Of a stretch of DNA of 54,728 nucleotides, positions 1 through 54,728 are shown in pieces. The DNA is taken from the NCBI GenBank assembly GCA_947475225.1, contig CANJMQ010000017.1, positions 1 through 54,728 of the forward strand, read 5' to 3'. The stretch's first letter is position 1. Each line of letters starts with the position of its first letter. The stretch comes from Bradyrhizobiaceae bacterium (GTDB taxonomy: Bacteria; Pseudomonadota; Alphaproteobacteria; Rhizobiales; Aestuariivirgaceae). The notes under the pieces are model-generated. The model did not search any database. It saw only the letters and a list, made by a program, of their open reading frames with translations, and was not told the DNA's origin. The translations under genes were made by a program, and so were the position numbers.

Positions 1-2
1 GC

Positions 3-92
3 ACGCCGTGCTTTGCGGACTACCAGGGGAGCGAGATGGCGGAACTGTGGCATGCGGCCCTGAAGCGGACGCAGGACGGCCTGGGGAAATAG
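3..92 (+). CDS. C-terminal end of an unidentified protein (5' partial)
   Basis: An open frame enters from the left edge and ends at TAG 90-92, giving 29 residues that finish ...KRTQDGLGK. The codon choice and amphipathic character (ELWHAALKRTQ) look like a real C-terminal helix, and the genes that follow are on the same strand. The product cannot be recognised from this tail. Given the neighbours it may be another glycan-modification protein, but that is only a guess from context. Confidence 0.45.
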   Translation, partial: TPCFADYQGSEMAELWHAALKRTQDGLGK

Positions 93-268
93 CCCGAACG
101 GAACCCCCAGTGTCCAGCACCCTCACCCAACTCCGCCAGTCGCTCGCCTCCCTCCAGAGCGGGATCCTTCCGGATAGTAGTGACGGACGTCCTTCAGACC
201 GCTAGATGTGTCACGGAGAGGCGGGGGTTCGGCCTGTTCGATTTCCTCTGCATGATGGGGACCCTGTT

Positions 269-925
269 ATGCCTTTGTATCAATACCGCAAGAACGACAG
301 TGAGAAAACCTTCCTGTTCATCCATGTGCCGAAGACCGGCGGCACGGCGGTCGAAACCTTCTTCAGGGGCGTGGGTCTGACGGGCTACTTCGATCCGCCC
401 ACCTACGTGCCGGTAAGGCCGTATCTGAAGGTCCCACCTGCCCACTATGATTACGAAGTGCTTCGACGGTTATTTGAACTCGACTCCCTCTATAGCTTCG
501 CCATCGTCCGGCATCCGGTGAAGAGAATGATTTCGCAATACAAGTGGGCAATCGAGAAATCGACTCGGGCAAGCACTTTTGCGCAGATGACCTTCTCGGA
601 GTTCATCCGCCTGATGTTCGCAGAGTATAGGAAAAATGAAAATCTTTCGGCTGGCCACTACAAGCCGCAGGTGCGCTTCGTCGGCGAAAAGGTAACTAAT
701 ATCTTTAAGTATGAGGCGGGTCTTGAGGTGATCATCCGCCGGGTTCTGGAGGACATAGGGTTCAAGCCACAGGGTCAGCTGAAGTTGCCGATAGTGAACA
801 ATTCCTCGCCACGATCCGTTGAGCCAAGCGAGAGCGACATTCAGGCAATCCGCGACATGTATGCCGAGGATTTCTCCGCATTTGGCTATGACATCGACGC
901 GCCGACAGCAGGGCGTAACGCATGA
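269..925 (+). CDS. sulfotransferase family protein
   Basis: The predicted protein has 218 residues. It carries a PAPS 5'-phosphosulfate-binding loop near the N-terminus (FIHVPKTGGTAVETFF) and a 3'-phosphate-binding segment with Arg and Ser in the usual order (IVRHPVKRMISQYKWA). Proteins of this family transfer sulfate from PAPS to carbohydrate or lipid hydroxyls. I chose the ATG at 269, just before the first conserved strand and after a short G-run, instead of the in-frame ATG at 206, which would add an unconserved arginine-rich leader. The stop overlaps the next start (ATGA), so the two genes are probably translated together. The acceptor is unknown. The neighbouring TPR-glycosyltransferase suggests a surface or secreted glycan. 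Confidence 0.82.
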   Translation: MPLYQYRKNDSEKTFLFIHVPKTGGTAVETFFRGVGLTGYFDPPTYVPVRPYLKVPPAHYDYEVLRRLFELDSLYSFAIVRHPVKRMISQYKWAIEKSTRASTFAQMTFSEFIRLMFAEYRKNENLSAGHYKPQVRFVGEKVTNIFKYEAGLEVIIRRVLEDIGFKPQGQLKLPIVNNSSPRSVEPSESDIQAIRDMYAEDFSAFGYDIDAPTAGRNA

Positions 926-1638
926 GCGGGAAAATGGCGTCTCAATTTCTTCCACAGGGCACAGCAGGCAAGCTGCGGGAGATTGCCTTCCTGCATATTG
1001 GAAAGAATGCCGGAACACAGATCATGCATCTTGCCCAGCAACTCATGGTGCATGGTATTCATGTCCACAAACAACCCCATACGATCAAACTCTGTGAACT
1101 TCCCGGGAAACTTGACTATTTTTTCTCTATCCGAAATCCGATCACGCGGTTCAAGTCCGGATTCTATTCGCGAAAGCGAAAGGGTCAGCCGCGACTATAT
1201 GTGGAGTGGACCAAGTCCGAGGCGCTTGCATTCGAAACATTCGAACACGCCAACGATCTCGCGGAAGCTCTCTTCCGATCGGACAAAATCGGGCAACTCG
1301 CGGCACAATCCATACAGGCGATCCGGCATACCTCAATGCAGCAGATCGACTGGTTTGAAAGAGTGGGTTTTCTCAGTTTACGACCACCGGTTTGGATCAT
1401 TCGCCAGGAGAACTTTGAAGAGGACTTCAATTCCTTGCTCACCAGGATGGGTCTGTCTCTGTTGTGCAATGACTTGCAGCCGGCCAACGACCCAACCGCA
1501 TCGCATCGCAGTGATTACTCGCAGACGATCGAGCTCAGCGACCTCGCCAAGGACAATTTAGGGCGCTGGTATGCGCGAGTTTTCGTGTTCTATGACCTCT
1601 GTGTCTCGTGGATGCGAAGCAACAATCCCCAGCCTTGA
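922..1638 (+). CDS. sulfotransferase-like protein
   Basis: The 238-residue product has a sulfotransferase-type nucleotide loop (FLHIGKNAGTQIMHL) in which Asn replaces the usual Thr of KTGGT. It also has a matching 3'-phosphate motif (FSIRNPITRFKSGFYSRK). It overlaps the preceding sulfotransferase by 4 nt, which suggests translational coupling and a joint pathway. The two proteins are clearly different in sequence, so this is not a recent duplication. The C-terminal half (EDFNSLLTRMGL) resembles the region of bacterial carbohydrate sulfotransferases that contacts the acceptor. Substrate unknown; a degenerate family member without sulfotransferase activity is possible. Confidence 0.7.
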   Translation: MSGKMASQFLPQGTAGKLREIAFLHIGKNAGTQIMHLAQQLMVHGIHVHKQPHTIKLCELPGKLDYFFSIRNPITRFKSGFYSRKRKGQPRLYVEWTKSEALAFETFEHANDLAEALFRSDKIGQLAAQSIQAIRHTSMQQIDWFERVGFLSLRPPVWIIRQENFEEDFNSLLTRMGLSLLCNDLQPANDPTASHRSDYSQTIELSDLAKDNLGRWYARVFVFYDLCVSWMRSNNPQP

Positions 1639-1886
1639 GGCCCGACCTGCAGAACACCGGAAATCCCAGAGCGACAGATAGTCCCATGTCGGTTCCGACG
1701 TCTCGTTTTTCAGGGGAAACGCAATTTATCTCGCTCCCGCCAGAGCTTCATGATGAAGGCGAGGGCCGGAGCTGGGTTCGTGACAGACTGCACCCGCTTG
1801 TCGCCAAGTCGCTGGGATATGAGATATAGACCCGCATCCCGTAGATGAACTATGAGATGAACGATCACAGCCAACCGTAGCCGAAC

Positions 1887-3884
1887 ATGCCCTCCCATCC
1901 TCCTGACACATTCCGCAAGGCGCTGGCCCTCCACCAGCGTGGAGAACTGGCTGGGGCACAGGCACTTTACCAGCAGGTGCTGGACCTCGATCCCGGCCAT
2001 TTCGACAGTCTTCACCTCTTGGGGCTGGCGCTCGTCCAGTCAGGTTTTCTCGAACGCGGGACGGACTTGATCGGCAGGGCGATTGCTGTTCGCGCTGATT
2101 TTCCGGAGGCACACTACAATCTTGGCCATGCCCTGCTGAGCCTGGGAAGGCCTGACGAAGCCCTTGCGAATTTTGACAAGGCCATCGAGCTCAAGCCGGA
2201 TGACCCGCTCTATCATTTTGAGCGTGGCAATGCGCTGAAGGAGCTGAGCCGGGTGGCGGACGCGCGCCAGAGCTTCGAGCAGGCGATCCGCCTCGCGCCG
2301 CGGTATGCCGAGGCATACAACAACATCGGCGTTGTGCTGAAGGACCTCGAAAAGTTTGAAGAAGCGATCGGCCAATATGACAGGGCGATTGCGCTCAGGC
2401 CCGGCTATGCTGAGGCGCATAGCAACCGCGGCAACGCGTTGAAGGAACTGAACCGCCTTGAGGAGGCGCTTGCGAGCTATGACTGCGCCATCCGCCTGAA
2501 ACCCGATCATGCCGAGTCCTACAGCAACCGCGGCAATGCGCTCGCCAAGCTCCGGTTGCCGGAAGAGGCGCTGGCAAGTCATGACGTGGCCATCCGCCTC
2601 AAGCCCGACTATGCCGAAGGCTACAACAACCGGGGCAATGTGCTGAAGGACCTGAACCGGTTAGATGATGCGATCGTGAGCTATGATCGCGCGATCAGCC
2701 TGAAGCCGGATTATGCCGAAGCCTATAGCAACCGCGCCAGTGTGCTGGAGGAGCTCGGCCGCCATGAGGATGCGGTGGCAAGCCATGACAGTGCCATAAG
2801 CCTGAAACCCGGCTATGCTGAATACTATTGTAGCCGCGGCTACACGCTTGTCGACCTGGAGCGGATTGACGAAGCGCTGGCGGATTACGAGAAGGCGCTG
2901 AGCCTGAAGCCGTCTCTCGCCCTGGCGCGTTACAACAAGTCGTTGCTGTATCTGCGCCGCCACGCCTTCACCGAGGGCTTTGAGCTTTACCTCTCGCGGT
3001 GGGAGGTCGAGAAGCCAGGTACGCGCCGACCTGAGACGTCGATTCCGCATTGGGATGGGTCTGCCCTGGAAGGTGAACTCCTTCTTTGGGCAGAGCAGGG
3101 CCTGGGCGACGAAGTGTTCTTCGCGTCAATGCTGTCACTTCTCGAACCGCGCAACATGAAGATCGCGCTTTCAGCGGACAAGCGACTGCACCCGGTCCTG
3201 GCGAGATCCTTTCCGGAGGTGAGGTTGCTGAGCCGGGAGGTGACGGAAAAATCTGTCACCGGTTCGTTTGCGGCGCAGGCGGCAGTTGGCGACCTTGGTC
3301 ATCTGTTGGGGGTTGACCGGGAGAAGATTGCAAGTCGGCGCCATTCCTATCTGTTGGCGAATGCCGAACGACAGCAGGAACTGCGCGCGGCCAGTCCCTG
3401 CCTCGGTGCCAATCTCGTCTGTGGTCTGTCATGGCGCAGCGGCAACAAGAAAATCGGCCAGCACCGCAGCGTCGAACTGTCCGATCTTGCTCCGCTGCTG
3501 CTGGTTCCCGGCGTAACCTTTGTCAACCTGCAGTATGGGCAGGTGGATGACGAAATCAATGTGGCCGCCAATCGGCTTGGCACCCGTGTGAACATCGCCC
3601 AGGACCTTGATGTGTTCAGCGACATCGAAGGACTTCTTGCGCTCATCAGCATGTGCGACGTGGTTTTCACCATCGACAATGTCACGGCGCATCTCGCTGG
3701 CGCCCTTGGCAAACAGGCGGTCGTGCTGGTTCCCCTTGGGAGTGGGCGGCACTGGTATTGGGGCGGCGAGAGTCAGAGCCTCTGGTATCCGAGTCTTCAA
3801 GTTGTCTATCAGGACTCGATTGGTGATTGGACGAGTGCCATCCGCAGGGGCGTGGAACTCCAAGCAAAGCTGTTAATGAGATGA
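1887..3884 (+). CDS. TPR-repeat protein with C-terminal GT9-like glycosyltransferase domain
   Basis: The product has 665 residues. About ten tetratricopeptide repeats (34 residues each, typical signature YAEAYNNRGNVLKDLNR) fill residues 10-360. The last 300 residues resemble the GT9/heptosyltransferase-like domain seen at the end of many bacterial TPR proteins (LLLWAEQGLGDEVFFASML, then a late segment ending in SLWYPSLQVVYQD). Such proteins are thought to glycosylate surface or secreted polymers; activity is not shown here. It follows two sulfotransferase-like genes on the same strand, separated by 248 nt that hold no convincing gene. No clear ribosome-binding site precedes ATG 1887, so the exact start is uncertain. 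Confidence 0.82.
   Translation: MPSHPPDTFRKALALHQRGELAGAQALYQQVLDLDPGHFDSLHLLGLALVQSGFLERGTDLIGRAIAVRADFPEAHYNLGHALLSLGRPDEALANFDKAIELKPDDPLYHFERGNALKELSRVADARQSFEQAIRLAPRYAEAYNNIGVVLKDLEKFEEAIGQYDRAIALRPGYAEAHSNRGNALKELNRLEEALASYDCAIRLKPDHAESYSNRGNALAKLRLPEEALASHDVAIRLKPDYAEGYNNRGNVLKDLNRLDDAIVSYDRAISLKPDYAEAYSNRASVLEELGRHEDAVASHDSAISLKPGYAEYYCSRGYTLVDLERIDEALADYEKALSLKPSLALARYNKSLLYLRRHAFTEGFELYLSRWEVEKPGTRRPETSIPHWDGSALEGELLLWAEQGLGDEVFFASMLSLLEPRNMKIALSADKRLHPVLARSFPEVRLLSREVTEKSVTGSFAAQAAVGDLGHLLGVDREKIASRRHSYLLANAERQQELRAASPCLGANLVCGLSWRSGNKKIGQHRSVELSDLAPLLLVPGVTFVNLQYGQVDDEINVAANRLGTRVNIAQDLDVFSDIEGLLALISMCDVVFTIDNVTAHLAGALGKQAVVLVPLGSGRHWYWGGESQSLWYPSLQVVYQDSIGDWTSAIRRGVELQAKLLMR
2280..2920 (+). 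repeat. in-gene tandem 102-bp repeats encoding TPR units
   Basis: Successive 102-bp blocks are similar at the DNA level as well as the protein level. The block containing 'tatgccgaggc...agcaaccgcggcaa' recurs with few changes at about 2300, 2400, 2500, 2600, 2700 and 2800. Such arrays can shrink or grow by slipped pairing or recombination and so change the number of TPR units. Confidence 0.6.
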
Positions 3885-4030
3885 GAAAGCTTGGGCGTAC
3901 TCGCGCCAATCAAGCGCGCGAGTTCGACACGCCTTGAATGGTTCCGCCGGAAGAAGTCTGTATCAGCTTTTTCCAGCGTCCGTCGATCTTCGACGATGGC
4001 CGCCCGCAGCGCATCTTCAAGCTCGTGCAC
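3809..4030 (-). CDS. possible small hypothetical protein (GTG start)
   Basis: A 73-codon frame starts at GTG 4030, 24 nt after the stop of the Flp pilin gene and on the same strand. It runs 76 nt into the 3' end of the TPR gene on the other strand. The first 50 residues (ending ...RRVELARLIGAS) are charged and helical, with GC-rich third positions as expected of a coding frame here. The tail inside the TPR gene looks less natural. No family is recognised and no strong ribosome-binding site is visible, so this may be a chance frame. Confidence 0.28.
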   Translation of the reverse strand: MHELEDALRAAIVEDRRTLEKADTDFFRRNHSRRVELARLIGASTPKLSHLINSFAWSSTPLRMALVQSPIES

Positions 4031-4053
4031 ACGGCCCTACCGCGTCCTTGGCT

Positions 4054-4233
4054 TCACGTTGCCCCGAGCTCAGTGCTGAGGGTGTTCCAAATGTCATTGG
4101 CCCAGCTACCAACTGCCGACAAGACGGAAATGCCGACAGCAAGAACCACCCCGAGAAGGGCGGTATACTCGATGAAGGCTGCCCCGCTATCATCAGCATG
4201 AAAGGCACGGAGTATAGAAGCGATGGATTTCAT
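4054..4233 (-). CDS. Flp/Fap-type (type IVb) pilin
   Basis: A 59-residue protein starts at ATG 4233 behind an AGGGGA ribosome-binding site. It has the layout of tight-adherence pilins: a short charged leader, then DSGAAFIEYTALLGVVLAVG. The prepilin peptidase would cut after the Gly, leaving Glu at +5 and Tyr at +6 of the mature chain, as in the Flp family, followed by one hydrophobic helix of about 20 residues. A short polar tail ends at TGA 4054-4056. No cpa/tad assembly genes lie in the window, so this is an orphan pilin that would depend on machinery elsewhere. Confidence 0.85.
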   Translation of the reverse strand: MKSIASILRAFHADDSGAAFIEYTALLGVVLAVGISVLSAVGSWANDIWNTLSTELGAT

Positions 4234-4462
4234 GTCATTCCCCTAACTTGCATAACTTGTTGTGGTCACGTGATTTGGAGCGGCAGTGGGCCTTGGCAAG
4301 TCTGACATTACGGCCACGGCACTTTGGTTCTTCGAGTGCGGATCGGTCAGTGTCTGCCGTGAGCTGCGCTCGGAAGGGTTTCCGATCGACGGCTGGGTGA
4401 CTGCCTTACGAAGCGAAACTCCGCATAAACCGGGTTTCCCGCTCGCCGCAGATGCGTGGCCG

Positions 4463-4693
4463 TTAAGCCGCGTTGGTTACTGATGCATTCACGTGCGGAA
4501 ATCCGTCGATCCGCATCGCGATAGCGACGGCCTGGGTCTTGGTGCGTGCCTGCAGTTTGCTCATCGCGCGTTGCGCGTAGAGGTTTACCGCACTGGCGCT
4601 GACCTTGAGAATGCTGGCCGTCTCGAGGGCCGTCATGCCTTCCGCAGCCCACATCAGCACTTCGCGTTCTCGTGAACTCAGCTGTGGTGACAT
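4463..4693 (-). CDS. solo LuxR-type HTH regulator
   Basis: The 76-residue product is almost only a LuxR/GerE helix-turn-helix domain: LSSREREVLMWAAEGMTALE, then the recognition helix around SASAVNLYAQRAMSKLQ. There is no receiver or autoinducer-binding domain. A strong GGGGGAG ribosome-binding site lies just before ATG 4693. It is transcribed towards the Flp pilin gene, 229 nt upstream of it, so it may control pilin expression; this is inference from position. Such single-domain LuxR proteins either bind DNA directly or interfere with other LuxR regulators. Confidence 0.75.
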   Translation of the reverse strand: MSPQLSSREREVLMWAAEGMTALETASILKVSASAVNLYAQRAMSKLQARTKTQAVAIAMRIDGFPHVNASVTNAA

Positions 4694-5116
4694 GTCTTCT
4701 CCCCCTTAATGTCTGCTTAAAGTGCTCACTAACTTGCGGAATAATTCATCAAAATGCGCCAAATACCTATTAGTATTCGCCATATTGAAGTCAGTAATTA
4801 TGCTTAAGCACCCAGCTTTGAAATTTCACTGAGCGACCCTGCAGCCACTTAATGGTGGATGCTCACCGATCTTCTGCCCCGAACTTCCCCGTCTCCCTTG
4901 GCCGTGTGACTCCGGGCCAGGTTTCTACCTCCGTGACCCCTGTCACGCTTTTTGACTTTTTCCATGAGAAGAAAGTCGATTAACGCCGGTTCCTGACGAA
5001 AATCATACCCGGACGGAGTGATGATGGGGTGCTCCGAGCAATGGGATGGGCCGGTGGCGCAGGGCGAAGATTTCGGTTTGAAGATCAACCCGTGATCAGA
5101 AGAAATCTGTAATGAT

Positions 5117-5138
5117 GCCTCTGATCAGAGGCGTTTTT
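5117..5138 (+). terminator. terminator-like hairpin with no upstream gene
   Basis: GCCTCT-GATC-AGAGGC forms a perfect 6-bp stem with a 4-nt loop, followed by G and five Ts. Its orientation fits rightward transcription, but no rightward gene precedes it. It may be left over from a lost gene. Confidence 0.5.
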
Positions 5139-5228
5139 CAATTCATGCGGCACATGGCCGACGTCGCGCGGAGCCTGTCTTAGCCCTCCTTGCAGCTCCG
5201 CCGCAGCTCCCCTGAGCCTTCCATCATC

Positions 5229-5276
5229 GCGGGCGTCGTTCAGTGGCAGGACGGCAGCTCTCCCCAGGCTGATATG
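5229..5276 (+). pseudogene. tRNA-Gly-like fragment (5' two thirds)
   Basis: The sequence starts GCGGGCGTC like a tRNA-Gly acceptor strand. It then has a proper D arm (GTTC...GGAC around AGTGGCAG) and a CAGC/GCTG anticodon stem around a swollen C-rich loop containing CCC. The T arm and the 3' acceptor strand (CGCCCGC) are missing downstream. It resembles the first two thirds of an alphaproteobacterial tRNA-Gly(CCC) and cannot be functional. A related fragment lies at 7837. Confidence 0.5.
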
Positions 5277-5480
5277 CAACCTCTCACCCAGGCCGGCCTG
5301 AGACGACCGCGAAGAAGATGTTCGCCGAGATCCGCGACAAAGCGAAGCAAACCACGCTGGCCAAAGGCTTCTGAACTTGCCCGGAGCGGCGCTTGTCACG
5401 ATGGAAGTGAGCGGCCAAATTGCAATTTAGACATAACTTCCCCGACCGTTCGGCTGCGAACTGTTGAAGATTGCTGTGCA

Positions 5481-5508
5481 AGCCCACTGACCAGGAAAAT
5501 AGTGGGCT
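5481..5508. repeat. 8-bp perfect inverted repeat
   Basis: AGCCCACT and AGTGGGCT are separated by 12 nt. There is no T-run on either side, so a terminator is unlikely. It could be a protein-binding site or chance. Confidence 0.3.
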
Positions 5509-5857
5509 GTTCTCCTCCCTGTAAATACTTAAAATGTGCAAGCGGAGAAGTTTTCCAGAATAAGATTCGGGATATCCAAACCTCCTGGATTTGTTTGTCG
5601 GCGATAACCATGAACCGCAGTGAACTTAGACCCATACTATTCGACGATGTCGATGAGACCGGTGTCACGGGACACTCGCGTTGATCGTTCCTTATGGCTG
5701 CCGGGAAAAATGGTTTTGGCGGCCCGGCGGGTCTCCTGACGCCCACTCGGGCCAAGGCACAATCGATAGACAGGAGCCAGCCAGGCAACCCCAATCATGT
5801 GATTTCTCTGCAAGATGCCACCAGTTTTGCCACCGGCGCCGTCGGAAACGGCAAAGT

Positions 5858-7724
5858 ATGTACCGCAACGTGAGTGGCACGGAACGACGCCTCAGAATAG
5901 TCTTAGCCGCCAGTGCCGGGGTCGCTCCGTACCTTTTTGATGACACCGTCTCAGACACGCCGCTTGAACTGACTGAGTGCCAGTCGGCCATCATTGAGCC
6001 GCTGATCACCCAAGCTGGCGGTCATATACTAATGGCGTTTGGTGGCGCCTTCGTCGCCGAGTTTGTGAGTGTCGTGAATGCGGTGTCGTTTGCCATCTCG
6101 ATGCAGCAGGCCTTCGAGGCCCACAACGACACCGTTCCTGAGGATCGCCGCCTGATTTTCCGCGTCGGCATAGATCTCTGGGATACCGCCGCTGGATCGA
6201 AAGAAATATCTGACGAATGCGTGAACGTGGCTATTGGATTGCACGCTATCGCCAAGCCCGGTGGTATCCTGATCACGGAAACCGTCTTCCAGCATGCCCG
6301 CCATCACCTATCGTTTGACTTCGAGGATGCGGGCAAACACCGACTGACGGAGACCGCAGGTCTCATCCCAACATATCGCGTGGCGAACGGCACATCTCCC
6401 CAGTCGAATGGCCTCCGAGGCGATCACTTCCAAGCCTCACTCGTGGTTCTGCCATTCGTCAATATGAGTGGCGATCCTGAGCAAAACTACTTGAGTGATG
6501 GTATCACCGATGACATCATCGCCAGACTCTCGAAAATCTCAGCCCTCTATGTCGTATCACGAGATGTCGCTTTCAGCTACCAAGGTTCGACCGAGGTATT
6601 CAGTCAACTAGCACTGAAGCTCGGGGTCCAGTATCTCCTGCGAGGAAGCGTCAAGAAGCTCGGTGACCGACTGCTGATCAACGTCACATTGATCGACGGG
6701 CACACCCAAGCGCAAATCTGGGCGAAGCCTTACACTTTCGAGTTCCATGGCATCTTTGAGCTGCAAAGCTTCATTTCTGGCGACATTGCTGACGCACTCC
6801 ACCTCAAAGTTCTTCCCAAGGAACGGGATACGCTTAACCGCCGATCGACCTACAGCAGCGAGTCATATCGCTTCTATCTGATGGGCCGAAGCTACTTCAA
6901 TCTCAGCCACACGCGCCGCTCGCTCAGCCTCGCAAGGCAGATGTTTCAGAGGGCACTGGAGATTGGCCCGCACTATGCCGCGGCTCACGCCGGGATCGCG
7001 GACTGCTGCGCGCACCTTATCGAGGCCGGAGACTTCTCAGTCACTACTTCTGAAATTCTTGATCACAGCGAACGTGCACTCGCTATCGACAGTTCGCTGG
7101 CCGAGGCACATGCCTTCCAAAGGCCTCGCATTACATACAACAGGCCACTACGAGGAGGCAGAAGCCTGCTTCAAGCGCGCCATCACCTTGCAGCCTGACC
7201 TTTTCGAGGCTCATTACTTCTATGGCCGCAACTGCTTCAATCTTGGGCAATTTTCCGAGGCGTCAGATCTCTTCGGTCAGGCTGCCAAGCTCAAGAGAAG
7301 TGACTTCCGATCGCTCGGCATCCAGTCCATGTGCTTTCAGTCGCTATCACAGCTCAGTGAGGCTCGGACTGCTGCATGGAGTGCGCTCGGCCGTGTCGAA
7401 GCGACCATTTCCGACCGGCCCGACAACGTGGATGCGCTATCCTTCGGGGCTGGGATTCTGGCATTTTTGGGTGAATACGACCGAACCAGAGCTTGGGCCG
7501 AACGCGCAACGATCATCGATCCCGACGACTTTTACACGCAGTACAACGTGGCTTGCGCTTATGCGATCCTCGGCGCCAAAGAAGAGGCAATGGATCGGCT
7601 CGAACGTATTATGATGCCGCCCGCCCCGCGATCGCAGCATGAATTTATGATGCATGACAGCGACCTAGATGCTCTGCGCGACCACCCCCGCTATATTGGG
7701 CTCCTGAAAAGGCTTGGGTACTGA
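5858..7724 (+). pseudogene. adenylate-cyclase-like / TolB-like / TPR protein, frameshifted
   Basis: The reading frame from ATG 5858 (MYRNVSGTERRL) encodes, in order, a class III cyclase-like domain (about residues 9-180), a TolB/FlgO-like N-terminal domain (LVVLPFVNMSGDPEQNYLSD onward, about 200-330) and TPR repeats. It runs out of frame near 7113-7120. The TPR part resumes in the next frame (ASKGLALHTTGHYEEAEACF) and ends at 7724. Reading GCC-TCC instead of GCCTTCC would restore one protein of about 620 residues, so a single inserted T explains it. The cyclase domain has also lost both metal-binding Asp positions: AADVVGYS-like is AASAGVAP and TTGDG-like is AFGGA. It could not make cAMP even if intact. 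A sequencing error could cause the shift, but not the lost catalytic residues. Confidence 0.8.
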
Positions 7725-7836
7725 GCCCTGCCCGTATTTCAGCTGACACCAGAAATTGGCCCGGCGCCTGAAGTGGCGCGCAGGTCGCACGTCCCTCAGC
7801 GCAGCTCCTGCCGCCTCGGCCCCACTCCGCTCCATC

Positions 7837-7877
7837 GCGAATATCGTTCAGCGGTAGAACGGACGCTTCCACTCGCC
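7837..7877 (+). pseudogene. tRNA-Gly-like fragment (5' half)
   Basis: GCGAATATC followed by a perfect D arm (GTTC-AGCGGTAG-GAAC) and CTTCCAC reads like the first half of a bacterial tRNA-Gly, with TCC where the anticodon would be. The anticodon stem does not close and there is no T arm. It shares the preceding CCATC(AT)CGCG context with the fragment at 5229, on the same strand, so the two bracket the disrupted cyclase-like gene. The 272-nt gap between that pseudogene and the next gene holds nothing else I can identify. Confidence 0.42.
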
Positions 7878-7996
7878 TTGAGGCCCCTTGCGATCGGGAC
7901 GCTGGCGTGATTGCTTTGCATCCGTTGCGAGTGAGTGAGTTGGATTTCGCCAGGCCTGCCGCGGAACGGCAAGGCGGGGCAGTTGGAGGAGGGAAA

Positions 7997-8905
7997 ATGC
8001 AACGTGGTGTCCACGCGATCCTCTATGCATTTTTTGACGCCGATGAACGGCTGGATCGGGCTTCCATGCGGCGGCAGGTAGAGGTTTGTGTCGCCGCCGG
8101 CGCTTCAGGCATTGCGGCACTCGGTCTCGCCACCGAGGTGGCGAAGCTCAGCTTCGTGGAACGCGAGATGCTGATGGAGTGGGTGGCGGAAGACCTGTGT
8201 GGCCGCCGGCCGCTCGGCTTTACGATTTTCGGACAGTCGGTCGCGGAGCAGGTGGCGATGGCGCGACGGGCTGAGGCATGCGGCGCGCATTGGCTCATCC
8301 TGCAGCCTCCGCAGGTAGGAGACTATGATAGTGCGGAATATCTTTCCTTCTTCGGCCGCGTGATGTCGGCCACGCAACTGCCCTGCGCCATCCAGAATGC
8401 GCCCCAGTATCTGGGGCGTGGCCTGTCGCACGCCGATATTGCGACGCTGCGGAGCCGGCATCCGAATTTCACCTTCATCAAGGCGGAGGCGAGTGCCGCG
8501 GATGCCGCTCAACTGAAGCGGATGGCCGGTGCAGATATCCGCGTCTTCAACGGGCGCGGCGGCCTCGAGATGATCGATTGTCTCGACGGCGGCTGCGACG
8601 GCTTCCTTCTCGCCCCCGATCTCGTCGACCATGGCGTCCGGATCATGCGGCTCTACGACGAGGGCTTCCGCGAGGAGGCCGCGCGGCTTCACGTCGAGAT
8701 CCTTCCAGCCATCAACTTCGTGATGCGCTCGATCGAACACCTGACATGTTATGGGAAGCGTTTGTTTGCTGAAAGGGTAGGGCTTGCTGTGTTCGACAGG
8801 GCACCGTCGCTGCGACCGTCTGCTGCGGAACTCGCCACGCTTGCGGCGCTTCGGCGTAACCTATCTCCCTTCCCGTCGCCACCGTCCAGACTTTCTGGGG
8901 AATAG
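7997..8905 (+). CDS. dihydrodipicolinate synthase family aldolase/dehydratase
   Basis: The 302-residue protein is the usual length for the DHDPS/N-acetylneuraminate lyase family of TIM-barrel Schiff-base enzymes. A strong GGAGGAGGG ribosome-binding site (7985-7993) selects ATG 7997 over upstream in-frame starts. Visible motifs are the GLATEVAKLSFVERE segment (equivalent to GTTGE), a Tyr-containing loop (AIQNAPQYLG) and the expected Schiff-base Lys in TFIKAEAS. Members cleave or dehydrate 2-keto-3-deoxy sugar acids. The GalD-type dehydratase and sugar importer nearby suggest a keto-deoxy acid substrate. The last 157 nt overlap the convergent regulator gene. Confidence 0.8.
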   Translation: MQRGVHAILYAFFDADERLDRASMRRQVEVCVAAGASGIAALGLATEVAKLSFVEREMLMEWVAEDLCGRRPLGFTIFGQSVAEQVAMARRAEACGAHWLILQPPQVGDYDSAEYLSFFGRVMSATQLPCAIQNAPQYLGRGLSHADIATLRSRHPNFTFIKAEASAADAAQLKRMAGADIRVFNGRGGLEMIDCLDGGCDGFLLAPDLVDHGVRIMRLYDEGFREEAARLHVEILPAINFVMRSIEHLTCYGKRLFAERVGLAVFDRAPSLRPSAAELATLAALRRNLSPFPSPPSRLSGE

Positions 8906-9630
8906 GCTGCCCTTATGTCGCGCTCCGCATCGTCGATGAGCTTGGACATGGCATCGCTCGCGCCCTTTACATCACCGCTGCTGACGCATGCCAGAATATG
9001 AGCGTGCGCGGTAACGGAGTCCGCAAGCGACAGGCCACGGAGCTGCTGACCGCGGTGGCTGGCGTAGAAGCTTTCCCGCAGGGGAAGAGCCATGCCTTCG
9101 AACAAGTAGGAGAGCACGCGGTTGCCGCTGGAGAGAGCCAGTGCTTCGTGGAAATCGGCGTCAGCCTGGTGGAAACGCGTCTGCGCCGCGGGATCGGCAC
9201 CACTGCGCCCTGCCTCCGCCGCCGCCCGCATGCGATCAAGCGCGGCCTCTGCGGCCATGATGCCCGCACGGCTGGCATGGCGCGCAGCCAGGGTGACGGA
9301 CTGGACCTCCAGCGAGCGGCGCACCTGAATGAGATCGAACAGGCACTTGGGATCGGAGCGCAAGAGCGAGGTGAGGAATTCAGCGAACACCGAGCCATCG
9401 GGCTGGCGTACGATGGCGCGGCGGCCCCGCGCCACGTCGAGCAGGCCGCGCCCCGCCAACATTTTCACCGCCTCGCGCATGGTGACCCTGCTCACACCAT
9501 AGCGCTCCGCTAGATCGGCTTCGCTCGGCAATCGCATACCGGGTGTCATGGTACCCAGCACATGCTGGGTAAGCCTGTCAGCTACGCTGATGGCCGAGGG
9601 GCGACTTGTGTCTGGTGCGGGCATGGTCAT
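8749..9630 (-). CDS. FadR-type GntR transcriptional regulator (FCD domain)
   Basis: The 293-residue protein has an N-terminal winged helix (PSEADLAERYGVSRVTMREA, residues 36-55) and an all-helical FCD ligand domain (residues about 90-235) with the usual metal-site histidines (DADFHEAL, TAHAHIL). The start at 9630 has a second Met two codons later. The last 50 residues after RAAY are Ser/Gly-rich, not typical of the family, and are encoded opposite the aldolase 3' end. The ancestral stop has probably been lost and the frame extended. An 11-bp FadR-type operator lies 5 nt upstream of the start, which suggests autorepression, and a second one precedes the divergent importer operon. The inducer is likely the sugar acid or an intermediate. 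Confidence 0.87.
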   Translation of the reverse strand: MTMPAPDTSRPSAISVADRLTQHVLGTMTPGMRLPSEADLAERYGVSRVTMREAVKMLAGRGLLDVARGRRAIVRQPDGSVFAEFLTSLLRSDPKCLFDLIQVRRSLEVQSVTLAARHASRAGIMAAEAALDRMRAAAEAGRSGADPAAQTRFHQADADFHEALALSSGNRVLSYLFEGMALPLRESFYASHRGQQLRGLSLADSVTAHAHILACVSSGDVKGASDAMSKLIDDAERDIRAAYSPESLDGGDGKGDRLRRSAASVASSAADGRSDGALSNTASPTLSANKRFP

Positions 9631-9634
9631 AAAC

Positions 9635-9645
9635 TTGTATTACAA
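9635..9645. promoter_or_regulatory. GntR/FadR-type operator
   Basis: TTGTATTACAA is a perfect palindrome (TTGT-ATT-ACAA) and fits the TNGTNNNACNA consensus for FadR-subfamily regulators. It sits 5 nt before the start codon of the GntR gene, so it probably serves autorepression. Confidence 0.65.
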
Positions 9646-9776
9646 CTTTGGTTGCAAAGCACAATACCGATGTTGCGCAGCACCACCAATTCAAGCCCAG
9701 ACTGCTCCGAAAATCGCTAAAACGCAAGGTCATGACAATTTCTTCTGTCCGACTGTCGGAAACTGTCTTTACAGAG

Positions 9777-9787
9777 TTGTATGACTA
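9777..9787. promoter_or_regulatory. second GntR/FadR-type operator, importer promoter side
   Basis: TTGTATGACTA fits TNGTNNNACNA and shares TTGTAT with the first site. It lies 82 nt before the binding-protein gene, where a repressor could block its promoter. Confidence 0.5.
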
Positions 9788-9868
9788 CTTTAACATTCCT
9801 CCCCGGCGCCATCCGGCCCAGAGACCGGCCTTCAAGCCGGCGTCACACATCGTCTCGGGAGGACTTTG

Positions 9869-10879
<1,011 letters not shown>

Positions 10880-10888
10880 CGCTTCGCT

Positions 10889-10915
10889 GCGGCGGCCTCC
10901 ACCCGGGGGCCGCCG
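10889..10915 (+). terminator. intercistronic GC-rich hairpin behind the binding-protein gene
   Basis: CGGCGGCC (10890-10897) pairs with GGCCGCCG (10908-10915) around a 10-nt loop, followed by only three Ts. A hairpin here is common in importer operons, where it stabilises or partly terminates the message so that more binding protein than membrane components is made. Confidence 0.5.
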
Positions 10916-10942
10916 TTTACATTCCGACCCTGAAGAGGCTCC

Positions 10943-11731
10943 ATGTCCCAGGCGAACAATGACGGCACTGCATCCGTGCCGGTGATCGAACTCCGCAACG
11001 TGTCGAAGACCTTCGGGGAGGTGCGCTCGCTGTCGGAGATCGACTTCAAGGTCCATCCCGGCGAGATCGTCGGGCTGCTGGGCGACAATGGTGCCGGCAA
11101 GTCGACGCTGGTCAAGACCGTGATGGGCTTCCACCGCCCCGATTCAGGTGGCGAGGTCTTCTTCAAGGGCCGGCGCATCGACGACTGGTCGGTGGCGCGC
11201 GCCCGTGGCCTCGGGATCGAGACCGTCTACCAGGAACGCGCACTCTGCGAGAAGCAACCAATCTGGCGCAACATGTTCATGGGCCGCGAACTGCGCAACA
11301 CGTGGGGCCTGCTCGACGTCCAGCGCATGCGTGCGGAATGCGCACGGCTGATGAGTGAGCACATGGGCTTCACCTCCGCCGCGGTTCACCCCGACAATGT
11401 GGTGACCACCATGTCAGGCGGCGAGAAGCAGGGCGTCGCCATCACACGTGCGCTCTATTTCGATGCCGAGCTCGTCATCCTCGACGAGCCGACCATGGGC
11501 CTCTCGCTGACCGAAACCAAGAAGACGCTCGATTTCGTTGGCAACATCAAGAAGGCAGGCAAGTCCGCCATCTTCATCGACCACAATATCTTCCACGTCT
11601 ACCCGGTGGTGGACAGGCTCTATGTGCTCGACCGCGGCAAGGTGGCCGGCGTCTATGACAAGAGCCAGATCACCATGGACCAGCTGATCGAGCGGCTCTA
11701 TCACGTCGCCCGTACCGGCTCGCTGCATTGA
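10943..11731 (+). CDS. sugar ABC transporter ATP-binding protein
   Basis: The 262-residue protein is a single ATPase domain, unlike the double RbsA type. It has Walker A GDNGAGKST, the signature MSGGEKQGVAITRAL, Walker B VILDEPTMGLS and the H-loop FIDHN. It would energise import together with the permease that starts 10 nt downstream. The N-terminal 17 residues before IELRNVSKTF are extra. Confidence 0.9.
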   Translation: MSQANNDGTASVPVIELRNVSKTFGEVRSLSEIDFKVHPGEIVGLLGDNGAGKSTLVKTVMGFHRPDSGGEVFFKGRRIDDWSVARARGLGIETVYQERALCEKQPIWRNMFMGRELRNTWGLLDVQRMRAECARLMSEHMGFTSAAVHPDNVVTTMSGGEKQGVAITRALYFDAELVILDEPTMGLSLTETKKTLDFVGNIKKAGKSAIFIDHNIFHVYPVVDRLYVLDRGKVAGVYDKSQITMDQLIERLYHVARTGSLH

Positions 11732-11740
11732 GGGGACACC

Positions 11741-12766
11741 ATGTCGACTGAAACCCAGAAGGCACGGCGGCCAGCCGACAACCGCGTGGCGCCGCCCTCA
11801 TGGCTGCGCCGCTACGGTTCGCAGCTTGGCATCATCGGCGTCGGCATCGCCATGTGGTTGGGCTTCGTGCTGGCCGCCCCCGCCGTCTTCACCAATATCG
11901 ACATCTACAAGGCCTTTGCCCAGACCACACCGCAGTTCGGCATCATCGCGCTGGCCCTCACCTTCGTCGTCATCACCGGCGAGATTGATCTCTCCTTTCC
12001 ATCGATCATGGCGCTCGGCACGGCGGCCTTCTGCCTGCTTGCGCAGGCGAGTGTCCCCTGGCCGCTGGCTCTTCTGGGCGCCTTCGTGGTGGGCGCCATC
12101 TGTGGTTGGATCAACGGCACACTGGTGGCCAGGCTCAACATACCCTCGCTCGTCATCACCATCGGCACGTCCTTCCTGTTCCGCGGCCTCGAGCTGGTGT
12201 TGATGAACGGTACCGGCGTGCCGCTGACGGCGGACAAGTATCCCGCCCTGCACGCCATCTTCAGGGAGCCGGTCTGGGGCATGCCGGTGCAGACGCTTTG
12301 GATGATCGCCATCGGCGTCGCGCTATGGCTGCTCCTCAACCGTTCGCGCTTCGGCGCGCATGTCTTCCTCGTCGGCGACAACCCGACCAGTGCGCGCCTG
12401 ATGGGCATCGATGTGGTGCGGGTGAAGACACGGGCCTTCACCCTGGTCGGCGTAATCGCGGTGCTCGCGGGCATCATGACATCGATCTACGGCTATTACT
12501 TCTGGCCGACGACAGGCGACGGCTTTTTACTCAACACCATTGCGTCGGTCTTCCTCGGCGGCACCTCGGTGTTCGGCGGTACAGGCTCGATCGTCGGGTC
12601 CTTCGTCGCCTCCTACATCATTGGCGCCATCAACGCGGGCATCGTGTCCGCAGGCATCAATGCATTCTATACGCAGCTGTGCTTCGGTCTGGTCATCGTG
12701 GTCTCGGTGGTGCTCCAGACCATCATCGAGCGCCGCATCCGACGGCAGTCGATTACCGGGCGGTGA
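11741..12766 (+). CDS. sugar ABC transporter permease (RbsC family)
   Basis: This 341-residue inner-membrane protein has about eight to ten hydrophobic segments. It carries the family hallmarks LALTFVVITGEIDLSFPSIMALG near residue 70 and the late glycine-rich segment FLGGTSVFGGTGSIVGSF. It sits 10 nt after the ATPase gene and 5 nt before the dehydratase gene, so the operon is tight. Confidence 0.9.
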   Translation: MSTETQKARRPADNRVAPPSWLRRYGSQLGIIGVGIAMWLGFVLAAPAVFTNIDIYKAFAQTTPQFGIIALALTFVVITGEIDLSFPSIMALGTAAFCLLAQASVPWPLALLGAFVVGAICGWINGTLVARLNIPSLVITIGTSFLFRGLELVLMNGTGVPLTADKYPALHAIFREPVWGMPVQTLWMIAIGVALWLLLNRSRFGAHVFLVGDNPTSARLMGIDVVRVKTRAFTLVGVIAVLAGIMTSIYGYYFWPTTGDGFLLNTIASVFLGGTSVFGGTGSIVGSFVASYIIGAINAGIVSAGINAFYTQLCFGLVIVVSVVLQTIIERRIRRQSITGR

Positions 12767-12771
12767 CGCCG

Positions 12772-13935
12772 ATGAGGATCACCTCAATCCGCAGCTTCGT
12801 GGTCAATGCGAAGCTCCGCAACTGGATCTTCGTGAGGGTGGAGACCGATGTGCCCGGTCTCTATGGCCTCGGCGAGGCAACGCTCGAATTCCAGACGCGT
12901 GCCGTCGCCGGCGCCATCGACGACCTCGCCCAGCTTGTCATCGGCGAGGACCCTCTGAACACCGAGCATCTGTGGCAGGTCATGTTCCGTCACCCCTTCT
13001 TCAAGGGTGGGATCGTCACCATGTCGGCGCTCTCTGGCATCGACCAGGCGCTGCATGACATCAAAGCGAAGCATCTCGGCATTCCGCTGTGGCAGCTCCT
13101 CGGCGGACTGTGCCGCAAGCGGCTGCGCATGTACGACCACCTGGGCGGTGGCAATTCCGAAGCGGTCTACAATTCCGCTGCCGCCTCTTCCTTCCGCGAG
13201 AAAGCGGCGCAATCACGCGCCGACGGCTTCACCGCAGTCAAGATCCTTGCCGTCGGCAAGACGGCGCCGCTCGACGGCCTCGCGGCCCTCAGGGAGGCGG
13301 AAGAGTTGATGGCCGCGGCGCGCGAGGGCGGCGGCGAGGATATGGACATCATGGTCGACCTCCACGGCCGCAGCAGTGCTGCCATGGCGATCCAATATAC
13401 CAAGGTGCTCGAGCCCTATCGGCCCTTCTTCATCGAAGAACCCTGCCAGCCTGAAGACTGGCGCGGCACGGCACGGGTAGCGCGCGCAACAGCGGTGCCC
13501 ATCGCCGCGGGCGAGCGTCTGGTGCATCGCCATGAATTCCTCCACCTGCTGCAGGCCGAGGCAATCGCTGTTGCCCAGCCCGACGTGTGCCATGCCGGCG
13601 GCCTGACGGAGGTGAAGCGCATCGCCGCGCTGTGCGATGCCTATGGCGTCTCGATGGCGCCGCACAATCCGCTTGGCCCCATCGCCACCATGGTGAACAT
13701 CCACCTGGGCTTTGCCACGCCGAACTTCCTGATCCAGGAAGTGATGCGCTCCGACGTGCCGTGGCGCGACGAAATCATCTCCGGCGTCACCCCCATCGTC
13801 GGCGGCTATGTTGAGCCAGGCATGGCGCCCGGTATCGGCGTTGAAATCAATTTCGAGGCCGCGAAGAAATATCCCTTCAGCGAGGTACAGCCGATCCAGT
13901 GGTACCAGCACGACGGTAGCGTGGCGGACTGGTGA
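12772..13935 (+). CDS. mandelate racemase/muconate lactonizing family sugar-acid dehydratase (GalD-like)
   Basis: The 387-residue protein starts at ATG 12772 (MRITSIRSFVVNAK), 5 nt after the permease stop. A much longer upstream frame exists but would overlap the permease and is rejected. It has the enolase-superfamily capping domain, then the barrel with metal ligands in MVDLHGRSS (Asp), FIEEP (Glu) and AAGER (Glu). The PHNPLGPIA segment carries the general-base His. The run LEPYRPFFIEEP and QPDVCHAGGLTE closely follow D-galactonate dehydratase. Such enzymes remove water from aldonates to give 2-keto-3-deoxy acids, the type of compound handled by the DHDPS-family gene at 7997. The exact sugar cannot be read from sequence. 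Confidence 0.85.
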   Translation: MRITSIRSFVVNAKLRNWIFVRVETDVPGLYGLGEATLEFQTRAVAGAIDDLAQLVIGEDPLNTEHLWQVMFRHPFFKGGIVTMSALSGIDQALHDIKAKHLGIPLWQLLGGLCRKRLRMYDHLGGGNSEAVYNSAAASSFREKAAQSRADGFTAVKILAVGKTAPLDGLAALREAEELMAAAREGGGEDMDIMVDLHGRSSAAMAIQYTKVLEPYRPFFIEEPCQPEDWRGTARVARATAVPIAAGERLVHRHEFLHLLQAEAIAVAQPDVCHAGGLTEVKRIAALCDAYGVSMAPHNPLGPIATMVNIHLGFATPNFLIQEVMRSDVPWRDEIISGVTPIVGGYVEPGMAPGIGVEINFEAAKKYPFSEVQPIQWYQHDGSVADW

Positions 13936-14699
13936 TGGCGGGCCGGCTCCACGACCAGCATGTCTTTGTCACCGGCGGCAGCCGTGGTATCGGCGCGGCA
14001 ATCGTCGAGAAGGCGTTGGCCGAGGGGGCTCGCGTCTCCTTCATCGATATCGAGCAGCAGGCGGGCGAGGCTCTTCTTGCTTCGCTGCAAACGAAATGCT
14101 GCTATTTCGGAGTTGGCAGTGTCACGTCCGCCGCCGACATTGCAGGCGTCCACAACGAGGCCGTGAAGCGCTTCGGTCCGGTCACCGGCCTCGTCAACAA
14201 TGCCGGCCGCAACTCATATGCCGATCCGGTCGCCATGACGGAGACGGACTGGGACGATGTCTTCGCCGTCGACCTCAAGGCCGCCTGGCTGGTGGCGCGC
14301 CAGGTGCTGCCGGCGATGATTGCCCAGCAGCGCGGCAGTATCGTCAACATCGCCTCCATCCATGCCGATATGACCTACCCTGGTTTCTTCCCCTACGCCG
14401 CGGCGAAGTCGGGCCTCGTCGGGCTTACCCGCTCGCTGGCGCTCGATATGGGCAAGCATCAGATCCGGGTCAACGCGCTGTCGCCGGGCTATACCGAGAC
14501 ATTCCTGGTGAAGGAGTTCTTCGAGAAGAATGATGCATCGCTCCGCCAGAAGGTTCTGGACGCTCATCCCTTGGAACGGATGGGCACCCCTGTCGAGATC
14601 GCCAATTGTGTAGCCTTCCTGCTTTCTGACGAGGCTTCCTTCGTGACCGGGTCTAACTGGCGGGTAGATGGTGGATTGAGCGCGCGCTTTGCGGGTTAG
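13935..14699 (+). CDS. short-chain dehydrogenase/reductase (SDR)
   Basis: The 254-residue protein has the NAD(P) fingerprint VTGGSRGIG at residues 10-18, NNAGRN, a catalytic Ser in NIASIHAD and the YAAAKSG active-site motif. Its ATG overlaps the dehydratase stop (TGATG), so it is translationally coupled. In this operon it probably oxidises the incoming sugar or a keto-deoxy intermediate. It is the last gene before the integrase island. Confidence 0.88.
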   Translation: MAGRLHDQHVFVTGGSRGIGAAIVEKALAEGARVSFIDIEQQAGEALLASLQTKCCYFGVGSVTSAADIAGVHNEAVKRFGPVTGLVNNAGRNSYADPVAMTETDWDDVFAVDLKAAWLVARQVLPAMIAQQRGSIVNIASIHADMTYPGFFPYAAAKSGLVGLTRSLALDMGKHQIRVNALSPGYTETFLVKEFFEKNDASLRQKVLDAHPLERMGTPVEIANCVAFLLSDEASFVTGSNWRVDGGLSARFAG

Positions 14700-14810
14700 A
14701 GACATCGAGAACAGGGCCGCCGGTTCTAAGACGAGATAGAGAGTCACTGATCAGCCCCCAACGTGTGTTCCGGCTTGAATGTTAGTGCATGATTGGCTTG
14801 GAAGAACGAA

Positions 14811-15107
14811 GCAGAAAGTGAATACCGCAAAGCCCCCGTTGTCATCACAACCGAGCGGGAAAATCCGACGTGTTCCTGAGTAATCGTGAACACGTTCGCG
14901 AGTTGGTTTCGATCTCTGGGCTTCACGGGCGCCTCAAGCCACAGCTGATGTTGGACGGCGATTGCGGACTTGGCTAGACATGTTTCGACAGCCGGAAGAT
15001 CGCCAAGAGATATTCAAATCCGAGCAGGGCGTTCAGCGTCAGGTACCACACAGTGCTACATAGAGCATGATGCTGGCGCGACAAGGCGAGTGGTGGAGAT
15101 CACGTGA
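14811..15107 (+). pseudogene. small tyrosine recombinase, fossil copy 1
   Basis: Over some 300 nt this stretch aligns with the 3' half of the intact small recombinase at 17375. SEYRKAPVVITTER corresponds to SDYRNSPYVVTSER. 'atcgtgaacacgttcgcgag' corresponds to 'atcgtgaacaagttcgcggg'. The end reads RVVEIT-stop against RVVELT-stop. The active-site codons HSGRRTA are now HS-stop-CWTA, and there are frame changes and a degraded Tyr region. Weaker similarity may reach back to 14776. It stands directly upstream of the glycosyltransferase gene, as the intact copy stands upstream of the sulfotransferase-like gene. Confidence 0.8.
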
Positions 15108-15170
15108 AACGCCTATTGTCCAGTCGTATCGGCGCCAAGGTCAACCGATATCGTAAAGGAGATGATTCAG

Positions 15171-16184
15171 TTGAAGAACATCTGCATCGTGACTCGCCAC
15201 CCTTTCTGGAAAGAGCCCCTTGGAAATGGAACTCTGATGCGATCAAGACACAGAATGCTTTCGAATCTTTGTGATAATCTATTCGTCTTGTTCATTACCA
15301 AGTCAGATGAAAAATGCCCACTCCGCAACGGTGCAACACTTAAGGTGCAAGATCGGATCACACCACAGAACATCGCCAGTCTGGTGCACTTTATTAAACA
15401 AGAATTCATTGATATTTGTTATTTCTCTTATAATCTGTTCGGTAATATCGCTTCTCAACTGCCTTGTAAGACGGTTGTTGAGATTCACGATGTCCTGCAT
15501 CTTAGACAGGAGCAATTTCAAAAATATGGCTACGACGCACCAATTGAAGTGGATAAGCACGCAGAACTAGCGAGTCTCAAGCAATACGACTGGATCGTTA
15601 GCTTAAACCTCGATGAGGTGGATTATCTCAACAAGAACTCGTTGAGTAACGCGGTCTATGTTCCGCCAACAATGGAATTCCGGCGCATACCCAAACGTCA
15701 AGATGGTGAAATTTGCGCCGGCTTCATAGGCTCTTCCGCCAAGCCGAACATCGATGGATTGGTAAATTCAATTCATTACATTCGTGAGTTTCCCAGCTTG
15801 GTATTTGCCGGAGCAATCAGCCATCAATCTATCCTCGAACAGGTCCCATCGCAAAATCTCGAAAGAATGGGCATAATACCTGATGTGACGTTGTTCTACT
15901 CGCGAATCGACATCGCACTTAGCCCCATAAGGTTTGGTGCTGGACTGAAGATCAAGGTCTTTGAAGCACTCGCCTATGGAAAGCGCTTAATAGCCACTCG
16001 TCATTCAATTTCAGGTTTCCCCCAAGGTATAGAGAGCATAGTCTCCGTGGAGGATGATTTTGCAAAATGGAACGTTAATCTGCTTCAACAAACAATGGCA
16101 ATTCAGGAGTCAAAAATTGAGGAATACTTCTGTGCTAACTTTTCGTCATCTTCAACAGAGAAAATCATGCGTTCAATACTCTAA
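15171..16184 (+). CDS. glycosyltransferase, GT4-like (island cargo)
   Basis: The 337-residue protein begins KNICIVTRHPFW and ends with the GT-B nucleotide-sugar region (IALSPIRFGAGLKIKVFEAL, then ATRHSISGFP). It probably adds a sugar to a surface or lipid-linked glycan in the cytoplasm. I chose TTG 15171 because AAGGAG (15156-15161) lies 9 nt before it. The in-frame ATG 15162 directly abuts that site and would be too close. The gene is clearly AT-richer than the genes on either side of the island, a sign of transfer. It ends 12 nt before the fossil tail of a large recombinase gene on the other strand. Confidence 0.8.
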   Translation: MKNICIVTRHPFWKEPLGNGTLMRSRHRMLSNLCDNLFVLFITKSDEKCPLRNGATLKVQDRITPQNIASLVHFIKQEFIDICYFSYNLFGNIASQLPCKTVVEIHDVLHLRQEQFQKYGYDAPIEVDKHAELASLKQYDWIVSLNLDEVDYLNKNSLSNAVYVPPTMEFRRIPKRQDGEICAGFIGSSAKPNIDGLVNSIHYIREFPSLVFAGAISHQSILEQVPSQNLERMGIIPDVTLFYSRIDIALSPIRFGAGLKIKVFEALAYGKRLIATRHSISGFPQGIESIVSVEDDFAKWNVNLLQQTMAIQESKIEEYFCANFSSSSTEKIMRSIL

Positions 16185-16196
16185 ACCAAAAATCCA

Positions 16197-16234
16197 GTTT
16201 TCCATCGACCAACCGACCGCTCCGACTTTTTCCG
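16197..16234 (-). pseudogene. C-terminal tail of a large tyrosine recombinase (fossil)
   Basis: Read leftwards this encodes KVGAVGWSMEN, matching the last ten residues of the intact large recombinase (KIGAVDWLME) at 7 of 10 positions. DNA similarity starts with 'ttccatcgaccaa' against 'ttccatcaaccaa' at 18746. The stop codon itself has mutated. The position equivalent to that stop lies 12 nt after the cargo stop, as in the intact module. Confidence 0.72.
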
Positions 16235-16470
16235 TCGTGAACGCCTCGTCCAACGCTATCGTGAACAAGTTTGCCGCTTGGAATCGGGCGCCTGGCATTA
16301 CGGGAGCCTCAAGCCATAGCGGTCGGCGAACCGTTATCCCGAATTGGGTTAGAAAAATATTTCCAGTAGGTGGATGACTGAGAGATGTTCAAATCCTAGC
16401 GGGACACACAACTCTAAGCACGACGTAGCCAAGCATCGAGGCTGATGCGGGTGCGATGAGGCGTGTAGTT
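16234..16470 (+). pseudogene. small tyrosine recombinase, fossil copy 2
   Basis: The stretch keeps the frame of the C-terminal 75 residues of the small recombinase without a frameshift. SHSGRRTVIPNWVRKI corresponds to SHSGRRTAITNWARKI, and LRDVQILAGHTTLSTT to LRDVQILAGHSALSTT. Two codons have become stops (S to TGA, Q to TAG), and the catalytic Tyr of RYIEAD is now Ser (PSIEAD). It joins directly onto the tail of a large recombinase on the other strand, so the N-terminal parts of both genes were lost at one junction. Confidence 0.85.
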
Positions 16471-16518
16471 TACATATACTATACTTAGCATTAGTTAACA
16501 GGAGTAGGCAGTCAAAAA

Positions 16519-17328
16519 TTAGTTACAGAGATAAGCCAAAGTCTTAGTTGGCCAGGTCCATCGCCCAAGTACCAATTGATTACCTTGTATGCCGTCTAAC
16601 ACCGCGTAGCTCCCATCCGCTGAACCATTAAAACGGTACATAAGATACCTGTAGCTACTTATGTATTCTGAACCTCCGTAAGTTACGAAGATATTGCCCT
16701 TTTACCCGTCATAAGGATTGGTGGGATTTGGAAGACCAACAGCGTCCATAAACGCCTGAATATTAGACACTGACGAACCGTATTGCGCCTTGATTGTGTT
16801 CCATTCAGCGAGGGTGGCAGTCGAGCCAAACTCAGACTTCACTCCGCCAACAACATCGGCGTTGGAGTTGTAGGTATTTGACGTCAGGCTATAACAAGAA
16901 TAGGCCGGAGGATCGTTGGAGCACAAAATTTTACCTGCCAGATCAAAACCGATCACGTTGCCACCAGCGGAGCATTTTTGACCAGCATATGTATTTGGAC
17001 CTGTATCTCCCTTTAGACCCTGAGGACCCGTGTTGCCTTGAGCACCAACAGAACCTTGAGGCCCCGTCTGACCCTGAGCACCCGTAGCACCAGCGGGACC
17101 TTGCGCGCCTGTCGCACCAGCAACGCCTGTCGAGCCCTGAGGGCCGGTAGCTCCAGCGGCACCGGTGTCGCCTTTAGCTCCAGCAGCTCCGGTCGGTCCA
17201 GCGGGTCCAGTAACGCCTGTCTCACCGCCAGTTCCACTAGCTCCTATACTTTCACAACGAGTTCGGCCAAGCCGTTGAATTAACTATCGCGCCGAGAAGC
17301 AGTGGTAGTCTTTAATTCTTATACTCAT
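16519..17328 (-). pseudogene. collagen-like protein gene with two in-frame stop codons
   Basis: One frame of exactly 270 codons runs from ATG 17328 (AGGTGA ribosome-binding site 7-8 nt upstream) to TAA 16519-16521. It contains 28 uninterrupted Gly-X-Y triplets (codons 29-112, e.g. [15 protein letters not shown]). A Cys-containing C-terminal domain follows ([20 protein letters not shown] ... WTWPTKTLAYLCN). The frame is broken only by TAG at codon 15 (17284-17286) and TAA at codon 209 (16702-16704). No frameshift is visible, and sequence after the second stop is as protein-like as before it. Collagen-like proteins of this kind are surface fibres or phage tail-fibre parts. It probably no longer makes full-length product. 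Confidence 0.85.
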
Positions 17329-17374
17329 TATATTTTCACCTAATGGTTGAAAACTTAATGAGTGGGAATCGCCC

Positions 17375-17968
17375 GTGAGCCTCGCCAAACAAGCCAAGAT
17401 CCTTTCAAAGGCGCAGCAGGAAGCCGTCCTCGCCTCCCTCGCCTCTACTCGCTACCCCGCCCGTGACAGGGTGATCTTCCTGTTGTCTGTGAGGGCGGGC
17501 TTGAGGGCCAAGGAAATCGCCGCCTTGAAATGGGAGATGATTACGGACGCCGAGGGCGAGCTGGCTGATGTAATAGCCCTGACGAATGAGGCGGCGAAGG
17601 GACGTAGAGGTGGGCGTGCTATCCCCCTCGCCAAGGATCTCAAGGTGGCTCTTGTCGCTTTGAAAGCGGAGGCGGCGAGCGACTACCGGAACAGCCCCTA
17701 CGTTGTGACGAGCGAGCGGGGGCTGTCTACGTCGTCCTACGCCATCGTGAACAAGTTCGCGGGATGGTATCGGGCTTTGGGCTTCACAGGAGCATCAAGC
17801 CATAGCGGAAGACGAACGGCGATAACAAATTGGGCTAGAAAAATTTCAATAGTGGGTGGTAGCCTTAGGGATGTTCAGATCTTGGCGGGGCATTCAGCTT
17901 TGAGCACTACACAGCGATACATAGAGGCGGATGCTGGTGCGATGCGGCGGGTGGTGGAGTTGACTTAG
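17375..17968 (+). CDS. small tyrosine recombinase (intact copy)
   Basis: The 197-residue protein starts at GTG 17375. It consists nearly only of a tyrosine-recombinase catalytic domain: Arg44 in AGLRAKEIA, His143 and Arg146 in HSGRRT, His173 in LAGHSALSTT and Tyr182 in QRYIEAD. The core-binding domain is reduced to some 30 residues, so it is much shorter than XerC/D (about 300). It may act with a partner or on simple sites. Degenerate copies lie at 14811 and 16234. It is followed after 29 nt by a cargo gene on the same strand and is divergent from the collagen-like gene. Confidence 0.9.
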   Translation: MSLAKQAKILSKAQQEAVLASLASTRYPARDRVIFLLSVRAGLRAKEIAALKWEMITDAEGELADVIALTNEAAKGRRGGRAIPLAKDLKVALVALKAEAASDYRNSPYVVTSERGLSTSSYAIVNKFAGWYRALGFTGASSHSGRRTAITNWARKISIVGGSLRDVQILAGHSALSTTQRYIEADAGAMRRVVELT

Positions 17969-17997
17969 GATTGCTTCAATGCCATTCACAGGAATGA

Positions 17998-18729
17998 ATG
18001 TTAGGTGGGGCTGGAGAAGTGCTAGAGTTTGAATCGTTCTGCTATCTACAAAACCAGAAGACAGGCTCGACGTTTGTCGAGAAGTTTCTTAGAACGTTTT
18101 CAAACCAAACCCTTAAGCGTTATGATAAGCACGCACCAGTCAATATCTTTGATTATAATGAAACAAAATTCTATTTCATTAACGTTCGTAATCCCCTGGA
18201 ACTATATTGGTCGCTCTTCAACTATGGTCTCGATGGGAGAGGCGAGGTGTTTGTCAGGCTATCCAGATTGGGACACGGTCACCTCTATCAAAGTGATACG
18301 TCTGGTTTTGATGCTTGGTTGTCGTTCATACAAAAGCCCGAACATAGCCGCCTACTTCACCCGAAGTATACCGAGGCGGTCGCTCGGCAGTTCGGTTTTA
18401 TGACTTGGAGATTTTTGCGACTCGCCTGCTGTGGATTTGAGGACTTAGCGCCAGTCTTAAATGAGGCGGATAGACTCAAGACGGCAGAGCGATTGATTGT
18501 AAATAAGGTAATTAAGACTGAGACCCTGAAAGATGATCTGTATGAACTGGTGTCTAACGAATTGTCTCCGTATATTAAAAAATTAAAGCCAGCATTGCTC
18601 TGGCTCAATGAGGCGCAGCATATCAACGCTTCAAATGTTAGGAGCAAAGATGTAATACGTTCTTTGGCGACGGAAATGATAAAATCGCGAGAAGCTTATC
18701 TGTATAACAAGTTTTATTTAGACGTCTGA
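17998..18729 (+). CDS. sulfotransferase-like protein (island cargo)
   Basis: The 243-residue protein has a sulfotransferase-type loop near the N-terminus (YLQNQKTGSTFVEKFL) and a 3'-phosphate motif (FINVRNPLELYWSLFNYG). The rest is not closely like the two sulfotransferases at the left end of the window. ATG 17998 follows AGGA at short spacing; the GTG a few codons later is an alternative. Base composition is AT-rich relative to the chromosome. It lies between the small recombinase (29 nt upstream, same strand) and the large one (stop 12 nt downstream, opposite strand). Likely role: sulfation of a surface polysaccharide or glycolipid. Confidence 0.75.
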   Translation: MLGGAGEVLEFESFCYLQNQKTGSTFVEKFLRTFSNQTLKRYDKHAPVNIFDYNETKFYFINVRNPLELYWSLFNYGLDGRGEVFVRLSRLGHGHLYQSDTSGFDAWLSFIQKPEHSRLLHPKYTEAVARQFGFMTWRFLRLACCGFEDLAPVLNEADRLKTAERLIVNKVIKTETLKDDLYELVSNELSPYIKKLKPALLWLNEAQHINASNVRSKDVIRSLATEMIKSREAYLYNKFYLDV

Positions 18730-18741
18730 TTTCCTCCTCGA

Positions 18742-20007
18742 CTATTCCATCAACCAATCCACCGCCCCGATCTTCCGAGTCTTGCTGCCGCCCGTTCGCT
18801 TTGTGAGTTCGGCGGCGTTCACTACGTTGCTCGTATGCCCATAGTGCTTCTCCAGCATCGCCGTACTCGTCCCCATATTTTGCGCGAGAATGTATTGGTG
18901 AACGCCCTCCTGAAGCCTGAACGTCGCGTATGTGTGACGTAGCGAATAGATGGTGCGCCGATTGCCGTGGCTATCCTTCTCAACCTTCGCCGACTTCAAC
19001 AACGAAGCGAACGACTTCTTGAAACTTCCAATCGGCGTTCCATCGGCATTGGCGAACACGTAATCATCGCCGCTTGGTCTGCTACCCATCTCGTTCATTC
19101 TCAAATCAAGAATTCGCTTGAAGTAGATCTTCACATCGCCGCTCTTTGAAACGACTTCGCGTGGTCCAGTCTTTCCATTCACAAACAACGCAACATCCGG
19201 CTGCTGTTCAGTTCCAGCGGGCGGAGCGATTTCACGAATGTCGCGCCACTTCAATGTCCGTGCTTCACCAACGCGAATGCCAGTGCTTGCCAAGATCAAC
19301 ACATAGTTCACGAGCATCGTCCGATCCCGAAACACGTTCGGGTCTTTCACTTTGATGAACTCACGAAGATGCCGAGCGAGCTTCCGCCAATCCTTGTAAT
19401 CGAAATGCGGACGCCGATTACCGTCACCCTTTAGTCTCGGGAACTTGGGCGACTGCTGAATGTAGCCCCGCTCGACGCACCAGCCGAAGAACTGCTTCAG
19501 ATCGGTGAAGTTACGCTTGATCGTATTGGGTGACAGCTTGCCCTTGGTCGCGTTCGTTCCAAGCCAGACGATGAAGTCGCTCAGTACGGCTGTGTTGATT
19601 TCAGCCAGCCGCTTGTTCTTGAAAAATGGAGCCGAACGCTTCAGGAAATGAATACGGAGAGCGACTGAAAGCTTCTCGTCCTTCATCGGCTCTAGCGAAG
19701 TCACATACTCGTAGATCGCCGCCTGAGCCTTCTTGGCGTTGATCTCTTGTCCGCCCGCTACACGAACCAGCGTCTTGTTGAATAGGTCGTTGGCGAAGGC
19801 GAAAGCTTGGTGCTCGTCCGTGGTCTTGGTGCTGGCTTGAACGTAGCCTTTTCCGTTTGGAACTCTCACACGGCAGAACCAGGTCGGCTTCTTGTAATCG
19901 GCTCGTCTGAAAAGGTAGATCGCGCCGTCCTTGAATGTGCGGCTATCAAGCTCGGTTTTCGGCTTTCGCTCGCGGCTTGGCTTGGTCGGCTGAACGGTGG
20001 CGTTCAA
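18742..20007 (-). CDS. large tyrosine recombinase / integrase next to tRNA-Gly
   Basis: The 421-residue protein has an N-terminal arm-type region (YLFRRADYKKPTWFCRVRVP), a SAM-like core-binding domain (about 90-195) and a C-terminal catalytic domain. The catalytic residues are Arg245 (TGIRVGEARTLKW), Lys279 in NGKTG, Arg357 (YSLRHTYA) and Tyr389 (MLEKHYGHT). The usual LGH motif reads NMGTS, as I recall for some related phage-type integrases. I chose TTG 20007 because GGGGAG lies 5 nt before it; a longer frame from TTG 20034 lacks this. The gene points away from tRNA-Gly, whose 3' end is 126 nt upstream of the longer frame, the usual layout of a tRNA-targeted island. Confidence 0.9.
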   Translation of the reverse strand: MNATVQPTKPSRERKPKTELDSRTFKDGAIYLFRRADYKKPTWFCRVRVPNGKGYVQASTKTTDEHQAFAFANDLFNKTLVRVAGGQEINAKKAQAAIYEYVTSLEPMKDEKLSVALRIHFLKRSAPFFKNKRLAEINTAVLSDFIVWLGTNATKGKLSPNTIKRNFTDLKQFFGWCVERGYIQQSPKFPRLKGDGNRRPHFDYKDWRKLARHLREFIKVKDPNVFRDRTMLVNYVLILASTGIRVGEARTLKWRDIREIAPPAGTEQQPDVALFVNGKTGPREVVSKSGDVKIYFKRILDLRMNEMGSRPSGDDYVFANADGTPIGSFKKSFASLLKSAKVEKDSHGNRRTIYSLRHTYATFRLQEGVHQYILAQNMGTSTAMLEKHYGHTSNVVNAAELTKRTGGSKTRKIGAVDWLME

Positions 20008-20160
20008 AGCGGCTCCCCTTAGGATTTGACCCAAGGAGAACGATAAACGGGAGCCGATTTAAAGGAAATCCGTTTACGATCCGGCTACGACAAAATAGTC
20101 CTAAAAAGCACCGATCCGCCCGAAGGCGAATTTCTAAATCACTGATTTAAGGAGAGAAAT

Positions 20161-20235
20161 TGGAGCGGGCGAGGCGAATCGAACGCCCGACCCTAACCTT
20201 GGCAAGGTTATGCTCTACCCCTGAGCTACGCCCGC
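20161..20235 (-). tRNA. tRNA-Gly (GCC)
   Basis: Read on the minus strand, a complete cloverleaf of 75 nt including an encoded CCA is present. The acceptor is GCGGGCG/CGCCCGC with U73, the D arm is GCTC...GAGC, the anticodon stem is TAACC/GGTTA around TTGCCAA (anticodon GCC) and the T arm is GGGCG/CGCCT around TTCGATT. Its 3' end faces the integrase gene, which makes it the likely attachment site of the island. No copy of the 3' end was found by eye at the far side. Confidence 0.95.
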
Positions 20236-20344
20236 ATCCATGGCCTGACCGGCACGAGCCGGTGGGTGGCGCCTTATTGCCTAACTCGCCAGCAAATGCA
20301 AGAACAAGATCTCCTCCGCCTTTCACAAGGGAAATTCGGCCGCC

Positions 20345-20836
20345 ATGCCCGCGACCCGTGATGATCTTTTTGCCCGTTTCACGGCCCTCGGGGTCGAGAC
20401 GAGGACCCGTGACCACGCTCCCGTCCATACCGTTGAGGAAGCCCAGGCGCTGCGGGGCGAAATCCCCGGCGGGCACTGCAAGAACCTGTTCCTCAAGGAC
20501 GACAAGGGCAACATCTGGCTGATCGTCTGCCTCGAGGAGGCGCAGGTGGACCTGAAGGCCGCGCCAGCCAAGATCGGGTCCCGGCGGCTGTCCTTCGGCA
20601 AGCCGGAGCTGCTCCGGGAAGTTCTTGGGGTCGAACCGGGTTCCGTTACCCCATTCGGCCTGATCAACGACACGGAAAAGCGCGTCAACGTTGTGCTGGA
20701 CGCTGCCATGATGGCCCATGAGCTGGTAAACTATCATCCGCTGGAGAACACGGCGACCACCACCATCCGCTCGCAGGACCTCGTGGCCTTCATCCGGTCC
20801 TGCGGACATGAGCCAAAGGTCGTGGCGGTGGCTTGA
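20345..20836 (+). CDS. prolyl-tRNA deacylase / YbaK-like editing protein (ProX/ProXp family)
   Basis: The 163-residue free-standing editing domain shows GGHCKNLFLKDDKGNIWLIV (the KNLFL motif), then the GSRRLSF and VTPFGLIND segments typical of the ProX/PrdX family. These enzymes hydrolyse Ala-tRNA(Pro) made in error by prolyl-tRNA synthetase. The length equals that of the family. It is the first core gene to the right of the tRNA-Gly anchor. Confidence 0.88.
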   Translation: MPATRDDLFARFTALGVETRTRDHAPVHTVEEAQALRGEIPGGHCKNLFLKDDKGNIWLIVCLEEAQVDLKAAPAKIGSRRLSFGKPELLREVLGVEPGSVTPFGLINDTEKRVNVVLDAAMMAHELVNYHPLENTATTTIRSQDLVAFIRSCGHEPKVVAVA

Positions 20837-20907
20837 GGGCCCTGTCATTGAAAAGAAGAATGGTTTGCTCCACATAGGAGCGAGAGAGAGTTTCGAAGGG
20901 CATTCAC

Positions 20908-21834
20908 ATGAGCATGACATTCGGTGGCCAGCCCACCGGCACCCCTGCGCCAGTCGCGGCGGCCGACCTGATCAAGGACTCCAGCACCCAGAACTTCATG
21001 CAGGACGTGATCGAGCCGTCGCGTCAGCAGCCGGTCATCGTCGATTTCTGGGCGCCATGGTGCGGGCCGTGCAAGCAGCTGGGCCCGGCACTGGAAAAGG
21101 TCGTCCGCGCCGCCGGTGGCAAGGTGCGCATGGTGAAGATCAATATCGACGAGAACCAGCAGCTCGCTCAGCAGATGCGCATCCAGTCGATTCCGGCGGT
21201 CTATGCCTTTGTCAACGGCCAGCCGGTGGATGGCTTCATGGGGGCGCTGCCCGAGGGCCAGATCAAGCAGTTCGTCGACCGTCTTGGCGGCCAGGGCAGC
21301 ATGGCCGAGGAAATCGAGGCGGTGCTGGCCGATGCGCGTGCCCTCGTTGAACAGAAGGACTATCAGCACGCCGCCCAGCTCTTCGCACAGCTTCTTGAGG
21401 TTGACCGGGAGAATGTTGGTGCCATCGCAGGCCTCGTGCGCTGCGAGATGGCGCTGGGTGATCTCGAGAATGCCCAGAAGACTCTCGCCCTGGTGCCACC
21501 CGCCAAGACCAATGACCCCGAGGTGCTGAGCGTCAAGGCGCAGCTCGATCTGGCACTGAACCCCGTCGATGTTTCCGAGATCGGTACGCTCAAGGCGCAG
21601 ATCGACAAGAATCCTGATGACTTTCAGGCGCGTCTCGATCTGGCCGTACTGCTCAACGGCGCCAGTGAGCGCGAGGCAGCGACCGACCAGCTGATCTATA
21701 TCATCAAGAAGATGCGGGCATGGAATGACGAGGCGGCGCGCAAGCAGCTCGTCAAGTTCTTCGAGGCCTGGGGCCCCAAGGATGAATTCACCTTGGCGGG
21801 GCGCCGCAAGCTCAGTTCAGTGCTGTTCTCCTGA
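20908..21834 (+). CDS. thioredoxin-TPR co-chaperone (CnoX/YbbN type)
   Basis: The 308-residue protein has a thioredoxin domain (residues about 20-125) with the active site FWAPWCGPCK, followed by TPR-like helices and a conserved C-terminal block (LIYIIKKMRAWNDEAARKQL). CnoX proteins protect unfolded proteins and pass them to GroEL. Alphaproteobacterial members often retain CGPC and redox activity, as here. Its stop overlaps the next start (21834), so the two are coupled. Confidence 0.88.
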   Translation: MSMTFGGQPTGTPAPVAAADLIKDSSTQNFMQDVIEPSRQQPVIVDFWAPWCGPCKQLGPALEKVVRAAGGKVRMVKINIDENQQLAQQMRIQSIPAVYAFVNGQPVDGFMGALPEGQIKQFVDRLGGQGSMAEEIEAVLADARALVEQKDYQHAAQLFAQLLEVDRENVGAIAGLVRCEMALGDLENAQKTLALVPPAKTNDPEVLSVKAQLDLALNPVDVSEIGTLKAQIDKNPDDFQARLDLAVLLNGASEREAATDQLIYIIKKMRAWNDEAARKQLVKFFEAWGPKDEFTLAGRRKLSSVLFS

Positions 21835-22502
21835 TGGGCATTTTTGAACGTTATCGCCGCCCCGAAGATCTGCCGCAGCGCATTCCGGTTTTTCCGTTGG
21901 CCGGTGCGCTGCTGCTGCCACGCGCCGACCTGCCGCTCAACATTTTCGAGCCGCGCTATCTCGCCATGGTTGACCATGCGCTGTCCACTGACCGGCTGAT
22001 CGGCATGATCCAGCCCAGTGCAGGTGACGAGACGGGTGATGTTCCCTCATTGATGAAAGTCGGCTGCGTCGGCCGCATAACCTCGTGGTCGGAAACTCCC
22101 GATGACCGGATGATGATCACGCTGACGGGCGTCAGCCGCTTTCAGATCGTCGATGAGTTCGCCGTCGATACGCCGTTCCGGCAGGTGATCGCCAATTATC
22201 ATCCCTTCGCAGCGGACCTCGCCACGGGGGCTGGTGCCGCGGAGGTGAATCGCCCCGCACTGCTCAAGGTGTTCCGCGACTATCTCGACGCCAACAACAT
22301 GAGCGCCGACTGGAAGGAAGTCGACACCGCACCCACTGAGATGCTGGTCAATACGCTGTCGCTGCTTGCGCCGTATCCACCGCAGGAGAAGCAGGCGCTG
22401 CTCGAGGCGCCCGACCTCAAGACCCGCGCCGATGTGCTGGTGGCCTTGACGGAAGTTGCTCTGAGCAAGATGGGCAAGGGCGCCAAGCCGCGCCTGCAGT
22501 AG
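21834..22502 (+). CDS. LON substrate-binding (N-terminal) domain protein
   Basis: The 222-residue protein matches the stand-alone Lon N-domain family: RIPVFPLAGALLLPRADLPL, NIFEPRYLAMVDHAL, GCVGRITSW. There is no AAA or protease domain. Such proteins may act as substrate-binding adaptors, but their role is unsettled. It is coupled to the thioredoxin gene upstream and lies 9 nt before the UPF0434 gene. Confidence 0.88.
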   Translation: MGIFERYRRPEDLPQRIPVFPLAGALLLPRADLPLNIFEPRYLAMVDHALSTDRLIGMIQPSAGDETGDVPSLMKVGCVGRITSWSETPDDRMMITLTGVSRFQIVDEFAVDTPFRQVIANYHPFAADLATGAGAAEVNRPALLKVFRDYLDANNMSADWKEVDTAPTEMLVNTLSLLAPYPPQEKQALLEAPDLKTRADVLVALTEVALSKMGKGAKPRLQ

Positions 22503-22511
22503 GAACTCACC

Positions 22512-22697
22512 ATGGCTGACATCCGCACCGACCCGCGCCTTCTTGAACTCCTCGTGTGCCCGGTGACCAAGACCAGGCTGCAATATGATGCTGAACGCCA
22601 GGAGCTGATCTCGCGTGTGGCGGGCCTCGCCTATCCGATCCGCGATGGTATTCCGATCATGCTCCCCGACGAGGCGCGCGAGATCAACCGTGAGTGA
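22512..22697 (+). CDS. Trm112-like UPF0434 family protein
   Basis: The 61-residue protein contains [14 protein letters not shown] and [17 protein letters not shown], the hallmark of the Trm112/YcaR family. Only one Cys of the zinc-binding pair remains, which is common in bacteria. Trm112-like proteins activate methyltransferases in eukaryotes; the bacterial function is unclear. Its last 8 nt overlap the next gene. Confidence 0.88.
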
Positions 22698-23043
22698 ACC
22701 CTGGCCGGAAGAGCTGCGCCTCGCCGCCGGCGGCAGCGAGCTTCAGGTGCGTTTCGATTCGGGTGAGCAGATTGCACTCCCTGCGGAGTATCTGCGCGTC
22801 GAGAGTCCGAGTGCCGAGGTGAAGGGCCATGGGCCGGGGCAGGAGCAGCTGGTCTGGGGCAAGCGCAACGTGAAGATCAGCCGGCTGGAGCCCATCGGCA
22901 GCTATGCCGTGCGCATCGTCTTCGATGATGGGCACTCGACGGGACTCTATACTTGGCCCTATCTGCTGAAGCTCGGTCGCGAGCGCGACACGATCTGGGT
23001 GGCCTATGTCGAGAAGATCGCGGCGGCGGGCTTCAACCGCTAG
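22690..23043 (+). CDS. DUF971 family protein
   Basis: The 117-residue protein starts at GTG 22690, inside the end of the preceding gene. It has the DUF971 pattern ([46 protein letters not shown]), similar to the N-terminal domain of gamma-butyrobetaine hydroxylase and to Fe-S-assembly associated proteins. No enzyme activity can be inferred. Its stop overlaps that of the convergent hydroxylase gene by 4 nt. Confidence 0.85.
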
Positions 23044-24278
23044 ACCCTCTCGCCGCGCAGCAGGCGCGGCAGGTCACCGGAGATGCCGGCGGCTTCCGAC
23101 ACGAACATCGACTTCAATCCGCCCATGCGGTTCACCGCCAGGAGGCCCGCGCGGCGCAGCAGCGTCAGCACCGGGTTAGTGTTGGCGAAGAGGCGGTTCA
23201 TGCCGTCCATCATGGCGCCGGTTGCCACCGTGTCGAAACGGCGCCACTGGGTATAGCGGTCGAGCACCGCCTCACTGCCGATGTCGAGGCCAAGGCCTGC
23301 CGCATCATGGATGCAGTCGGCGAGTGCGGCGACATCGCGGAGCCCAAGATTGAATCCGAGCCCTGCGAGCGGATGGAGCACGTGCGCGGCATCGCCGACA
23401 AGGGCAAGGCGCGGGCCGGTGAAGGTTTCGGCCAGATACATGGCCAGCGGATAGGCGTGGCGGCCGGAGATCAGTTTCACATCGCCGAGATGATCGCCGA
23501 AGCGCAGCTTCAGTTCCTGCGTGAACTCTTCCAGGGGTAGCGCCAGCATGCGCTGCGCCGCCTCGGTGTGTTCCGACCAGACGAGCGACGAGCGGTTGCC
23601 GGGAAGCGGCAGGATGGCGAAGGGGCCCGACGGCGTAAAATGTTCCTCCGCACGGCCATTGTGCGGCAGTTCGTGTTCCACCGTGGCGACGAGGCCCATC
23701 TGGTCATAGGGCCAGCCGACGAGTTTGATGCCGGCCGCCTCGCGCGCCGGGGAATTGCGGCCATCAGCGGCGACGATGAGCGAGCCACGCAGTGTTGTGC
23801 CGTCTGCCAGTGTCACGGCGGCAAGGCCGGGGCCAAAGTGATAGTGCTCCACTGCCTGGCCCACGCAGAAGCGAATGTGCGGCGAGGTCTGAGCCGCCTC
23901 AAGCATGGCGGCATAGAGAAAGCGGTTCTCGATCATGTGGGAGGAGGGGCCGCCCTTCATGTCATCGGCGCCGAACTGCAGCAGCACCGGCCGGGCGCCC
24001 CCGGGCACCGCGCTGTCGGTGACGATGATCTCTCCCATCGGTTGGGCCTGGTGCGCCACCTTGTCCCAGATGCCGAGCGTCTCGAACATGCGCCGCGCCG
24101 CGGCCGTGATGGCAGAGGCCCTGCCATCGAAGGCATTCGAGGAGAAGGCGCGGGGGTCCCTGGCATCCACGACGACGACGTCAAGCGGTCGCCTCACATG
24201 ATTGCCACCAAGCGCGAGGGCTGACGCCAGGCCATTCAGGGCAGCACCGATGACGATGATATCGTGGGACTTGGTCAT
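23040..24278 (-). CDS. FAD-dependent ubiquinone-biosynthesis hydroxylase (UbiH/UbiF/COQ6 family)
   Basis: This 412-residue flavin monooxygenase has an N-terminal Rossmann motif IIVIGAALNGLASALALG, where the second glycine of GxGxxG is Ala. It also has the AADGRNS segment (Asp-Gly motif) and the FAD motif LALVGDAAHVLHPLAGLGFN. It would hydroxylate the ring of a ubiquinone precursor at the inner membrane. Alphaproteobacteria use varying sets of these enzymes (UbiL, UbiM, UbiH), so the position hydroxylated cannot be told. It is transcribed convergently to DUF971 and divergently from glnK. Confidence 0.85.
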   Translation of the reverse strand: MTKSHDIIVIGAALNGLASALALGGNHVRRPLDVVVVDARDPRAFSSNAFDGRASAITAAARRMFETLGIWDKVAHQAQPMGEIIVTDSAVPGGARPVLLQFGADDMKGGPSSHMIENRFLYAAMLEAAQTSPHIRFCVGQAVEHYHFGPGLAAVTLADGTTLRGSLIVAADGRNSPAREAAGIKLVGWPYDQMGLVATVEHELPHNGRAEEHFTPSGPFAILPLPGNRSSLVWSEHTEAAQRMLALPLEEFTQELKLRFGDHLGDVKLISGRHAYPLAMYLAETFTGPRLALVGDAAHVLHPLAGLGFNLGLRDVAALADCIHDAAGLGLDIGSEAVLDRYTQWRRFDTVATGAMMDGMNRLFANTNPVLTLLRRAGLLAVNRMGGLKSMFVSEAAGISGDLPRLLRGERV

Positions 24279-24454
24279 GGCTGTCTGTTTGCCAGTTTCG
24301 GTGGGGAAATACAGGCGGTACTGCGTCGCGGATTATTGCTTAAAATTACAGCAGCCCAGCAAAGCCATTCAGAAAATGGTAATTATTTAGGCAGACGCTA
24401 AAGGTACAATTCAATTTTCATAGCGTATTCAATTTCTTAGCTGCGGCACGCAAC

Positions 24455-24469
24455 TGGCATGAATCTTGT
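24455..24469 (+). promoter_or_regulatory. sigma-54-type promoter of glnK-amtB
   Basis: TGGCATG-AATC-TTGT matches the -24/-12 pattern TGGCACG-N4-TTGC with correct spacing and two mismatches. It lies about 34 nt before glnK. This agrees with the NtrC/RpoN control known for glnK-amtB in proteobacteria. No clear NtrC sites were recognised. Confidence 0.55.
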
Positions 24470-24502
24470 GAAGCACTGCCGGTCGAAGAGACGGGGGTGT
24501 AC

Positions 24503-24841
24503 ATGAAATTTATAATTGCAGTGATCAAGCCGTTCAAGCTGGAGGAGGTCCGGGAGGCGCTCGGCGCCATTGGCATCCAGGGCATCACGGTGACAGAGGT
24601 GCGTGGCCATGGGCGCCAGCGCGGCCACACCGAATTCTACCGCGGTGCTGAGTACACCGTGAGCTTCGTTCCCAAGGTGAAGCTCGAACTCGCGGTCGAC
24701 GAGCACATGGCCGACAAGGTGATCGAAGCCATCCAGACCACGGGCCAGACCGGCCAGATCGGCGACGGCAAGATCTTCGTCCTGCCGCTCGAGCAGGCGG
24801 TTCGCATCCGTACCGGCGAGTCCGGCACGGCGGCACTCTAA
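24503..24841 (+). CDS. glnK: PII nitrogen-regulatory protein GlnK
   Basis: The 112-residue protein has the exact PII length. It shows KFIIAVIKPFKLEEVREAL, the T-loop VRGHGRQRGHTEFYRGAEY with the uridylylated Tyr51, and the C-terminal signature GDGKIFVLPLEQAVRIRTGE. It senses ATP/ADP and 2-oxoglutarate and blocks AmtB when nitrogen is ample. ATG 24503 is chosen over an upstream GTG because the family starts with MKF/MKL. It stands 24 nt before amtB, the standard pair. Confidence 0.95.
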   Translation: MKFIIAVIKPFKLEEVREALGAIGIQGITVTEVRGHGRQRGHTEFYRGAEYTVSFVPKVKLELAVDEHMADKVIEAIQTTGQTGQIGDGKIFVLPLEQAVRIRTGESGTAAL

Positions 24842-24865
24842 CAGAAGCATCGAGGAGCAGTTCCT

Positions 24866-26401
24866 ATGTCATTCCAGCTTTTCACCAAGAGGCTTGCGCT
24901 CGCTGCGGCGGGGTTTGGCCTCACTCCACTTTTCGCGTCTGCAGCTGAGGCCGCCGCCACCGTCAACAAGGGTGACACCACCTGGATGCTGATCGCCACC
25001 TGCATGGTGGTGCTGATGACCATTCCTGGCCTCGCTCTGTTCTATGGCGGCCTGGTGCGTGCCAAGAACGTGCTGTCCGTGCTGATGCAGGTGCTGACGG
25101 TGTTCTCCGTCGTCTCGATCCTGTGGGTGATCTACGGCTACTCGGTGGCCTTCAGCGGCAATGCCAGTGCCGCGCTGAACCCGTTCTTCGGTGGCCTGGG
25201 CAAGCTGATGCTCGCAGGCGTCACGCCGGCCAGTGAGATCGGCACCTTCTCGAAGGAGACCAACATTCCCGAGCTGGCCTTCGTCATCTTCCAGATGACC
25301 TTTGCCTGCATTACCCCGGCCCTCATCATCGGCGCTTTCGCCGAGCGCATGAAGTTCTCCGCCGTGTTGCTGTTCATGGTGCTGTGGTTCACCTTCGCCT
25401 ATCTTCCCATGGCGCACATGGTGTGGTTCTGGGCGGGGCCTGACGCTTACACGCTGTCGGCCGACAATCTGCCGCTGATCAGCTCGCTCGTCGGCGCGGA
25501 CAAGGCCAAGCAACTGCTTGATGCGCTGGCTGCAGCCACCACGGATGACGCAAAGGCCGCTGTGCTCGGCGAATATGGCTCGCTGGTCAACGCTGCCAAC
25601 GGCTATCTGTTCAACCTTGGTGCCCTCGACTTTGCCGGCGGCACCGTGGTTCACATCAACGCCGGCGTGGCCGGTCTCGTTTGCGCGCTGTTCCTCGGAA
25701 AGCGCGTGGGCTACGGACGTGATCCCATCACGCCGCACAACCTGACCTTCGTGCTCGCCGGCGTTGGCCTGTTGCTGTTCGGCTGGTATGGCTTCAATGC
25801 CGGTTCGAGCCTGGAGGCCAATGGCCTGACGGCGCTGATCATCCTGAACTCCACCCTCGCGGCGGCCGCAGCGGCGCTGGCCTGGACCGGGGGAGAATGG
25901 ATCTTCCGCGGCCATCCGAGTCTGCTCGGCGGCGCCTCGGGGGCGGTGGCGGGCCTCGTCGCCATTACCCCGGCCTGCGGCTTCGTGGGGCCGGGCGCGG
26001 CGATCCTCATCGGCATTGCGGCAGGCTTCATCTGCCTCTGGGCGGTGGTCGTGCTCAAGGCCAAGCTCGGATATGACGATGCGCTCGACGTTTTCGGCGT
26101 CCATGGCATCGGCGGCATCCTCGGCGCGTTGCTGACCGGTGTGTTCGTCAACCCGGCGCTGGGCGGCACGGGCGTGACGGACTATCTGGCGGCCGGCACT
26201 TCGGTTGCCACCGCGGCCTATTCGCTCAGCGGCCAGATGTATGCGCAGATCATGGCAGTGATCGTTGCCATCGTGTGGACGGCGGCTGTGTCCGTCATCG
26301 CCCTCATGATCTGCAAGGCCGTGACTGGCCTGCGCGTCAGGGAACAGGAGGAGCGCGAAGGCCTTGACCTCGTCGACCACGGCGAGCGCGCCTACAACTG
26401 A
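24866..26401 (+). CDS. amtB: ammonium transporter AmtB
   Basis: The 511-residue protein has a signal peptide (ends near ASAAEAAA), then eleven membrane helices. The conserved parts are GLALFYGGLVRAKN, the twin His helices (TVVHINAGVAGLVCALFLGKR and DVFGVHGIGGILGALLTG) and GWYGFNAGS. Compared with E. coli AmtB it carries about 45 extra residues in the loop before LGALDFAGG (from DAYTLSADNLPLI through LVNAANGYL). It forms a trimer that conducts ammonium and is gated by GlnK. A rho-independent terminator follows. Confidence 0.95.
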   Translation: MSFQLFTKRLALAAAGFGLTPLFASAAEAAATVNKGDTTWMLIATCMVVLMTIPGLALFYGGLVRAKNVLSVLMQVLTVFSVVSILWVIYGYSVAFSGNASAALNPFFGGLGKLMLAGVTPASEIGTFSKETNIPELAFVIFQMTFACITPALIIGAFAERMKFSAVLLFMVLWFTFAYLPMAHMVWFWAGPDAYTLSADNLPLISSLVGADKAKQLLDALAAATTDDAKAAVLGEYGSLVNAANGYLFNLGALDFAGGTVVHINAGVAGLVCALFLGKRVGYGRDPITPHNLTFVLAGVGLLLFGWYGFNAGSSLEANGLTALIILNSTLAAAAAALAWTGGEWIFRGHPSLLGGASGAVAGLVAITPACGFVGPGAAILIGIAAGFICLWAVVVLKAKLGYDDALDVFGVHGIGGILGALLTGVFVNPALGGTGVTDYLAAGTSVATAAYSLSGQMYAQIMAVIVAIVWTAAVSVIALMICKAVTGLRVREQEEREGLDLVDHGERAYN

Positions 26402-26425
26402 TCTTTCGCAGCAACGACAATCCGG

Positions 26426-26460
26426 AACCCGGCGGGGCCATGCCTCGCCGGGTTTCTTCA
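26426..26460 (+). terminator. rho-independent terminator of glnK-amtB
   Basis: AACCCGGCGGGG pairs with CCTCGCCGGGTT (11 of 12 bp) around the loop CCATG, followed by TTCTTC. It lies 25 nt after the amtB stop. Confidence 0.8.
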
Positions 26461-26556
26461 TTGTCGGCTTAAACCGGGCCTTAACCACGAGCCCGCCAGT
26501 ATGGCCTTAACCATGTGTTACGGCCGGCGGAATGTTTCCCCGGCGGAGGCTTTGTG

Positions 26557-29151
26557 ATGGCGTATCAACCGTCCTACGACACCGACGACAGCGCGGTCCC
26601 TGCGGCCGTTCGGATATTCCTGAAGCGCCGCCTTTTCGAGGTCGCCGGCGTTCTGCTGTTCGTTGCCCTCATCGCGGCCAGCTTGTCGCTCGCCTCGTGG
26701 TCGGTCGACGATCCCTCCCTCAACCACGCGCTCGACCGTTCGGCACGCAACTGGCTGGGCTATCCCGGTGCCGTGCTCGCCGATGAACTGATGCAGTTCC
26801 TTGGCCTTGGCGTGCTTGTGCTGCTGGCCATCCCCATGCGTTGGGCAGTGGGCTTCCTCGCCCATCAAGGCTTGCCGCGGCCATTGCGCCAGTCCTTCGC
26901 CTGGGTCTGCTGCAGCCTTGCTGGCAGCGCCACGCTTTCGGCCCTGCCGGTGCCGTCGAGCTGGTCGCTCACCTCCGGGCTCGGCGGCAATGCCGGGGAT
27001 GTCATCCACAATCTGCTGATGATGGTGCTCTCCGTCGTGATCTCCGGCTGGATCCCGACGCTGGTCACCGGCCTCATGATGCTGGCGGTGACGCTGTTCT
27101 GCGGTCTCCGCGCGCTGGGCGTCAGCCGCGCCGCCGCCGTGGAACGGGCCGCCGCTGCCCCCAGCCGCAGCCGCAAGGCGCTGCGGGCCACGGGTGCGGG
27201 CGTTGGCATGGCCTTCCGCTCTATGCGCGGTCTCTGGTCGCGCTGGCGGGATCTGCGCCGTGCGGAAGCCCAGTTCGAGCAGCATGGTGACGAGGACGAC
27301 ATCATCCGCCGGCTGGCACCCCAGACCGAACCCCCCCGCCGCAGCGGCTACGGGATGGCGCGCATCGAGCCTGTGTTCTCGGCCCGCCGTGCCGCTCCGC
27401 CGTTCGCGGAGGAGGTGGAAGAGCAGGAGCCTGAGGAAGACTACGCCGCAGAAGAGGCCTACGCGGCCGACGGCTATGAGGCCGAACCCACCTATGAGGA
27501 TGAGGCCGAGGAGGCCGAGACCGAGGAAGACGAGACTCCCGCTCCCAAGGTCACCCGCTCCCACAAACCGCTGAAGCAGGGCAAGCGGCTGAAGAAGGAC
27601 CTTCAGCCCGGCCTCGCATTCGGTGCATCGCAGGAATATCAACTGCCTCCCCTGACGCTGCTGGCCGAGCCGAAGCGCGTCGGCAAGCCCTCCGAGCTTT
27701 CGGACGAGGCGCTGGAACAGAATGCCCGCATGCTGGAAGGCGTACTCGACGACTTCGGCGTGAAGGGGCAGATCCTCAAGGTTCGCCCCGGCCCGGTGGT
27801 GACGCTCTACGAACTCGAGCCCGCCCCCGGCATCAAGTCGTCACGCGTCATCTCGCTGGCTGACGATATCGCGCGTTCGATGAGTGCCATCTCGGCGCGT
27901 GTCGCGGTGGTGCAGGGCCGCAACGCCATCGGCATCGAACTTCCCAATGCCAAGCGCGAGACGGTCTTCCTGCGCGAGATGCTGGGCTCCGAGGCCTTCG
28001 AGAAATCGAATCTCAACCTCGCCATTGCACTCGGCAAGAACATCGGCGGCGAACCGGTGTTCGCCGACCTGGCGCGCATGCCGCACCTGCTGATCGCCGG
28101 AACAACCGGTTCCGGCAAGTCGGTTGGCATCAACACCATGATCCTGTCGCTGCTCTACCGGTTGCCGCCGGAGCGTTGCAAGCTGATCATGATCGATCCG
28201 AAGATGCTGGAATTGTCCGTGTACGAAGGAATTCCGCATCTGCTGGCGCCCGTCGTCACCGACCCGCGCAAGGCGGTCGTTGCCCTGAAGTGGGCGGTGC
28301 GCGAAATGGAAGAGCGCTATCGCAAGATGTCGAAGGTCGGCGTGCGCAACATCGACGGCTACAACGCGCGCATGAAGCTCGCCGCGCAGAAGGGCGAGGA
28401 ATTGCATCGCACTGTCCAGACCGGCTTCGACCCCGAGACCGGCGAGCCCGTCTTCGAGAAGGAGGCGATGGACCTTTCGCCCATGCCCTACATCGTGGTC
28501 ATCATCGACGAGATGGCCGACCTGATGATGGTGGCGGGCAAGGACATCGAGGGTGCCGTGCAGCGTCTCGCGCAGATGGCGCGTGCCGCCGGCATCCACG
28601 TGGTGATGGCAACCCAGCGGCCCTCGGTCGATGTCATCACCGGCACGATCAAGGCCAACTTCCCAACGCGCATTTCCTTCCAGGTCACGTCCAAGATCGA
28701 CAGCCGCACCATTCTGGGCGAGCAGGGTGCCGAACAGCTGCTCGGCCAGGGCGATATGCTCTTCATGGCGGGCGGCGGCCGCATCTCGCGCCTGCATGGC
28801 CCCTTCGTGGCCGATGACGAGGTCGAGAAGATCGTCAGCCACCTCAGGGCCCAGGGAGACCCGCAATATGTCGAGGCCGTTACCGAAGAGCCGGAGGACG
28901 GATCCTTCGGCGAGGGGGGCGGCATCGGCGGTGAAGGTGGTGGGTCGGGCGACGACCTCTATGACCAGGCGGTGCAGGTCGTGCTGCGCGACAAGAAGGT
29001 CTCGACCTCCTATGTGCAGCGCCGACTGCAGATCGGCTACAACAAGGCTGCGAGCCTGATCGAGCGCATGGAGCGCGAGGGACTGATTTCACCCGCCAAT
29101 GCCACCGGAAAGCGCGAAATCCTGGTGCCGGGGGACAGCGCCCGCGACTGA
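26557..29151 (+). CDS. ftsK: DNA translocase FtsK
   Basis: The 864-residue protein has four N-terminal membrane segments (about residues 25-185). A highly acidic linker rich in Glu/Ala follows, then the alpha/beta motor with Walker [14 protein letters not shown] and Walker [14 protein letters not shown]. The gamma winged helix comes at the end ([20 protein letters not shown]). It pumps chromosome ends through the division septum and activates XerCD at dif. GGAGG at 26545-26549 supports ATG 26557. Confidence 0.96.
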
Positions 29152-29262
29152 GAGTGGCAGCTTTCCCGGGGCTTGCCTCAAATTCGGCCCGTTCTTGCGG
29201 ATAAGGCTGCCATGGCATAGAAGACCGGGCGAATTTCGCAGCCCTTTTCCGGAAAGAACAGG

Positions 29263-29913
29263 ATGAACAGTTTTTTGCAGCTCTCGCGCCGTGCCTTCCT
29301 GGGAGTGACCCTTCTTGCTGCCGCGGCCGCCCTGCCGGCAGTCGCCGCAGAACCCATGAAGCTGACCCCCGAGCAGCAGAGTGCCGTCAACGCGATTTCG
29401 GATTATCTCAACAGCTTCAAGACCCTGCAGGGCGAGTTCACGCAGATCAGCCCGAAGGGCAACATGTCGCAAGGGATTTTCTATATCGCCAAGCCGGGCA
29501 AGATGCGCTTCGAATATGCGCCGCCCAATCCCTTCCTGATCGTCTCGGACGGCACCTGGCTCACCATCAAGAACGTCAAGAAGGAGAAGGGCGACCAGTT
29601 CCCGCTCTCCCAGACGCCGCTTCGTCTGGTGCTTGGTGACAAGGTGGACATCGCCAACGAAACCGACATCATTGATTTCCAGGACCAGGACGGCATGACC
29701 ACCGTGACGGTGGAGGACAAGAAGAACACGCTGGGCAGCGGCCAGCTCACCCTGGTCTATGACCAGGCTCGAAAGGTGCTGCAGCAGTGGATCGTCTCCG
29801 ACGGCAAGGGTCGCAAGACCACCGTATCGCTCGAGAACCTCCAAGCCGGCATCGAGCCGGACCCCAAGCTCTTCGTGGTCAAGATCAAGCGTGACAGCAA
29901 GAACGGGCCTTAG
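29263..29913 (+). CDS. lolA: LolA-like outer-membrane lipoprotein carrier protein
   Basis: The 216-residue protein has a signal peptide with a twin-arginine-like start (SRRAFLG, then a hydrophobic run ending PAVAAE). The LolA fold is shown by LNSFKTLQGEFTQ, GIFYIAKPGKMRFEYAPP and the late KTTVSLENLQAG. It would ferry lipoproteins across the periplasm from LolCDE to the outer membrane. It follows ftsK after 111 nt, the usual order in proteobacteria. Confidence 0.9.
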   Translation: MNSFLQLSRRAFLGVTLLAAAAALPAVAAEPMKLTPEQQSAVNAISDYLNSFKTLQGEFTQISPKGNMSQGIFYIAKPGKMRFEYAPPNPFLIVSDGTWLTIKNVKKEKGDQFPLSQTPLRLVLGDKVDIANETDIIDFQDQDGMTTVTVEDKKNTLGSGQLTLVYDQARKVLQQWIVSDGKGRKTTVSLENLQAGIEPDPKLFVVKIKRDSKNGP

Positions 29914-30029
29914 CACAAAGCTCCCATGCTGGCTGGTGTTGACGCCTCCCTTGGCACGGGACCGCTCTGAGTGTAGCTTGCTGTAGCATCGGACCTGCTT
30001 CATTCTTTGGTTGTTATGGGGAGAGCCGG

Positions 30030-30662
30030 ATGGATCCGATTGCCGTGAACGTGCTTATGGACCCCGACGCCGGCACGATAGCGCTGGCCCGCGCCCTGAA
30101 CGACCGGTTGCGTTCCGATTTTCCGAAGGGCTTTGCCTTCGACAGCAACCACGCGCCACATGTGACGCTGGTACAATGCTTCATCGACCGCGAGAAGATC
30201 GCAGAGGCGGCGCACGTTGTCTCCGCGGCGCTACAGGCAGCGGGCCCAGTGAACTGGCGGAGCAAGGCGACTGGCCTCTATGCCCTGAGCGACGGCAAGC
30301 TCGGACTTGCCGGCATCGTCATCGCACCGACCGACGATTTCCGGCGGTCACAACTGCGGGTCATTGATGCGATCTCTCCCTTTACCACCCCGGAGGGAAC
30401 GGCGGCGGCCTTCGCGCCTCGCCTTGGCGGCGGTGAAATCGGTCAAGCGACGGTCGACTATGTCAAGGGTTTCATCACTGCGCGTACCGGGCAGAACTAT
30501 AATGCGCACCTCACCGTGGGCATTGGCACCAACGACTTCATTGACGCACTGAAGGCGGAGCCCTTCAAGAGTTTTCCGGTTCAGGCTGTCTCGTTGAGCC
30601 TGTATCAACTTGGCGACTACGGCGTGGCACAGAAGAAGCTCCATCACCTCCATGATTGCTGA
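30030..30662 (+). CDS. 2H phosphoesterase superfamily protein (2'-5' RNA ligase-like)
   Basis: The 210-residue protein carries the two His-x-Thr motifs of this fold, HVTLVQ near residue 46 and HLTVGIG near residue 160. Members act on cyclic phosphates or 2'-5' bonds in RNA or small nucleotides, but the substrate here is unknown. It is not closely similar to the ThpR-like protein at the right end. The next gene starts about at its stop codon. Confidence 0.75.
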   Translation: MDPIAVNVLMDPDAGTIALARALNDRLRSDFPKGFAFDSNHAPHVTLVQCFIDREKIAEAAHVVSAALQAAGPVNWRSKATGLYALSDGKLGLAGIVIAPTDDFRRSQLRVIDAISPFTTPEGTAAAFAPRLGGGEIGQATVDYVKGFITARTGQNYNAHLTVGIGTNDFIDALKAEPFKSFPVQAVSLSLYQLGDYGVAQKKLHHLHDC

Positions 30663-30663
30663 C

Positions 30664-31599
30664 ATGACATCCGATCCGCTTCCGTCGTGGAATGATAGCG
30701 CGGCAAAAAGTGCTGTGCTGGCATTTCTGCCGCGTGTGACGGACGAGAGATCATCTGACTTTATTCCGGTGTCCGATCGCGTTGCTGTTTTCGACAATGA
30801 CGGCACGCTATGGCCGGAGAATCCGATCCCCTTCCAGGCGGCGTTCGGCCTTGATGAATTGCGCAGGCGTGTGGAGGCGGACCCTGAGCTTTCGGCATCT
30901 CCCATGGTGCAGGCTGCGCTAGCGGGTGACTTCAGCAAGCTGCTGGAAGATGGTTATGCCGGCCTGAGGGAGGTTATCGCGCTCACCCACGCGGAGGTCA
31001 CCATCGATGCGTTCCGTGATGCGGTCGAAGCCTGGCTCGCTGGGGCGCGGCATCCGCGCTTCGGGCGGCGCTACGACGAGCTGACCTACCAGCCCATGCA
31101 GGAATTGCTTCGTCTTCTGGATGGCAGGGGCTTCAAGAACTTCATCGTGTCGGGCGGCGGCACGGATTTCATGCGGGTATGGGTGGAGCGGGTCTATGGC
31201 ATTCCGCACGAACGCGTGGTGGGATCTACCGGCCGGCCGTCCTTTGAGTTGCGTGACGGCGTGCCAGTGCTGACCAAGTCGCTGGAGCACCTCTTCATCA
31301 ACGATAAACACGCCAAGCCCGCGGGCATCCACCAGTTTATTGGGCGGCGGCCGATCATCTGCTGCGGCAACAGTGATGGCGACCATGCCATGCTCCAATA
31401 CACCACCATAGGCAATCCGCGCCCAAGCTTCGGTCTCATCGTTCATCACACCGACGGCGAGCGTGAATATGCCTACGACGCGGTGACGAAGAGCACGGGA
31501 AAGCTGGTGGCCGCACTGGCCGAGGCGCCAGCGCGCGGCTGGCACGTGGTGGACATGAAGCGGGACTGGAAAGCCGTGTTTGGCCACCCGGACTCCTGA
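30664..31599 (+). CDS. HAD-family phosphatase (phosphoserine phosphatase-like)
   Basis: The 311-residue protein contains the HAD motif I VAVFDNDGTLWPENP with the nucleophilic Asp, motif II in NFIVSGGG and a motif IV-like region in IICCGNSDGDHAML. The type is often annotated as haloacid dehalogenase-like hydrolase. No signal peptide is visible, so it is probably cytoplasmic. ATG 30664 lies just after the preceding stop; ATG 30652, overlapping it, is an alternative. Confidence 0.82.
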   Translation: MTSDPLPSWNDSAAKSAVLAFLPRVTDERSSDFIPVSDRVAVFDNDGTLWPENPIPFQAAFGLDELRRRVEADPELSASPMVQAALAGDFSKLLEDGYAGLREVIALTHAEVTIDAFRDAVEAWLAGARHPRFGRRYDELTYQPMQELLRLLDGRGFKNFIVSGGGTDFMRVWVERVYGIPHERVVGSTGRPSFELRDGVPVLTKSLEHLFINDKHAKPAGIHQFIGRRPIICCGNSDGDHAMLQYTTIGNPRPSFGLIVHHTDGEREYAYDAVTKSTGKLVAALAEAPARGWHVVDMKRDWKAVFGHPDS

Positions 31600-31639
31600 C
31601 GGCTTGCCAGCCGCGCATCACTGCGGCTAAGGCAGGTGC

Positions 31640-32449
31640 ATGAGTCTCAAGGTCGCTACCTGGAACATCAATTCGGTCCGCCTTCGCATCGGGCTGGTCA
31701 CCACGCTTCTGGATCGCTGGCAGCCGGACGTGCTGTGCCTGCAGGAAACCAAGTGTCCGCAGGGCCAGTTCCCCTCCGGCCCCATTCGCGATGCGGGCTA
31801 TGAGCACATCGCCGAGTTCGGCCAGAAGGGCTATCACGGCGTTGCCATCGTCTCGAAGCGGCCCTTCCTCGCACAGTCCACGAAGCCGTTTTGCGGCAAG
31901 GAAGACTGCCGCCATATATCAGTGACGGTGGCGGGCAAGAAGTCGGTGACAATCCACAATCTCTACGTGCCGGCGGGCGGCGATGAACCGGACCCCAGCA
32001 TCAACGAGAAATTCGCCCACAAGCTCCAGTTCATCGACGAGCTCGAGGCCTGGTTCGGCAAGGACTGCGTGCCGAAGGGCCATGAGAGCGTCCTGGTGGG
32101 CGACCTCAACATCGCGCCGCTCGAGCACGATGTGTGGTCGCACAAGGACCTGCTCAAGGTCGTGAGCCATACGCCCATCGAGACCGAGGGCCTGCTGCGC
32201 ATCCAGAAGAAGGGCAAGTGGGTGGACCTGCTGCGCCAGCACGTGCCGGCAGAGCAGAAGCTCTATACCTGGTGGAGCTACCGGGCGCGTGACTGGCTGG
32301 CGGCCGACCGTGGCCGCAGGCTTGACCACATCTGGTCCACCGCCGGCCTGGCGCCGAACTGCAAGAAGATCGACATTCTCAAGGAAGCCCGCGGTTGGCA
32401 GCAGCCCTCCGACCACGTGCCGGTCATGGCGAGCTTCACCGCTGCCTGA
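31640..32449 (+). CDS. xth: exodeoxyribonuclease III
   Basis: The 269-residue protein has all motifs of the EEP nuclease family: KVATWNINSVRLR, LCLQETKC with the metal-binding Glu, YGVAIVSK-like GYHGVAIVSK, VGDLNIAPLEHDV and RRLDHIWST with the terminal SDHVPVMA. It removes nucleotides from 3' ends and cuts AP sites in base-excision repair. It ends next to the stop of the convergent cNMP-binding gene. Confidence 0.94.
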   Translation: MSLKVATWNINSVRLRIGLVTTLLDRWQPDVLCLQETKCPQGQFPSGPIRDAGYEHIAEFGQKGYHGVAIVSKRPFLAQSTKPFCGKEDCRHISVTVAGKKSVTIHNLYVPAGGDEPDPSINEKFAHKLQFIDELEAWFGKDCVPKGHESVLVGDLNIAPLEHDVWSHKDLLKVVSHTPIETEGLLRIQKKGKWVDLLRQHVPAEQKLYTWWSYRARDWLAADRGRRLDHIWSTAGLAPNCKKIDILKEARGWQQPSDHVPVMASFTAA

Positions 32450-32917
32450 TCAGATGCTCTTGAAGGAGCGTGCCCTCTCGAATTGCTGGCGCGCAGATTC
32501 GAGGTCACCCATCACGAGGCCGAGCCGCCGGGAGAGGACATTGAACACCGCCGTTCCGAATTCCGGAAATTCACGTGCCACCCGCATGAACAATTCGCGG
32601 TCGATACGCGCGGTAGACACCGTATCCACCGCCGTGGCCGTCACCGAGTAGGGGCGGTCGCCGATCATCGCCACCTCGCCCAGCAGCGCGCCGGGCCCGG
32701 CGGAGCCGAGAGGACCTGCATCGCTGGCAGCAAGTCGCACCTCGCCATTGAGGATCAGGAAGGCAGCCGTGCCCTTGTTGCCCTGGCGGATGATGAACTC
32801 GCCCGACGTGAAGCTCTGGCGCGCCGCGGAAAATGCCAGAAGCTGCAGATGAACGGCATCGCATTCCGAAAAGATCGGAATGCTGCGCAATGTCTCGACG
32901 TCCGCCCTTACACTCAT
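32450..32917 (-). CDS. cyclic-nucleotide-binding-domain protein
   Basis: The 155-residue protein is a single cNMP-binding fold: LRSIPIFSECDAVHLQLLA, FIIRQGNKGTAAFLILNGEV and the phosphate cassette LLGEVAMIGDRPYSVTATA. The Arg that normally contacts the cyclic phosphate (PRxAT) is replaced (PYSVT), so cAMP binding is doubtful. There is no DNA-binding domain. ATG 32917 is taken because the residues upstream in the same frame are unconserved. It lies downstream of the OmpR-type regulator on the same strand. Confidence 0.82.
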   Translation of the reverse strand: MSVRADVETLRSIPIFSECDAVHLQLLAFSAARQSFTSGEFIIRQGNKGTAAFLILNGEVRLAASDAGPLGSAGPGALLGEVAMIGDRPYSVTATAVDTVSTARIDRELFMRVAREFPEFGTAVFNVLSRRLGLVMGDLESARQQFERARSFKSI

Positions 32918-33000
32918 GAAACCCCGGCCCTTGGCCCTGCTTCTTTTCGCCCCTAGGTTCTTTATTGTTCGTTTACAGGATGGGCACCCGCCCGCCAAGT

Positions 33001-33687
33001 TCAGGGGACCAGCTTGTAGCCGCCGCCTTCGGTGACCAGGATTTCGGCATGCGACGGGTCGCGCTCGATCTTCTGGCGGAGCCGGTACACATGGGTTTCA
33101 AGCGTGTGGGTGGTCACCCCGGCATTGTAGCCCCAGACTTCCTGAAGCAGTACGTCACGACCCACGATCTGCTCGCCTGAGCGCAGCAGGAACTTGATGA
33201 TTGCGGTTTCCTTTTCGGTGAGCCGGATCTTGCGGCTGTCGTCACGCAAAAGCAGCTTGGATGAAGGCTTGAACGTGTAGGGACCGACCTTGAAGGTGGC
33301 ATCCTCGCTGTGCTCGTGCTGGCGCAGATGGGCGCGGATACGGGCCAGCAGCACGGCGAAGCGAAAGGGCTTCGTCACGTAGTCATTGGCACCGGCATCG
33401 AGACCGAGGATGGTGTCTGCCTCTGAGACCTGCGCGGTGAGCAGGATCACCGGGCCCTTGTAGCCGTTGCGGCGCATGATCTTGCAGGCCTCCCGGCCAT
33501 CCATGTCGGGCAGGTTCACGTCGAGGATCACGAGGTCGGCGCTGTCGGCCTTCATGGCCTTGATGCCGGCAGTGGCGGTGGCGGCCTCGCTCACGGCAAA
33601 CTCGTCATGGAGGGAGAATTGTTCGGTCAGCGTCTCGCGCAGCATGTCGTCGTCATCGACGATGATGATTTTCTTCGTGCCGCCCAT
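33001..33687 (-). CDS. OmpR-family response regulator
   Basis: The 228-residue protein has a receiver domain with the acidic pocket IIIVDDDD, phospho-acceptor Asp56 (VILDVNLPDMDG), Thr in LLTAQ and Lys in VTKPF. A winged-helix effector follows, with IRLTEKETAIIKFLL and THTLETHVYRLRQKIE. ATG 33687 is preceded by AGGGG. No histidine kinase lies nearby, so it is an orphan in this window. It is divergent from the YkuD gene, which it might control. Confidence 0.9.
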   Translation of the reverse strand: MGGTKKIIIVDDDDMLRETLTEQFSLHDEFAVSEAATATAGIKAMKADSADLVILDVNLPDMDGREACKIMRRNGYKGPVILLTAQVSEADTILGLDAGANDYVTKPFRFAVLLARIRAHLRQHEHSEDATFKVGPYTFKPSSKLLLRDDSRKIRLTEKETAIIKFLLRSGEQIVGRDVLLQEVWGYNAGVTTHTLETHVYRLRQKIERDPSHAEILVTEGGGYKLVP

Positions 33688-33794
33688 CGCTACCCCTATG
33701 CCCGGAAGTCTTTGAAATCCCTTGCTCCCGCGCTTCTGAATGTTAGGGTGTCGCGTGGCCTTTTCAAGGCCAAAGCGCTGGAAACCCAATCCCT

Positions 33795-34319
33795 GTGAAG
33801 AGAACTGTCCAGACCATCCGCGTCCTCACACGACATCCACGCGCCACCACGGGCCTTCTCAAGGTGGGCGAGATGACTTTTCCCTGCTCCCTCGGCCGGT
33901 CCGGCAAGAGTTACCTGAAGCGTGAAGGCGACGGGGCGAGTCCGCGTGGCGCGTGGCAGGTCCGCCGCCTGTTCTACCGCGCGGACAAGGGACTGCCGCC
34001 GCGCACCGGCCTCCAGGCCCAGGCGATGAGGGATTATGACGGGTGGTGTGAGACGGTGGGCGACCGCAACTATAATCGCCTGGTCCGCATCCCCTATGCC
34101 ACCTCGCACGAGACGATGCAGCGCCCGGACCGCCTCTACGACGTTGTGGTGGAGCTTTCGCATAATGAACGGCCGCGGGTGCAGGGGCACGGGAGTGCGG
34201 TGTTCTTCCACCTCCGCCAGCCGGATGGCGGCCCCACGGCGGGCTGCATCGCCGTGTCGATGCGCGACATGCGCACCATCCTCGGCCTGATCGGGCCGAA
34301 GAGCAGGATCCGGATCTAG
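33795..34319 (+). CDS. L,D-transpeptidase (YkuD-like) family protein
   Basis: The 174-residue protein ends in the YkuD catalytic motif: His in HGSAVFFHLRQPDGGPTAGC and the nucleophilic Cys in TAGCIAVS. The rest (TFPCSLGRSGK, SPRGAWQVRRLFYRADKG) matches small YkuD proteins common in alphaproteobacteria. Transpeptidases cross-link peptidoglycan outside the cytoplasm, yet no signal peptide or membrane segment is visible here, so location and role are uncertain. The 3' end overlaps the convergent yggS gene by 4 nt. Confidence 0.82.
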   Translation: MKRTVQTIRVLTRHPRATTGLLKVGEMTFPCSLGRSGKSYLKREGDGASPRGAWQVRRLFYRADKGLPPRTGLQAQAMRDYDGWCETVGDRNYNRLVRIPYATSHETMQRPDRLYDVVVELSHNERPRVQGHGSAVFFHLRQPDGGPTAGCIAVSMRDMRTILGLIGPKSRIRI

Positions 34320-34975
34320 CCGCGCGTCCCGAAGATTGCCGAGCCGACGCGCACATAGGTGGCACCGCAGGCGATGGCGGCGGCGTAGTCACCACTCATG
34401 CCCATGGACAGTTGGGACAGGCCATTCCGGCCGGCAATTTCCGCCAGCAGGATGAAATGCGGTTTGGGGTCTTCCTCGGCAGGTGGGATGCACATGAGGC
34501 CGGAGATGTCGAGGCCGTGAACGTCCCGGCATTCGCGCAGGAAGGCATCCGCCTGATCGGGGTCGATCCCCGCCTTCTGCGGCTCGCGACCGGTGTTCAC
34601 CTGCACAAAAAGCTTCAAGGGCTTGGCCTGCCTGCGTATTTCCTTGGCGATGGCCTCGGCGACCTTGGGCCGGTCCACGGTATGGATGGCGTCGAACAGC
34701 TGCACCGCCTCCGCTGCCTTGTTGGACTGGAGGGGGCCGATCAGGTGCAGTTCAATGTCCGGCCAGCCTATCTTGAGGGCCGGCCACTTGGCCTTCGCCT
34801 CCTGCACGCGGTTCTCGCCGAATACCCGCTGGCCCGCCTCGATGACCGGCACGATCTCCGGGCCATCGAAGGTCTTTGAGACGGCGATGAGGGTGACGCT
34901 TTCAGGGCTGCGGCCAGCGGCCTGGGCGGCCGCCACCACGCCGTTCAGCACGTTTTTCAGACCCTGGTGAACCAT
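34316..34975 (-). CDS. yggS: PLP homeostasis protein (YggS/PROSC family)
   Basis: The 219-residue protein has the PLP-barrel motif LIAVSKTF with the Schiff-base Lys, FGENRVQEAKAKW, ELHLIGPLQSNKA and LSMGMSGDYAAAI. It binds pyridoxal phosphate and keeps the free cofactor in balance; no catalytic activity is known. It is divergent from leuS. Confidence 0.92.
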   Translation of the reverse strand: MVHQGLKNVLNGVVAAAQAAGRSPESVTLIAVSKTFDGPEIVPVIEAGQRVFGENRVQEAKAKWPALKIGWPDIELHLIGPLQSNKAAEAVQLFDAIHTVDRPKVAEAIAKEIRRQAKPLKLFVQVNTGREPQKAGIDPDQADAFLRECRDVHGLDISGLMCIPPAEEDPKPHFILLAEIAGRNGLSQLSMGMSGDYAAAIACGATYVRVGSAIFGTRG

Positions 34976-35072
34976 GCCGGAAACTCCTGTAATGACGCTG
35001 CTTTAGGCCAAGCTTGCAGGGCTTTTCAAGGACTGGTACCAGCATCGCCGAGATCCGCCCCGTTTCGACAGG

Positions 35073-37655
35073 ATGACTGCCGTGAGCACCGAACGTTACA
35101 ACCCGCGCGACGCCGAGCCGCGCTGGCAGAAGCACTGGACCGACCACAAGAGCTTTGAGGCCAGGGAAGACGCCTCGCGCCCGAAATATTACGTGCTCGA
35201 GATGTTCCCCTATCCGTCGGGCCGCATCCACATGGGCCACGTCCGGAACTACACCATGGGCGACGTCATCGCCCGTTTCCGCCGGGCGCTGGGCTTCAAC
35301 GTGCTCCACCCCATGGGCTGGGACGCCTTCGGCATGCCGGCCGAAAACGCCGCCATCGATCGCGGCATCCACCCCAAGTCCTGGACCTACGACAACATCG
35401 CCACCATGAAGCGCCAGCTGCAATCCATGGGGTTGGCAATCGACTGGAGCCGCGAGATCGCCACCTGCGATCCCTCCTACTACATGCATGAGCAGGCGAT
35501 GTTCATCGACTTCATGAAGGCCGGCCTCGTCGAGCGCAAGGTCTCCATGGTGAACTGGGACCCGGTCGACCACACGGTGCTTGCCAACGAACAGGTGATT
35601 GACGGCCGCGGCTGGCGCTCGGGTGCTTTGGTCGAGAAGCGCGAACTGGCCCAATGGTTCCTGAAGATCACCGCTTACTCCGATGAACTGCTCACAGCGC
35701 TTGATGGCCTCACCAAGTGGCCTGAAAAAGTGCGCCTGATGCAGAAGAACTGGATCGGCCGTTCCGAGGGCATGCGTTTCTCCTTCGCGCTGGAAGACGA
35801 GAACGGCAAGGTGCTCGATGAGCGCCTCACGGTCTACACCACCCGCCACGACACGATCTTTGGCGCCAGCTTCTGTGCCATCTCGGCCGACCATGAATTG
35901 GCCCGGCGCCTGTCCGAGACGGATGCGGGGCTTGCTGCCTTCCGTCGCGAAGTGGCCGCCCTCGGCACCTCCGAGGAGACCATCGAACGCGCCGAGAAAA
36001 AGGGTTGTGCGCTTGGCCTCTATGCCCGTCATCCGTTCCGGCCGGATGTGCGCCTGCCGGTCTATGCCGCGAACTTCGTGCTCATGGGCTATGGCGAGGG
36101 CGCCATCTTCGGCTGCCCCGCGCATGACCAGCGCGACCTCGACTTCGCGCGCAAGTATGATCTGCCAGTCATCCCGGTGGTGGCGCCGAAGGGAACCGAT
36201 CCCCGGACCTTTGACGTCGGCACCGAGGCCTTCCTCGAGAAGGAGGGTGACAACACCGTTCTCATCAACTCCGAATTCCTCGATGGCATGAGCGTGCCGG
36301 AGGCGAAGCAGGACATTGCCGCCCGCATGGAGAAGATGGGCATCGGCGAGCGCAAGGTGAACTTCCGCCTGCGCGACTGGGGTGTTTCGCGCCAGCGTTA
36401 CTGGGGTTGCCCGATCCCGGTGATCCACTGCGCCTCCTGCGGCATCGTTCCGGTGCCCAAGGACCAGCTGCCGGTGACGCTGCCGGAAGACGTGACCTTC
36501 GACAAGCCGGGCAATCCGCTGGAGCATCACCCGACATGGAAGCTCGTCGACTGCCCGTCCTGCGGGAAGCCTGCGAAACGCGAGACCGATACCTTCGACA
36601 CCTTCATTGACTCGTCGTGGTATTACGCACGCTTCTGCTCGCCGCACGCGACGGATCCGGTGAACATGCCGGCGGGCAAGTACTGGATGGGTGTCGACCA
36701 GTACATCGGCGGCGTCGAACATGCGATCCTGCATCTGCTTTATTCGCGCTTCTATGCGCGCGCCATGACAGCGACGGGCTATCTCGCCATCAAGGAACCC
36801 TTCGAGAGCCTGTTCACGCAGGGCATGGTCATCCATGAAACCTTCCGTACACTGAACGGTGAGTGGGTGCTGCCGTCTGATGCCGTGAACCAGAATGGCA
36901 AGTGGGTGCATGCGACGACCGGCGAGCCGCTGGAAGTGGGCGGCGTCGAGAAGATGTCGAAGTCGAAGAAGAACGTCGTTGATCCCGACGACATCATCGC
37001 CCGCTTCGGCGCCGACACCGCACGCTGGTTCATGCTCTCCGATACGCCGCCCGAGCGCGATATCGAATGGACGGAAACTGGCGCTGAAGGTGCCTGGCGC
37101 TTCACCCAGCGCATCTGGCGCCTCGTCAACGATTCCGCAGCCTATACCGGCGGCGAGGATGCGGCGGCATCGCTGGAACTCCGCCGCGTGGCCCACAAGG
37201 CGCTCCATGCGGTGACGGACGATCTCTCCTCGCTGCGCTTCAACCGCGCCATCGCCCGCATCTATGAACTGGCCAATGCGCTCGGCGCCGCGCTCTCCGG
37301 CGGCAAGGCGGATGCGGCTTCGGTAAAGGAAGCAGCCGAGTTCCTGGTGCTTACCTCGGCTCCCATGATGCCGCATCTGGCGGAGGAGTGCTGGCAGGCC
37401 ATGGGAATGCCCGGCTTCGTGGTGGATACGGCCTGGCCCAAGGCTGACCCGGCGCTGTTGGCTGACGACCAGGTGACGATCGCGGTCCAGGTCAATGGCA
37501 AGCGCCGTGACGAGATCACGGTGGCCAAGGGCCTCGACGCCAAGGCGATCGAGGAACTGGCGCTGAAGCTCGATTCCGTGGCGCGGGCGCTGGACGGCCG
37601 GCCGGTGAAGAAAGTGATTGTGGTGCCCGGCCGTATCGCCAATATTGTGGGCTGA
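35073..37655 (+). CDS. leuS: leucyl-tRNA synthetase
   Basis: The 860-residue class I synthetase has the HIGH motif in [13 protein letters not shown], the CP1 editing domain (about 225-420) with [12 protein letters not shown] and GCPAHDQRD, the zinc-type Cys pairs ([15 protein letters not shown]) and KMSKSKKN. The anticodon-binding and C-terminal domains follow, as usual. Its stop overlaps the lptE start. Confidence 0.97.
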
Positions 37656-38161
37656 TGCCAAGACTTTCCGCCATTCTCCTTACGGTTGCCGCGCTGGTTC
37701 TGGCTGGCTGCGGCTATCATCCCATGTATGGCTCCTCGGCCACCTCGCCAGGCGTGGCCGGCAGCCTGGCTGCGATCTCCATCCCCGAGGCCTCCGACCG
37801 GCCGGGGCAGCTGATCCGCAACGAGCTCATCTCCTCCATGCAGTCCGGCAGGGGCGAGGAGAAGTATCTGTTGAACCTGACCACGACCGTGGCCGACAAT
37901 GGCGTGATCCAGAAGAAGCAGCCGGCGGTGACGCGTCAGGCTATCCTGATCACCACCAGCTACGAGCTGATCGACCGGTCCAATGGCAAGGTGCTCACCA
38001 AGGGCACCACCTTTTCGCGCGTTCCCTATGACGTGATCCGCCAGCCCTTCGCGGACCTGCAGGCCCAGAAGGACGCCACCGAACGTGCCGCCCGCGAAGT
38101 CGGCGCCGATATTCGCACCCGTCTTGCTGCCTTCTTCGCCAGGCAATCGCAAAGCTCATGA
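37655..38161 (+). CDS. lptE: LPS-assembly lipoprotein LptE
   Basis: The 168-residue protein has a lipoprotein signal peptide with lipobox LAGCGYHPMYG. It then has the LptE core (ISIPEASDRPGQLIRNEL, TRQAILITTSYELID) and a helical C-terminus. It plugs the LptD barrel in the outer membrane and guides LPS insertion. The order leuS-lptE-holA is the common one, and the genes overlap at both joints (TGATG and ATGA), so they form one operon. Confidence 0.9.
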   Translation: MPRLSAILLTVAALVLAGCGYHPMYGSSATSPGVAGSLAAISIPEASDRPGQLIRNELISSMQSGRGEEKYLLNLTTTVADNGVIQKKQPAVTRQAILITTSYELIDRSNGKVLTKGTTFSRVPYDVIRQPFADLQAQKDATERAAREVGADIRTRLAAFFARQSQSS

Positions 38162-39195
38162 CGGCCATCAAGCCCGCCGGGCTCGATGCCTTCCTCCGCA
38201 AGCCCGATCCCGCCATCGCCGCCATCCTGATCTATGGCGAGGAGGTTGATGCGGTACGCGAACTCGCACAGCGTGCGGTGAAGAAGGTGGCTGGCTCACT
38301 CGATGATCCCTTTTCGGTGACGGTGCTCGCCGAACAGGACGTCGCCTCCGACCCTGCCCGTCTCGTGGACGAGGTGCAGTCGATCTCGATGTTCGGCGGC
38401 TCCAAGGCGGTGTGGGTGAAGGGCGCCGGCGACGGTCTTCTCAAGGCGGTGCTCCCGCTTCTTGAGGGCAAGGTGCAGGGAAATCTCGTTGTGGCGGAAG
38501 CTGCCACGCTGCCCAAGAACTCGCAGCTGCGCACCCAGTTCGAGAAGAGCCCGCATGCCCTCATCCTGCCACTCTATGAGGCGGAGGCCGGCGAAATTGC
38601 CGGAATGGTCGAGCATCTTCTTGCACAGGACAATATCAAGATCGGCCAGGATGCATTGGCACGCTTCATCGAACTGGCCGGAACGTCGCGCGGACTGGCC
38701 AAGCGCGAGGCCGAGAAACTGGCGCTCTATTGCCTCGGAGGCGAGCGCGTTGGCCTTGAGGACGTCGAGGCGATTTGCGGCAATGATACGGGCTCGACAC
38801 CTGATGAACTTGCCGACAGCGTTTTCGGTGGCGACGTGGAAGAGGCTGACCGGCTGTTCCACGATCTGGTGCGCGGCGGCCAGGATGCCGGGCGGCTGTT
38901 GGGCATCGTGCATATGCAGGCGCTGAAGCTGGCGGAGTTCCGCCTCGCCATCGATCGCGGCGCGACGGCCGACCAGGTGGTGAAGCAAGCCCGGCCACCG
39001 GTGTTCTTCCGCCGCCAGCGGCTGGTGATGGCGCAGCTCCGCGCCTGGGGTCTTTCAGACCTCGTCACGGCGGGCAGCACACTGTCAGCCAACGTTCTGG
39101 CGGCACGCCAGAATGCCGACCTCGCAGAGGCAATTGCCGGACGGTGCCTCCTCTCGCTTGCCCGCAAGGGCCTCGCACTGCGCCGCGACCGCTGA
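38158..39195 (+). CDS. holA: DNA polymerase III delta subunit
   Basis: The 345-residue clamp-loader subunit shows ILIYGEEVDAVRELAQRAV, SISMFGGSKAVWVKGAG, the LPLYEAEAGEI region and a C-terminal collar domain (RPPVFFRRQRLVMAQL). It opens the sliding clamp during loading. It overlaps lptE by 4 nt. Confidence 0.9.
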   Translation: MTAIKPAGLDAFLRKPDPAIAAILIYGEEVDAVRELAQRAVKKVAGSLDDPFSVTVLAEQDVASDPARLVDEVQSISMFGGSKAVWVKGAGDGLLKAVLPLLEGKVQGNLVVAEAATLPKNSQLRTQFEKSPHALILPLYEAEAGEIAGMVEHLLAQDNIKIGQDALARFIELAGTSRGLAKREAEKLALYCLGGERVGLEDVEAICGNDTGSTPDELADSVFGGDVEEADRLFHDLVRGGQDAGRLLGIVHMQALKLAEFRLAIDRGATADQVVKQARPPVFFRRQRLVMAQLRAWGLSDLVTAGSTLSANVLAARQNADLAEAIAGRCLLSLARKGLALRRDR

Positions 39196-39256
39196 GATTC
39201 GCAAGTCTGGCGCAATTTCAGCGTTGTAGGTTGACGCATGGGAGCGACATGAAGCG

Positions 39257-39715
39257 ATGCCTGATAAATTAGCTGACACCGTCACCTATGTCCTGTCATT
39301 GAGCCTCGCGGCCGGTGTGATCGCGTTTGCCGCCTACAAGGTGAATGTGCTGAACAGCATGGAGAACCCGCCCGTCAACCTCGGCCTGAATTTTCCGCCT
39401 CCCAAGCGCAAGGTGATCATGGAGGGGCCGCAGGGCGGCGACCTGCTCACCACGCAATCGCTGGGGCCGGCGAGGGCAGGCGGCACGCTCCGCGATGGCG
39501 GAGGTAACTTCCAGAGCTATGTGTTGCTCACCGTGATTGATGGAGTCGCCTTCGTGGCGGTTGATACGGATACAGAAAGGACGCTGATGCCAGTGACCAT
39601 CGGCAGTCGGCTTGCGGGTGGCCCGATGGTCTCGGCGATTCGTCGCCACGATGGCCGGTGGTGGCTGACGGCCGGCAACCTGACACTTGAGCAGCGTGAG
39701 CCCATCGCTCAGTAG
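39257..39715 (+). CDS. hypothetical protein with one membrane helix
   Basis: The 152-residue protein has one N-terminal hydrophobic segment (VTYVLSLSLAAGVIAFAAYKV) and a soluble remainder with a strand-rich end (SYVLLTVIDGVAFVAVDTD). No family is recognised. The form suggests an inner-membrane anchored periplasmic domain. The 3' end overlaps that of the convergent TIGR02302 gene by 7 nt. Confidence 0.7.
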   Translation: MPDKLADTVTYVLSLSLAAGVIAFAAYKVNVLNSMENPPVNLGLNFPPPKRKVIMEGPQGGDLLTTQSLGPARAGGTLRDGGGNFQSYVLLTVIDGVAFVAVDTDTERTLMPVTIGSRLAGGPMVSAIRRHDGRWWLTAGNLTLEQREPIAQ

Positions 39716-42246
39716 AGGCCGTTCAGCAACCGGTCGATGTAGTCGCGCTCATACTTCGGGAGACCGGTCTCGCCAGCCTTGGAGCGCAGCATGTCGAGGA
39801 TCTGGCGCGCCCTCTCGATGGCGAGTTCGGATGGCAGCATATCGTGCATTCCGCCCTGCTCTTCGCCGCTGCTGGGCAGTGGGCGGCCCAGCGGATCGCG
39901 GTTGTCGCCGCGTGCTTCGCCGTCACGGCCCTGCGAGTCCTGCTGGCCGCGGGACTGTTGCATCAGCTGTTCCGCCATGCCCTTGGCACCCTCGCGCAGC
40001 TTGGACATGGCCTCGCCCTGGTCGCCGAGTGCCTGTTCGCGATCACCTTCGCGCAACGAACCTTCGGCGCGCTTCATGTTCTTGCCGGCCTGACCAAAGG
40101 ATTGTGGCGCCTGCATGCCGTTCTGGCCGAACTGCTTCATCAGTTCGTCGAGCATCTGGCCCAAGCCCTGCTGGCGGTCACCGAGGCTGCCCATGCCCTG
40201 CTGGCTGTCCTGTCCTGGCTGCTGGCCGCTTTGCTGGTCCTGCTCGCCCATGTCCTGTTGTGGCGCGCGCTGGGTCTCGTCCATCAGCTTCTGTTGCTGG
40301 CGCATCAGCTCCGAGAGCTTGTCCAGCATCTGGCTGAGAGGGCTGTCCTGGCCCTGGGACTGACCCTGCTGCGGCGTGCCCGGCTTCAGGTTGCGCAGGA
40401 TATCCTCAAGCTGCGAGAGCATCTGCTGGGCGGCCTCGTTGTTGCCGCTCTTCGACAGCTTGTCGATCATGTCCAGCATCTTCTGCAGGTCCTGCGGCGT
40501 CACCACCTTGCCGGGAGGTTGCCGGTCCTGCTTCTGCTGGCCCTGCGAGAGCTGTTTCTGTGCTTCCTGCGCCATAGACTGCATGTAGCGGTCAAGGGCC
40601 TGTCGGAGTTTCTTGGTGAGTTCAGCAATGCGCTCCGGTGGTGCACCTTCCTTGAGCGCCTTCTCGAGCGCCTTGCGGGCGGCCTCAAGTTCCGCCTTGG
40701 CATCCGCCAGCACGCCTTCCTCGACATTGACGGCGATCTGCCACAGGTCGCTGATCACCGTGTCGACCTCGTTGCGGTCGCCGGCAGCGCGCAGGTGCGA
40801 GAGCACGGCCGCAATGGCAATCTGCGTGCCGGAGCGGTCGATCAGATCCTTCGGATAGGTGATGATGGCGTCCAGCATTTCTGCCACGCCGCCGGCTTCT
40901 TCCGGCTTGAGGATCAGGCGGCGGCGCTGCTCGATCAGCGCGCGGGCGAGCAGGTTGGTGAACTGGCGCTCCGGCAGCCGGAAGGTGCGCTTGGCACTTT
41001 CCGTGGTGTGGCCTGCCGCGTCACGCGCCGTCAATGTCATCTCGACCATGAAGCCGGCCCACGGATGTTCCGCGACATCGGCCTTGGACTCGCCTGACTC
41101 TTCCTTGGGCGAGGCCTTGCGCAGGTTGATCGGCAGCTTGGGCGGATCGAATTCGAAGATCCCGGGATCGGTGAAGGCAACGCCTTCGTCCTGGCCGTCC
41201 GCGAGATAGATGTCGGATGTCACGCCGGTGACGCCGTAGTCATCGGAGACCTTCCACTTGGTGCTCAGCATGCCAGAGGAATCGCCCTGCGGCATGTCGG
41301 TGATGTCGACCTTGGGCGGCGCGTCCGGAATGAGCGCGATACGCCAGCTGCCCAGCGTCTTGCCGCCATCGGTCACCTCAACAGTGGCCGGTCGCGTCAG
41401 CGTCACATCGGCCTGGAACAGGCCGTCGGCGGTCTTGATCTGTGGCTTGAAGCCTTCAACCTCGGGCGCTGAGCCACCGCCATCGACCGGCTGGTGGAAG
41501 GAGAGCCGCGGTTCCTTGCCACCGGTAATGCGCAGCGACATCACCGCGTTCTCCGGCACATGCAGTTCGGGGTCCTGCTTCAAACGCTCCGCCATGGCGG
41601 CGCTGGTGAGCAGGAAGGGCGGCTTGCCCGTGTAGGCCGGGGGCCTTAGCCACACGTCAACCGCCAGCTGCGGCGCTGAAGCCGGGGCGTTTAACGCGAG
41701 GCTGTCGGCAAGATTGCGCCTGGCGCTGCCCGGTCCGAGCAGCAGCGCAGCGACCAGCCCCAGCGCAACGAGAAGGCGAATGGCGTAGGGGTCAATGTCC
41801 CGCCAGCTGGAGGTGGGTCGGCCCGCCTTGAGGACGTCGAGGCTCTTCAGCTGCCGCAGGCGGTGTTCCCGCCACAGCACATGCTGGACATGGTTGGTGA
41901 CATTGTCGGGAAGTTTGTCGTCGAGGGCTGACACGGGGCGGTGGGCAAGCCCAGACTTCTCTTCGACCCGGCGCATGCCATCCTGACGGCTGGCCCAGCC
42001 GCTGCGCAAGAAGTAGCTGAGTGGGATGAGGGACCACAGCAAGGCCATGGCAAGGGCCGCCAGCAGCACGGCGCGCGGCCACACCGGCAGCAGCGGCAGC
42101 ACGCCGCCAATCACCAAGGCTGCAGCGCCCGCCACGATGAGCAGCGGCCAGTACAGCAGTGCCCAGAAGCCTTCGAAATTCAGCGCCAGCTGGGCCTGGG
42201 TGATCTTGCGCTCGACGTGAGGAGCTTTGTCGGGTTCGGTCGCCAT
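39709..42246 (-). CDS. TIGR02302 / DUF4175 family membrane protein
   Basis: The 845-residue protein begins with two or three hydrophobic helices (FWALLYWPLLIVAGAAALVI, then RAVLLAALAMALLWSLIPLS, and a third near residue 160). A large periplasmic-type region follows, then a C-terminal 250 residues very rich in Gln, Gly and Met (e.g. QQGQSQGQDSPLSQMLDKL). This matches the alphaproteobacterial TIGR02302 family, whose function is unknown. ATG 42246 starts the conserved part, with AGG upstream. It lies downstream of lysA on the same strand. Confidence 0.85.
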   Translation of the reverse strand: MATEPDKAPHVERKITQAQLALNFEGFWALLYWPLLIVAGAAALVIGGVLPLLPVWPRAVLLAALAMALLWSLIPLSYFLRSGWASRQDGMRRVEEKSGLAHRPVSALDDKLPDNVTNHVQHVLWREHRLRQLKSLDVLKAGRPTSSWRDIDPYAIRLLVALGLVAALLLGPGSARRNLADSLALNAPASAPQLAVDVWLRPPAYTGKPPFLLTSAAMAERLKQDPELHVPENAVMSLRITGGKEPRLSFHQPVDGGGSAPEVEGFKPQIKTADGLFQADVTLTRPATVEVTDGGKTLGSWRIALIPDAPPKVDITDMPQGDSSGMLSTKWKVSDDYGVTGVTSDIYLADGQDEGVAFTDPGIFEFDPPKLPINLRKASPKEESGESKADVAEHPWAGFMVEMTLTARDAAGHTTESAKRTFRLPERQFTNLLARALIEQRRRLILKPEEAGGVAEMLDAIITYPKDLIDRSGTQIAIAAVLSHLRAAGDRNEVDTVISDLWQIAVNVEEGVLADAKAELEAARKALEKALKEGAPPERIAELTKKLRQALDRYMQSMAQEAQKQLSQGQQKQDRQPPGKVVTPQDLQKMLDMIDKLSKSGNNEAAQQMLSQLEDILRNLKPGTPQQGQSQGQDSPLSQMLDKLSELMRQQQKLMDETQRAPQQDMGEQDQQSGQQPGQDSQQGMGSLGDRQQGLGQMLDELMKQFGQNGMQAPQSFGQAGKNMKRAEGSLREGDREQALGDQGEAMSKLREGAKGMAEQLMQQSRGQQDSQGRDGEARGDNRDPLGRPLPSSGEEQGGMHDMLPSELAIERARQILDMLRSKAGETGLPKYERDYIDRLLNGLY

Positions 42247-42324
42247 TTCGAGCCTAGCTATAACACAGATGGCGGCCAAAATGCGCCCAAGGTCCGGTCA
42301 CAGGCGTGAAACACCCCACCGGGG

Positions 42325-43596
42325 TCATTTCTTCGCCTGCCAGGAGGCGAGCCTGTCCATGCCAATCAACTCCTCGTAGGTCTGGCGCGGGCGGATCAGC
42401 GCCCATGTGCCATCCTTGACGAGTACTTCCGCGATAAGCGGCCGGGTGTTGTAGGTCCCGGCCTGCACCGCGCCATAGGCGCCCGCCGTCATGGTGGCGA
42501 GCAGGTCGCCCGGCTCAACCCGGGGCAGCTTCCGGCCCTTGGCGAGATAGTCGCCCGACTCGCAGACCGGCCCCACCACGTCGGCCATCATGGTGTCGGT
42601 GCTGGTGGGTTCGGCCACGGGGATGATCTCGTGATAGGCGTCATAGAGGGTGGGGCGGATCAGGTCGTTCATCGCGGCGTCCTGGATCACGAAGTGCTTC
42701 TCGGTCCCGTCCTTCACGTAGATGACGCGTGAGACGAGAACACCGGCATTGCCGACGATCATGCGGCCGGGCTCCAGCACGAACTTGAGGTTCAGATGGC
42801 CGAGCGTCTGCTTCACCATCGCGGCATATTCATCCGGGTGCGGAGGAACATCGTTGGTGCCGCGATAGGGAACGCCCAAACCCCCGCCCAGATCGAGGTG
42901 GCGGATATTGTGGCCGTCCTTGCGCAGCTCCTCGGTGAGCTCGCCCATCAGCTTGAAGGCCTTGGCGAAGGGCTCGAGCTCGGTGATCTGGCTGCCAATG
43001 TGCATGTCGATGCCGGCAACGTCGATTGCCGCCAGTGATGCGGCGCGGGCATAGACCTCACGCGCGCGCTTGTAGGAGATGCCGAACTTGTCCTCGGCCT
43101 TGCCGGTGGAAATCTTGTGGTGAGTCTTGGCGTCCACATCCGGGTTGACGCGGATCGACACGGCGGCGCGCTGGCCGACGCGCTTGGCCACTTCCGACAG
43201 CAGTTCGAGTTCGGGTTCGGACTCGACGTTGAAGCAGGCGATGCCCTCGCGCAGCGCCAGCGCCATTTCGCGCGCCGTCTTGCCGATGCCTGAGAACACG
43301 ATCTTGCGGGCCGGAACGCCTGCTGCCAGAGCGCGGCGCAATTCACCTTCGGAGACGACGTCCATGCCGGCACCCAGTTCCGCCATGGTGCGGATGACGG
43401 CCTGGTTGGAATTGGCCTTCATCGCATAGCAGATCATGTGGTCGGTACCGGCGAAGGCATCGCGCATGACCTTGTAATGGCGCTCCAGCGTGGCCGAGGA
43501 ATAGCAATAGAAGGGTGTGCCGACTTCCTCGGCCAGTTCCTTCAGGTTGACATCCTCGGCATGGAGCACGCCGTCATGATAGGCAAAATGATGCAT
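42325..43596 (-). CDS. lysA: diaminopimelate decarboxylase
   Basis: The 423-residue fold-type III PLP enzyme has the Schiff-base Lys in ICYAMKANSN, the conserved HxGSQ-like MHIGSQI, LDLGGGLGVPY, EPGRMIVGNAG and CESGDYLAKGR with the catalytic Cys. It makes lysine from meso-diaminopimelate. It starts 3 nt after the small lipoprotein gene, so they share a transcript. Confidence 0.95.
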   Translation of the reverse strand: MHHFAYHDGVLHAEDVNLKELAEEVGTPFYCYSSATLERHYKVMRDAFAGTDHMICYAMKANSNQAVIRTMAELGAGMDVVSEGELRRALAAGVPARKIVFSGIGKTAREMALALREGIACFNVESEPELELLSEVAKRVGQRAAVSIRVNPDVDAKTHHKISTGKAEDKFGISYKRAREVYARAASLAAIDVAGIDMHIGSQITELEPFAKAFKLMGELTEELRKDGHNIRHLDLGGGLGVPYRGTNDVPPHPDEYAAMVKQTLGHLNLKFVLEPGRMIVGNAGVLVSRVIYVKDGTEKHFVIQDAAMNDLIRPTLYDAYHEIIPVAEPTSTDTMMADVVGPVCESGDYLAKGRKLPRVEPGDLLATMTAGAYGAVQAGTYNTRPLIAEVLVKDGTWALIRPRQTYEELIGMDRLASWQAKK

Positions 43597-43599
43597 TGG

Positions 43600-43707
43600 T
43601 TATTGAGCCTGTTGGGTCTCGGTGGATTTCGGCGGCTGCGGATCGCCCTTGATGCCGCAGGCGGCAAGGCTGAGTGACATCGCGAGGAGCAGGAGAACGG
43701 TTTTCAT
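43600..43707 (-). CDS. lptM: LptM (YifL)-like small lipoprotein
   Basis: This 35-residue product is MKTVLLLLAM, then SLSLAACGIKGDPQPP and a polar tail. It has a lipobox (SLAAC) directly followed by GIKGDP, the signature of LptM, which helps mature the LptD-LptE translocon by mimicking LPS. In many proteobacteria the gene lies just before lysA, exactly as here (stop 3 nt from the lysA start, and 5 nt from the argH stop). Confidence 0.85.
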   Translation of the reverse strand: MKTVLLLLAMSLSLAACGIKGDPQPPKSTETQQAQ

Positions 43708-43712
43708 GGAAG

Positions 43713-45095
43713 TCAGCCTTTCAGCAGCTTGAGCCAGCGCTTCGCTTCGCGCTTCACATTCGCGGGTGAGGTGCCGCCGAAGCTTACGCGCGAGGCGACG
43801 GAGGCTTCAACAGTCAGCACCTTGTAGACATCCTTGGTAATACGCTTCTCGACAGACTGCATGGCGGCCAGCGGCAGTTCCGGAAGATCGCAGCCCTGCT
43901 TCTCGGCAAGCGCCACGAGGCTTCCCGTCACGTGGTGCGCCTCGCGGAAGGGCATCTTGAGCGTGCGGACGAGCCAATCGGCAAGGTCGGTGGCGGTGGA
44001 GAAGCCGGAGGCGGCGGCCTTGCGCATCTCGTCGGTGTTTGGAGCCATGTCCCTCACCATGCCGGTGGTCGCGGCGATCGCCAGCGACATGTTGTCGAAG
44101 GCGTCGAAGGCGGGCTCCTTGTCTTCCTGCATGTCCTTTGAATAGGTGAGAGGCAGGCCCTTCATGACGGTGAGCAGCGACAAGAGTGCTCCGATGATGC
44201 GACCTGGCTTGGCGCGAACGAGTTCGGCGGCATCCGGATTGCGCTTCTGCGGCATGATGGAGGAGCCGGTGGTGAACTTGTCCGACAGCTTCACGAAGCG
44301 GAACTGGCTGGTCGACCAGATGACGATCTCCTCGGCCAGCCGTGACAGATGCATGGAACAGATGGCGCAGGCCGACAGCGTCTCGAGAACGAAATCGCGG
44401 TCGGCCACGGTATCCAGCGAATTGCGCGTCGGGCCGTCGAAGCCCAGCGTCGCCGCCGTCATGTGGCGGTCGATGGGGAAGCTCGTTCCGGCGAGTGCGG
44501 CGGCACCCAGCGGGTTCTCGTTCATGCGCTTCCTGGCGTCCGCCAGCCGTGAGCGGTCGCGCGCCAGCATCTCCACATAGGCCAGCATGTGGTGGCCGAA
44601 GGTCACGGGCTGGGCGACCTGCAAATGGGTGAAGCCCGGCATGACGGTGGTGGCGTGCTGCTCCGCCTTGGTGGCGAGCGCCAGCTGCAGTTCCTTCAGC
44701 TGGCTGTCGAGGTGGTCCACGGTGTCACGCACATAGAGGCGGAAGTCGACCGCCACCTGGTCATTGCGCGAGCGGGCGGTGTGCAGGCGCCCGGCGGCGG
44801 GGCCGATCAGGTCCTTCAGGCGGGATTCGACATTGAGGTGGATGTCCTCCAGCGCGCGCGAGAACGTGAACGTGCCGGCCTCGATCTCGGCTTGCACCTG
44901 GTCGAGACCCTTCCTAATGAGGGCGGCATCGGACTTCGAGATGATTCCCTGCTTCGCCAGCATCGCGGCATGCGCCTTCGAGCCCGCGATGTCCTGCCGG
45001 AAGAGGCGCTTGTCGAAGCCGATCGAGGCGTTGATCTCTTCCATGATCGCGTCCGGCCCCGACTGGAAACGCCCGCCCCACATCTTGTTGGTCAT
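43713..45095 (-). CDS. argH: argininosuccinate lyase
   Basis: The 460-residue protein starts [15 protein letters not shown] and contains the fumarase-superfamily signature [13 protein letters not shown] with the catalytic Ser. [15 protein letters not shown] and [16 protein letters not shown] are also present. It makes arginine and fumarate. AAGGA precedes ATG 45095. It heads the argH-lptM-lysA operon and is divergent from the TlpA-like gene. Confidence 0.95.
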
Positions 45096-45130
45096 CGAAA
45101 ATCCTTCATTCCGTCCGAGACACCCTGCGC

Positions 45131-45772
45131 ATGAGCACCGAAAAGAAGACATCCAGCCCCCTGGCGCAGATCGCGGCGGGCCTCGTTATTCTCGCAGCGA
45201 TTACAGGCTATTATCTGTATGAGGCCGCCGGGCGCAAGGCCGGACCTGTCGAAACCGCCGCTGTCGCCCCCGCAACAGCCACCGCCAGCCTCTCGCAGGA
45301 CCTCGCGACTGGTCCGCTGGCGGCCTTCCTGATCCATCCCGAACCAAAAGCGCTGCCGACCCTTGCCTTTCAGGACGGCGCCGGCAAGCCGCTGACGCTC
45401 AGCGACTGGAAGGGCCGCGTGGTGCTGCTGAACCTGTGGGCCACCTGGTGCGCGCCGTGCCGAAAGGAAATGCCCGACCTCTCGAAGCTGGAGAAGGAGC
45501 TGGGCTCCGACCAGTTCGAGGTGGTGGCCGTCAGTGTTGACCGCAAGGGGGCAGAAGCTTCCGCTGCCTTCCTGAAGGAAACGGGCGTCGACAATCTGAA
45601 GCTTTATGTCGAACCCTCGACGAAGATCGTCACTGACCTCCAGTCGGCGGGACTTCCCGCGACGCTCCTCATCGACCGGCATGGCCGCGAGCTTGGTCGC
45701 ATCCTGGGGCCTGCCGACTGGGCGAGCCCGGACGCGCAGGCGCTCATCAATGCGGCACTGGCGCAGAAGTAG
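45131..45772 (+). CDS. membrane-anchored thiol:disulfide oxidoreductase (TlpA/ResA-like)
   Basis: The 213-residue protein has one N-terminal membrane anchor ([18 protein letters not shown]) and a periplasmic thioredoxin-like domain with active site [14 protein letters not shown] and the cis-Pro in [12 protein letters not shown]. TlpA-type proteins reduce apo-cytochrome c or copper chaperones during cytochrome maturation. In alphaproteobacteria tlpA often lies divergent from argH, as here. Confidence 0.9.
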
Positions 45773-45877
45773 CCGCCGACGGGCGCGGCCAGGGACGGGT
45801 GTTCCGGTGATCTGGTAGGGGGGTAGCGGCCAGCCCTGACACGCCGAAAAGCAATCGTTACAAAATCGATCTGTCTG

Positions 45878-45937
45878 CCGTCATCTCGGCGAAGGCGCCA
45901 ATGAGGTGAGGGGTCCCGGCTTTCGCCGGGATGACGG
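45878..45937. repeat. intergenic palindromic repeat element
   Basis: CCGTCATCTCGGCGAAGGCG and GGGTCCCGGCTTTCGCCGGG, then ATGACGG, form an imperfect inverted pair. This is the GTCATCCCGGC...GCCGGGATGAC type of dispersed repeat that I recall between genes of many alphaproteobacteria. The right half alone (CCCGGC-TTTC-GCCGGG) folds into a hairpin between the two convergent genes. Only one copy is in this window. Confidence 0.5.
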
Positions 45938-45967
45938 GCTCAATTGAGAGTGGCGATCGCTCTGCGA

Positions 45968-46843
45968 TCACCGCGTCGGAACCGGCGTCTCGCCGCGGTA
46001 GTCGTAGAAGCCGCGGTTGGTCTTGCGGCCCAGCCATCCGGCCTCGACATATTTGACCAGCAGCGGGCAGGGGCGGTACTTCGAATCCGCCAATCCGTCA
46101 TGCAGCACCTGCATCACCGAGAGGCAGGTATCGAGGCCGATGAAATCGGCGAGTTCCAGCGGACCCATCGGGTGCCGGGCGCCCAGCTTCATGGCGGTGT
46201 CGATGGCTTCCACGCCGCCCACACCTTCATACAGCGTGTAGATCGCCTCGTTGATCATCGGCAGCAGGATGCGGTTGACGATGAAGGCGGGGAAGTCTTC
46301 CGAGACGGCGATCGTCTTCTTGAGCGAGGACGCGAATTCCTTGGCCACCGAGAAGGTGGCTTCATCCGTGGCGATGCCGCGGATGAGCTCGACGAGTTCC
46401 ATCACCGGCACCGGGTTCATGAAATGTATGCCCATGAACTTCTCGGGACGGTCGGTGGCGGCCGCGAGCCTGGTGATCGAGATCGAGGATGTGTTGGAGC
46501 CGACGAGGCACTCGGGCTTCAGGTGCGGGCAGAGCGCCTGGTAGATCTTGCGCTTGACCTGCTCATCCTCCACGGCACTTTCGATGACGAGGTCATAGTC
46601 GCCGAACCCCTCATATGAGGGGACGCCCTTGATACGGGAGAGGGCGGCATCGCGGTCAGCCTCGGAAAGCTTGCCGGAGCGCACGCGGCGGGCGAGGTTG
46701 CCATTGATCGTGGCGAGACCCGCCTCGATCCGGTCCTTGCTGACGTCGTAGAGGCCGACGTCGTAACCGGCGAGCGCGCAGACATGCGCGATGCCGTTAC
46801 CCATCTGACCGGCGCCGATGACGCCGACTTTTTTGATTTGCAT
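45968..46843 (-). CDS. 3-hydroxybutyryl-CoA dehydrogenase
   Basis: The 291-residue protein has the NAD-binding start KKVGVIGAGQMGNGIAHVCA. The catalytic His/Glu region is HFMNPVPVMELVE, with the Asn of SNTSSISIT. The C-terminal domain ends in GRKTNRGFYDY. It interconverts 3-hydroxybutyryl-CoA and acetoacetyl-CoA in fatty acid or polyhydroxybutyrate metabolism. It lies downstream of etfBA on the same strand, a frequent alphaproteobacterial order, but a strong terminator separates them. Confidence 0.93.
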   Translation of the reverse strand: MQIKKVGVIGAGQMGNGIAHVCALAGYDVGLYDVSKDRIEAGLATINGNLARRVRSGKLSEADRDAALSRIKGVPSYEGFGDYDLVIESAVEDEQVKRKIYQALCPHLKPECLVGSNTSSISITRLAAATDRPEKFMGIHFMNPVPVMELVELIRGIATDEATFSVAKEFASSLKKTIAVSEDFPAFIVNRILLPMINEAIYTLYEGVGGVEAIDTAMKLGARHPMGPLELADFIGLDTCLSVMQVLHDGLADSKYRPCPLLVKYVEAGWLGRKTNRGFYDYRGETPVPTR

Positions 46844-47023
46844 GTGACCAAAGTGCCTGAATTCAGAAGATGGCGGAGCCTATATCGCAGCTATTTGCAG
46901 GGCAAGGGCGTTTCGCAGTCGCAGCAATAGCGCTTTGGAGTGGGGATTTGCGGGGATTGCATGGATGATCGCCCTCTTGAGGGCTTCGCATCAGGCCATG
47001 AGTGATGGCCCGACCCTCCGTGC

Positions 47024-47050
47024 AAAGAAAAAGGGCGGCCGAAGCCGCCC
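47024..47050 (-). terminator. rho-independent terminator of etfBA
   Basis: On the minus strand GGGCGGC-TTCG-GCCGCCC forms a 7-bp stem with a stable tetraloop, followed by TTTTTCTTT. It lies 23 nt after the etfA stop. Confidence 0.9.
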
Positions 47051-47073
47051 CTCATTTCGATGATGTGAAGCGA

Positions 47074-48015
47074 TCACTTGCCGAGCTTGGCGAGCTCCGC
47101 GTCGAATTCGGGGACGGCGGTGAACAGGTCGGCCACCAGTCCATAATCCGCCACCTGGAAGATCGGCGCCTCTTCATCCTTGTTGATGGCGACGATGATC
47201 TTCGAGTCCTTCATGCCGGCCAAATGCTGGATGGCGCCCGAGATGCCGACCGCGATGTAGAGGTCGGGAGCGACCACCTTGCCGGTCTGGCCCACCTGGT
47301 AATCGTTCGGCACATAGCCTGCGTCCACCGCAGCGCGCGAGGCGCCCACGGCGGCGTTGAGCTTGGAGGCAACCGATTCGAGCAGCTTGAAGTTGTCGCC
47401 GTTCTGCATGCCGCGACCGCCGGAGACGACGATCTTGGCCGAGGTGAGCTCAGGCCGGTCCGACTTCGACAGGTTCTCGCCCTGGTAGGACGACAGGCCC
47501 GGGTCAGCGACGGCATCGACCTTCACCACTTCGGCGGCCCCACCCTCGCCAGCGGCGGGGAAGGAGGCGGTGCGCACGGTGATGACCTTCTTCGGGTCCG
47601 TGGACTGCACGGTCTGCACCGCGTTGCCGGCATAGATCAGGCGCACGAAGGTGTCGGCCGATTTCACTTCCGAGATGTCGGAGACCTGCATCACGTCGAG
47701 GAGTGCCGCGACGCGCGGCATGAAGTTCTTGCCGTTGCCGGTGGCGGGCGAGACGATGTGATCGTAGGCCGGTGCCAGCGACACGATCAGCGCCGCCATC
47801 GGTTCGGCGAGCGGACGCTCGAGCGAGGCGCTCTCGACATGCAGCACCTTCTTGACGCCATCGAGCCTGGCGGCCTGCGCGGCGGCGGCACCGGCATTGT
47901 TGCCGGCCACCAGCACATGCACGTCGCCGCCGATCTGGGCCGCGGCGGTGAGCGCCTTGTGGGTTGCGTCCTTGACCGACGCATTGTCGTGTTCGGCGAT
48001 GAGGAGAACAGCCAT
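47074..48015 (-). CDS. etfA: electron transfer flavoprotein alpha subunit
   Basis: The 313-residue protein has the FAD-binding C-terminal domain: [29 protein letters not shown] and the ETF-alpha signature [20 protein letters not shown]. With EtfB it collects electrons from acyl-CoA and other dehydrogenases and passes them to ETF-ubiquinone oxidoreductase. It overlaps etfB by one base. Confidence 0.95.
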
Positions 48016-48761
48016 CAGATTGCTCCCGCTTCCTTGAGTTTGGCGACGAGTTCGGCGGGCGAGCCCACCTTGATCCCGGCCAGGCGCTTCGGTGGCTCCT
48101 CGGTCTTCACGACCTTGAGGCGCGGCGCGGTGCTGACGCCATAGTCGGCGGGCGTCTTCTCATCCAGCGGCTTCTTCTTGGCCTTCATGATGTTGGGGAG
48201 CGAGGCATAGCGCGGCTGGTTGAGGCGGAGGTCGGTGGTGACCACTGCCGGCAGCTTCACCTTCAGCATCTGCAGCCCGCCGTCGATCTCACGCGTGATC
48301 TGCGCTTCGCCAGCACCCGGTTCGAGCTTCGAGGTGAAGGTAGCCTGCGGCCAGCCCAGGAGCGCCGCCAGCATCTGGCCCGTCTGGTTGCAGTCGTCGT
48401 CGATCGCCTGCTTGCCGAGGATCACGATCTCCGGGCCCTCGGCCTCGACCACGCCCTTGAGAATCTTGGCAACCGCCAGGGGTTCGACGAGGTCGTCGGT
48501 CTTGACGAGGATGGCGCGGTCGGCACCCATGGCGAGTGCCGTGCGGAGCGTTTCCTGCGCCTGGGCGGGGCCCACCGAAATGGCGATGACTTCCGTCGCC
48601 TTGCCGGCTTCCTTGAGGCGGACCGCCTCCTCGATGCCGATTTCGTCAAACGGATTCATCGACATCTTGACGTTGGCCAGTTCGACACCCGAACCATCGG
48701 CCTTCACACGGATCTTGACGTTGTAGTCAACAACCCGCTTCACAGCGACCAGGACTTTCAT
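48015..48761 (-). CDS. etfB: electron transfer flavoprotein beta subunit
   Basis: The 248-residue protein has [19 protein letters not shown], the [17 protein letters not shown] region, the AMP/FAD-binding [20 protein letters not shown] and the C-terminal [14 protein letters not shown]. It is the first gene of the etfBA operon. Confidence 0.95.
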
Positions 48762-48885
48762 TCTGTTCCTCGATTTGGCGGTCTTTGAAAAGTGGCCGGA
48801 CCCTAGTGAGGGGAAAACCTCAAGTCAATTCCAGCAACGCCGCTTGCTGGCCGAATGCGACCTATCCTTTGGGCAAAAGCCGGTT

Positions 48886-49578
48886 TCAGGCCTCCAGCCG
48901 CATCCAGAGGCGGCGGCGGATCGCATAGGTGAGCCCCGCACCCGCGACAAATCCGCCGATATGGGCCGTCCAGGCAATGCCGGCCTCCGGGTCCGCCCGG
49001 TCCATCCACCAGGAAATGATCTGCAGCACGAACCACCCCCCCAGCACCCACAGGGCACCGATGCGGATGGGAATGCGCATGAAGAGCAGGATCCACACCC
49101 GGGCCTGTGGAAACAGCACCACATAGGCCCCAAGGATGCCCGACACCGCGCCGGAAGCCCCCACCAGAGGAATGCGCGAGGCGGGCGCCAGCATCACGTA
49201 GAACAGTGCCGCCACCACCCCCGACATCAGGTAGAGGAAGGCGAAGGCGGCATGGCCATAGGCATCCTCGATGTTGTCGGCGAAGACCCACAGGAACAGC
49301 ATGTTGGAGATGAGGTGCCACCAGCTGGCATGCAGGAACATGTAGCTCACGAGGGTCAGCGGCTCGGCGATGGGATCATAGTTCAGGATCGGCGCGGCGC
49401 TGTGGGTGAGTTCGGCCGGCACCACGCCATAGCCAGACGCGATCTGGTCCAGCACGGCCTCGGCGTTGAAGGCGCCGGTGGTGAGATACATCATCACGTT
49501 CAGCGCGATGATGAGGATGGTGACGGCCTGGAAGCGGATGACCTTCAGCGGGGTTGAATCGTGAAGGGGAACGAACAT
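48886..49578 (-). CDS. rhomboid-family intramembrane serine protease
   Basis: The 230-residue protein has six to seven hydrophobic segments, the catalytic Ser in GASGAVSGILGAY and the His in AHIGGFVAGAGL, plus the conserved FLHASWWHLISNMLFLWVF. It would cleave membrane proteins within the bilayer; substrates are unknown. ATG 49578 lies 5 nt after the stop of the adenosyltransferase gene; an upstream start at 49614 would overlap it and is less likely. Confidence 0.88.
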   Translation of the reverse strand: MFVPLHDSTPLKVIRFQAVTILIIALNVMMYLTTGAFNAEAVLDQIASGYGVVPAELTHSAAPILNYDPIAEPLTLVSYMFLHASWWHLISNMLFLWVFADNIEDAYGHAAFAFLYLMSGVVAALFYVMLAPASRIPLVGASGAVSGILGAYVVLFPQARVWILLFMRIPIRIGALWVLGGWFVLQIISWWMDRADPEAGIAWTAHIGGFVAGAGLTYAIRRRLWMRLEA

Positions 49579-49583
49579 GGGGT

Positions 49584-50177
49584 TCAGGCGCCCCTGGTCT
49601 TGCCCGGCACCCACAGCACGTCGCCTGCACCTGACCTGGCATTGGCCCAGCGGCTGGCCACGAAGAAGAAGTCGGAGAGCCGGTTCACATAGGCGATGGC
49701 GCCTTCGCTCACATGCTCGCCCGCATGCGCGGCGAGTTCAACGATGAGGCGCTCGGCACGGCGGCAGACGGTGCGTGTGATGTGGAGGTGCGCCGCGGCA
49801 GGATGGCCGCCCGGCAGCACGAAGGAGCGCAGCGGTGAAAGCTCGCCATTGAGATCGTCGATCTCGGTCTCGATGCGCTCATACTGCTTGGGCAGGATGC
49901 GCAAGGGTTCGTAGCCGAGATCCTTGCCGGTGTCGGGCACGCAGAGATCGGCGCCCAAGTCGAACAGCTCGTTCTGGATGCGCGCCAGCATCTGGTCGAG
50001 CTTCTGCATCTCGGGGCTGCCGGTATGCAGCCGCACCACGCCCAGCGTCGAGTTGGTCTCGTCCACCGTGCCATAGGCCTGGATGCGCAGATGCGCCTTC
50101 GATACGCGCTCGCCGGTGCCGAGTGCGGTTTCCCCGGCATCGCCGGTGCGGGTGTAGATGCGATTGAGAACGACCAT
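49584..50177 (-). CDS. cob(I)alamin adenosyltransferase (PduO type)
   Basis: The 197-residue protein carries the PduO/MMAB motifs RIYTRTGDAGETALGTGERVSK, AYGTVDETNSTLGVVRLH and the end motif RLSDFFFVASRWAN. It makes adenosylcobalamin from cob(I)alamin and ATP, for enzymes such as methylmalonyl-CoA mutase. It precedes the rhomboid gene in the same direction. Confidence 0.93.
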   Translation of the reverse strand: MVVLNRIYTRTGDAGETALGTGERVSKAHLRIQAYGTVDETNSTLGVVRLHTGSPEMQKLDQMLARIQNELFDLGADLCVPDTGKDLGYEPLRILPKQYERIETEIDDLNGELSPLRSFVLPGGHPAAAHLHITRTVCRRAERLIVELAAHAGEHVSEGAIAYVNRLSDFFFVASRWANARSGAGDVLWVPGKTRGA

Positions 50178-50209
50178 GCCGCCTGCCTAACGTGAGTTGC
50201 CGGTGATTT

Positions 50210-52729
50210 CTACTCGTTTCTCAATAACGGTCCCGGCCTGGCCGAAAGTGCACGCCAGGTCACGGCGAGGCCACCCGCCACCGTCACGATCATGGCGAGG
50301 AGGGCGGTCAGAACCGCCGTCGGGCCCGAGAAACTCCACGGGATCTCGAGGATGAAATGTGACAGGAACCAGGAGGCCGCCGAACCCACGGCGAGGCCGA
50401 ACAGTGCTGCCGCGAGGCCGAGGCCTGCATATTCGATGACGAAGGCCCCGATCAGCTGGCGCTTCGATGCGCCATAGGTCTTCAGCACCACCGCCTCGTA
50501 GAGCCGTTCGGACAGGCCCGCCGCGAGTGCTCCTGCCAGCACCAGCATGCCGGTCAAGAGCGTGAGGATGTTGGCGCCGCGGATCGCCATCAGCATCTTT
50601 TCCAGAAGCCCGCTCACCATGTCGATCGCGTCCTTCACCCGCACGGCGGTGACGGAGGGGTAGGCGCGGGCCATGGTGTTGAGGAGCTTCGCCTCGTCGC
50701 CACCCTTCATCTCGACGGTCACGAGATGATTGTGCGGTGCCGCCTTCAGCGTGTCGGGCGTGAACACCATGACGAAGTTGATGCCGAGGCTCTTCCAGTT
50801 CACGCTGCGCAGGTTGGCGACCTTGGCCGTGATGTCGCGGCCCAGCACGTTGACAGTGATCTCGTCGCCGATCTTCACGCCGATGCCATTGGCGATGTCG
50901 TCCACCATCGAGACGAGCGGTGGTCCGCTGTAGTCGGCAGGCCACCAGTCACCCTCAACGAGCCTCGAGCCCTCGGGCAGGGTCTCGGCATAGGTAATGC
51001 CACGGTCGCCCTTGAGCGCCCAGTTGGAGTCGGGCGAGGCCTTCACCTTCTCGGCCGGAACGCCCTTCACGGCGACGATGCGGCCGCGCAGCATCGGCGT
51101 GGTGTTCACATGGGTGACGCCGTCCTGCCGGGTGAGCGAGTCCTTGAACGCCTGTAGCTGCGTATTCGGTACGTCGATGAAGAAGAAGGCCGGTGCGCGC
51201 TGCGGGATTGCCGAGAGCAGCTCGCCGGAGACGCTGCGGTCGGTGAGTGCCAGCGTCACGAACAGCGTGAGGCCGAGGCCGAGGGCAAGGATGACGGAGG
51301 CTGCCGCAGAGCCGGGCCGGTAGATGTTGCCGATCGCATAGCGCCAGATGGCGGAGCGGCTGCGCGGCAGGCGCTCGGCGCCATAGATGATGAGCTTCGC
51401 CAGCCCCAGCAGCACCACGAAGCTCGCCACCAGTCCGCCGAGGAAATAGGCCGTGACCTTGACATTGTCGAAGGCATAGAAGGTCAGCGCCGCCATCAAG
51501 CCGAGCGCCGCCAGGATGACGAGGAAGGCGCCAAGCCCCGGCCAGCCGCGCACCGGCACGATGCGCGAGCGGAACAGGCTGGAGGCTGCCACCTGCCGCG
51601 CATGCGCCAAGGGCCACAGCGCGAAGGCGAGCGTGGTGAGCAGGCCCAGCGCCCCGGCGAAGACCAGTGGCCAGGCATTGAAATGCTCCGACAGCGGCAC
51701 GGGAATGATCTGACCGAACAGCCCGGTGATGATGGGCGGCGCGATGGCGCCCGCCGCGAGGCCGAGCGCGATGGCGAGCACTGCCACGATGAGGATTTCC
51801 GTGAGGTAGATCCCCATCACGTCGCGAGACGATGCGCCGAGGCACTTGAGCGTGGCGATGGAGCCCATCTTGCGCGTCACGAAGGCCTGCACCGCATTGG
51901 CGATGCCCGCCCCACCGACGATGAGCGAGGCGAGGCCGACGAGCGTCATGAAGTAACCCAGCCGCTCCACGAATCCATCAGCACCGGCAGCGGCATTGTT
52001 GCGGTTGCGGATGCGCCATCCGGCGTCCTTGAACGTGGCATCGGCTTCCTTCTCCACCGCCTTCGCTGCGGTGAGAGAGGCATCGGTGAGCTTGACGCGA
52101 TAGCGGTAGGTGACGAGGCTGCCCGGCTGCACGATGCCGGTGGCCGCGAGCGTCTCGGGCGTGATCATCAGGCGGGGGCCCAGCACCAGCGTATCGGACA
52201 GGCGGTCGGGCTCGGTCTTGATCAGCGCGCGGATCTGCACCTGCGCATTGCCGAGCTTGACCGTGTCGCCGAGCTTCAGGCCCAGGCGGCCCAGCAGCAG
52301 CGGATCGGCGGCGGCACCGGCAACGCCGTTCCTTGTGGCAATCGCGTCGGCCAGCGGCATGCCGCCTTCGAGCGACATGCTGCCATAGAGCGGGTAGTTG
52401 CCGTCGACAGCCTTCACCTCGACGAGTGCCGTATTGTCACTGGTCAATGCCATGCCGCGCACCGTGGCGACCTTGCTGACCTCACCCTTGGATGTGATGA
52501 AGGCCAGTTCCGGTTCCGTCGTCTCGCGGTGAATCAGCGAGAATTCGAGGTCGCCGCCCAGCAGCGGCTGGCCCTGCTCGTCGATGCCGCGCTCGATCGC
52601 GGCGGAGAGCGCGCCGATGATGGCGATGGTGCCGGTGCCGAGTGCGAGGCAGGTGAGGAAAATCCAGAAGCCCTGCAGGCCCGAGCGCAGGTCGCGCGCC
52701 GCAAAGCGCAGCCAGAGGGGAAAGTTCAA
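50210..52729 (-). CDS. FtsX-type ABC transporter permease (YbbP-like)
   Basis: The 839-residue permease has an N-terminal membrane helix (FWIFLTCLALGTGTIAIIGAL), a large extracytoplasmic region, three helices starting near VGLASLIVGGAGIANAVQAF, a second extracytoplasmic part and a last FtsX domain near the end. This double-FtsX layout equals YbbP of E. coli. It overlaps the ATPase gene by 4 nt. The pair may extract or export a lipid-linked or hydrophobic compound; the substrate is unknown. Confidence 0.88.
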   Translation of the reverse strand: MNFPLWLRFAARDLRSGLQGFWIFLTCLALGTGTIAIIGALSAAIERGIDEQGQPLLGGDLEFSLIHRETTEPELAFITSKGEVSKVATVRGMALTSDNTALVEVKAVDGNYPLYGSMSLEGGMPLADAIATRNGVAGAAADPLLLGRLGLKLGDTVKLGNAQVQIRALIKTEPDRLSDTLVLGPRLMITPETLAATGIVQPGSLVTYRYRVKLTDASLTAAKAVEKEADATFKDAGWRIRNRNNAAAGADGFVERLGYFMTLVGLASLIVGGAGIANAVQAFVTRKMGSIATLKCLGASSRDVMGIYLTEILIVAVLAIALGLAAGAIAPPIITGLFGQIIPVPLSEHFNAWPLVFAGALGLLTTLAFALWPLAHARQVAASSLFRSRIVPVRGWPGLGAFLVILAALGLMAALTFYAFDNVKVTAYFLGGLVASFVVLLGLAKLIIYGAERLPRSRSAIWRYAIGNIYRPGSAAASVILALGLGLTLFVTLALTDRSVSGELLSAIPQRAPAFFFIDVPNTQLQAFKDSLTRQDGVTHVNTTPMLRGRIVAVKGVPAEKVKASPDSNWALKGDRGITYAETLPEGSRLVEGDWWPADYSGPPLVSMVDDIANGIGVKIGDEITVNVLGRDITAKVANLRSVNWKSLGINFVMVFTPDTLKAAPHNHLVTVEMKGGDEAKLLNTMARAYPSVTAVRVKDAIDMVSGLLEKMLMAIRGANILTLLTGMLVLAGALAAGLSERLYEAVVLKTYGASKRQLIGAFVIEYAGLGLAAALFGLAVGSAASWFLSHFILEIPWSFSGPTAVLTALLAMIVTVAGGLAVTWRALSARPGPLLRNE

Positions 52730-53409
52730 GGGCGGGCTCCGGACACGATCTTGCCGTCCAGCACCTCAGCCATGCGGTCGCAGCGCTGGGCCAGCGCGCG
52801 GTCATGCGTCACCAGAATGAGCGAGGTGCCGCTCTGCTCCTTCGCGTCGAACAGCAGCTTGATGATCTGTTCGCCGGTCACGTGGTCGAGGTTGCCGGTG
52901 GGTTCGTCGGCGATGATGATCTTCGCACCCGAGGCGAGTGCGCGGGCAATGGCCACGCGCTGCTGTTCGCCGCCCGACAGCTGGCTGGGGTAATGATCGA
53001 GGCGGTGACCAAGCCCGACACGCGTCAACTGGTCGGCGGCCGTTGCCATCGCATCCTTCGCACCGCGGAATTCCAGCGGCACGGCCACGTTCTCCAGTGC
53101 CGTCATGGTGGGGATGAGGTGGAAGGACTGGAAGATGATCCCCACATGGTCGCGCCGGAAGGCGGCGAGATCGTCCTCGCCAAGCCCGGCGAGGGACTTT
53201 CCGGCAACCACAACGTCGCCGCTGGAGGCCTTCTCCAGCCCGGCGATCACCATCAGCAGTGTGGTCTTGCCGGAGCCCGAGGGGCCGACGATGCCGAACG
53301 CTTCGCCCGGCTTCACCTCGAGGTCCACCCCGCGCAGGATGTCGACGTTGCCAGCCCGGCTGGGCAGCGTCAGGTGGACGTTCGTCAGGGAGACGGCAGG
53401 GGTAGTCAT
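52726..53409 (-). CDS. ABC transporter ATP-binding protein (YbbA-like)
   Basis: The 227-residue LolD/MacB-type ATPase has Walker A VGPSGSGKTTLL, the Q-loop in GIIFQSFHLIPTMTALEN, the signature LSGGEQQRVAIARAL and Walker B IIIADEPTGNLD. ATG 53409 (MTTPAVSLTNVHL) starts the conserved part. It is the upstream partner of the permease and is divergent from the esterase gene. The three-gene layout equals E. coli tesA-ybbA-ybbP. Confidence 0.92.
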   Translation of the reverse strand: MTTPAVSLTNVHLTLPSRAGNVDILRGVDLEVKPGEAFGIVGPSGSGKTTLLMVIAGLEKASSGDVVVAGKSLAGLGEDDLAAFRRDHVGIIFQSFHLIPTMTALENVAVPLEFRGAKDAMATAADQLTRVGLGHRLDHYPSQLSGGEQQRVAIARALASGAKIIIADEPTGNLDHVTGEQIIKLLFDAKEQSGTSLILVTHDRALAQRCDRMAEVLDGKIVSGARP

Positions 53410-53491
53410 GGCGTCGAACATGGCTTCCGTTACGGAGTAAGTCGAGGACCTCATGCTTGAACCGGACAACCGTGGCGCTTAAGTGACGCTC

Positions 53492-54118
53492 ATGCTGAAA
53501 CTTTTCACCGCCCTCACCCTTCTGCTGCTCACGGTCACCGGGGCTGCCGCCGCACCGCAGACCATCCTTGCGCTGGGCGACAGCCTGACGGCCGGGCTGG
53601 GGCTTGGCCCCGCCGATGCGTTCCCGGCCAAGCTGGAGGCCGCCCTGAAGGCAAAGGGACATGACGTGAAGGTGATCAATGCCGGGGTCTCCGGCGACAC
53701 CGCCGCGGATGGCGCCGCCCGGCTGGACTGGGCGCTGGGCGAACCCGTCAACGCCGTGATCGTCGAACTGGGTGCAAATGACGCACTCCGCGGCCTTCCC
53801 GTCGCCCAGGCCGAGCAGGCACTGGATCAGCTGCTCACCGCGCTGGAACAGAAGAAACTGCCGGTGCTGCTGGCCGGCATGAAGGCGCCGCCCAACATGG
53901 GTGTGGACTACCAGCAAGCCTTTGACGGCATGTACCAGCGCCTCGCGGCGAAGCACCCGGCCGTGCTGGTCTACCCCTTCTTCCTTGATGGTGTGGCGGC
54001 GGACCCGAAGCTGAACCAGGGGGACGGCTTGCACCCCAACCCTGCCGGCGTGGACGCCATCGTCGCCCGCATGCTGCCCGGCGTTGAGCAGCTTCTGGGC
54101 AAGGCTGCCGCAAATTAG
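53492..54118 (+). CDS. tesA: SGNH/GDSL esterase (TesA-like arylesterase)
   Basis: The 208-residue periplasmic hydrolase has a signal peptide ending TVTGAAAA. The SGNH blocks are ILALGDSLTAGLGL (Ser), GVSGDTAADG (Gly), LGANDALRG (Asn) and GDGLHPNPAGVDAI (Asp, His). It hydrolyses esters or thioesters of fatty acids and lysophospholipids. ATG 53492 is chosen over an upstream GTG at 53483 because it directly precedes the signal-peptide core. Confidence 0.9.
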   Translation: MLKLFTALTLLLLTVTGAAAAPQTILALGDSLTAGLGLGPADAFPAKLEAALKAKGHDVKVINAGVSGDTAADGAARLDWALGEPVNAVIVELGANDALRGLPVAQAEQALDQLLTALEQKKLPVLLAGMKAPPNMGVDYQQAFDGMYQRLAAKHPAVLVYPFFLDGVAADPKLNQGDGLHPNPAGVDAIVARMLPGVEQLLGKAAAN

Positions 54119-54195
54119 GGCTTTGGTTTAACGAATTTCGCGATACCGTTGGCTCATCGCGATTCGCCCGTCCTTCATGACAAAGGAGGCTCCGC

Positions 54196-54728
54196 ATGCC
54201 ACGACTCTTCACCGGCGTCGAAATCCCGGATGATGTGGCCTTCGATCTCGACCTGATGCGTGGCGGCATCAGTGGCGCCCGGTGGATCGACCGCGAATCC
54301 TATCACATCACGCTCCGCTTCATCGGCGACATCGACGAGGGGCTGGCCCGCGAGATCAGCTATGAGCTCGAAGGTGTCGAGGCCCGGCCCTTCAAGCTGC
54401 GCCTGTCGGGTTGCGACGTGTTTGGCGGCAACAAGCCCCATTCGCTGTTCGCCGCCGTGGAGGAAAGCCCCGAACTTCGCCGCCTGCAGTCAATTCACGA
54501 GCGGATCTGCCAGGCGCTGGGCATGCCGGCCGAGCAACGCAAGTTCGCGCCGCACGTGACGCTGGCGCGGCTCAAGGAACCGAACCTTCGGGCCTTGCAC
54601 CACTTCGTCGCGTCCCATAACCTCTACAAGAGCCGGGTCTTCGAGGTTGGGCGCTTTGTCCTGTTCTCGTCGCGCCCGTCGCGTGGGGGTGGTCCCTATG
54701 CGGTCGAGGAATCTTATCGTTTGCAGGC
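54196..54728 (+). CDS. thpR: RNA 2',3'-cyclic phosphodiesterase ThpR (3' partial)
   Basis: The frame starts at ATG 54196 behind AAAGGAGG (54182-54189) and stays open to the right edge: MPRLFTGVEIPDD, then 164 more residues. It has both HxT motifs, HITLRFIGDID and HVTLARLKEP, and the end-region VLFSSRPSRGGGPYAVEE typical of ThpR/LigT. The enzyme opens 2',3'-cyclic phosphates on RNA. Only a few residues should be missing at the C-terminus. Confidence 0.9.
   Translation, partial: MPRLFTGVEIPDDVAFDLDLMRGGISGARWIDRESYHITLRFIGDIDEGLAREISYELEGVEARPFKLRLSGCDVFGGNKPHSLFAAVEESPELRRLQSIHERICQALGMPAEQRKFAPHVTLARLKEPNLRALHHFVASHNLYKSRVFEVGRFVLFSSRPSRGGGPYAVEESYRLQ

Follow-up and report, generated by a model that had tools for sequence, protein, structure and literature searches.

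The 54,728-nt stretch of DNA analysed here (the window) probably contains a tRNA-Gly island that arose as elements from a single family inserted one after another, with a hotspot of exchangeable accessory genes lying between two recombinase genes. The unit beside the tRNA gene, together with older remains to its left, spans about 14.8-20.2 kb of the window and is made up of the following parts.

14787..15104, plus strand: f1, the 3' part of a decayed small tyrosine recombinase gene, 60% identity to residues 92-197 of the intact copy, 3 internal TGA codons.
15162..16184, plus strand: glycosyltransferase cargo gene, intact, 340 aa (Pfam Glyco_trans_1_4, 4.2e-9, above cut-off).
About 16200..16229, minus strand: tail of a large integrase gene, last 10 codons (KVGAVGWSME), stop codon lost, found by a DNA match to the integrase 3' end.
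16237..16476, plus strand: f2, the 3' part of a second decayed small tyrosine recombinase gene, 75% identity to residues 117-195, 1 TGA and 1 TAG.
16700..17240, minus strand: remnant of a collagen-like gene with no intact frame (9/27-nt repeats D2-D4; Gly-X-Y read by eye).
17375..17968, plus strand: small tyrosine recombinase gene, intact, 197 aa, catalytic domain only (Pfam Phage_integrase 3.1e-16; phrog_216 1.1e-30).
17998..18729, plus strand: sulfotransferase-like cargo gene, 243 aa (Pfam Sulfotransfer_2, E=0.01, below cut-off).
18742..20034, minus strand: large tyrosine integrase gene, 430 aa, convergent with the small recombinase (Phage_integrase 5.8e-10; Phage_int_SAM_5 5.1e-8; phrog_1 8.5e-38).
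20161..20235, minus strand: tRNA-Gly(gcc), presumed target of the integrase (ARAGORN).

Coordinates and Phage_integrase matches bear out the gene order that an earlier note on this DNA had given for the right-hand module, a small recombinase and a sulfotransferase-like gene on the plus strand facing a large recombinase on the minus strand. Residues R44, H143, R146, H173 and Y182 of the small recombinase are invariant in an alignment with six relatives. The large recombinase is an ordinary tRNA-gene integrase: as in genomic islands, its gene lies directly beside a tRNA gene, with 126 nt between the integrase start and the 3' end of the tRNA-Gly(gcc), which the note had missed. This youngest unit measures only about 2.9 kb (17.3-20.16 kb), no backbone genes lie between the collagen-like remnant and the tRNA-Gly, and a comparison of six window proteins to phage families brought up no structural gene of a phage in its surroundings.

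The left part of the region reads as debris from older members of the same element family, and the repetition of the module as the outcome of several insertions at a single tRNA gene, with later decay. An intact glycosyltransferase does stand, as claimed, between a fossil small recombinase and an integrase tail, and the tail is real: 22 of 26 nt are identical to the integrase 3' end, a score that none of 500 random 61-nt pieces drawn from the window outside the region reached. Directly abutting this tail is f2, also missed previously, which belongs to the DNA repeat family D1. The copy farthest from the tRNA-Gly, f1, is a member of the same repeat family. DNA identity to the intact small recombinase is 70.6% for f1 and 74.6% for f2, which gives the age order of the copies weak support. 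The collagen-like remnant is probably the cargo of the second old element; collagen-like genes are convergent to a small recombinase or its fragment at three other places in the same genome (Pfam Collagen was tested for one). Left of the integrase the window yielded no direct repeat of at least 12 nt matching the 3' end of tRNA-Gly, so such repeats do not delimit the window units. No empty tRNA-Gly site was readable in relatives, because the left neighbour of the tRNA gene varies among them. Remnants of the same element family do occur at tRNA-Gly in four other genomes (G012, G028, G034 and G008).

Both cargo genes are AT-rich, as first described, with a GC content of 0.436 for the glycosyltransferase and 0.430 for the sulfotransferase-like gene; outside them the window has 0.626. 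Their joint description as glycan modifiers holds for the glycosyltransferase, which scores 37.2 bits against a curated cut-off of 27; the sulfotransferase-like protein stays below its cut-off (16.4 bits against 22) and its name also rests on sequence motifs. A single-sequence structure model of this protein was unusable (pLDDT 46), and no fold search was based on it. At E<=1e-15 the glycosyltransferase has no relatives in 68 other genomes of the family, and at E<=1e-8 the sulfotransferase-like gene occurs only in the window genome among 397 genomes of the order. Searches of phage records with cargo gave no match in one case and one weak match in another, and viral contigs yielded no close relative of the sulfotransferase-like gene, nor of the small or the large window recombinase. 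Genes for secreted or outer-membrane proteins are frequent neighbours of the small recombinase; among the other cargo are a Usp protein, a helicase gene, replication-type genes and an acidic protein of 245 aa. The proposed role of the cargo in altering the cell surface may thus apply often, not always, and the cargo is only partly surface-related. Compared by sequence with the PADLOC library of 2023 at 1e-3, nine of ten cargo proteins had no match and the tenth, the Usp protein, had a weak match to Csx1; by this comparison the cargo is not mostly anti-phage.

The arrangement of two convergent recombinases around variable cargo, proposed from the window alone, recurs elsewhere. Nine of the 11 pairs of small and large recombinases found are convergent, with differing genes or none between them, the same-direction exceptions being L217 and L235. 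This count omits integrases below 100 bits (L016, which is XerD-like, L212 and L214), L008 is the window itself, and L066 and L067 were counted as one pair. Content differs in each of eight independent convergent pairs, one of which is empty, and in this sense the same anchors hold different content, with the proviso that in most of the eight the anchors are far relatives of each other. At 35 of 43 genome loci with a small recombinase no strongly scoring large integrase was in reach, some of these loci being cut by contig ends. The geometry seen at tRNA-Gly is repeated beside rpsI (C59) and secA (C53; both gene names assigned by eye), tRNA-Arg (L053) and tRNA-Met (L227/L228). A search for end repeats gave nothing longer than one 12-mer for rpsI, secA, this tRNA-Arg or the tRNA-Lys of L022, and likewise for the tRNA-Ser, -Lys and -His genes beside lone small recombinases.

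Exchange of the cargo, inferred in the earlier note, gains support from two bacteria of different families, G771 and G656, whose elements are about 90% alike. Recent horizontal transfer is seen for this pair, relatives of the window element rather than the window copy itself, and far ones (small recombinase 37% identical). The block from recombinase through cargo and integrase to tRNA is 97% identical over 3,439 nt, compared with 66% for a neighbouring chromosomal stretch; other shared pieces are 90-91% alike. Inside this block lies a tract of about 1,980 nt with 3 mismatches. It begins near codon 47 of the small recombinase, spans the cargo and stops some 88 codons short of the integrase end; the 270 nt ahead of it hold 22 mismatches and the 1,108 nt behind it 78. 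The longest spacing between mismatches is 1,399 nt, and 20,000 random placements gave at most 434. Third-codon identity is 100% in the cargo, 97% in the small recombinase, 85% in the integrase and 71-84% in backbone genes. The limit of the tract on the integrase side is clear; the other is weak, because only 4 of the 22 earlier mismatches fall within the small recombinase, in its first 141 nt, and the remaining 18 precede that gene. As judged from these alignments, the tract is a single case that points to recent exchange of cargo between elements.

The G656 element carries an exact 48-bp repeat of the 3' part of tRNA-Met about 20 kb away, and in G946 a 48-nt match (96%) to the same part lies about 13 kb from the tRNA-Met. 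Related elements measure about 13 and 20 kb and possess replication-type genes as well as end repeats derived from a tRNA, which does not fit the notion of a mobile unit made of recombinases and cargo alone. The integrases of G900 and G946 are closely related to that of the tRNA-Met elements, and no small recombinase was found in the stretches fetched from these two. In G900 the integrase region is 92.7% alike in DNA and the neighbouring genes are different, one gene beside the integrase encoding a DEAD-type helicase with DUF559; homology stops within the last 11 or so integrase codons. No close relatives of the G656 element integrase were found in viral contigs, and the integrases proved too poorly conserved for an alignment-based search.

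Stubs of both recombinases, nine distinct 3' fragments of the small one and five integrase tails, lie mostly beside accessory genes. The fragment list of 23 rows was reduced by duplicate places (L029 and L054 of L024; L030 and L052 of L025; L028 and L055 as one), two rows of one L025 fragment were counted once, and fragments cut by contig ends were left out (first copy in L017, second copy in L023, L113); the list omits alignments below 40% identity (L104, L121) and one 5' fragment (L109). G234 also has a 5' part of a small recombinase, residues 2-144, which is absent from this list. In window recombinase residues the fragments start at about 60, 63, 83, 85-92, 105, 107, 108-121, 117-119 and 120-135, several of these being read by eye, and given this scatter a fixed recombination site at about codon 119 was rejected. 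A tail start at 386-388, common to L022, L023 and G008 in DNA alignments, was also dropped, as the G008 protein alignment begins at 380, the second L023 tail at about 396 (by eye) and the window tail at 420. All five tails are no longer than about 50 codons, and the recombinase fragments begin between residues 60 and 135; these extents are narrower than random deletion would suggest, which we count against our main reading, as we do the missing tRNA-Gly end repeat and empty site, the loci lacking a large integrase, the two same-direction pairs, the lack of a small recombinase in the stretches from G900 and G946, the weak age order, and the single exchange tract with its one weak limit.

That reading envisages a tRNA-Gly island built through repeated insertions of one integrative-element family. 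The end of the element by its target is often ordered as small tyrosine recombinase, accessory gene or genes, convergent integrase and target gene, so that the hotspot would be the stretch between two convergent 3' ends. Accessory genes would swap between elements as a tract that includes parts of the adjoining recombinase genes, presumably by homologous recombination for which these conserved genes provide the arms. The youngest window unit retains recombinase, cargo, integrase and tRNA; leftward lie the presumed remains of two older units, in which the recombinases decayed and the glycosyltransferase is still intact. Cargo may often outlive its element, perhaps through selection.

How else might such a layout arise? 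An ordinary decayed prophage or island, in which phage mosaicism produced the layout by chance and no common cause underlies the repeats, is unlikely. The recombinase pair does occur in a phage contig, L067, with a phage helicase/primase and a Cas4-like exonuclease, and phages commonly show mosaic junctions where genes end; however, convergent pairs and 3' fragments beside accessory genes recur, and an exchange tract exists. A compact self-moving unit of just two recombinases and one surface-modifying cargo gene is decidedly unlikely. It would suit the small size of the youngest unit, with backbone genes absent up to the tRNA, and the greater likeness of the G771/G656 block than of other shared pieces. 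Against it, relatives are elements of 13-20 kb with replication-type genes, and the block is nearly identical only in its middle, the 5' part of the integrase being about 91-96% alike. Nor is the 12-nt spacing general: the distance from cargo stop to integrase stop is 12 nt in both window modules, as was pointed out, yet the rule drawn from it fails with 49 nt in L022 and 115 and 67 nt in L023. A cargo-free phage contig has 12 nt between its two recombinases.

It is very unlikely that the exchanged unit is a defined cassette (3' half of the small recombinase, accessory gene, 3' tail of the integrase) moved by one recombinase through sites in the coding parts. If it were, the recombinase genes would be both machinery and docking sites, and the tandem cassettes with recombinase stubs in the window, L023 and L022 would be footprints. 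Its integron-like form, in which recombinase 3' part, cargo and integrase tail travel as circles, is more doubtful still. Fragments of about this extent recur and the near-identical tract covers a similar stretch, but where cargo, integrase tail and recombinase fragment meet, the break points differ: integrase residue 420 by recombinase residue 117 in the window, about 396 by about 83 in L023. Moreover, homology among 15 copies compared by eye ends at the recombinase stop with no shared sequence after it, and no attC-like sites common to cassettes appeared in this comparison. Phase variation, with the small recombinase a FimB-like invertase switching the neighbouring surface gene, seems most improbable. 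The protein is of the same size class, and secreted or outer-membrane genes are frequent beside it; yet matches to the curated FimB/FimE-type, tyrosine-type invertase families reach 16.1 and 12.7 bits, far under cut-offs of 221 and 222, a mere 29 nt separate the recombinase stop from the sulfotransferase-like start, and the cargo lacks a strong flanking inverted repeat.

Several known systems resemble parts of this island. In lysogenic conversion the gtr clusters of P22-like phages adjoin attP/int, and there too genes that modify surface glycans lie near an integrase and attachment site; here other cargo families and a second recombinase are added. Integron cassette arrays place exchangeable single genes beside a tyrosine recombinase; here the break points vary, no common site follows the recombinase stops, and the repeated part is the 3' coding end of the recombinase. 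On the best reading, the closest kind is the accessory-gene hotspot familiar from islands, phages and satellites (psu-int of P4 is an example), the new feature being anchoring by two convergent tyrosine recombinases. The available text of PMC9122126 describes psu-int of P4-like satellites and cI-int of K139-like phages as small high-turnover loci between two conserved element genes, where the integrase is one anchor and accessory systems are swapped. Relative to that text, the second anchor here is a tyrosine recombinase convergent to the integrase, the cargo leans to secreted, outer-membrane and glycan functions mostly without a PADLOC match, and integrase and recombinase stubs remain with the cargo. 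The Pseudomonas islands I23/I44/I55 downstream of tmRNA likewise have a tyrosine integrase adjoining an RNA gene with variable cargo beside it, 14-bp end repeats and no genes for autonomous transfer; in contrast they have a conserved far end with alpA, and the part of PMC12595487 consulted mentions no second recombinase bracketing the cargo. Tycheposons, as outlined in the accessible part of PMC10872708, share tRNA anchoring, a tyrosine recombinase and carriage of cargo in aquatic bacteria; we claim no membership.

If our reading of a tRNA-Gly island with a hotspot between recombinases is right, the anchor pair of small tyrosine recombinase and convergent integrase would serve as a handle for retrieving exchangeable accessory genes, often surface or glycan genes, both from genomes of alphaproteobacteria and from short contigs of metagenomes, much as psu-int has been used for the defence genes of P4. 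The G771/G656 tract makes exchange of cargo between elements directly testable, and recombinase stubs beside intact genes would mark cargo that has outlived its element.

The source genome is a 4.1 Mb draft of 177 contigs, of which the window (C17) is one complete contig. Reading its features from left to right, we interpret the region as probably three units: a recombinase fragment (f1) with a glycosyltransferase and an integrase tail, a second fragment (f2) with a collagen-like remnant, and an intact series of recombinase, cargo, integrase and tRNA.

Features of the window
14787-15104, f1, decayed small-recombinase 3' part (60% identity, three stops)
15162-16184, intact glycosyltransferase (Pfam Glyco_trans_1_4, above cut-off), flanked by f1 and f2
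about 16200-16229, reversed large-integrase tail, between the glycosyltransferase and f2
16237-16476, f2, decayed small-recombinase 3' part (75% identity, two stops)
16700-17240, collagen-like remnant past f2, based on DNA repeats, with Gly-X-Y read by eye
17375-17968, + strand, small tyrosine recombinase, 197 residues, catalytic domain only (Pfam Phage_integrase, residues 10-186; phrog_216)
starting 29 nt past the small-recombinase stop, sulfotransferase-like cargo gene, 243 residues, its stop 12 nt from the integrase stop
18742-20034, - strand, large integrase, 430 residues, convergent with the small recombinase
20161-20235, tRNA-Gly(gcc), 3' end 126 nt from the integrase start

The tRNA was overlooked in the earlier note; its distance from the integrase is the usual placement for an integrase of tRNA genes. 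In an alignment of the small recombinase with six relatives R44, H143, R146, H173 and Y182, which we take to be the catalytic residues, are invariant. The 243-residue cargo has a weak likeness to sulfotransferases (Pfam Sulfotransfer_2, E=0.01, below cut-off), with which its P-loop-like KTGST and RNP...S stretches presumably fit; a single-sequence structure model was of unusable quality. Both window cargos are AT-rich, and among the genomes searched each was present in the source genome alone (1 of 397 for the sulfotransferase-like gene, 1 of 69 for the glycosyltransferase), which fits their import.

The integrase tail matches the 3' end of the window integrase at 22 of 26 nt, a match equalled by none of 500 random 61-nt pieces drawn from the window outside the region. 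DNA identity to the intact small recombinase is 70.6% for f1 and 74.6% for f2, with three and two stops respectively, so that decay has gone somewhat further in f1, the more distant of the two from the tRNA. This fits an order, tentatively drawn from these fragments, in which younger integrations would land beside the tRNA and displace older units outward. Three further places in the source genome have a collagen-like gene convergent to a small recombinase or to a 3' fragment of one (L015 10953-12608, L016 10462-12600 and L017 1525-2613; 30, 269 and 73 nt apart).

The tRNA-Gly region was matched in all 37 genus genomes searched. The sequence from the tRNA to the integrase start is conserved also in three of them (G012, G028, G034); no integrase follows it within the available sequence of G012 and G028, and the G034 contig ends there. 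A fourth relative, G008, retains an integrase tail and a methyltransferase at this tRNA. These remnants point to repeated use of the site by this element family. No empty site was readable in the 14 relatives read, because the left-hand gene differs among them.

The earlier note had proposed that two convergent recombinases bracket an exchangeable, surface-altering cargo. Searching the fetched loci for a small recombinase with a large integrase of this family, our first survey gave seven independent pairs, all convergent: the window, contigs C59 and C53 of the same genome, and loci L022, L066/L067 (one phage seen twice, counted once), L094 and L095. A same-direction XerD-like gene at L016, scoring 33 bits, was left out. 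The second survey took in the window, 15 earlier loci and 27 fetched anew, 43 genome loci in all. A strongly scoring integrase is present at eight of these, namely the window, C59, C53, L022, L227, L228, L217 and L235. The pairs of L227 and L228 are convergent, and those of L217 and L235 run in the same direction. Across both surveys, convergent pairs make up 9 of 11 (8 of 10 with L227 and L228 counted once), and their content differs, so the proposed recurrence around variable genes is borne out, one pair being empty.

Content between the two recombinases
Window: sulfotransferase-like gene
C59: MASE1-like membrane protein (just below cut-off), regulator-like gene (by eye), collagen-like protein with CBM_5_12
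C53: unknown 207-residue gene, second recombinase 3' fragment, collagen-like gene, clamp loader, others
L022: 122-residue gene with no Pfam match (regulator-like by eye), outer-membrane beta-barrel, integrase tail (30 codons, 90% identical to the locus's own integrase), Usp protein
L227/L228: 245-residue protein with no Pfam match
L094, L095: genes without clear family
L067 (phage): empty, stops of the two recombinases 12 nt apart

Surface-related cargo is frequent among the pairs but is not a rule. Several elements also share a conserved backbone protein of unknown function with a WW motif (L017 4584-5309, L015 13961-14683, L021 6419-7261 and L237), in some beside a phage-type clamp loader; the one copy tested had no Pfam or PHROG match.

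The remaining 35 of the 43 loci have no strongly scoring large integrase in reach of the small recombinase, several of them ending at contig ends, and the small-recombinase family has 355 plasmid and 58 phage records. It is therefore widespread, and pairing with the large integrase is a special case. The family is common on Acinetobacter plasmids, and Piscirickettsia plasmids (L187) carry copies 55.6% identical to that of the window, often several per plasmid. Lone small recombinases often adjoin a DUF3768-like gene (Pfam-confirmed at L050; by eye at L047, L048, L051, L056, L057 and L214), and some lie near tRNA-Ser, tRNA-Lys or tRNA-His genes; those with the DUF3768-like gene may form a distinct family of integrative elements of very small size. 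A C39-like gene with an LCGxYAI motif (by eye) also stands beside several recombinases of these loci.

That cargo is exchangeable found support in one recent tract, shared by tRNA-Met elements of two genomes from different families of the same class (G771 and G656; labels f70 and f160). They are 97.0% identical over a block of 3,439 nt that starts shortly upstream of the small recombinase and reaches the tRNA, while the remaining shared element pieces are 90-91% and the neighbouring chromosomal stretch 66% identical. The block has 103 mismatches: its opening 270 nt account for 22, the final 1,108 nt holding any for 78, and a tract of roughly 1,980 nt between them for three. This tract runs from about codon 47 of the small recombinase, spans the cargo and stops about 88 codons short of the integrase end. 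Neighbouring mismatches are up to 1,399 nt apart; in 20,000 random placements the longest spacing never exceeded 434. Selection on the protein does not account for the tract, since third-codon identities differ likewise (cargo 100%, small recombinase 97.4%, integrase 84.9%, backbone genes 71-84%). On the integrase side the tract has a clear limit, on the small-recombinase side an unclear one: among the 22 mismatches that precede the tract, 18 come ahead of the small-recombinase gene and only four are in its opening 141 nt, and the exchanged piece could thus include this gene in full. Wherever that limit falls, the cargo and the integrase 3' part have been shared recently between elements otherwise about a tenth different. 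The G656 element spans roughly 20 kb between tRNA-Met repeats (L238/L239, joined positions 369-20552) and carries, besides the recombinase pair, a second, P4-type-looking integrase and metal-handling-like genes (by eye); its left repeat resembles also the integrase upstream region, which suggests an adjacent older copy.

The small recombinase is absent from the stretches fetched of two further genomes, so as an anchor it is not always required for exchange next to the integrase. One (G900) has 92.7% DNA identity in the integrase region and wholly different neighbours, among them a DEAD-type helicase gene with DUF559, homology ending within the last 11 or so integrase codons. The other (G946) has a cut integrase, a tRNA-Met, a 48-nt tRNA-like repeat about 13 kb off and, inside the element, an Ig-like-domain protein of 2,452 residues (L244 5000-12358).

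Stubs bear on how such units are joined. Of 113 places matching small recombinases, 23 were short by more than 25 residues at one end; once repeated places, cases truncated at contig ends, a single 5' fragment and alignments below 40% identity were set aside, nine distinct fragments without an N-terminus were left (f1, f2, the C53 second copy, the L023 first and third, L024, L025, L028/L055 and L102), the L023 third lacking its 3' end too. Within about 230 nt past seven of them lies a glycan-enzyme or secreted/surface gene or remnant (glycosyltransferase, collagen-like remnant, collagen-like, beta-barrel, a 474-residue protein, RTX and Sel1, with secretion of the 474-residue and Sel1 proteins read by eye); the L023 third copy and L055 have none in that distance. 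At L102 the fragment (6989-7264) stands directly before the Sel1-repeat gene and seemingly cuts into the start of a helicase gene (5511-7001, RecD-like by eye), with no tRNA near. Each of the five known integrase tails (one in the window, one at L022, two at L023 and one at this tRNA-Gly in G008) has an accessory gene on its 3' side: a glycosyltransferase, three beta-barrel-type genes (one of them, at L023, unmatched in Pfam) and a methyltransferase. Where cargo, tail and fragment meet, integrase residue 420 stands against recombinase residue 117 in the window, and about 396 against about 83 at L023. As these points differ, deletion between adjacent elements or other non-site-specific joining seems likelier than a fixed site. 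We give a strict cassette reading a low probability.

The closest described patterns are the small loci of high turnover that two conserved genes enclose in P4-like satellites (psu-int) and K139-like phages (cI-int) (PMC9122126) and the variable cargo adjoining the integrase in tmRNA islands (PMC12595487). Judged by the available parts of these sources, the present family differs in having a convergent small tyrosine recombinase as second anchor and in leaving recombinase and integrase stubs. Among the literature matches listed, from coverage that mostly leaves out subscription papers, no convergent recombinase pair bracketing cargo is described.

Several elements of a working scheme are directly observed: the position of the integrase next to the tRNA, the end repeats that relatives derive from a tRNA, the convergent pair with variable content, the single exchange tract, and stubs adjoining intact genes. 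From these we infer that the large integrase would insert the element at the tRNA 3' end, and that the small recombinase would have another task, perhaps that of integrating small elements of its own elsewhere. The cargo enclosed by the two 3' ends would be replaced through recombination with another element, the conserved recombinase genes providing the route, and after integration the element would decay while useful cargo persists. On present evidence this is no new kind of system; it is real, repeated and in part new.
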